Both the position numbers and the translations under genes were made by a program. Below are positions 1-32,133 of a DNA stretch of 32,133 nt, in pieces. The stretch comes from Brevinematales bacterium (lineage in GTDB: Bacteria; Spirochaetota; Brevinematia; Brevinematales; GWF1-51-8). Location of the stretch: the NCBI GenBank assembly GCA_013177895.1, contig JABLXV010000043.1, positions 1-32,133 on the forward strand, given 5' to 3'. Position 1 is the first letter of the stretch, and each line of letters begins with the position of its first letter. Under the pieces are notes generated by a model. The model was not told where the DNA came from. It worked only from the letters and a program-made list of their open reading frames with translations, and made no database searches.

Positions 1-99
1 TCGCCCCTTAGTACTCGGAGTACCAGTTCTCCCTTTCTTTTCGCGCTGTTTCTTTGGCTCATTTTTCGTCTCCTTCTAAGCTATATTTTAGCTTAAAAA

Positions 100-609
100 G
101 TGCTCGCTTTCAACTGGGGCTATTATAAACTATGGGATTGCATAAGTAGTAGTGTTTTGAAAGATAAAAACCAAAATAAGGAAATACTAGACATATTAAA
201 AGGTTTTGGTAGAGTTAAATACTCGGCGAACGAATATGACCATTTGTACGAAAAACTTTTTAGCAACCTAACGTCTTATAATGGTGATATTGAAAAATTA
301 ACGATGTGTATGCTTGAGATAATGGTAAATTCTGTTTTTTTTAAGCATAATGGATTCGAACAAGAAAAAGAAATCAGATGTGATATTATGAGAATGCAAG
401 ATGATACAAGTATTCGACATCGTGTAAAACAGAACACCATGATTCCCTATTTACCAATAAAAATAATGAATCCTTTTCCAATAGCGTCTATAAAAATCGG
501 ACCATGCAATAACTTTGAATTTGTTGAAGCGGGCCTAAGAAGTTTTCTAGATCATAACGATTGTAAAGATGTTGAGATTAAAAAATCTGAAATCCCATTA
601 AGATATTAA
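100..609 (+). CDS. Truncated DUF2971-family protein (C-terminal part)
   Basis: A 169-codon reading frame with a GTG start directly after an in-frame stop. The second half has the usual end of DUF2971 proteins: a segment with FKHNGFEQEKEIR (the 'K..gF..E.E.R' pattern), then IPYLPIKI, a 'IKIGPCNN' turn and a final SEIPLRY. Family members are normally about 230-300 residues, and the N-terminal part (the aromatic 'W..Y' region) is absent, so this looks like a 5'-truncated remnant. The coding sequence is strikingly AT-rich compared with every other gene here, which suggests recent acquisition. It lies about 50 bp left of repeat element 1. Bases 1-99 hold no gene I can recognise, only a short palindrome GTACTCGGAGTAC at 11-23. 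The biochemical function of the family is unknown to me. The frame is convincing; functionality is doubtful. Confidence 0.55.
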   Translation: MLAFNWGYYKLWDCISSSVLKDKNQNKEILDILKGFGRVKYSANEYDHLYEKLFSNLTSYNGDIEKLTMCMLEIMVNSVFFKHNGFEQEKEIRCDIMRMQDDTSIRHRVKQNTMIPYLPIKIMNPFPIASIKIGPCNNFEFVEAGLRSFLDHNDCKDVEIKKSEIPLRY

Positions 610-661
610 AAATATACAAAAGTGAATCTTTTTTCCCCCTCACGATAAACCTTCCTAGGAT

Positions 662-1127
662 CATACTTTCTTTCCCGCGGGGGAAAGAAAGTATGCAAAG
701 AAAGCCCGCCCCTCCTGAATGCCGCTTCAGAGAAGAAAAACGCAAAACGTGAAACGCCGTAACTTCTCCCTACGTTCGTCGAACAACGGCGTTTCTTTTC
801 CGCTTCGCGGAAAATCCGTTTTGCTAGGAAAAAGCGCGGCACAAAGTCGGGGGGAATAAAAAATGCAGAAGACAAAACAGCCGGGGAATGAAAGAATTTT
901 TTTATTCCTGTCTTTGTTTTGGCTGTTCTGTATTTACCCCCGCGTTTTTGAGCGCTTTTACTTCCCGCGATAACGAAAAAGGGCGTTTGTTCGAGCTTGT
1001 TTCTCTCTCGTTTTTAACAGGGTTTGAAAGCGAGTTACGCCCGACTCGTTATCGCGGGCTCTTCTTAATAAGCGAAATCGCGCGGGGAAACTCTTTCTTT
1101 GATACTTTCTGGGTTCGCAGAAAGTAT
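662..1127. repeat. Structured intergenic repeat, element 1
   Basis: A gene-free 466-bp stretch built almost entirely of inverted repeats. The left terminal hairpin is at 662-695 (CATACTTTCTTTCCC pairs perfectly with its complement) and is followed by CAAAGAAAGCCCGC. The right terminal hairpin at 1102-1127 (ATACTTTCTG/CAGAAAGTAT, loop GGTTCG) has the same CAAAGAAA flank when read on the other strand, so the ends are inverted copies. Inside are a three-way junction (742-749/817-824; 751-760/786-795; 796-803/807-814), stem 830-837/952-959 enclosing 872-882/921-931, and stem 964-976/1046-1058 (13 perfect pairs) enclosing 981-986/1037-1042. ORFs on either strand inside it follow the stems and have no recognisable protein features. 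The same architecture recurs at 13848-14446. Bases 1128-1205 hold nothing I can assign. Confidence 0.8.
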
Positions 1128-1205
1128 AACGGTTCTTAAACATTATAAGAAGCAAAGGGAATTATTTCAATGAATCAGGATATTATGCCGGGAAGATAAA
1201 AACCC

Positions 1206-1233
1206 TTGACTAAAATTGGATTTATTTTACAAT
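1206..1233 (+). promoter_or_regulatory. Predicted sigma70 promoter of xylF
   Basis: TTGACT (1206-1211), a 16-base spacer and TACAAT (1228-1233). Transcription would begin near 1240, leaving a short leader that contains the GGAGG ribosome-binding site at 1246-1250. It lies just right of repeat element 1, so the repeat is upstream of the promoter and not within the transcript. Confidence 0.6.
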
Positions 1234-1256
1234 ATAAAAAATTTCGGAGGCATTCC

Positions 1257-2327
1257 ATGAAAACCAGAAAAATTCTCATCGCCCTTTCCGTGATGGCGAT
1301 GTTTTTATCCAACGGGTGCGACGGCAAGGGTAACGGCGGCGGCACCAATGTGGCCGGTACCGGTAAGGTAAAAATCGGCTTCCTGCTGAAAACCATGCAG
1401 GAGGAACGTTACCAGAAGGACAAGGCGGCGTTCATCAAGAAGGCCGAGTCGCTCGGGGCGCAGGTCGTCTTCGATTCCGCGAACAATAACGAACAGACCC
1501 AGCTCGCGAACTTCGAGAATATGCTCGTACAGGGCGTGAAGGTCATCGTGCTCCAGCCGGTCAACACCGGTACCGCGGGCAATATGGTGAAGAAAGCGCA
1601 CGAGCAGGGCGTGAAGGTCATCGGGTACGACTCGATGCTCCAGAACGGCCCCCTCGACCTGATGGTGATGCAGGATAGCTGGGCGGTCGGTAAGCTCCAG
1701 GCCGAGGCGATGGTCGAATGGCTGAAGAAGAAAAAGGGCGAGGTTAAAGGTAAGGTCGCTCTCATCATGGGCCAGCCGGGAGATTCCAACGCGCGGACGA
1801 TGAGCCAGGGTGTGTATGACGTGATCAAGGCGAACCCCGGGCTGGAACTGGTGGTCGAGCAGGCGCACGAGGGATGGTCTCCCGAGAAGTCGCGCCAGAC
1901 CGCCGAGAATGCGCTCGTCAAGTACAATAATGAGATCGACGCCTTTATCTGCAACAACAGCGGGCTCGCGCGCGGCGTGATTTCCGCCCTCAACGTGCAG
2001 GGATTGGCCGATAGTACGAAGGTATTCGTCGCCGGTTCCGATGCCGATCTCGCGAATATCCGTTATGTCGCGCAGGGCAAACAGTCTGTCGAGATTTGGA
2101 AGAAGATCGACCCGTTAGCCGAAAAAGCCGCCGAGGTCGCGGTCGCGCTCGCGATGAATATGGACAAACATGTGACTAATATCGTCAAGATCGATAAGAT
2201 GATCAATAACGGTTTTCAGGAAGTGCCCACTATCGTGACGGAAGTCGTCCTGATTACGAAGGACAATATCGATGCGACGATAGTTAAAGAAGGATATTAT
2301 ACGAAAGAGCAGGTTTACGGTAAATAA
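1257..2327 (+). CDS. xylF: Sugar ABC transporter substrate-binding lipoprotein, XylF-like
   Basis: A periplasmic sugar-binding protein of the type 1 (LacI/RbsB-like) fold, 356 residues, that would deliver D-xylose or a related sugar to the ATP-driven importer whose ATPase is encoded next. Start ATG 1257 is chosen because GGAGG lies 6 bases upstream and the next residues form a signal peptide (MKTRK, hydrophobic stretch) ending at SNGC, so Cys21 is the likely lipidation site. The mature part begins after a Gly/Asn-rich linker with KIGFLLKTMQEERYQKD; the ERYQKD...SANNNEQTQ pattern and the later GSDADLANIRYVAQG segment closely match E. coli XylF. xylG follows after 11 bp. No permease gene (xylH) is present in this locus. 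The assignment to the XylF family is firm; the exact sugar is inferred. Confidence 0.9.
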   Translation: MKTRKILIALSVMAMFLSNGCDGKGNGGGTNVAGTGKVKIGFLLKTMQEERYQKDKAAFIKKAESLGAQVVFDSANNNEQTQLANFENMLVQGVKVIVLQPVNTGTAGNMVKKAHEQGVKVIGYDSMLQNGPLDLMVMQDSWAVGKLQAEAMVEWLKKKKGEVKGKVALIMGQPGDSNARTMSQGVYDVIKANPGLELVVEQAHEGWSPEKSRQTAENALVKYNNEIDAFICNNSGLARGVISALNVQGLADSTKVFVAGSDADLANIRYVAQGKQSVEIWKKIDPLAEKAAEVAVALAMNMDKHVTNIVKIDKMINNGFQEVPTIVTEVVLITKDNIDATIVKEGYYTKEQVYGK

Positions 2328-2338
2328 GAAGGTAGCCG

Positions 2339-3874
2339 ATGAACGAAGTCATACTGGAGATGAAGGATATCGGGAAGGAATTCCCGGGGGTGCGCGCGCT
2401 CGATAATGTGACGCTGACCGCGCGGAGGGGTGAAGTCCTCGCGCTGGTCGGCGAGAACGGCGCGGGCAAGTCCACGCTGATGAAGGTCCTAAGCGGCGTA
2501 TGGGCGTACCCGTCCTACGAGGGCGAGATCAAGGTTAAGGGCGAGACCCGGATGTTCCGCAGTACCGGGGACGCCGAGCGCGCGGGAATCGGCATCATCT
2601 ATCAGGAGCTCAACCTGATACAGGACTTATCGGTCGCGGAGAATATTTTCCTCGACCGTCAGCCCGTGAATAAACTCGGCCTGATCGATTGGGACCGTCT
2701 CCGTTCCGGGAGTCTCAGGCTCCTCGAAGAACTGCATATCAACGAGATCGACCCGATGGCGTCGGTAAAGGAGCTCACAGTCGGGAAACAGCAGATGGTG
2801 GAGATCGCCAAGGCGCTCAGCCAGAACGCGGAGATACTCATATTGGACGAGCCCACATCGGCGCTGACCGACCGCGAGACCGACGAGCTGTTCCGCGTCA
2901 TCCGCAAGCTCAAGGCGCAGGGAGTTTGCATGATCTATATCTCCCACAAGATGGAGGAGCTCAAGCAGATTGCCGACAGGATACTGGTGCTGCGTGACGG
3001 GCGCACGATCGGCGAATCGGTGCCGATCGGGGAGATCACTATCGACGAGATTATCTCGAGGATGGTGGGGCGCGACCTCAAGACGCTCTATCCCAAGCAG
3101 GAATTCCAGCGCGGGAAAAAAGTGCTCGAGGTGAAGGATTTCGAGGTAGACCATCCCCTGCTGCCCGGCGAGAAAATTGTCCGCGACGTATCGTTCGACC
3201 TCTATCAGGGCGAGATACTCGGGATAGCGGGGCTGATGGGCGCGGGGCGTTCGGAGCTGGTCATGGGTATTTTCGGGGCATGGGGGAATGCCGCGCGCGG
3301 GAAAGTCATTGTCGACGGCAAGGAAATAAAATTCACTTCGCCCAAGGATACCATCCAAGCGGGTATCGGGCTGGTGACGGAAGATAGAAAACTATTGGGA
3401 CTGTTACTCGAACAGGACCTGATTTTTAATACGACTCTCGCCTCTCTCGACCGGTTTGTGAAATTGGGAGTACTCGATCAGTATCAGGAACGGCAGACGA
3501 CGGACAAGTATGTTAAGGAACTTGGCGTAAAAACACCCTCGCTCGACGTGAAAATCGCCAATCTCAGCGGGGGTAATCAGCAGAAGGTGGTGATCGGGAA
3601 ATGGCTGAACACCTTCCCTAAAGTCCTGATATTGGACGAGCCCACGCGGGGTATCGATATCGGGGCGAAGGTGGAAATCTATAAACTGATGAACCGTCTG
3701 GTCGAGCAGGGGGTCGCGATCATCATGATCTCGTCGGAACTTCCCGAGGTAATGGGGATGAGCGACCGGATACTCGTGATGTGCGAGGGGAGACTTTCGG
3801 CGGATTTAACCTGCGCCGACACCTCGAAAGAAAAAGTGATGGAGTTCGCCACCGGAAGTTCAGGGGGAAAATGA
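2339..3874 (+). CDS. xylG: Sugar ABC transporter ATPase, XylG-like (two ABC domains)
   Basis: A 511-residue tandem ATPase of the sugar-importer class (XylG/RbsA/MglA). The first ABC domain has Walker A GENGAGKS (38-45), signature region LTVGKQQMVEIAKALS and Walker B ILILDEPTSAL. The second has the degenerate Walker A typical of this class (GLMGAGRSE), signature LSGGNQQKV and Walker B VLILDEPTRGID. It energises uptake of the sugar bound by the upstream XylF-like lipoprotein. It would need a membrane permease, which is not encoded next to it: the stop codon overlaps the start of an unrelated membrane phosphatase (ATGA at 3871-3874). The permease must therefore come from elsewhere in the genome, or the ATPase is shared with another importer. 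Confidence 0.92.
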   Translation: MNEVILEMKDIGKEFPGVRALDNVTLTARRGEVLALVGENGAGKSTLMKVLSGVWAYPSYEGEIKVKGETRMFRSTGDAERAGIGIIYQELNLIQDLSVAENIFLDRQPVNKLGLIDWDRLRSGSLRLLEELHINEIDPMASVKELTVGKQQMVEIAKALSQNAEILILDEPTSALTDRETDELFRVIRKLKAQGVCMIYISHKMEELKQIADRILVLRDGRTIGESVPIGEITIDEIISRMVGRDLKTLYPKQEFQRGKKVLEVKDFEVDHPLLPGEKIVRDVSFDLYQGEILGIAGLMGAGRSELVMGIFGAWGNAARGKVIVDGKEIKFTSPKDTIQAGIGLVTEDRKLLGLLLEQDLIFNTTLASLDRFVKLGVLDQYQERQTTDKYVKELGVKTPSLDVKIANLSGGNQQKVVIGKWLNTFPKVLILDEPTRGIDIGAKVEIYKLMNRLVEQGVAIIMISSELPEVMGMSDRILVMCEGRLSADLTCADTSKEKVMEFATGSSGGK

Positions 3875-5220
3875 AAAGAAGGTCAGAACCGTTCTTAGAA
3901 TATCTGCGCGAGCCTTATCTTATCCAGAAATTCCACGAACGGAGAAATAACGAAAGGACATATTTCGGTAAGATTGCTGCGTTCTTATCGACTATTGCAT
4001 ATCTTTACGCAATGTACCAGGATAATTTTATACTCGATTTTTCCAATCTCCTGGTGGTGCGCCTCGCCGGATTCTTTTTCACATTAGTATATCTAGTCTT
4101 CAGCTTCACGAAGTGGACGTCGAACAGGACGCTGCACCGGGTTGTCTACGATATGTTCCTGTTATCGTCCATTATCCATCTCTGCGTAGTGATCATTTTC
4201 GCGAATTTTTCAAGCGGCGCAATCGGCGCGCTGATTATGTCGGTGTTCGCGATCGCGATCATCTACCGGGGCGCGCCGCTGGATCTCGGCCTGATTTTTG
4301 CGCTTCCCATCGCGGGATTGATCCTGATCATTATTTTATTCGTCCATCCCGATCCCGAGCATTGGACTCTCCTTGCGAATCCCATCGCGCTGTCTATTGT
4401 CGCATGGGCGGTGGGGTGGTTCCAGGAGCGGACGCGTTACCGGGAGTTCCGGTGGCACTGGATCGCCGATACCGAACTGTTGGTATCGAAAGAACTGCTC
4501 GATAAAGTGGACAGCGAGATGAAGCTTGCCGCGAAGATACAGTCCAGCCTGATTCCGCAGGTATCCCCGCAGATCGCGGGGCTGAGTTTCGCGATGTTCT
4601 ATAAGCCGATGGATGAAGTGGGCGGGGATTTCTTCGACTTCATCGATGTCGATAATAAGAAGGGTCTCGGCGTGTTTATGAGCGACGTATCCGGGCATGG
4701 CGTACCCGCTTCGCTGATATCGTCGATGGTTAAGACGCTCGTGACGACATCGTCGAAGGATATTATCTCCCCGTCGGAGTTCCTGCAGGAGATCAATCAG
4801 AAGATATGCGGACTGAGCGCGGGAAATTTCGTAGCGGCGTTCTACGGGATTTATTTTCACAAAACCCGCAAGTTCGTGTATTCCACCGCGACCCAGACAT
4901 TCCCGTATATCCTGCGGGAAACATTCGTACTCCAGATGCGCGGACGGGGGAGTATGCTGGGGATGTTTCCCAACCTCAATTTCGACGTGTACGAGTTCCA
5001 ATGCGAGCCCGGCGACCGGATACTATTTTATACCGACGGGCTGATTGAGACGTTTAATAAGGATAACGAGGTGTTCCAGAAAGTTATCGATAAGGCGATG
5101 CTCGCCCACCGTGACGAGGATATCCGGGCGTTCCTGACGAGCGTATTCGACGAGTTGAACCGTTTCGCGGGAGGGTGTTTCAACGACGATATCTGCATGG
5201 TCGCGATGGACATCGAATGA
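3871..5220 (+). CDS. Six-TM membrane protein with C-terminal PP2C (SpoIIE/RsbU-type) phosphatase domain
   Basis: A 449-residue protein with about six predicted membrane segments (roughly 31-50, 60-80, 93-112, 115-133, 138-158, 168-186), a short helical linker and a cytoplasmic PP2C domain from about 225. The catalytic metal-binding motifs are intact: DEVGGDFFD (248-256), SDVSGHGVPASL, FYTDGLIE and NDDICMV. Such proteins dephosphorylate serine or threonine on anti-sigma-factor antagonists; the N-terminal six-helix unit probably senses a membrane or small-molecule signal. The ATG at 3871 overlaps the xylG stop, so translation is coupled to the sugar transporter. An upstream in-frame extension overlapping xylG is rejected because it has no ribosome-binding site. 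The partner anti-sigma or antagonist proteins are not in the window. The domain call is firm; a role in sugar sensing is inferred only from position. Confidence 0.85.
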   Translation: MKRRSEPFLEYLREPYLIQKFHERRNNERTYFGKIAAFLSTIAYLYAMYQDNFILDFSNLLVVRLAGFFFTLVYLVFSFTKWTSNRTLHRVVYDMFLLSSIIHLCVVIIFANFSSGAIGALIMSVFAIAIIYRGAPLDLGLIFALPIAGLILIIILFVHPDPEHWTLLANPIALSIVAWAVGWFQERTRYREFRWHWIADTELLVSKELLDKVDSEMKLAAKIQSSLIPQVSPQIAGLSFAMFYKPMDEVGGDFFDFIDVDNKKGLGVFMSDVSGHGVPASLISSMVKTLVTTSSKDIISPSEFLQEINQKICGLSAGNFVAAFYGIYFHKTRKFVYSTATQTFPYILRETFVLQMRGRGSMLGMFPNLNFDVYEFQCEPGDRILFYTDGLIETFNKDNEVFQKVIDKAMLAHRDEDIRAFLTSVFDELNRFAGGCFNDDICMVAMDIE

Positions 5221-5239
5221 AAGGAGTTCCCCCCGATAT

Positions 5240-5268
5240 TTGATTATTTTCCATTTTTTTGATATACT
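5240..5268 (+). promoter_or_regulatory. Predicted sigma70 promoter of secG-ispD
   Basis: TTGATT (5240-5245), a 17-base spacer and TATACT (5263-5268) in a locally AT-rich gap after the PP2C gene. Transcription would start near 5275. The strong Shine-Dalgarno AAGGAGG follows at 5288-5294, five bases before the secG ATG. Confidence 0.6.
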
Positions 5269-5299
5269 TTACGTTGTGTTTAGCCCGAAGGAGGAATGA

Positions 5300-5677
5300 A
5301 TGTACACCTTTTTACTCATTATCTTTGTAATCGCCGTCATTTTAATAATACCGTTGATACTGATGCAGTCCGGGAGCGGCGCGGATGCCGGAATGTTCGG
5401 GAGCGACCTGACTCTCGGGGCGTTCGGCGCGAAGTCCAGCGAGGTGCTGCTGAAGTTCACCCGATGGCTGGTCGCGATTTTCATGTTCTCTGCGTTCATG
5501 CTGGGGTATATGAAAGTGATCGAGAAGAAGAATCTGGCCGCCCAACCGGCACAGACGTTAGAACAGGGCCAGCCGGAAGGCGCAGGCGAAACCGCGCCCC
5601 AGGAACAGGCCGCCCCCGCGGGACAGCCCCTGACTATGCCCGATACGACCCCTGCTCCTACGACTCCGGTACAGTAA
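5300..5677 (+). CDS. secG: Preprotein translocase subunit SecG
   Basis: A small inner-membrane subunit of the SecYEG channel that assists SecA-driven export. 125 residues with two membrane helices (about 4-22 and 50-72) separated by the conserved loop LMQSGSGADAGMFGS...GAKSSEVLLKFT, in which the QSGSGAD and SS...FT blocks are typical SecG. The C-terminal 50 residues are an Ala/Pro/Gln-rich low-complexity tail, longer than in compact SecG proteins; similar tails occur in several phyla and are not conserved. It is preceded by its own promoter and a strong ribosome-binding site. ispD begins 7 bp after the stop and probably shares the transcript. Confidence 0.9.
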   Translation: MYTFLLIIFVIAVILIIPLILMQSGSGADAGMFGSDLTLGAFGAKSSEVLLKFTRWLVAIFMFSAFMLGYMKVIEKKNLAAQPAQTLEQGQPEGAGETAPQEQAAPAGQPLTMPDTTPAPTTPVQ

Positions 5678-5683
5678 TGCCTC

Positions 5684-6373
5684 ATGCCGGAATCGAAACT
5701 TAAAGTCGCCGGCATTATTCTCGCGGGAGGCACCGGATCCCGTTTCGGCGCCGGAAATCCGAAACAGTTCGCCGAGCTTTGCGGAAAACGTGTCATCGAA
5801 TACTCTATCGAAAAATTCCTTAATGTCGTCGATTCCCTCATCATCGTTTCCCATATCGATTGGCTCGATTATGTCGGGTTCGAGATTATCAATGAGCGGA
5901 ATATACGCGCCGTAGCCGGCGGGGATACCCGTCAGCTATCCGTCTATAACGGGCTTTGCGCGCTCGAACGGGAGATGCCGGATATCGTGGCGATCCATGA
6001 CGCCGCGCGTCCGCTGTTCAGCCCGGCTCTGCTGAAAAAGTGCATTGACGCGGCTGCGGAAACCGGCGCGGCCACAGCGGCGGTACGTTCCCACGATACC
6101 CTCGCGCGCGTTATGGACGGGGCTATCCTGAACTACACCGACCGCGAGAGCACGGTGAAAATCCAGACCCCGCAGGCGTTCCGTTACGGCGACCTCTACG
6201 TCGCGCACTCGGGAGCGAAACTGCACGATAAGACCGATTATACCGACGATACCCAAGCGGTATTCGCCACAGGGCTTCCCGTGCGGATAGTGGAGGGCGA
6301 CGATACGAATATCAAGATAACGACATTGCCCGATCTGAAGATTGCCGAGGCTATTCTGTCGATGGCGGAATAA
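5684..6373 (+). CDS. ispD: 2-C-methyl-D-erythritol 4-phosphate cytidylyltransferase
   Basis: Third enzyme of the non-mevalonate (MEP) isoprenoid pathway: couples MEP with CTP to give CDP-methylerythritol. 229 residues, normal for IspD. The nucleotide-binding signature is GIILAGGTGSRFG...NPKQF (10-29), followed by the active-site HDAARPLF, the TPQAFRY segment and DDTQAVFATG, all characteristic of the family. The ATG at 5684 has only a weak Shine-Dalgarno, so its translation may depend on secG, which ends 7 bp upstream. ispE, which acts next in the same pathway, is at 23833. The 3' end overlaps the convergent receiver-PP2C gene by 23 bp, so no terminator separates them. Confidence 0.93.
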   Translation: MPESKLKVAGIILAGGTGSRFGAGNPKQFAELCGKRVIEYSIEKFLNVVDSLIIVSHIDWLDYVGFEIINERNIRAVAGGDTRQLSVYNGLCALEREMPDIVAIHDAARPLFSPALLKKCIDAAAETGAATAAVRSHDTLARVMDGAILNYTDRESTVKIQTPQAFRYGDLYVAHSGAKLHDKTDYTDDTQAVFATGLPVRIVEGDDTNIKITTLPDLKIAEAILSMAE

Positions 6374-7517
6374 GCTCCATCACCATCAATGTCACGTCGT
6401 CGTTCCATTCCTTATCGCGCGATGCTTCTTTCATCTCACTCAGCACTTTATCTAAAAGTTCGTCCCCGGATAACCCCTTATTCCTGAGGAATACTTCATT
6501 CAGTTGGCTTTCACCCAGGACACGGCCGGATTCGCCGGGAGCCTCGGTCAGCCCGTCGGTATAGAATAGAATCTTATCATGCATCGTGAGCGGGAGTTTT
6601 TCCTCCTCGAATACGAGGGACTTTTTTACGCCGAGGATGCTTGTCCGAAGCGGTAATTGTACCGGTTCGGACGAGGCGGAGCGGTAGAAGAGCGGCGACG
6701 GGTGCGCGGCGTTGGCGTAAACGCAGGTCATTTCGTTCAGGTCGACCAGCATCAGGAACGCGGTGATAAAGAAGCCGGGTATCAGAGTTTCGCAGAGCTC
6801 CTTATTCAGTTCGCCGAGCAGTCCCGCCGGGGAAAGCGGCACCGACGGATCGCGTATCTGTTTCTCCAAGCTCGATTTGAGCATCATCGTGTACAATGCC
6901 GCGGGGATGCCGTGCCCGGTGATGTCCGCGATAAAGAAGAGGTAACGCCCGCCGCCTACCGCGATCACATCGTAGGTATCCCCGCTGATCTCGTCCTTCG
7001 GATAGTAACGGGTATTGACCGACAGCGCGCCTTCGCGGAGGCTTCGCAGGGAAATGAAGTTCTTCTGTATCTGGCGGGCGATCGACAGTTCATAACGGAT
7101 GGTCTCGTTATACTCGGTGATATGCTCGAGGTGGCGTTTCGCCTGGAGATGCGCGTTAACCCGGCTGAGCACCTCGTTATGATTGAACGGCTTCACGATA
7201 TAGTCGATGCCGCCGTGGTCGAACGCTTTCACTTTGTCTTCCTCGCTGTCGAGGGCGGTAATAAAGATAATGGGGATATTGCGGGTCTTGGCGTCCTTTT
7301 TTAATATCTCCGCGAGCTGGTATCCGTCCATTTCGGGCATCATAATATCGAGCAGGATAATGTCGGGCATCTGCTCGCCGATATGCTCCAGCACCGCATT
7401 CCCGTTAGCGGCGGTAATAATCTGGTGATTTGTATGCTTGGTGATAATAGACGCGAGGAGCTTACGGTTTTCGGAGTGGTCGTCGACTATCAGTATGATC
7501 GATGGCCTTTCGTCCAT
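6351..7517 (-). CDS. Response regulator with PP2C (RsbU-type) phosphatase output
   Basis: A 388-residue response regulator. The receiver domain (about 5-125) has the acidic pair D12/D13, phospho-acceptor D57 in LLDIMMPEMDGY and K109 in VKPF. A short helical linker leads to a PP2C domain (about 170-385) with EISGDTYD, IADITGHGIPAAL, FYTDGLTEA and NDDVTLMV, so the metal-binding acidic residues are present (the usual EVGGD is EISGD here). It would dephosphorylate a protein serine or threonine, probably an anti-sigma-factor antagonist, when phosphorylated by the kinase of this operon. It is the third gene of the minus-strand operon, 3 bp after the HD-GYP gene, with AAGGAG before its ATG. The 3' end overlaps ispD on the opposite strand. 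Confidence 0.88.
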   Translation of the reverse strand: MDERPSIILIVDDHSENRKLLASIITKHTNHQIITAANGNAVLEHIGEQMPDIILLDIMMPEMDGYQLAEILKKDAKTRNIPIIFITALDSEEDKVKAFDHGGIDYIVKPFNHNEVLSRVNAHLQAKRHLEHITEYNETIRYELSIARQIQKNFISLRSLREGALSVNTRYYPKDEISGDTYDVIAVGGGRYLFFIADITGHGIPAALYTMMLKSSLEKQIRDPSVPLSPAGLLGELNKELCETLIPGFFITAFLMLVDLNEMTCVYANAAHPSPLFYRSASSEPVQLPLRTSILGVKKSLVFEEEKLPLTMHDKILFYTDGLTEAPGESGRVLGESQLNEVFLRNKGLSGDELLDKVLSEMKEASRDKEWNDDVTLMVMELIPPSTE

Positions 7518-7520
7518 TGT

Positions 7521-8564
7521 TTACTCCTTGTTGAATTTATCGAGCTGTGAGAGGCGCTTGAAGACGTCGTTAAACTTGGTACGGTTCTTCAGGAACGCGT
7601 CTACGACCTTTGGGTCGAAGTGCGTACCGGAGGATTCCTCGATAATCCGAACCGTCTCTTCTTCCGGTATGGCGGACTTATACGGGCGTTCGGTACGCAG
7701 CGCGTCGTAAACATCCGCGAGCGCCATAATTCTAGCCTCGATGGGAATACTTTCACCCTTCAGCCCGGCGGGATATCCGCTCCCGTCCCAACGTTCGTGA
7801 TGATAATACACGATATTTTTCGCGACCGACGGGATGCCCGGAAGGTCGATTATTTTATATCCTATGTAGGAATGTTCTTTTATTTTATCGAATTCCGCGG
7901 GGTCGAGCCTTTCCTTTTTCTTCAGGATACTCGGTGAGATACCCACTTTCCCGATATCGTGAATAGGGGCGTACCGCGCGATCAGCTGAACCTCCTTCTC
8001 GGGGAGTCCCAGGCTTTGCGCGAGAAGCTGGCTGTAATAATTCACCCGGTGGATATGCGCGCCGGTCTCTATATCGCTGTAGTAGTTGGCATTCTCGAGG
8101 GCGAGGATGAGCGCGTAGTTCAGGCTTTCGAGTTCCTGCGTGCGTTCGCGTACTTCCTCCTCCAGCCGGGCCATCATCTCCGCGAGCTTGAGGTGGTTAT
8201 TGATACGGATAATAATTTCTTTCGGGGAAAACGGTTTCGCGATATAATCCACGCCCCCCATATCGAAGGCCTTCATCTTGCTTTCGATCTGGTCGAGGGC
8301 GGTAATGAAGATGATAGGGATGAAATCGGTCGCGGGATTGGATTTGAGCTGTCTGGCGACCTCGTAGCCGTCGATATCCGGCATCATAATATCCAGCAGG
8401 ATGATGTCGGGTTTGATTTCCTGCACCTTCGACAGCAGGGTAGCCCCGTCGGAAATCATCGTCAGATCGAATTCCGCGTAACGCTGCAGGGTGGACGCCA
8501 GCAGTTTACGGTTCTCCAGAACATCGTCGCAGATCAGTACCTTCGGAATTTTTTTATCATCCAT
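7521..8564 (-). CDS. Response regulator with HD-GYP domain (cyclic di-GMP phosphodiesterase)
   Basis: A 347-residue RpfG-like regulator. The receiver domain (1-125) has D13/D14, acceptor D58 in LLDIMMPDIDGY and K110 in AKPF. A coiled-coil linker (about 128-155) joins it to the HD-GYP domain, with the HD pair in HDIGKVG (H202, D203), HHERWDGSGYP (GYP at 263-265) and ALADVYDAL. These are the residues that bind the di-metal centre and hydrolyse c-di-GMP, so it is probably active. Its ATG overlaps the 3' end of the hybrid kinase by 8 bp, with GAGAAGGA as ribosome-binding site, and the PP2C regulator follows after 3 bp. The kinase is therefore the likely common phosphodonor. Target process (motility, biofilm) is unknown. 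Confidence 0.92.
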   Translation of the reverse strand: MDDKKIPKVLICDDVLENRKLLASTLQRYAEFDLTMISDGATLLSKVQEIKPDIILLDIMMPDIDGYEVARQLKSNPATDFIPIIFITALDQIESKMKAFDMGGVDYIAKPFSPKEIIIRINNHLKLAEMMARLEEEVRERTQELESLNYALILALENANYYSDIETGAHIHRVNYYSQLLAQSLGLPEKEVQLIARYAPIHDIGKVGISPSILKKKERLDPAEFDKIKEHSYIGYKIIDLPGIPSVAKNIVYYHHERWDGSGYPAGLKGESIPIEARIMALADVYDALRTERPYKSAIPEEETVRIIEESSGTHFDPKVVDAFLKNRTKFNDVFKRLSQLDKFNKE

Positions 8565-11500
8565 TTTCCTTCTCCATCTCTTTCACTACCTCGGAAAGCA
8601 GTTCGTCGTCAAAATCGCGGGATGCGTTTCTGATACGTTCCGCGATTTTATAATAATACGGGTAGGGCAGTTCTTTTTGAAGCTCGCCCGCGAGAGTCGA
8701 AACTTCCCGTGAGTTAAAAATCTTGCAGTTTTCTTTCAGCGCCAAAGTGATTCGATTCAATTCCGTCTGTTGTTCGGGCGATAGTTCGGGCTTCATTTCC
8801 GGCAGAATTTCATTATCCGGCGGCGCGGTCTCTTTCAGGAATTTTTTCAGTATACGTCTTATTTTTTTCTCGAACAGGACGCGGTCGATAGGCTTCGAGA
8901 GGAAATCGTTAAATCCCGCGGACAACGCTTTTTCCACTACCGCCTTCCCCGTATCCGCGGTCAGCGCGATAGTCGTCGTTTCTTTTCCGTTTCTCATCTC
9001 GCGGATTTTTTTTAACGTATCGAACCCGTTCATATCGGGCATATAAATATCCATGATAATCAGGCTGTACCGCTCGTTTTTAATTTTATCGATCGCGGAT
9101 TTCCCGTCCTCAACCGTTACGGAGGCAAGCCCCATCTTCGCGAGAAGGGTATGGATGAGTTTGCGGTTGAGCTCGTTATCGTCGACAATCAGCACATTGC
9201 CGGGATCCTCGTCGTCGGAGGCGTACTTCTGCGTGAAGACCTTCTTGATATGCAGGTAATGATCGGGAATTCGCTCGATGATCTCGTTGAGTTTGTTCAT
9301 CGGCTCGCGCAGGTTATCGGGACTGAACGGCTCGTCTGAGATGATTTGATCGATCTCCTTCGCGAGTTCATAGACCTCTCTCATCCCGAAGTTGCCGCTT
9401 ACCCCCTTCAGGTCGTGGGCATGGTACTTGATTTCATGCGCGTCCTGACGGATAACGGCGTCTTCGAGCCGTTTCACTTTTTCGGGAAGTTTCTGCAATC
9501 CCTCGAAGAAGATATGCTCGAGATCCGGGTCGCCGTTCATTTTATCCAGCCATCCGAGAACCATATACTCGTCTTTATCCGACGGGAAAACCGGCAGGTC
9601 TTTCGTTTCCGCTTCTCTACCCGCGGAGGCGGTGGGAAGGAGGGGGATAGTGATCGAGAAGGTGGAACCCTTCCCCTGGCGGCTCTCGACTGAAATCTTT
9701 CCGCCCATGATTTCGGTAAGCTTCTTGGTAATAGTCAGTCCGAGCCCGGTGCCGCCGTACTCCCGCGAGTGGGATGCGTCCGCCTGCTCGAACGGGGAAA
9801 AGATACTTTTTATTTTATCGCGGGGTATCCCGATTCCCGTATCGATCACCTTGATCAGGGCTGTCCCGTAATAGTAATTAATGTCGATAATTACCCTTCC
9901 CTTCTTCGTGAATTTCAGCGCGTTGCTCACGAGGTTCACGATTACCTGACGGATTTTCGTATGGTCGCCGATCACGAAGTCGGGGACATTTTTATCGACC
10001 TTGATCTCGAAACTCAGCCCCATTTCCTTCGCTTTCAGTGAAAACATGTTCTTAATATCCTTCAGTACCTCTTCGAGGGAGAACGGCACGGACTCGACGA
10101 TAATTTTCCCGGCCTCGATTTTCGAGAAGTCGAGGATATCGCTGATGATATAAAGGAGATTACGGCCGGAGCGTTCGATTATTTCGAGCAGTTCGCGAGT
10201 CTTGGATTCATGGACTTCGTCGAGCAATATCTGCGCGAAACCGAGTATCGAGTTGAGGGGCGTGCGTATCTCATGGGATACGTTCGCGAGGAATTCGCTC
10301 TTCATACGGTTCGCGACCTCGGCGGCCTCCTTCGCGCGGTATAGTTCGGTTTCGGCATGTTTCTTCTCGGTGATATCTTCCTGTATGCCGATATAGTTGA
10401 CTATTTTATCATGCTCGTCCTTGATCGGCGAAATGGACGCCTCCGCCCAATAGGTGCTCCCGTTCTTCTTCCGGTTCAGGAATTCGCCGTACCAGACCTT
10501 TCCCGACGAGATGGTTTTCCAGAGCTGACGGTAGAATTCCTTTGGAAGCAGGTTCGTTTTCAGGATATGGGGATTCTTTCCCACCGCCTCCGTTTTGGAA
10601 TACCCCGTAACCTGCTCGAACGCATGGTTGACGAACTCGATGCTGCCCTTTAAGTCCGTCATAATGACCACATTCGACGTCTGTTCGATAGCCGCGGAGA
10701 GTTTCTTCCTCTCCGATTCGGATTCCTTTCGGCCGGTAATATCGAGAGTATATTCGATCATCTCGATAATGCTTCCATGCTCGTCGAAGATCGGATAGGC
10801 GTGTATCTCATGGTACACCGGGTTCTTTGGATCGTCGGAAATAACATGTTCGATGACCACCGGGCGTTTGGTCTGGGTCACAATATCGAGAGGGCAGGGA
10901 TAGTCTACACTGCATATCCGTTTCCCGCTCTGGATAACCTGCCTGCACGATCCCCGGGAATTATTCTTCCCGCAAAGGTACTCCGCGTGGGAGTTCATCA
11001 TCAGCACCTCGCGGTCGGCGACACGGATGATATAGAAAGGATACGGCAGCGAGTTCAGGATATTCCAGAGGAACTTGTACTGTTTTCGGATTTCCTCTTC
11101 CGCGCGTTTCCGTTCGGTGATATCGCGGTAGATGATATATACGCCGATATCGTTATCCCGCATGATGATCGGCGCCCCGAGTAGCGACACGTCGAACAGC
11201 GAGCCGTCCTTTTTCATACGGATGGTCTCGGTATTGATGGTGTTGCCCTGCCGTACCTGCTCGAACAAACGGAGCGCCTCTCCCTGCTTATTCGGCGGGG
11301 TAAGCATCCCGATGATATTCTTACCGGCGACTTCGTCCGGCGAGTAACCGAAAAGCCGCTCGAATTCCGCGTTGATCTGGCTGATAACGCCGGTATTATC
11401 GGTAATCGCGACCGCTTCGCGCAGGCTCTCGATCAGCGCTTCCAGCTGCGCGTGCTGGATTTCGAAACGTTTCTCTGTTTCTATACGTGCGGTGATATCG

Positions 11501-12243
11501 AAAAGGATGCCCTGCTGCATCACGGGCTGTCCGTGCTCGTCCGTTACCAGTACTCCCTCGTCATGGAACCAATGGTATTCGCCGGAACGCGTCATCATCC
11601 GGTATTCGCCGACATAGGGTTCGCCTGATTGTATGCAATGCTTCAGCTTAATGAGTACGGTTTCCCGCTCGTCCGGGTGTACGATGCTTTTACGGAAGTT
11701 ACCGAACAGTTCCGCGAACTCGTCCGGTATGTAGCCGAGGATTTCGGATACCTGCGGGCTGGCGTAGATCACATGCCCGGCCGCGTCGGTGGAGGTGATA
11801 TAGGTGATCGCCGGGATAGTCTCCACCAGACGGCGGTACTTATTCGCCGAGCGCGCGAGGGTTTCGGTCGCGATTCTCGCCCCGGTAATATCGTTGAGCA
11901 TGATGCAGTAACGATTTCCATCCCATTTATTTACTCTTGTATGGAGATAGAGGGTTTCCTTATGCGCGGGAGTGAGCTCGAGCTCGAACGAGGCGATATT
12001 ATCGCCCATGTCCAAATTATGAAGATGGGCGATGAATTGTTTTTGAGAGGATTCCGCGAGGAGCGATGTGAACGGACGGCCTAAAAGCTTAGCGGGGGCG
12101 CTCTCGAGAATTTGCGCGGCATAATTCGTCGTGAACAGGATGAGAAAACCCGTGTCGCATACCATGCAGGCCGCCGGCAGCGATTCGAGCACGGCGTATT
12201 CGGAATTATTTCCCGGTAGTGAGTGCGGGTTTTTATTTTTCAT
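8557..12243 (-). CDS. Hybrid sensor histidine kinase: five PAS domains, kinase, Hpt and receiver
   Basis: A 1228-residue protein without membrane segments, so a soluble sensor. Order: five PAS domains (about 15-120, 135-255, 265-375, 390-505, 515-630), several ending in the D-I-T linker; HisKA with phospho-acceptor H657 in NVSHEIRTPLNSI; HATPase with N-box NLVSNALKFTKKG, DTGIGIP and GGTGLGLTI; an Hpt domain with H943 in YHAHDLKGVSG; a receiver with D1021/D1022, D1065 and K1117; and a C-terminal helical tail. PAS4 contains four cysteines (C424, C433, C444, C450) that could bind a metal or act in redox sensing. The Hpt domain precedes the receiver, whereas the common order is receiver then Hpt. 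Its stop overlaps the HD-GYP gene, so both downstream regulators are probably its targets. The signal is unknown. Confidence 0.93.
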   Translation of the reverse strand: MKNKNPHSLPGNNSEYAVLESLPAACMVCDTGFLILFTTNYAAQILESAPAKLLGRPFTSLLAESSQKQFIAHLHNLDMGDNIASFELELTPAHKETLYLHTRVNKWDGNRYCIMLNDITGARIATETLARSANKYRRLVETIPAITYITSTDAAGHVIYASPQVSEILGYIPDEFAELFGNFRKSIVHPDERETVLIKLKHCIQSGEPYVGEYRMMTRSGEYHWFHDEGVLVTDEHGQPVMQQGILFDITARIETEKRFEIQHAQLEALIESLREAVAITDNTGVISQINAEFERLFGYSPDEVAGKNIIGMLTPPNKQGEALRLFEQVRQGNTINTETIRMKKDGSLFDVSLLGAPIIMRDNDIGVYIIYRDITERKRAEEEIRKQYKFLWNILNSLPYPFYIIRVADREVLMMNSHAEYLCGKNNSRGSCRQVIQSGKRICSVDYPCPLDIVTQTKRPVVIEHVISDDPKNPVYHEIHAYPIFDEHGSIIEMIEYTLDITGRKESESERKKLSAAIEQTSNVVIMTDLKGSIEFVNHAFEQVTGYSKTEAVGKNPHILKTNLLPKEFYRQLWKTISSGKVWYGEFLNRKKNGSTYWAEASISPIKDEHDKIVNYIGIQEDITEKKHAETELYRAKEAAEVANRMKSEFLANVSHEIRTPLNSILGFAQILLDEVHESKTRELLEIIERSGRNLLYIISDILDFSKIEAGKIIVESVPFSLEEVLKDIKNMFSLKAKEMGLSFEIKVDKNVPDFVIGDHTKIRQVIVNLVSNALKFTKKGRVIIDINYYYGTALIKVIDTGIGIPRDKIKSIFSPFEQADASHSREYGGTGLGLTITKKLTEIMGGKISVESRQGKGSTFSITIPLLPTASAGREAETKDLPVFPSDKDEYMVLGWLDKMNGDPDLEHIFFEGLQKLPEKVKRLEDAVIRQDAHEIKYHAHDLKGVSGNFGMREVYELAKEIDQIISDEPFSPDNLREPMNKLNEIIERIPDHYLHIKKVFTQKYASDDEDPGNVLIVDDNELNRKLIHTLLAKMGLASVTVEDGKSAIDKIKNERYSLIIMDIYMPDMNGFDTLKKIREMRNGKETTTIALTADTGKAVVEKALSAGFNDFLSKPIDRVLFEKKIRRILKKFLKETAPPDNEILPEMKPELSPEQQTELNRITLALKENCKIFNSREVSTLAGELQKELPYPYYYKIAERIRNASRDFDDELLSEVVKEMEKENG

Positions 12244-12249
12244 AATGAA

Positions 12250-12277
12250 ATTATATAGGGTAAATCGCTTTTGTCAA
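12250..12277 (-). promoter_or_regulatory. Consensus sigma70 promoter giving a leaderless histidine kinase mRNA
   Basis: On the minus strand TTGACA (12277-12272), a 16-base spacer and TATAAT (12255-12250): both hexamers match the consensus exactly. Only six bases (TTCATT) separate the -10 box from the ATG at 12243-12241, so transcription should begin at or next to the A of the start codon. No Shine-Dalgarno is present upstream. The downstream signalling genes probably depend on this promoter. Confidence 0.8.
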
Positions 12278-12282
12278 CCAAT

Positions 12283-12298
12283 ATTTAAACGTTTAAAT
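12283..12298. promoter_or_regulatory. 16-bp palindrome next to the kinase promoter, possible operator
   Basis: ATTTAAACGTTTAAAT is a perfect 16-bp palindrome five bases upstream of the -35 box of the kinase promoter, and it overlaps the stop codon of the phosphoesterase gene. It could bind a dimeric regulator, or act as an AT-rich UP-like element. There is no second copy that I noticed in the window. Confidence 0.4.
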
Positions 12299-13027
12299 CC
12301 CGTTAAACAGGCGGTGGGCGAGCTGGATGGGGAGTCCCGCCTTCTTGATTTGTTCGGCGGTACGGTCGATATCGTACTCGAAACGGTAGAAACTGACGGC
12401 GAGGGTTTCGGTGTCCATGACGCAGAACGATCCGCGCGGATCGCCGTCACGGGGCTGGCCGATACTCCCGGGATTGATGATATAGCACTGTTCCGGTTCG
12501 AGACGGAGTTCCGTCCCGGGGGTGTAATGCTTCACCCCGGCGTCGTCGAACACCCCGGGGACATGGGTATGCCCGACTATCGCGCGCTTGAGCTCGAGTT
12601 TTTTCAGCACACGGATACCCCGTAACGCCGAATCGCGGGTGAAAATATATTCGTCGGGGCTCTCCGGCGAGCCGTGGATCAGGTAGATGGACGGGTCGAG
12701 CATGAGATGCTCCGGGAGACGCGAGATATAATCGATTTCCTCCGGGCGCATATTCCGCCCGACCCATTCGATAGCCTCGACCGCGAGATAGGAAGCCTCC
12801 CTGCGGGATTCCATATTCAGGAGCATTCTTTCATGGTTGCCGCTGATAATGATATCGGTTATGGAACGGATGAGTCTCAGGCATCGCGACGGTTCGGGGC
12901 CGTATCCTACGATATCCCCCGCGCAGATAATTTTCCCTAAGTTCAGGCCTTGTTTCCTGTAGAACTCGAAAAAGGCGTCCAACGCGGCGAGATTTCCGTG
13001 GATATCGCTGATGACGGTATAAATCAA
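12293..13027 (-). CDS. Metallophosphoesterase (calcineurin-like, YfcE-type)
   Basis: A 244-residue calcineurin-like phosphoesterase. All metal-ligand motifs are present in order: SDIHGN (7-12), GDIVGYGP, GNHE, an HGSP segment and GHTHVP. The small cap-less size fits the YfcE-like group, which hydrolyses phosphodiesters or phosphomonoesters in vitro; the natural substrate is unknown. I place the start at TTG 13027-13025, because AAGGAG lies 7 bases upstream and the resulting MIYTVISDIHGN is the usual N-terminus of the family. The TTGA overlaps the stop of the upstream PHP gene, so the two are translationally coupled. It ends inside the palindrome that precedes the kinase promoter. Confidence 0.87.
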   Translation of the reverse strand: MIYTVISDIHGNLAALDAFFEFYRKQGLNLGKIICAGDIVGYGPEPSRCLRLIRSITDIIISGNHERMLLNMESRREASYLAVEAIEWVGRNMRPEEIDYISRLPEHLMLDPSIYLIHGSPESPDEYIFTRDSALRGIRVLKKLELKRAIVGHTHVPGVFDDAGVKHYTPGTELRLEPEQCYIINPGSIGQPRDGDPRGSFCVMDTETLAVSFYRFEYDIDRTAEQIKKAGLPIQLAHRLFNGI

Positions 13028-13650
13028 ACAGTGCTCCTTTCGCCGGCCTTCACCGCCGTATATTGCCCGGATTTTAACGCGAGTATCAAACCGCGCGTAT
13101 CTATTATCGGAAACTCCGTATCGAATACTGTATAATATTTAGCGACCATTTGAATTGAATGAGCGTCGCTGCCGCCGGTGACGGGAAGACCCAGTTCCAT
13201 TGCAAGTTCCGCCGCCCGGCGGTTCTGCTCGTCCGAACAGTTGCCGTTCATCCCCTCAAGCGCCGCGAAGCACCCCGCGTACTCCGCCGCCGTATCCCCC
13301 AGCGAGAATGCGCCGGTACGGAACGGGTGCGCGGGTATCAGCGCTCCGCCGCGTTTCTTCGCGAGCGCGCAGAGTTCCGCCACGGGTATGCCCTGCAGCC
13401 CCTCGTCCTCCACCCCGAACGCGAGGATATCCCCCGATGCGCTGGCGATTTCCTGCCCGGCGATAACCGTGAACCCCATCTCCGCGCCGATAGTTACCGC
13501 GCGGCGGGCGCCGTACATGGTGTTATGCTCGGTTACGCAGATCGCGTCAAGCCCCGCTTCTTTCGAGAGGCGTATGAGGTCGCGCACGTCCAGCACGCTG
13601 CATTGCGAGGATAATGTGGTGTGATTGTGCAAATCGATTTTATATTTCAT
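13024..13650 (-). CDS. PHP-domain metal-dependent phosphoesterase
   Basis: A 208-residue stand-alone PHP domain. The metal-binding motifs are all visible: DLHNHTTLSS (6-15), the TEHN block, the GQEI block, PAHPF and GGSDAH. Related small PHP proteins hydrolyse phosphate esters such as nucleotide derivatives (for example 3',5'-bisphosphates by the YciV/RnaAM group), but this short form cannot be assigned to a substrate from sequence alone. The ATG at 13650 has only a weak ribosome-binding site. The downstream metallophosphoesterase starts within its stop codon, so two different metal-dependent phosphoesterases are made together. The gap upstream contains a hairpin repeat and element 2, with no obvious strong promoter. 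Confidence 0.87.
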   Translation of the reverse strand: MKYKIDLHNHTTLSSQCSVLDVRDLIRLSKEAGLDAICVTEHNTMYGARRAVTIGAEMGFTVIAGQEIASASGDILAFGVEDEGLQGIPVAELCALAKKRGGALIPAHPFRTGAFSLGDTAAEYAGCFAALEGMNGNCSDEQNRRAAELAMELGLPVTGGSDAHSIQMVAKYYTVFDTEFPIIDTRGLILALKSGQYTAVKAGERSTV

Positions 13651-13727
13651 GTTTTTCCCGCGCTTATTGTATCTTAATCCGTTAAAAAGCGGAATTTTTT
13701 GATTAAACCGGCGTAAGATAATAGAAT

Positions 13728-13776
13728 ATGGTCGCTTCTAAATATCGCCGTACTCCGGCGTCAAGGAAGCGACCAT
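13728..13776. repeat. Small nested hairpin repeat, copy A
   Basis: Outer stem ATGGTCGCTTC (13728-13738) pairs perfectly with GAAGCGACCAT (13766-13776). An inner stem CGCCG/CGGCG (13746-13750 / 13756-13760) closes a small loop. It is followed by TGGGCG. A second copy in opposite orientation lies at 19172-19241: the outer stem is the same but the inner stem is different. It lies between the divergent PHP and glnE genes. Confidence 0.75.
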
Positions 13777-13847
13777 TGGGCGAGATAAATGGGTAATGGA
13801 GTATTGGGTGGTTCTAAAAACCCATTGGAGTCATATAAAAAAGACTT

Positions 13848-14446
13848 CTTCATTTCTTTCTGAACGGCCAGAAAGAAATGAAGCAAAGAACCCCGCATAA
13901 GAATGCGGGACAAGCGAGCCGCCGCACAGATAAAGCTTAGGAGAAGAGCCGGAAAATCCCGTAAAGGCTTAACTCGCAAGAATGCCCAAATAAAAGCGCA
14001 GGATTACCATGCTCGGACAAGCGCCTTTTCGGGATTTCCCGGTAGCAGGAATCGCTTTACAGTGCGCGGTATGCTGCGCACGCTAACCACGGGCTTGTTG
14101 GGGGTACCTGCAGAGAAACATAGCCCGTGTTGGTTGCGACTCGCAGGACGCGAGAAGTGTTGTCGAGAGCCGCGGATGGCGGAGACGGCGTTTGTACCCC
14201 GCCGCTATGCCGCGACTTTTGCTGAGCGAAACGGGTTATAACGCCGTTGTTCGAGCGAGACCTGTTTTCACTTATTGAGGAGCTTGAAGCGAGTTACGAC
14301 GTTTCCCGTTTCGCGCCCCTGTGCTACAAAGCGGTATCCGGCGGGGAACCTCGCTTGTCCCGCGTTCCCCGCGGGATTCTTTCGTTCTTTCTTTCTGGGT
14401 TCGCAGCCTGTCCCCGAAGGACTTGCCGGAGGGGGAAAGAAAGAAC
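13848..14446. repeat. Structured intergenic repeat, element 2
   Basis: A 599-bp relative of the element at 662-1127, filling most of the gene-free stretch 13651-14555. The left terminal hairpin is 13848-13862/13869-13883 (CTTCATTTCTTTCTG, 15 perfect pairs), followed by CAAAGAACCCCGC. The right terminal hairpin is 14384-14395/14435-14446 (GTTCTTTCTTTC, 12 pairs), whose loop contains the CTGGGTTCGCAG also found in element 1. Inside are stem 13949-13968/14023-14042 (18 of 20 pairs), 14088-14095/14122-14129 (8 pairs), 14226-14235/14305-14314 (10 pairs) and 14342-14349/14364-14371. Reading frames of about 75-112 codons here have no recognisable features and track the stems. Bases 14447-14555 hold only a weak possible promoter (TTGTTC at 14491, TACATT at 14513) for glnE. 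Confidence 0.8.
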
Positions 14447-14555
14447 AGGTGAATTTGGTATCTTTGGGAGAGTTATTAGAATTCCCCCTATTGTTCAGGT
14501 AATAATAATCGATACATTACTATATCGCCCTAATATCTGATTGAGGAAGGCGCGC

Positions 14556-17366
14556 ATGAATCTTTACGAGGTCAAGGAAAAACTGCTGGAATACCTGAAC
14601 GGTCTCGGATACCGCGATACCGATAAGGCGTACTACCTCATCCGGGAGCTTCTGGATAAAGCGCCGGATATTCCCGACGTGATTCAGACGCTGATCGAGG
14701 CGTGCGCGAACAGCTACTCCCCCGACGAGTGCCTCCTCAATATGTCCTCCTATATCGATAAGACCCTTTCCCCGTACTCGTTCCTCCGCGAACTGGCGGC
14801 CAACGACCCGCTGATGAAAGTGACGACGACCGTGTTCAGCGTCTCGCGGCATTTGTCCTCCATACTGATACGCGACACCTCGATCGTCTACTGGCTCTTC
14901 GAGGGCGGGTTCCTCTACGACTATTCCCCCGATGAATGGAAGGACGAACTGGGACGGATGGCGGAGTTATATAAGCGCGACGAACTTTTCGTGGACGCGC
15001 TGAATACTTTCAAATCGCGCCACACCCTGCTGATCGCGCTCCGCGAACTGTTCGGGAAGGACGAGATCAATACCACGGTACAGAAACTGTCGAAACTCTA
15101 CGATTTAATATTGGACGCGGTGTACGAATGGAACAAGCGGGAGTTCCCCGAATGCGCGCTGACTATCCTCAGCCTCGGGAAACTCGGGAGCGAGGAGGTC
15201 AACTTCAGTTCCGACCTCGACCTGATATTCGTATGCGGCGAGCGTTCCGAACGGGTGCAGGCGTTCGGACGGAAGATTATCGCCGACCTGACCCAGAACT
15301 CCCGCAACGGATACCTGTTCCGTATCGATATGCGCCTGCGCCCGGAGGGGGACAGTTCCCCGCTCGTGGTGACGCACGACTTTATGAAGGACTATATCGC
15401 GAACCGCGCGCGGACATGGGAACGCCAGGCGTATATTCGCGCGAGATACTCCGCGGGGGATAAAACTATCGGCGGCGCGGTGATGGAAACGGTCGACCGT
15501 TTCGTGTACCGTTCGACTATGACTATCGGAGATATCCAGTCGATCATCTTTATCAAGAACGAAATAGACGGCTCGGTCAGGGATAACCCGCTTGGGCATG
15601 TGAAAAAGGGGCGCGGCGGGATACGCGATATCGAGTTCATCGTGCAGGCATACCAGCTTCTCTACGGGAAGGCGATGCCCCGCCTGAAACGCTCCAATAT
15701 CTTTCACGCGCTCGAAACGCTCTATGTCACGAATATCCTCAATATGGACGTGTACGAGACACTGCGGAAGGCGTATATCCTCCTCCGCCGTATCGAGCAT
15801 TACCTCCAGCTCTACGAGAACCTTCAGGTATTCGAACTGCCGGACGACCCGCAGAAACTCGTGCTTCTCGCGCGGTTATTGGGATACAAGACGGCGGGCG
15901 AGTTCCGCTTCTTTTATACCGAGATGCGCGACGAGGTGCGGAATATTTTTACCGATACGTTCTCACGGGTGTTCGGGCACGGGGAGATCGCGCCTGTGAG
16001 CGAGATTATCCTCAACCCGGAGATCGAGGAGAATTACGCGCTCGGACTGATCGCGGACTACCGTTTCGAGGACCCCCGCAGCGTGCTGAACTATTTCAAG
16101 TATCTCGCGAATATGTCGCCGCGCATCCGTACCGCCCTGTCCCTCGCGCTGAACAATATCCTGCAGGGCGTGAAGGATCACCCGTTCCCCGATAAGAAGG
16201 TATTCAACCTGTTCTCGGTCATCCAGAGCTACGGCGCGGTCTCGACCTTCCTCAACCTGATCCGTTTCGACCCCCAGTTCCGCCTGATTCTGCTGGACGC
16301 CGTGGCGGAGAGCGACTATCTGACAGGGATACTCGGCGAATTCCCCGGCATCCTCGACCTGTTTATCGACCCGGAGGCTCTCGAGACCACCGAGGACCTC
16401 CCGACGGCATACGGGTGGATGATGGAGACGTACTCGGGGGACGTCCAACGCGCGCTGTACCATCTCAAGGCGGAGGTGTTTTTCCGCACGGTTATCCGCG
16501 GGTTTGGGCGCGCGCTCAACTCCGGCGAGACCGGGGAGATACTGACCGGCGCGGCGGAGTTTATTATCGGGAAGGCCTGCGCGCATCTTGGCGGGGATAA
16601 GTTCGCGAACCAGTCGATTATCGGGGTGGGGCGTCTGGGCAGCCGTGAGATCGCGGCGGGCTCGGACGCCGACGTGTTCTTCGTCTATCACGACGCGCCG
16701 GGGAACAGCGGCATTTACAGCGATTTTGTCCCGGAGTTGATGACCTTTCTCGAGAAAATCATCCCGATGGATGCGCGCCTGCGGCCCTACGGGCGGAATT
16801 CCGCGATCACGATTGACGAGGGGAGTTTCTACGAGTACCTGCGCACGAAGGGGGAATTCTGGGAGAAGGCCGCGTATGTGAAGGCCCGCCCGGTGGTGTT
16901 TCCCGGCGAAGGGGCGAAGGAACGGCTGAGCGCGGGGATGCGGGAGTTCGTGCTCTCCGGGAACATGAAAAACGATAAAAAAGAAATAGCCGCCCTGCGC
17001 GGGAAAATCCATAGCGCCTACACGAAGCCCGGAATGTTCAACCTCAAGAAAGACCCCGGGGGCTTGTTGGACGTCGATTTCGCGGTATTTATGGAGCTTC
17101 GGAAACGAGGTTTACGGGAATTCGATAACTCCACCGCGCGGAACCTCGAACTCCTCGGGATGGACGATGTTTCCGAAACGTACCGTTTTTACCGGGATAT
17201 GGAGAATGTCCTGCGGATGAGCGGGACGGGCGATGGGAGCGCGGTCGATTTTTCGGACGCGCGTATGTGCGGGAAAATCGCCGCGCGGCTGGGATTCGGC
17301 GATACCGGCGAATGGAAGAAGCGGCTGGATGAGCGGATAAGCGGTGTTTTATCATTGGTGCAATAG
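14556..17366 (+). CDS. glnE: Bifunctional glutamine synthetase adenylyltransferase/deadenylase
   Basis: Controls nitrogen assimilation by attaching AMP to, and removing it from, glutamine synthetase, normally under PII control. 936 residues, close to the E. coli enzyme (946). Two nucleotidyltransferase domains are visible: the N-terminal one with LGKLGSEEVNFSSDLDLIFV (207-226), RLRPEGDSSPLV and GRGGIRDIEFIVQ, and the C-terminal one with GVGRLGSREIAAGSDADVF (about 689-707), DARLRPYGRN and DVDFAVF. The second copy has RLGSREIAAGSDAD, so the catalytic acidic pair is kept. ATG 14556 is chosen because GAGGAAGG precedes it; a TTG five codons upstream lies before that site. The gene stands alone between element 2 and glgA. 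GlnE is best known from Proteobacteria and Actinobacteria, so its presence here is noteworthy. Confidence 0.92.
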   Translation: MNLYEVKEKLLEYLNGLGYRDTDKAYYLIRELLDKAPDIPDVIQTLIEACANSYSPDECLLNMSSYIDKTLSPYSFLRELAANDPLMKVTTTVFSVSRHLSSILIRDTSIVYWLFEGGFLYDYSPDEWKDELGRMAELYKRDELFVDALNTFKSRHTLLIALRELFGKDEINTTVQKLSKLYDLILDAVYEWNKREFPECALTILSLGKLGSEEVNFSSDLDLIFVCGERSERVQAFGRKIIADLTQNSRNGYLFRIDMRLRPEGDSSPLVVTHDFMKDYIANRARTWERQAYIRARYSAGDKTIGGAVMETVDRFVYRSTMTIGDIQSIIFIKNEIDGSVRDNPLGHVKKGRGGIRDIEFIVQAYQLLYGKAMPRLKRSNIFHALETLYVTNILNMDVYETLRKAYILLRRIEHYLQLYENLQVFELPDDPQKLVLLARLLGYKTAGEFRFFYTEMRDEVRNIFTDTFSRVFGHGEIAPVSEIILNPEIEENYALGLIADYRFEDPRSVLNYFKYLANMSPRIRTALSLALNNILQGVKDHPFPDKKVFNLFSVIQSYGAVSTFLNLIRFDPQFRLILLDAVAESDYLTGILGEFPGILDLFIDPEALETTEDLPTAYGWMMETYSGDVQRALYHLKAEVFFRTVIRGFGRALNSGETGEILTGAAEFIIGKACAHLGGDKFANQSIIGVGRLGSREIAAGSDADVFFVYHDAPGNSGIYSDFVPELMTFLEKIIPMDARLRPYGRNSAITIDEGSFYEYLRTKGEFWEKAAYVKARPVVFPGEGAKERLSAGMREFVLSGNMKNDKKEIAALRGKIHSAYTKPGMFNLKKDPGGLLDVDFAVFMELRKRGLREFDNSTARNLELLGMDDVSETYRFYRDMENVLRMSGTGDGSAVDFSDARMCGKIAARLGFGDTGEWKKRLDERISGVLSLVQ

Positions 17367-17423
17367 AATCGGGTGTTTTTACGCGGCGCGAAAGAAAGAA
17401 ATAATTTATTTTCCGCGGAATGC

Positions 17424-17452
17424 TTGAAATTTTAATGGATACGCTTTAATCT
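17424..17452 (+). promoter_or_regulatory. Predicted sigma70 promoter of glgA
   Basis: TTGAAA (17424-17429), a 17-base spacer and TAATCT (17447-17452) in the short AT-rich gap after glnE. Transcription would begin near 17459, with the GGAGGG ribosome-binding site at 17471-17476. The -10 hexamer is only moderate, so the call is tentative. Confidence 0.45.
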
Positions 17453-17480
17453 ATAGGTGGTGGGGTTTCTGGAGGGAACG

Positions 17481-18962
17481 ATGGCGAAAAATAAAATCAA
17501 AGTATTACTGGTTGCGAGCGAGGCGGTTCCTTTCGCGAAAGTCGGCGGTTTGGCCGATGTGGTCGGCGCTCAGGGTAAAATCATGCAGGAACAGGGCATC
17601 GATGTCCGTGTCGTGATACCCAAGTACCGGGTGGTCGGCGAGAATATCGAAAAGCTCGGACTGAAGGTCAAGCATAACTTCGATTTTACCATCACCATCG
17701 ATACGCGCGAGGAAAAGGGCTGTGTGGAAGAGGTCGAGTACGCAGGGGTCACCTACTACCTGATCGACCGTCCCGAGTATTTCTGGCGCGACGGGATTTA
17801 CAACGACACCCAGAGCAAGCAGGATTATCCCGATAATTTACGCCGTTTCATCTTCTTCAGCCGCGCCGTGATCGAGTGCGCTAAGGGAGTGGGATTCCAG
17901 CCCGATATTATCCATGCCCATGACTGGCAGACCGGGCTGATCCCCGTCTATCTCCGCACCGACTATAAGGCCGATTCCTTCTATCGCCTGACGAAGTGCA
18001 TCTTCACCATACATAACCTCGCCTATCAGGGGATTTTCCCTGTCGAGATGTTCACGTTGACCGGGCTGGACTGGAAGTACTTCACTATCCACGGGCTCGA
18101 GTATTACGGGCACCTCAACCTGATGAAGGGCGGTATCGTTTATTCCGATATCACCACTACTGTCAGCGAGACCTACGCCAAGGAGATTCAGTCGCCGGAG
18201 TTCGGTAACGGGCTCGAAGGGGTCATGTCCGATAAGGCGATGTACGGGAACCTTTTCGGCATATTCAACGGGGTCGACTATACGGAATGGCACCCGTCGA
18301 TCGATACGTATCTCAAGGAACATTACGCGATCAACTACGATATCAGCACACTCGATAAGAAGCAGCAGATCAAGCTGAAATATCTCGCGGAGAACGGGAT
18401 CAAGAAGCCCGATGCGACGAAACCCCTGATCGGGATCATTTCGCGGTTGGTGGATCAGAAGGGATGGGACATCATTCTCGAGATAATCGACCAGCTTTTC
18501 AAGGAAGATATCTATTTCACGGTTCTGGGAACCGGAAAGTACGAGTACGAGAACCGTCTGAAAGCGGTCAAGAACAGCTATCCCGATAAGATGATTATCG
18601 ATATCGGGTTCGATATACCGAAATCCCATTACATCGAGGCGGCGGCCGACATCTACCTGATGCCCTCGCGTTTCGAGCCGTGCGGGCTCAATCAGCTCTA
18701 CAGTCTTTCCTACGGTACGATTCCCGTGGTACGGAATACGGGCGGATTGGCGGATACGGTTAAGGACGGTAAGACGGGCTTCGTATTCAAGAACTACAAC
18801 CCCGAGGAACTGATGCTGGCGTTGAAAAAAGCGATCGACCTGTTCAGGAGTTCTCCCGATAAGTGGCGGAAGCTCATGGAAAACGCCATGAAAGAGGACT
18901 GGTCGTGGAAGAAGGCCGTCCAGAGCTATAACGGTATCTACGACAAATTGATGCAGAAATAA
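17481..18962 (+). CDS. glgA: Glycogen synthase (ADP-glucose, GT5 family)
   Basis: Transfers glucose from ADP-glucose to the growing alpha-1,4-glucan in glycogen synthesis. 493 residues, normal for bacterial GlgA. The N-terminal KVGGLADVVG block (K20-x-G-G) binds ADP-glucose; HAHDWQTGLIP, the TIHNLAYQGIFP segment and the C-terminal EPCGLNQLYSLSYGTIPVVRNTGGLADTV motif are diagnostic of the GT5 family with GT-B fold. ATG 17481 is preferred over a GTG 8 codons upstream because GGAGGG lies directly ahead of it. No other glycogen gene (glgB, glgC, glgP) is in the window, so the gene stands apart from a glycogen operon. A convergent gene of unknown function follows after about 410 bp. Confidence 0.94.
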   Translation: MAKNKIKVLLVASEAVPFAKVGGLADVVGAQGKIMQEQGIDVRVVIPKYRVVGENIEKLGLKVKHNFDFTITIDTREEKGCVEEVEYAGVTYYLIDRPEYFWRDGIYNDTQSKQDYPDNLRRFIFFSRAVIECAKGVGFQPDIIHAHDWQTGLIPVYLRTDYKADSFYRLTKCIFTIHNLAYQGIFPVEMFTLTGLDWKYFTIHGLEYYGHLNLMKGGIVYSDITTTVSETYAKEIQSPEFGNGLEGVMSDKAMYGNLFGIFNGVDYTEWHPSIDTYLKEHYAINYDISTLDKKQQIKLKYLAENGIKKPDATKPLIGIISRLVDQKGWDIILEIIDQLFKEDIYFTVLGTGKYEYENRLKAVKNSYPDKMIIDIGFDIPKSHYIEAAADIYLMPSRFEPCGLNQLYSLSYGTIPVVRNTGGLADTVKDGKTGFVFKNYNPEELMLALKKAIDLFRSSPDKWRKLMENAMKEDWSWKKAVQSYNGIYDKLMQK

Positions 18963-19001
18963 CCCCGGGTAGAGTTCCATCCCGTTCATGCAAATAATCC
19001 G

Positions 19002-19094
19002 CTTCGACAGGCTCAGCGTGACAGTAACCTTGATCTGATCGGAATGCGTCGATTGCCGCGCTATAAAACTGATTTAAACGCGGTAGAAGCAATC
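19002..19094. repeat. Intergenic repeat fragments after glgA
   Basis: In the gap 18963-19374 between the convergent glgA and tail-anchored-protein genes. CTTCGACAGGCTCAGCGTGA at 19002-19021 has an inverted relative at 22813-22832. A stem GATTGC/GCAATC (19051-19056/19089-19094) encloses CCGCG/CGCGG (19056-19060/19079-19083). I see no gene here. The remaining bases up to 19374 hold hairpin copy B and AT-rich sequence without further recognisable structure. Confidence 0.55.
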
Positions 19095-19171
19095 CATATC
19101 AAATAAGGGCGGTTCCAAAAACTATTGATATTTATAGCAATAGTATTTATAATTCTTAATAAACACGCCCA

Positions 19172-19241
19172 ATGGTCGCTTCCTTGTCCTCTTTTCCTTA
19201 GGCACCTTAATGGTGAAAAGAGGATTATTAGAAGTGACCAT
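19172..19241. repeat. Small nested hairpin repeat, copy B
   Basis: ATGGTCGCTTC (19172-19182) pairs with GAAGTGACCAT (19231-19241), ten pairs plus one G-T. The inner stem CCTCTTTTC/GAAAAGAGG (19188-19196/19215-19223) is perfect, and an innermost CACC/GGTG closes the loop. The outer stem matches copy A at 13728-13776 in reverse orientation. It lies between two convergent genes, so it may stop transcription from both sides, although there is no clear T-tract. Confidence 0.75.
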
Positions 19242-19374
19242 AATAAACAAACAATATCCGCTCGTCTTTAAATTACCGGCAAGAAGTGCAGTTTATCATC
19301 ACGCGATAATAATTCGCTAATTATAGATTCGTCATTTACCGGGATATTTCGTTCGCGGGTAATGAAAGAAATAT

Positions 19375-20412
19375 TTACGAGAATAGGATAATCAGGATAA
19401 TCAGCACCAGAAGCGCAAATCCGCCTATCGCGAGGAACAGGACGAGATTGGGCTCTTTCTTGACCTTGGCGTCCTGCGGATTCATCATACCGGTATCCAT
19501 AGCAGTCGCGGCCATCTGGTTCTGGAGATTCATCAGTTCCATTTTATCGGTTTTCGGCTTACGGGTGTCGCGCGCCGGATCGTATTTCTTAACCTTGAGG
19601 TTATCTTCCTGGATAGATTTTCCGTACACGCCGGGCCCGATATTAACCATGAGGGTATAGAGCTTTCCCTCGGTGGTGACCTTTACAACAGTCGCGGGAA
19701 TAGGGATTACCTGGTGGTCGCGGCTGGCGTCGAGAAGGTCGATAAAATACTGGCCGCGGCTGGTTTCTTCGCTGATCTTCACGAGTATTTTTTCGCCCTC
19801 GGTGAGCTCGAGCAGGGAAATCCCGTTAATAGGCGCGAGCACGAGGGAGACGTCGAGAACAACAGCGGAATCGCCGAGATTGAGGTTATCCTGCTCAACC
19901 GGCGCGGTCTGTATCCCTTCGACCCCGCCTGTCTGCCCTGCGGTGCTCTGGCGGGCGCGTTTAACTTCTTCCATCTCGGCGGAATTGATGGTCTCCACGC
20001 CGATCTCGATCTTGATATTCTTATCGCCGGTGGGGCGCATCAGGTATTCTTCGATTATAGCGCTGGCTTTATTCAGTTGGGATTTTTTAATGGAGTGCCA
20101 GATATCGATACCGCGGCCCGTGCCCGGTTCGAACAAATCCTCGAACGTCGCCTGGATGTCATGCGTCAGGTTGGTAGCGAACTCGCCCTTCCATTTCATC
20201 TTGGCGATCAGGTCTTCCATCTCGTTCCACGGCATATTGATACTGTTCTCATATACGGTGCTGAAATGGGATGCGATGATATCGTAACGGTCGACATTTT
20301 TCGTGACATTATCCATTAGTATAATGAACAGTCCGAAAGAACTGGACGCCGGCGCTTTAAAACGGCCTTTGATAATCGTAAATGTCGCGTCGGTTTTGAA
20401 ATCCACTTCCAT
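19375..20412 (-). CDS. Tail-anchored membrane protein of unknown function
   Basis: A 345-residue protein I do not recognise. It has no signal peptide; the only membrane segment is the last 25 residues (after KKEPN, a strongly hydrophobic Leu/Ile-rich helix ending at the C-terminus), so it should be inserted post-translationally with its bulk in the cytoplasm. The N-terminal 150 residues look like a mixed alpha/beta domain. A Gln/Gly/Thr-rich linker (about 157-180) leads to a second, beta-rich part (about 185-275) and then a Lys-rich stretch. I choose ATG 20412 over ATG 20418: AGAGAGG ends immediately before the latter and is 6 bases from the former. A plausible promoter lies at 20468-20496. 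It is divergent from the lipoprotein exporter operon, which may share regulation. No function is proposed. Confidence 0.75.
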   Translation of the reverse strand: MEVDFKTDATFTIIKGRFKAPASSSFGLFIILMDNVTKNVDRYDIIASHFSTVYENSINMPWNEMEDLIAKMKWKGEFATNLTHDIQATFEDLFEPGTGRGIDIWHSIKKSQLNKASAIIEEYLMRPTGDKNIKIEIGVETINSAEMEEVKRARQSTAGQTGGVEGIQTAPVEQDNLNLGDSAVVLDVSLVLAPINGISLLELTEGEKILVKISEETSRGQYFIDLLDASRDHQVIPIPATVVKVTTEGKLYTLMVNIGPGVYGKSIQEDNLKVKKYDPARDTRKPKTDKMELMNLQNQMAATAMDTGMMNPQDAKVKKEPNLVLFLAIGGFALLVLIILIILFS

Positions 20413-20467
20413 GGGCATCCTCTCTTCATCGGAGCAGTTTAATTATCGGGGGACATATCCCTTTAGT

Positions 20468-20496
20468 ATTTTAACTTTAAAATCGAACCTTTACAA
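20468..20496 (-). promoter_or_regulatory. Predicted promoter of the tail-anchored protein gene
   Basis: On the minus strand TTGTAA (20496-20491), a 17-base spacer and TAAAAT (20473-20468). It precedes the start at 20412 by about 55 bases and lies back to back with the promoter of the Lol-type exporter. Confidence 0.45.
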
Positions 20497-20533
20497 CTTT
20501 TTCCCGGCTTTTTTGATGCAATAACCAGTTTTT

Positions 20534-20562
20534 TTTACTTAATTGCCGTCTTATTCTATAAT
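20534..20562 (+). promoter_or_regulatory. Predicted promoter of the Lol-type exporter operon
   Basis: TTTACT (20534-20539), a 17-base spacer and a perfect TATAAT (20557-20562). Transcription would start near 20569. AAAGGA at 20599-20604 is the ribosome-binding site for the permease ATG at 20613. Confidence 0.55.
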
Positions 20563-20612
20563 AATAAACTTTCAGTTATTGTTAATATCGGAATGCAAAA
20601 AGGACTTCTTAA

Positions 20613-21893
20613 ATGAATATCATTCTTTATCTTGCCGCAAAGTATTTAAAATTCAAGGCCAGCGACCGGGGCATCTCCCGAATCGCGACTATCGCGTTTC
20701 TCACGGTGATGTTCAGCAGTACCGCGTCGGTGGTCATCCTTTCCGGGGCGAACGGATTCCATTCGAGCTTCAAGGAAAAACTGATGTCCCGCGACGCGCA
20801 TATTACGATCCTCGGCTCGGATAACGGCATCCCCGACTACCGGAAGTATATCGACCAGATATCGCAGATAGACGGCGTCGAACGGGTGATTCCCTATTTC
20901 GATATACAGGGCCTATTGAAGGGCTCCCTCCGCGACTGGGGCTCGTTTGTCAAGGCTATCCCGGCGGACTATTACGCGAAGGACGATGGTTTCAAGAAAA
21001 GTTTCTATATCGAGCAGGGAAGTTTCGACCTCTATAATCCTCACTCGATCGTGCTGGGGAATAACCTCGCGCGCAATATCGGCGCGATGGTGGGAGATTA
21101 TGTCTATCTCATCCTGTTCAGCGACGCGCTGCCGGTGAAGTATAAATTCAAGGTTACGGGGATATTTACCGCCGGGTACCAGGATTACGACTCCTCGCTG
21201 TCGTTCATATCGGTCGAGGAGGCGCAGGCGATCATGGGTATGCCCGATACGGTGTACGGGCTCGCGGTAAAGGTCAAAGACCCCTACGAAGTCGAGAAGT
21301 ATATCGCGCCGATCTCCGAGGTCTGCCCGTTCACGAAGTGGACATGGAAGGCGCTGAACCGGAATAATCTGGTCGCCCTCGATAATGAAAAACTCCTGAT
21401 GGAGATTATCCTGTTCTTCTTCTTCGCGGTGGTCTTCTTTAATATCCTGTCGACCATGATCGCGATGGTGCTGGATAAAAAAGAGGAGATAGGCATACTC
21501 AAGGCGATGGGGCTGAAGCCCGGCGATGCGATGCATGTGTTCCTGTTCGACGGATTCTTTATCGGGGTGTTCGGCAGTTTCCTCGGGATACTGCTCGGCA
21601 TGATTATCACGATCGGGCTGAACGATATCCTGCACGCGATCGAGTATATCGTCGATTTCGTCAATCTGGGGGCATATTATATCGCGATGCTGTTTAGCCC
21701 GGTGCCGTATCCCGCGCATTTTGAATTCTTCAATAGTACGGTATATTATATATCGGGTTTCCCGATCAAGACCGAGTTCAGCGATCTGGTATTTACCATG
21801 CTTCTCGGTGTGACAATCAGCACGCTCGCGGTCGTATTCCCGGCGTGGAAGGCGGGAAAGATGCGGCCTGTGGAGGTACTTCGGAATGACTGA
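20613..21893 (+). CDS. lolE: Lipoprotein-releasing ABC transporter permease (LolC/LolE family)
   Basis: Inner-membrane permease that extracts lipoproteins destined for the outer membrane and passes them to a periplasmic carrier. 426 residues with the MacB/FtsX fold: an N-terminal membrane helix (about 20-45) after the typical AAKYLKFKASDRGISRIATIA start, a large periplasmic domain (about 50-260), then three helices (about 265-295, 310-345, 385-410). KKEEIGILKAMGLKPGDAMHVFLFDG is the conserved cytoplasmic motif after the second helix. The start has AAAGGA and an upstream promoter. It overlaps the ATPase gene by 8 bp. Only one permease is present, so it probably works as a homodimer or as a merged LolC/LolE form. 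LolC versus LolE cannot be distinguished. Confidence 0.85.
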   Translation: MNIILYLAAKYLKFKASDRGISRIATIAFLTVMFSSTASVVILSGANGFHSSFKEKLMSRDAHITILGSDNGIPDYRKYIDQISQIDGVERVIPYFDIQGLLKGSLRDWGSFVKAIPADYYAKDDGFKKSFYIEQGSFDLYNPHSIVLGNNLARNIGAMVGDYVYLILFSDALPVKYKFKVTGIFTAGYQDYDSSLSFISVEEAQAIMGMPDTVYGLAVKVKDPYEVEKYIAPISEVCPFTKWTWKALNRNNLVALDNEKLLMEIILFFFFAVVFFNILSTMIAMVLDKKEEIGILKAMGLKPGDAMHVFLFDGFFIGVFGSFLGILLGMIITIGLNDILHAIEYIVDFVNLGAYYIAMLFSPVPYPAHFEFFNSTVYYISGFPIKTEFSDLVFTMLLGVTISTLAVVFPAWKAGKMRPVEVLRND

Positions 21894-22551
21894 CGATATT
21901 TTGATCCGCGCGGCGGAGATCAGTAAGACATACAAGACGATGGTCGACGAGGTCATGGTATTCGAGAAACAGAGTATCGAGATCGGGCGCGGCACCGCGG
22001 TGGCGATTATCGGGGAGAGCGGGCGCGGGAAGACCACGCTCCTCAATATCCTGAGCGGCCTCGATAACCCGTCGGAGGGTTCCATCCTGTTCGATAACCA
22101 GCGTATCGACGCGATGGACGAACGCGACCTCGCGGTATTCCGTAATAAGAACGTCGGGTTTATATTCCAGCACCATTACCTCCTGCAGGATTTCCATGCG
22201 CTCGACAATATCCTGCTCCCGCTGCGTATCGCGGGGGTGAAGCTGGACAGCGCCCGGCTTGAGAAAGTATGGGAGATGCTCGAAAAGATCGGCCTCAAGG
22301 ATCGCGCGTATCATTTCCCTGACCAGTTGTCCGGCGGTGAACGCCAGCGAATCGCGATCGCGAGAGCGCTTGCCAATGATCCGTTGGTGGTATTCGCCGA
22401 CGAACCTACCGGCAGTCTCGACCGCCGGAACGCGAGCGCGGTGGAGGACCTTCTCTGGCGCTTGAAGCTCGATTTTAACAAGACATTCGTGATCGCCACA
22501 CATAACCCGGATATCGCGCATAAATGCGACCAAGTGGTCGAACTGAAATAG
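21886..22551 (+). CDS. lolD: Lipoprotein-releasing ABC transporter ATPase (LolD family)
   Basis: A 221-residue ABC ATPase that powers the permease encoded just upstream, with which it overlaps by 8 bp. Walker A is GESGRGKTT (43-51), the Q-loop region is FIFQHHYLLQDFHALDNILLP, the signature is LSGGERQRIAIARAL, Walker B is VVFADEPTGSLD, and the switch histidine is in IATHNPD. The closest groups are LolD and MacB ATPases; pairing with a LolE-like permease supports LolD. GGAGGT lies nine bases before the ATG. It is the last gene of the operon; a 7-bp hairpin follows the stop (from 22549), without a T-tract, and then a repeat-rich gap. Confidence 0.88.
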   Translation: MTDDILIRAAEISKTYKTMVDEVMVFEKQSIEIGRGTAVAIIGESGRGKTTLLNILSGLDNPSEGSILFDNQRIDAMDERDLAVFRNKNVGFIFQHHYLLQDFHALDNILLPLRIAGVKLDSARLEKVWEMLEKIGLKDRAYHFPDQLSGGERQRIAIARALANDPLVVFADEPTGSLDRRNASAVEDLLWRLKLDFNKTFVIATHNPDIAHKCDQVVELK

Positions 22552-22553
22552 TG

Positions 22554-22832
22554 TGCTGCGCACGCTAATCCCGATATGAAAAAAACTACCGGTATCGGCA
22601 GTCATCCCGTGATGCCGAAGTGTCCCTCGACATCCCGCTAGGATGCGGGACAAGCGCTTGGGATGACGGGTCGTATGTCATTGCGAGATACGAAGTATCG
22701 AAGCAATCGATAGATGGAATAGACCGGACTGCATAGGGTTCCCTCGCGGTGACATCCCTCGACTGGCTCGGGATGACTGAGGGGGAGCACTCGGGATGAC
22801 GTGGTGCATATGTCACACTGAGCTTGTCGAAG
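22554..22832. repeat. Mosaic of dispersed repeats in the lolD-ilvE gap
   Basis: The 409-bp gap 22552-22960 has no gene. It contains TGCTGCGCACGCTAA (22554-22568), identical to 14072-14086 inside element 2; a CCCGC/GCGGG hairpin near 22633-22650 with ATGCGGGACAAGCG, also found at the left end of element 2; a palindromic unit at 22676-22754 that begins TGTCATTGCGAG and ends CTCGCGGTGACA; and TCACACTGAGCTTGTCGAAG (22813-22832), the inverse of the 19002 copy. Short ORFs here are translations of the repeats. The part from 22833 to 22960 holds the ilvE leader and nothing else I can identify. Confidence 0.65.
22676..22754. repeat. TGTCATTGCGAG palindromic element, copy 1
   Basis: Outer ends TGTCATTGCGAG and CTCGCGGTGACA are inverted copies. 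Inside is GAAGCAATC followed by a GACCGGACTGC arm. A second copy with the same layout is at 31258-31362. Similar 'CATTGCGAG...GAAGCAATC' units are, from memory, common as intergenic repeats in several unrelated phyla. Confidence 0.6.
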
Positions 22833-22960
22833 TGTGAGCGCTTGCCCCGCGCGCAGTGCGGGGTATCGAAGTGTGGCATGTCGAAATGTGAAATTATTAT
22901 GCCAATGGCGCAATCGATAAATAAACATGAATTTATTATTCGTTTTAATAGGAGTTGTTT

Positions 22961-23836
22961 ATGTCAAAGTGGGTATGGCTGAACGGCCAGCTAATCGAAC
23001 GTGAGAAGGCTGCGATATCGGTGTTCGATCATGGGGTTTTATACGGCGACGGCGTATTCGAAGGGATTCGCTTCTATGACAGGAAGGTCTTTAAGCTCGA
23101 CGAACATATCGACCGTCTTTTTAATTCGGCGAAAATCATCATGCTCGACATCCCTTACTCCAAGGATGAAATAAAGAAAGCGGTACTCCTGTGCTGCCGC
23201 GAGAGCGGGTTGTCCGACGGGTATATCCGCCCGGTGGTCACACGCGGAGCGGGCGCGCTCGGCCTCGCGCCGTGGAGATGCGGCAATCCCGGCATGTTTA
23301 TCATCGTCGATACCCTTCAGCTTTACCCGAAGGAGTTATACGAGAACGGGATGCCGATTGTCACGGTGGCCACCCGCAGGAATATCCCCGAGGCGCTGAA
23401 CCCGATGATCAAATCGCTGAACTATCTGAACAATATTATGGCGAAGATCGAGGCGAAAAACGCCGGCGCGGAAGAGGCGATTATGCTGAATAACGACGGG
23501 CATGTCGCGGAATGCACGGGCGATAATATATTTATTATCCGCGGCAATGTGATCTATACGCCGCCGGTTTCGGCGGGCTCGCTCCCCGGCATCACGATGG
23601 GCGCGGTCGTCGGTCTCGCTGCGGATATGGGTGTGAAGACGGTCGAGAAGCTGTTCACCCGCGCGGAGATGTATATTTCCGACGAGTGTTTCCTGACAGG
23701 CACCGCCGCGGAGGTGGTTCCTGTGATCAGTATCGACGGCCGCGTGATCGGCGACGGGAAGCCCGGCGCGCTGACCCGCAAACTGGTCGCGGCGTTCCAG
23801 GAATATGTCCGCACTTCCGGCACTCCGATTGAATGA
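22961..23836 (+). CDS. ilvE: Branched-chain amino acid aminotransferase (class IV)
   Basis: A pyridoxal-phosphate enzyme that interconverts leucine, isoleucine and valine with their 2-oxo acids, using glutamate/2-oxoglutarate. 291 residues, normal for the short class IV group. VFDHGVLYGDGVFEGIR (21-37) is the family start motif; K151 in IKSLNYLNN is the lysine that binds PLP; AEEAIMLNNDGHVAECTGDNIFI, PGITMG and the LTGTAAEVVPV motif complete the active site. ATG 22961 is chosen because TAGGAG (22949-22954) precedes it. It overlaps ispE by 4 bp (ATGA). D-amino acid aminotransferase or 4-amino-4-deoxychorismate lyase are alternatives within the fold, but length and motifs favour IlvE. Confidence 0.9.
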   Translation: MSKWVWLNGQLIEREKAAISVFDHGVLYGDGVFEGIRFYDRKVFKLDEHIDRLFNSAKIIMLDIPYSKDEIKKAVLLCCRESGLSDGYIRPVVTRGAGALGLAPWRCGNPGMFIIVDTLQLYPKELYENGMPIVTVATRRNIPEALNPMIKSLNYLNNIMAKIEAKNAGAEEAIMLNNDGHVAECTGDNIFIIRGNVIYTPPVSAGSLPGITMGAVVGLAADMGVKTVEKLFTRAEMYISDECFLTGTAAEVVPVISIDGRVIGDGKPGALTRKLVAAFQEYVRTSGTPIE

Positions 23837-24681
23837 AGATTCTTTCACGCGCCAAGCTGAACCTTTTTCTGGACATCACCGGTAAAGACCCGTCCGACGG
23901 CTACCATTATATAGACAGTCTATTTCAGGAGATTTCGCTCGCTGATGAGATACTGATCGAAGAGTCTGTCGCGGATTCGATAGAATTCCGGGGTATCGAT
24001 ATCCCCGGGACGGATACCACAGTCCACCGCGCGCTAAGGATGTTCCGCGATACGACCGGGGTCTTGCAGAAGTACCGGATTGTGACGGATAAGCATATTC
24101 CCACAGGCGCGGGGTTGGGCGGGGGGAGTTCCAACGCCGCGGCGGTACTTTCGGCGCTCGCGGAGATGAATGGCATACCCGCGCGGGAGCTAATTCCTGT
24201 CGGCGCGCGTATCGGCAGCGACGTGCCGTTCTTCTTCACAGGCGGGCTATGCCGGGTGCGCGGGAAGGGCGAACTGATCGAGCCGCTCGCGGGCCGTCTC
24301 GACGGGCTTCATTTCATAGTGGCGTATCCCGATATACATATCTCCACCAAGTGGGCGTACTCGCTGATAGACGGATACGGCACGGGGCTGGCGGAAGATG
24401 AAATATTGAAAAAAAGAGCGATTGATATTGATTTTTTACGAAAAATTATGTATAATAGGTTTCAAGGAAAAATTTTCGACGAAGAGGAGAAACTTTCCGC
24501 TTTAAAAGAGAAATTGGACTTAGAACTGCGGGCGGAGATATCTATGATGAGCGGAAGCGGTTCTTCTCTCTTTTTTGTTTATGAAAGCGAAAGAATCCGG
24601 GATGAAGTTTTTGAGATTATAAAAAACATATTTAACTATCGGTTTTTCCGATGTGATCCGGTTTATCGCACCGAGCGGTAA
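23833..24681 (+). CDS. ispE: 4-diphosphocytidyl-2-C-methyl-D-erythritol kinase
   Basis: Fourth enzyme of the MEP isoprenoid pathway; phosphorylates CDP-methylerythritol at the 2-hydroxyl. 282 residues. GHMP-kinase motifs: the N-terminal SRAKLNLFLDITGKDPSDGYHYIDSLFQ, the ATP-binding PTGAGLGGGSSNAAAV (about 92-107), and the C-terminal MSGSGSSLFFVY glycine loop. The ATG lies in the ilvE stop (ATGA), with no Shine-Dalgarno of its own, so it depends on coupling. The last third (from about 24400) is visibly more AT-rich than the rest of the gene and contains a good promoter at 24428-24456 that faces spoVG. ispD, which supplies its substrate, is at 5684. Confidence 0.94.
   Translation: MKILSRAKLNLFLDITGKDPSDGYHYIDSLFQEISLADEILIEESVADSIEFRGIDIPGTDTTVHRALRMFRDTTGVLQKYRIVTDKHIPTGAGLGGGSSNAAAVLSALAEMNGIPARELIPVGARIGSDVPFFFTGGLCRVRGKGELIEPLAGRLDGLHFIVAYPDIHISTKWAYSLIDGYGTGLAEDEILKKRAIDIDFLRKIMYNRFQGKIFDEEEKLSALKEKLDLELRAEISMMSGSGSSLFFVYESERIRDEVFEIIKNIFNYRFFRCDPVYRTER
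24428..24456 (+). promoter_or_regulatory. Promoter inside ispE, probably for spoVG
   Basis: TTGATT (24428-24433), a 17-base spacer and TATAAT (24451-24456) within the ispE coding region, in its AT-rich part. Transcription would start near 24463 and read into spoVG, the tRNA and prs. Confidence 0.5.
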
Positions 24682-24723
24682 AAAGGTGTGTTCTTACAAA
24701 TTCATCACCAGGAGGATGAACTC

Positions 24724-24975
24724 ATGGAGATTACGGACATCAGGATCAAGAAGTTGGAAGGCGACAGCAAGTTAAAAGCTTACGCATCCGTGACGTTTGA
24801 CGACAGTTTTGTGGTGCACAACATCAAAGTAATCGAGGGAAAGGGTGGGTTGTTTATCGCGATGCCCTCGAGAAAGACTCGCAGCGGTGAGATGAAGGAT
24901 GTGACTCATCCGATTAATACTTCGTTCAGGGAGAAACTTCAAAGCGCTATCTTGGAAGCCTATCAGTCCGAATAG
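24724..24975 (+). CDS. spoVG: Regulator SpoVG
   Basis: A small nucleic-acid-binding regulator, 83 residues. The sequence [10 protein letters not shown], then [20 protein letters not shown], the FIAMPSRKT motif and the DVTHPI block match the conserved SpoVG core. Known family members bind DNA and RNA and affect cell division, virulence or stress genes; Borrelia SpoVG is an example. ATG 24724 follows AGGAGGAT at 24710-24717; an upstream extension in the same frame is not supported. It is followed by a tRNA-Gln gene about 65 bp downstream. Two sources of transcription are likely: read-through from ilvE-ispE and the promoter within ispE. Confidence 0.95.
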
Positions 24976-25039
24976 CGGCAGTTTTTTCGAAAGGGGAGAA
25001 TGGGCTGAAATTCTGAGCTGACCAACTATATAGAAAAGA

Positions 25040-25112
25040 TGGGGAGTGGTGCAATTGGCAGCACACTGGCTTTTGGAGCCAGGCGTTGAAGGTTCGAGCC
25101 CTTCCTCCCCAG
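25040..25112 (+). tRNA. tRNA-Gln (anticodon TTG)
   Basis: All four arms can be paired by hand. Acceptor TGGGGAG (25040-25046) with CTCCCCA (25105-25111); D stem GTGC/GCAC (25049-25052/25061-25064); anticodon stem CTGGC/GCCAG (25066-25070/25078-25082) with anticodon TTG at 25073-25075; T stem GAAGG/CCTTC with loop TTCGAGC. The discriminator is G and CCA is not encoded. It lies between spoVG and prs, probably in the same transcript and cut out by tRNA processing. A GCCGG/CCGGC hairpin follows at about 25126-25140. Confidence 0.96.
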
Positions 25113-25169
25113 TGTATATCGATAGGCCGGTTTTTCCGGCTAAGAATCGTTAGGGAATAAGGAAAGAAC

Positions 25170-26141
25170 ATGCCCGTTTCAAATTTGAAGATGTTGACCG
25201 GAAGGGCAAATCCGGTATTCGCGCAGAGAATCGCCGATTATATCGGCGTACCGATGGTCGATACGTTTATCACCGATTTCGCGGATAACGAGATATTTGT
25301 GAAAATCCGTGAGAATGTGCGCGGCAAGGATGTTTTTATCGTTCAACCTACCTGCAATCCGGGGTACAAGAACCTGATGGAGCTCCTGATTATTATCGAC
25401 GCTCTGCGCAGGGCGTCCGCCGAACGGATCACGGCGGTCATTCCTTATTTCGGGTACGCGCGCCAGGACCGTAAGGCCGAGCCCCGCGTGCCGATTACTT
25501 CCAAGCTGGTGGCCAATCTGGTGACTGTCGCGGGCGCGGATCGTCTGCTGACTATGGATCTGCATGCCGCCCAGATACAGGGGTTTTTCGATATACCGGT
25601 GGATCATCTCTATGCTACGCCGGCGTTTTTGAAAAAAGCCCTGTCCCTCGGCGATATGAAGGACTTTGTAGTGGTCTCTCCCGATATCGGCGGCGTCGAA
25701 CGTTCCCGCTTCTTCTCGAAGCTCCTCGGAACGAACCTCGCCATCCTCGATAAACGGCGCGAGAGGAAGAACGAGGCCGAAGTGCTGAACCTGATCGGCG
25801 AGGTCGACGGGTTGAATGTGATTATGATAGACGATATGGTCGATACGGCGGGGACGATATGCCAGTCCGCCGAGCTCCTGAAGAAGAAGGGCGCGAGGTC
25901 GATCCATGTTTTCTCCGCGCACGCCGTTTTATCAGGACCTGCCGCGCAGCGGTTGGGGGAGTCGCTGATCGACGGGATATATTTCACCGACACCATACCG
26001 GTGGAGGAGTCCAAGCTGAAGACGATCGGCCCGAAGATGGAGACCATTTCGGTGGCCGGACTTTTTGGCGAGGCGATAGAACGGATTCACCTCAACGAAT
26101 CGGTGAATTCGCTTTTTGTAAACGAAACTAAAGTAAAATAA
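25170..26141 (+). CDS. prs: Ribose-phosphate pyrophosphokinase
   Basis: Makes phosphoribosyl pyrophosphate from ribose 5-phosphate and ATP for nucleotide, histidine and tryptophan synthesis. 323 residues, class I. Visible motifs: FADNEIFVKIRENVRGKDVFIVQ (N-terminal), PYFGYARQDRK (ATP site), the TMDLHAAQIQGFF block, SPDIGGVERSRFF, and the PRPP loop VIMIDDMVDTAGTI. The start ATG 25170 has AAGGAAA ahead of it. Its product is the substrate of Hpt, encoded at 28717. The order prs-rplY-pth is the same as in Bacillus and others. It lies downstream of the tRNA-Gln gene. Confidence 0.96.
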   Translation: MPVSNLKMLTGRANPVFAQRIADYIGVPMVDTFITDFADNEIFVKIRENVRGKDVFIVQPTCNPGYKNLMELLIIIDALRRASAERITAVIPYFGYARQDRKAEPRVPITSKLVANLVTVAGADRLLTMDLHAAQIQGFFDIPVDHLYATPAFLKKALSLGDMKDFVVVSPDIGGVERSRFFSKLLGTNLAILDKRRERKNEAEVLNLIGEVDGLNVIMIDDMVDTAGTICQSAELLKKKGARSIHVFSAHAVLSGPAAQRLGESLIDGIYFTDTIPVEESKLKTIGPKMETISVAGLFGEAIERIHLNESVNSLFVNETKVK

Positions 26142-26174
26142 TAATCGTTATTGAGCGACCAGGAGGATATTTAG

Positions 26175-26726
26175 ATGTCAGAAGAATTTATTTTAAAAAC
26201 GGAAGAAAGAAAAAAAATCGGAAAAGAAGAAGCTTTGAGGCTTCGTGACGATAAAATGCTTCCGGTTATCGTTTACGGCGCGGGCGTGGAAAGTCCGGTT
26301 CCGCTTTCCGTAAACTATGTGGAGTTCGAGAAGCTGTTCAACAAAGTGGGTAAGCATCACCTGATCACCATCGAGGTGGGCGGAAAGAAAGTGAAAGTAA
26401 TTATAAAAGATTACAAATTTCATCCGATAACCCGCAGGTTCCAGCATGCCGATCTTCTCGCGATAACCGAAGGGAAGCCGTTTATCACGGAAGTCCCGGT
26501 GAACTATACCGGTACGCCGGTGGGCGTAAAAGAGGGCGGATCGATGCTGATTTTCACCAAAAAACTGAAAATCCGCACGACCCAGAAAGATCTTCCTTCA
26601 TCGGTAGAGATCGATATCAGCCACCTGCAGCAGAAGCAGTACATGATTGTCCGTGAAATACTGGGCAAGTTCAAATTTCAGGTACTGACGAACGAGGGTA
26701 ACGTCCTGATTGAAATCAAGGCGTAG
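26175..26726 (+). CDS. rplY: Ribosomal protein bL25 (TL5/Ctc type)
   Basis: A 5S rRNA-binding ribosomal protein of the long Ctc/TL5 type, 183 residues: an N-terminal L25 domain (about 5-95) with VYGAGVESPVPLSV and the KDYKFHPITRRFQHADLL motif, then a C-terminal beta domain (about 97-183) with VPVNYTGTPVGVKEGG. The long form is the stress-related Ctc protein in Bacillus and is common outside the Gammaproteobacteria. An excellent AGGAGGAT Shine-Dalgarno lies seven bases before the ATG. It is spaced 33 bp after prs and 37 bp before pth. Confidence 0.95.
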   Translation: MSEEFILKTEERKKIGKEEALRLRDDKMLPVIVYGAGVESPVPLSVNYVEFEKLFNKVGKHHLITIEVGGKKVKVIIKDYKFHPITRRFQHADLLAITEGKPFITEVPVNYTGTPVGVKEGGSMLIFTKKLKIRTTQKDLPSSVEIDISHLQQKQYMIVREILGKFKFQVLTNEGNVLIEIKA

Positions 26727-26763
26727 TCTGAATGATGAAAACCCCGTTAACGGGAGGTTATTG

Positions 26764-27324
26764 TTGAAACTGGTAGTAGGTCTGGGAAATCCCGGGGAAG
26801 AATACGAGAGAACCCGGCATAATCTCGGATTTCAGGTTCTCGATAGATTGGCGGTGCGCCACGGAATAGTGGTGGACACCAAGAAAAAGAAATCTCTCAT
26901 AGGCCGTTTTCGACTGGGCAAAGAACGTGTCATGCTCCTCAAACCTCAGACGTTTGTCAATCTGAGCGGGGAAGCCGTGCTCTATATGGCGAGCTTCCTG
27001 CGAATCATGCCGGAGAACATCATCGTGGTATGCGACGATGTGAATCTCCCGTTCGGCGCCGTGCGTATCCGTAAATACGGGTCGAGCGGCGGGCATAACG
27101 GCATCAAGTCGCTGATACAGTTCCTGAAATCCGATAACTTTCCGCGTATCCGCATCGGTGTGGGCAATCCCCCCGATGAAACGCGGCTGGAAAATTTTGT
27201 CCTGAGTAAATTTTCCACGGATGAAGTATCCGCGCTCGACCCGGTGATCGATAAGGTCTGCGATGCGGTGCAGTTCATTATCGACGGCGATATGGACCGC
27301 GCGATGAACGAATTCAATCAATGA
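26764..27324 (+). CDS. pth: Peptidyl-tRNA hydrolase
   Basis: Releases peptides from prematurely dropped peptidyl-tRNA and recycles the tRNA. 186 residues with KLVVGLGNPGEEYERTRHNLGF at the N-terminus (N9, catalytic H19), the KPQTFVNLSGE block, VVCDDVNLPFG and the SSGGHNGIKSL motif. I place the start at TTG 26764, six bases after GGGAGG, which gives the standard MKLVVGLGNPG start; a second TTG directly before it is too close to that site. No ATG in this frame is possible upstream within the conserved region. The stop overlaps the tilS start (ATGA at 27321-27324). Confidence 0.94.
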   Translation: MKLVVGLGNPGEEYERTRHNLGFQVLDRLAVRHGIVVDTKKKKSLIGRFRLGKERVMLLKPQTFVNLSGEAVLYMASFLRIMPENIIVVCDDVNLPFGAVRIRKYGSSGGHNGIKSLIQFLKSDNFPRIRIGVGNPPDETRLENFVLSKFSTDEVSALDPVIDKVCDAVQFIIDGDMDRAMNEFNQ

Positions 27325-28715
27325 AGCGCGGCCGGCAAGTACGGTCGCTCTTTCTGGAAACTATTCGAAATTACCAAATGATTCAAAATGGCGATAAGGT
27401 CCTGCTCGCGTTGTCGGGCGGGGCCGATTCCGTTTTCCTCGCGCACATCCTTGTAGAGTGCCGGGACGAACTCGGCATCACCATCGCGGCCGCGCATATC
27501 CATCACGGGATACGCGGGGACGAGGCCGACCGGGACAGGGATTTCTGCCGGGACTTCGCGGAACGGATGGGGATGGAGTACTACTCGCGCGGGGCGGACG
27601 CCCCGGGGTACGCGCGCGGGCACGGGCTTTCGCTCGAACACGCCGCCCGCGACCTGCGTTACCGCGAGCTCCGCGCGATTAAGGACGAATCCGGCGCGGC
27701 GAAGATCGCGACCGCGCATCATCTCGACGATCTCGCGGAGACCATGCTGTTCCGGATGTTTACCGGGACGGGGCCTTCCGGCCTGCGCGCTATCCGCCCG
27801 GTCAACCGCGACATCATCCGCCCCGTTCTCTTTATCCCCAAATCCGAAATATCCGCCTATCTTGCCGCGAACTGCATCGCGTATATAGTCGACTCCACCA
27901 ATCTTGATACGGCCTATCCCCGGAATTATATCCGTGAGAAAATCCTTCCGGTTATCGCGGAACGGTTCCCGGGGTTCCGGGAACATATGAAGGACCTATC
28001 CCTGATAGTGAGCGGCGAGGAGGAGGTGTGGGAACGGCTGGCGCGGCGGTTCGGACGGTACGCGGAGTTCCGCGGCGGGCGCGCGCATGTCGCAAAGGAG
28101 ATTTTCGCCGACAGGCCGAAACTCCCGTTGGCGCGGCGGTATATCCGCGGGATGATTACCCGCCGTTTCGATTCTTCTTATCACGCGAACTTGTCTTTTT
28201 TCGGGAATCTGATTAGATTTTCAGGTAAAAGCGAAGGCACGGTAATGGTGTTCCGGGCGAAAAAATTCCGCGTTTTCTCGTCATATGATGAATATGTCTT
28301 CGAAAAAGCCCATAAAAATTGTGCGAAAGAAACGATTCATGCTAAACTATTGGATAATTTTTCTATCCGCAGTGGAGAAACAACCCTCGGCTTCGAGCGG
28401 GGTAGCGGAACCTGTGGGGAGAAAAACATCGACCGCTGCGAGTTCAATCCCGCCGGGCTGGAATCGGTGATTGTCCGGGGCAGGAACGACGGCGACCGGA
28501 TTGAGATTTCAGGCGGACGGCATAAAAAGGTACAGGACTTGCTCGTGGATATGAAAGTCCCGCGATGGATGCGGGATGAGGTTCTGGTCATCGGGGACGA
28601 TGCCGGCGATGTGATCGCGGTATATATTCCCGGGTACGGGTTTCGGGTGTCTTCCAAATTTTATACCTCTGACGGCGAACCGTGCATGACGGTTACGGCG
28701 CGGAACGGAGACTGA
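27321..28715 (+). CDS. tilS: tRNA(Ile)-lysidine synthase
   Basis: Attaches lysine to C34 of the CAU-anticodon tRNA-Ile, changing its reading from AUG to AUA, an essential step. 464 residues. The N-terminal PP-loop is LSGGADSVFLAHIL (SGGADS at 32-37), followed by HIHHGIRGDEADRDRDF and TAHHLDDLAETMLFR. The C-terminal domain has the typical GDRIEISGGRHKKVQDLLVD segment. The start codon lies in the pth stop, so the two are coupled; hpt follows after one base. Part of the middle (about 28230-28400) is more AT-rich than the rest. The rest of the gene is very GC-rich. Confidence 0.93.
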   Translation: MKRGRQVRSLFLETIRNYQMIQNGDKVLLALSGGADSVFLAHILVECRDELGITIAAAHIHHGIRGDEADRDRDFCRDFAERMGMEYYSRGADAPGYARGHGLSLEHAARDLRYRELRAIKDESGAAKIATAHHLDDLAETMLFRMFTGTGPSGLRAIRPVNRDIIRPVLFIPKSEISAYLAANCIAYIVDSTNLDTAYPRNYIREKILPVIAERFPGFREHMKDLSLIVSGEEEVWERLARRFGRYAEFRGGRAHVAKEIFADRPKLPLARRYIRGMITRRFDSSYHANLSFFGNLIRFSGKSEGTVMVFRAKKFRVFSSYDEYVFEKAHKNCAKETIHAKLLDNFSIRSGETTLGFERGSGTCGEKNIDRCEFNPAGLESVIVRGRNDGDRIEISGGRHKKVQDLLVDMKVPRWMRDEVLVIGDDAGDVIAVYIPGYGFRVSSKFYTSDGEPCMTVTARNGD

Positions 28716-28716
28716 T

Positions 28717-29238
28717 ATGAAACTAAAGACTTATATTTCAGCCGAAAAGATACAGGAAAAGGTGTCGGAACTTGCCGCGCGTATCGATGAGTATCTCGGG
28801 GATTCCGAGGCGGTGATGATCGCGAACCTGAAGGGTTCGGTCATCTTTTTCTCCGACCTTATCCGTCAGATGAAGAATATGAATATTACCGCCGATTTCC
28901 TTTCGACCGAAAGCTACGCGGGCACCGAACATACCGGGACAGTGAAAATCACCCGCGATTTATCGATGGACATCAGCGGGAAAAAGGTGGTGCTGGTCGA
29001 GGATATCCTCGATACCGGGTTAACGCTGGAGCATATTATGCGGTACATCCGCGATATACATAACCCCGAAGACGTGAAGATTTGCGTGCTTCTGGACAAG
29101 CCCTCGAACCGGAGAGTCAAACTGGACGCCGATTTCGTGGGATTTACTATCGAAAACGAGTTCGTTGTCGGTTATGGGCTGGATTATTATGAAAAACTTC
29201 GCAATCTGCCCTATATCGCCGTGGTAGAAGAGCAATAA
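28717..29238 (+). CDS. hpt: Hypoxanthine phosphoribosyltransferase
   Basis: Purine salvage: joins hypoxanthine or guanine with PRPP. 173 residues. The PRPP-binding loop is VVLVEDILDTGLTL, the ANLKGSVIFFSDLIRQ segment near residue 40 and the late VVGYGLDYYEKLRNLPYIAV segment are characteristic of the HPRT family. The ATG follows the tilS stop by a single base, with GGAG upstream. The tilS-hpt-ftsH order is also found in Bacillus (tilS-hprT-ftsH) and here runs directly into ftsH, whose start lies 13 bp further. Confidence 0.95.
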   Translation: MKLKTYISAEKIQEKVSELAARIDEYLGDSEAVMIANLKGSVIFFSDLIRQMKNMNITADFLSTESYAGTEHTGTVKITRDLSMDISGKKVVLVEDILDTGLTLEHIMRYIRDIHNPEDVKICVLLDKPSNRRVKLDADFVGFTIENEFVVGYGLDYYEKLRNLPYIAVVEEQ

Positions 29239-29251
29239 ATAGGAGACTTGA

Positions 29252-31243
29252 ATGAGTGAAAACAGGAGTTCCAATAAAAACCGCGGGCGGTTTCCCCCGA
29301 ATAACCGCAATCAGGGCATGTATTTCGCGATATTTTTAATTATCGTTCTGGGCGTCTTCACGCTCATTTATCTTTACCTGAAACCCAAGCCGGTGCTGAC
29401 CTATAACCAGTTTATCCAGAATATCACGAACGAAACGGTAGCAAGCGTTACTATACAGGGACAGCTCATTAACGGCGAATGGAAGAAGGCCGACGCCGCC
29501 GGGGCGAAAGAGTTCAAATCGGTCATCCCGTTGGACGACCCGACTCTTCTCCCGATGCTCAAGCAGTATAATATCACGATAGTCGGCGAGCCGGTGCGTG
29601 ACGGGAGCGGCGACTTCATCTGGTGGATAGTCATCATTTCCGTCGGTATGTTTATCCTGTGGTTCTTCCTGATGCGCGGCTCGCAGGGCGGCGATTCGGG
29701 GCGGGCGATGTCGTTCGGAAAGAGCCGGGCGCGCCTGCATCGCGACATGAGCGGTAAGGTCACTTTCGCGGACGTCGCGGGATGCGAGGAAGCGAAGCAG
29801 GATTTGGAAGAAGTGGTGGAATTCCTGAAAAGCCCGCAGAAATTTACCGCTCTCGGCGCGAAGATTCCCAAGGGCGCGCTTCTGGTGGGTTCGCCCGGCA
29901 CGGGTAAGACCCTGCTCGCGAAGGCGGTCGCCGGGGAAGCCAACGTGCCGTTCTTCAGCGTCAGCGGCTCGGAATTTGTCGAAATGTTCGTCGGCGTAGG
30001 CGCATCGCGTGTGCGCGACCTGTTCGCCGACGGGCGCAAGAACGCGCCGTGTATCATCTTTATCGACGAGCTTGACGCGGTAGGGCGTTCGCGCGGGGCG
30101 GGGCTGGGCGGTTCGCATGACGAACGCGAGCAGACCCTGAACCAGATACTAGTCGAGATGGACGGGTTCGATTCGTCCGAGGGGCTGATTATCCTCGCGG
30201 CGACCAACCGTCCCGATATCCTCGATCATGCGCTGATGCGCCCGGGGCGTTTCGATAGAAAAATAGTGGTCGATAAGCCCGATGTGCGGGCGCGTGAACT
30301 CATCCTCAAGGTGCATACCCGAAAGGTGCCGATCGAGTCCGATATCGACCTCGATTCCATAGCGCGCGGGACTCCCGGACTGACCGGCGCGGATATCGAG
30401 AATCTGGTGAACGAGGCCGCGCTCAAGGCGGCGCGCGAGAACCGGAAAAAGGTCGCCAACTCCGACTTCGAGTACGCCAAGGATAAAGTCCTTCTCGGGC
30501 CTGAGCGCAAGAGCAAGATTATCCTCGAAGAAGATAAATTGATTACGGCGTTCCATGAGAGCGGGCACGCGGTGCTGGGGCATTTTCTGCCGCTGACCGA
30601 CCCGATCCACAAGATAACAGTCATCCCGCGCGGGTTTGCCGCCGGCGTGACATTCAGCCTTCCCGTGGACGAGCGCACGCACCTGTTCAAGGAACGCCTG
30701 ATGCAGGAATTGATGCTTCTGCTCGGCGGGCGCGCGGCGGAGGAGATCAAGTTCGGGCATTCGTGGATATCCGGCGGGGCGTCGAACGATATCGAACGCG
30801 CCACCTCGATCGCGCATTCCATGGTGTGCGAATGGGGAATGAGCGAGAAGCTCGGCCCGGTCACCTACGGCGAGAAGGAAGGCCCGGTATTCCTCGGAAA
30901 GGACTTGGTCACCCGTAAGAACTTCAGCGAAAAAATCCACGAGATCATCGATAACGAGATTCGCGATATTATGATGAATACCTATGAAAAAGCGAAATCG
31001 ATGATCAAGAAATACGAGTCCAAGCTCGATCAGCTTGCAAAGGTTCTGCTGGAACGGGAAGTCCTGGGCTCCGAGGAGATTTTAGAAATACTCGGCCCGT
31101 CCGATAAGGATCGTTTCCCGATCAAGGACAGGATCGAGAAGATGAGCGGGATAATCTTTACGAAGCCCGCACCCAAGAAAGAGCCGCCCAAGAAAGAACC
31201 CGTGAAGAAGGCGCCTCCGAAGAAACGTCCCCCTAAGGCTTGA
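29252..31243 (+). CDS. ftsH: ATP-dependent zinc metalloprotease FtsH
   Basis: Membrane-bound AAA+ protease that extracts and degrades membrane and regulatory proteins. 663 residues: a Lys/Asn-rich N-terminus, membrane helix about 23-43, a small periplasmic domain, helix about 122-141, then the AAA domain. Walker A is GSPGTGKT (213-220; serine in place of the usual first proline), Walker [12 protein letters not shown], the second-region [20 protein letters not shown], the zinc site HESGH (H435, H439) and the third ligand D513 in [12 protein letters not shown]. The C-terminus is a Lys/Pro-rich low-complexity tail of about 25 residues. AGGAG precedes the ATG at 29252. It is the last gene of the tRNA/purine cluster. 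Confidence 0.96.
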
Positions 31244-31257
31244 TGACGAACTGTTTT

Positions 31258-31362
31258 TGTCATTGCGAGGCCTGAGCCGAAGCAATCTATTGAATGCAAA
31301 ATAAAACAGACTGCTTCACCCCGCGTATTAAAAATACTGAAGCGCGGGGTATCGCGATGACA
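31258..31362. repeat. TGTCATTGCGAG palindromic element, copy 2
   Basis: Starts TGTCATTGCGA (31258-31268) and ends TCGCGATGACA (31352-31362), ten of eleven pairs. Inner arms GAAGCAATCT and AGACTGCTTC pair eight of ten, and a CCCCGCG/CGCGGGG stem lies near the right end. It fills most of the gap between ftsH and the DUF1844 gene. Copy 1 is at 22676-22754. Confidence 0.7.
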
Positions 31363-31450
31363 GGAAAACAGTTATTTTATATTTTTGTCAGCGCGCCCCC
31401 TGAGGACGAAACGAAGAAGTAACGATTGACGGGATAGATAAGCCGGCGAT

Positions 31451-31810
31451 ATGTACCGGACAAATACTGTGTGCATTCAGGCGGAAAGGATGAGTCATTT
31501 AGGGTTAAGTTTCATCTCCTATATTATGATGCTTTACCAGTCGGGACTGATCGCGCTCGGACGGATGCAGAATCCCCTGGGTTCGGATGTGCCGATGGAG
31601 TTGGACGAAGCCCGCAGCGTCATCGATTTGCTGGAACTCCTTCAGGAGAAGACGCTGGGTAATCTGACCGACGAAGAGACTCACACGCTGGATATGGTGC
31701 TCGAGACCCTGCGCAGCGGGTATATCGAGGAGCTCAGCCGCGCGGCGTCGGAGAATAAGGATAAGCCCGAAAGCGAAATAACCGAGGGGGACGAGTTTGA
31801 AGTCCATTGA
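31451..31810 (+). CDS. DUF1844-family protein
   Basis: A 119-residue cytoplasmic protein. The core LGLSFISYIMMLYQSGLIALGRMQNPLG followed by the ARSVIDLLELLQEKTLGNLTDEE block matches the DUF1844 family, which has no known function to my knowledge. The C-terminus is an acidic Glu/Asp-rich tail. The start is uncertain: ATG 31451 has no good ribosome-binding site, and ATG 31490 (after GGAAAGG with no spacing) would remove 13 residues. The conserved domain begins soon after 31490, so the shorter form is plausible. A MoxR-type ATPase gene begins inside its 3' end. Confidence 0.75.
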   Translation: MYRTNTVCIQAERMSHLGLSFISYIMMLYQSGLIALGRMQNPLGSDVPMELDEARSVIDLLELLQEKTLGNLTDEETHTLDMVLETLRSGYIEELSRAASENKDKPESEITEGDEFEVH

Positions 31811-32133
31811 AACCACCTACCGCGGCGTACGCGACGAAATCAAAAAAATCATTATCGGGCAGGACGGAGTAATCGAGCTCCTCTTCATATCGGTTCTCTG
31901 CGGGGGGCATTCGATTATCGAGGGCGTACCCGGACTGGCGAAGACCCTGATTATCAACAGTCTCGCGCGCACCCTCGACCTGACGTTCAACCGTATCCAG
32001 TTCACCCCCGACATGGTACCGTCGGATATAACCGGAACCGAGGTGCTGACGGCGGGTATCAAGGAAGGCAAGTCGTTCCGTTTCATCAAAGGCCCCGTGT
32101 TCTCGAATATCGTGCTCGCCGACGAGATTAACC
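31797..32133 (+). CDS. MoxR-type AAA+ ATPase (5' part, cut by window edge)
   Basis: The reading frame starts at TTG 31797, six bases after GAGGGGGA, and runs off the window with 112 full codons. It begins MKSIETTYRGVRDEIKKIIIGQ; the IIGQDGVIELLFISVLCGGHSIIEGVPGLAKT segment contains the MoxR Walker A (GVPGLAKT), followed by IQFTPDMVPSDITGTEVL and the Walker B VLADEIN. MoxR ATPases act as chaperones that help assemble metal or VWA-domain protein complexes; such VWA genes usually lie downstream, beyond the edge here. It overlaps the DUF1844 gene by 14 bp, so the two are coupled. No ATG or GTG alternative is better placed. Confidence 0.88.
   Translation, partial: MKSIETTYRGVRDEIKKIIIGQDGVIELLFISVLCGGHSIIEGVPGLAKTLIINSLARTLDLTFNRIQFTPDMVPSDITGTEVLTAGIKEGKSFRFIKGPVFSNIVLADEIN

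Follow-up and report, generated by a model that had tools for sequence, protein, structure and literature searches.

Integron attC sites function as folded single-stranded hairpins, and d(GCGNAGC) and d(CGNAG) are ultra-stable mini-hairpins, a physical DNA motif. Among dispersed repeats of bacteria, REP/REPIN doublets are associated with RAYTs and consist of units of 20–40 bp with a GTAG or CGTC tag, while MITEs are usually 70–300 bp in size (PMC3733652). In the current work, we analyzed two repeats, element 1 (662–1127) and element 2 (13806–14488), in a 32,133-nucleotide stretch of DNA (the window) from Brevinematales. Element 2 shares with bacterial IS5-mobilized MITEs the inverted repeats of a resident IS5-family element, a 4-bp target duplication, the lack of a transposase gene and the occurrence of empty sites. 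Unlike those MITEs, its cargo consists of head-to-head hairpin modules that are not IS-derived and that also occur without IS ends. At 683 bp it is also larger than the usual MITE, although it agrees with the remaining MITE features that were tested. Judged from their sequences, the two repeats can be regarded as members of a dispersed, hairpin-rich family in an uncultured spirochaete, and element 2 as a MITE-like, non-autonomous IS5-type transposon. The explanation that we favor as a whole, and consider probable, is that of an IS5-type non-autonomous transposon carrying a structured hairpin pair that is recognized as folded DNA.

Element 2 sits between divergent genes, one encoding a PHP domain (13024–13650, minus strand) and the other glnE (start at about 14555). 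The initial annotation correctly recognized an element here, but its span of 13848–14446 was too short; the true extent is 13806–14488. The left copy of the target-site duplication, TATT (13802–13805, no strand), corresponds to the single TATT at the empty site of a sister species, Spirochaetes bacterium GWF1_49_6 (G002, locus L437). It is followed by the left terminal inverted repeat GGGTGGTTCTAAAAACCC (13806–13823, plus strand), which matches the genome-wide end GGNRGTTCTAAAAACYC, and by the left terminal hairpin CTTCATTTCTTTCTG/CAGAAAGAAATGAAG and then CAAAG (13848–13883, minus strand; DNA fold z = -7.0). The left, or minus, domain (13922–14069, minus strand) includes a basal stem, CCGCACAGATAAAGC/GCTTTACAGTGCGCGG, that is folded in the same way by another copy (L006). 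Within it lies the left hairpin (13949–14042, minus strand) with the reversed tip boxes TTAACTCGC (13969–13977) and GCTCGGACAA (14011–14020). A central spacer (14070–14199, no strand), about 120 bp longer than that of most copies, separates this domain from the right, or plus, hairpin (14226–14314, plus strand), whose tip boxes are TTGTTCGAGC (14247–14256) and GCGAGTTACG (14289–14298). The right terminal hairpin GTTCTTTCTTTCTG...AAAGAAAGAAC (14384–14446, plus strand) holds an optional insert in its loop. The right terminal inverted repeat (14470–14488, minus strand) was located by the genome-wide end search, and the right TATT (14489–14492, no strand) by comparison with the G002 empty site. 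Two open frames inside 13903–14540 had no Pfam match, indicating that element 2 is without a transposase gene. Elsewhere in the window, a short second element of about 131 bp with the same end type (19107–19239) contains CGCCCAATGGTCGCTTCCTTG. A small hairpin, GGTCGCTTC...GAAGCGACCATTGGGCG (13728–13782), is present also at the G002 empty site, has an inverted copy at 19166–19186 and is likely the remnant of a further repeat.

The inverted repeats that bound element 2 are 16–18 bp long, and their type was counted 110 times in the genome vs. 2 for a reversed control. Repeats of this end type also bound a gene for a 342-aa transposase in the same genome (L061), which belongs to the IS5 family (IS5_4 at 271 bits, cut-off 140, with a match to DDE_Tnp_1 as well). 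A single copy of the intact IS5-family transposase was found; no intact copy was found in Brevinematales bacterium DeMMO6_14 (G001) or in G003, though both hold copies with IS5-type ends, a point that counts against the transposon explanation. In the IS5-family element at L061, about 128 bp that take in its right end are duplicated in tandem (1510–1654). Several shorter elements, about 109–262 bp, carry the same ends as element 2, and other doublet copies measure about 500–680 bp. Elements of this kind are flanked by 4-bp repeats (TTAA, TTAT, TTGA, TATA, and TATT) that look like target duplications. At the glnE locus, TATT stands on either side of 13806–14488 in the window, whereas G002 has a single TATT in an intergenic region that can otherwise be aligned, and element 2 is absent from this locus in G001 and G003 too. 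The duplication, the single-TATT site and the absences together show that element 2 is a fairly recent insertion of the transposon type.

Element 1 has no terminal inverted repeats within 330 bp and thus lacks the ends of an IS5-type MITE. It is an older copy, as it is present at the same place in G001. It comprises a left terminal hairpin (662–695, minus strand) with CAAAGAAAG after it (696–704), a minus domain (751–795, minus strand), a plus domain (964–1058, plus strand), and CTCTTTCTTTG with the right terminal hairpin (1091–1127, plus strand). The stem of the minus domain, GAAACGCCG/CGGCGTTTC, reads GAAATGCCG/CGGCATTTC in the G001 ortholog, a compensated change, and two stem pairs of the plus domain are broken in G001.

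A BLAST search with the element returned 71 pieces in the window's genome and many in each of the three further genomes from this genus (Brevinematales, Spirochaetota), and no piece of comparable length outside the genus (41 genomes searched by BLAST); copies were gathered by targeted searches, and copy counts are lower bounds. Adjacent domains on opposite strands were head to head in 34 of 34 pairs from the four genomes of the genus, extending to the whole set the order of minus before plus domain that had been noted for elements 1 and 2. Among the 27 pairs with enough flank, 13 had IS5-type ends on both sides, four on one side and 10, including element 1, on neither. Since the hairpin pair exists also without IS5-type ends, the transposon may have captured a pre-existing unit. 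The module unit is about 220 nt long, and the stems of minus and plus domains form different families with no simple drift series. When open frames were checked, seven of 20 doublets lay mostly within a stop-free stretch of at least 120 codons, a mixed result, and 14 others had too little flank. The pattern matches L082–L086 (five of seven in genome contigs) are without flanking stems, look like chance and were set aside.

The four stem-loops of the initial annotation agree with the sequence in coordinates, boxes and pair counts. Compared with dinucleotide shuffles, RNA folding gave z-scores of -1.6 (741–805), -6.3 (964–1058), -3.3 (13949–14042), and -2.4 (14226–14314), so the first hairpin is weak and unremarkable by itself. 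Searched singly, box 1 and box 2 were mildly enriched within the window. The case for the hairpins rests instead on the family, that is, on the 71 pieces, the other genomes of the genus and 101 collected domains, always in minus-plus order. The boxes had been described as two conserved loop motifs; their sequences were right, but they are two sides of one hairpin tip, TGTYYGA...GAGTT, which adjoins the stem and is often closed by a GNA triloop. Read on one strand, the left boxes and the right boxes are reverse complements, so the loops could have been conserved through mutual pairing, either as kissing loops or as one long inverted repeat. This is very improbable, for at the variable fourth base the two halves matched in 11 cases, were discordant (T/C) in 21 and involved G in two, and left boxes do not covary with right ones.

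Covariation in the stems, suspected at first from the two elements, was tested on 101 homologous domains that were collected by flank homology with no pairing filter, anchored at the tip and placed on a tree. By Fitch parsimony, which is approximate and can misplace changes on short, recombining repeats, the eight pairs of the inner stem underwent 22 compensated double changes and one broken one. When these changes were reassigned at random among the columns of the stem, 3.2 ± 1.7 were compensated (maximum of nine in 400), and sliding the register by 1–3 gave 0–2 over six pairs vs. 22 in the true register. The covariation is therefore real. Block replacement is not the main source, since a single pair was altered on 15 of the 18 branches with compensated events. 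The further step of the initial annotation, from changed stems with kept pairing to selection on structure, is not established, and neither is selection on RNA, as palindrome-correcting mutation could yield the same pattern. Single changes broke pairing in 19 cases and kept it in 10 (of 29), near the 28 and 18 (of 46) of the null. Random decay of the stems had been named as an observation against structural selection, and in two pairs of orthologous copies the changes were indeed mostly uncompensated, with 34 single changes that broke a pair (11 and 23), 13 that kept one and eight doubles that kept pairing (four and four).

One reading of these hairpins is that they act as RNA, be it a structured non-coding RNA or a signal for RNA processing, and that their pairs are maintained by selection on the RNA fold. 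The stable folds, the true covariation and the intergenic position of the window copies would suit such a role. We nevertheless regard it as unlikely, because single-step outcomes were nine G-T and nine A-C, with G-T in 13 of 808 cells, so that the covariation bears no RNA-specific signature; moreover, Rfam 15 yielded no match at its curated threshold, and resident orthologous copies lose pairs. A second reading, which we hold to be possible, dispenses entirely with selection on the fold. Template switching during replication corrects quasi-palindromes and would create symmetric, compensated changes by itself. It is consistent with events that mostly alter one pair, terminal branches included, with pair breakage by single changes close to the null proportion, and with the right terminal hairpin of element 1, both arms of which are 4 bp shorter than in the G001 ortholog. 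It leaves unexplained the conserved tip, where box 2 changes per site about 13 times more slowly than the outer region, as well as the fixed head-to-head order and the recurrence of this tip in other phyla, where the stems that bear it are unrelated.

The tip is indeed encountered beyond the genus. Short tips within it are closed by C-GNA-G (CCGTAGG, CCGAAGG, and GCGAAGC), and this closure, seen also in other phyla, is shared with the d(GCGNAGC) and d(CGNAG) mini-hairpins; the literature that we found on this physical motif concerns aptamers and similar uses, and it is not known as a part of a mobile element. A 19-nt form of the tip, TGTTTGAGCGNAGCGAGTT, occurs in IMG/VR contigs and within the phylum to which a Rhodothermales MAG belongs, and the exact tip was found in 16 of 398 genomes from the phylum of a Rhodobacteraceae genome, where a reversed control had no matches. 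Loci outside the genus, plus L196, provided 68 distinct sites for the 19-nt tip, 42 of them on stems of at least 7 bp, among which at least 34 distinct stems were counted. The tip was followed by (C/T)TTTG and a C/T-rich hairpin at 26 of the 42 stemmed sites vs. four of 25 stemless sites, and an oppositely oriented module lay upstream of six of the 42, consistent with doublets. Variovorax paradoxus has the tip with the terminal hairpin, and Caballeronia sp. NK8 and Ilyobacter polytropus are further examples of the module, with a terminal hairpin. In Pasteurella multocida (NZ_CP020346.1, about 244490–244890; L454), a head-to-head doublet with a diverged tip lies between a DUF484 gene and dapF, at a site with no annotated feature. 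In several viral contigs (L264, L294, L305, L317, and similar ones), a stemless 19-nt tip stands beside GCGCCAG and an ACCCCCG...CGGGGGT hairpin, a context that differs from that of the modules. BLAST searches of phages and plasmids with Pasteurellaceae and viral modules found nothing, and motif-string searches of open-access papers turned up no relevant description, although subscription journals may hold a description.

Extragenic hairpins set as inverted doublets recall REPINs, and a Y1 gene adjoins modules in one genome (G241), which raises the possibility that the element is of the REP/REPIN type and is mobilized by a RAYT transposase (Y1, PF01797). This proposal is largely refuted and, in our judgment, extremely improbable. 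The unit of the present family is far above 20–40 bp, no constant GTAG tag was seen by eye in the copies inspected, and PF01797 had no match in the window's genome (G000), G001, G002, or G632, the last of which contains 25 exact tips. For the Y1 gene of G241, the best reading is an IS200 insertion into a module: at L379 (900–2600), a gene of the IS200 type with an internal stop apparently lies inside a module, and two more modules are nearby. The 25 tips of G632, from the Rhodobacteraceae phylum set, form a burst in a genome with no Y1 transposase match. Integron attC sites offer another likeness, as two attC-like hairpins have exactly TGTTTGAGCGAAGCGAGTT for their tip, one with RYYYAAC/GTTRRRY boxes (L403) and one with a partial match (L404). 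The R''/R' boxes (RYYYAAC, GTTRRRY) occur in none of the 101 Brevinematales domains, and membership among attC sites was rejected.

Returning to the transposon with a folded cargo, we propose that the IS5-family transposase moves element 2 in trans, a step suggested by the anatomy seen in the sequence. The cargo would consist of two head-to-head modules, each an irregular hairpin with the tip TGTYYGA...GAGTT, a CTTTG link and a C/T-rich terminal hairpin, which an IS5-type transposon may have captured as a structured unit already in existence. The hairpin pair is probably a separate structured unit that is recognized as folded DNA. It may work or multiply as a folded DNA strand, in the form of a hairpin or cruciform, with a putative factor recognizing the tip and the terminal hairpin. 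Such a mode would account for stems that vary and yet stay self-complementary, and mutation that corrects palindromes may contribute to the matching of the arms. More speculatively, it is possible that the module represents a pan-bacterial mobile element, as yet unnamed, that spreads in a way of its own and is recognized by its folded-DNA shape and tip and not by the sequence of its stem, and that IS5-type ends captured it in Brevinematales. The module would then be defined as a long irregular hairpin with the tip YTGTTTGA-GCGNAGC-GAGTT, followed by CTTTG and a C/T-rich terminal hairpin, and often arranged in head-to-head doublets. If these sequences belong to a single family that spans Spirochaetota, Pseudomonadota, Fusobacteriota, and a Bacteroidota-like group, then a common, unannotated component of bacterial intergenic regions was missed. 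It would also represent a natural system in which the shape of a hairpin and its tip are conserved and the sequence of its stem is not, and it would open to testing the general question of whether selection or palindrome-correcting mutation lies behind covariation in DNA palindromes.
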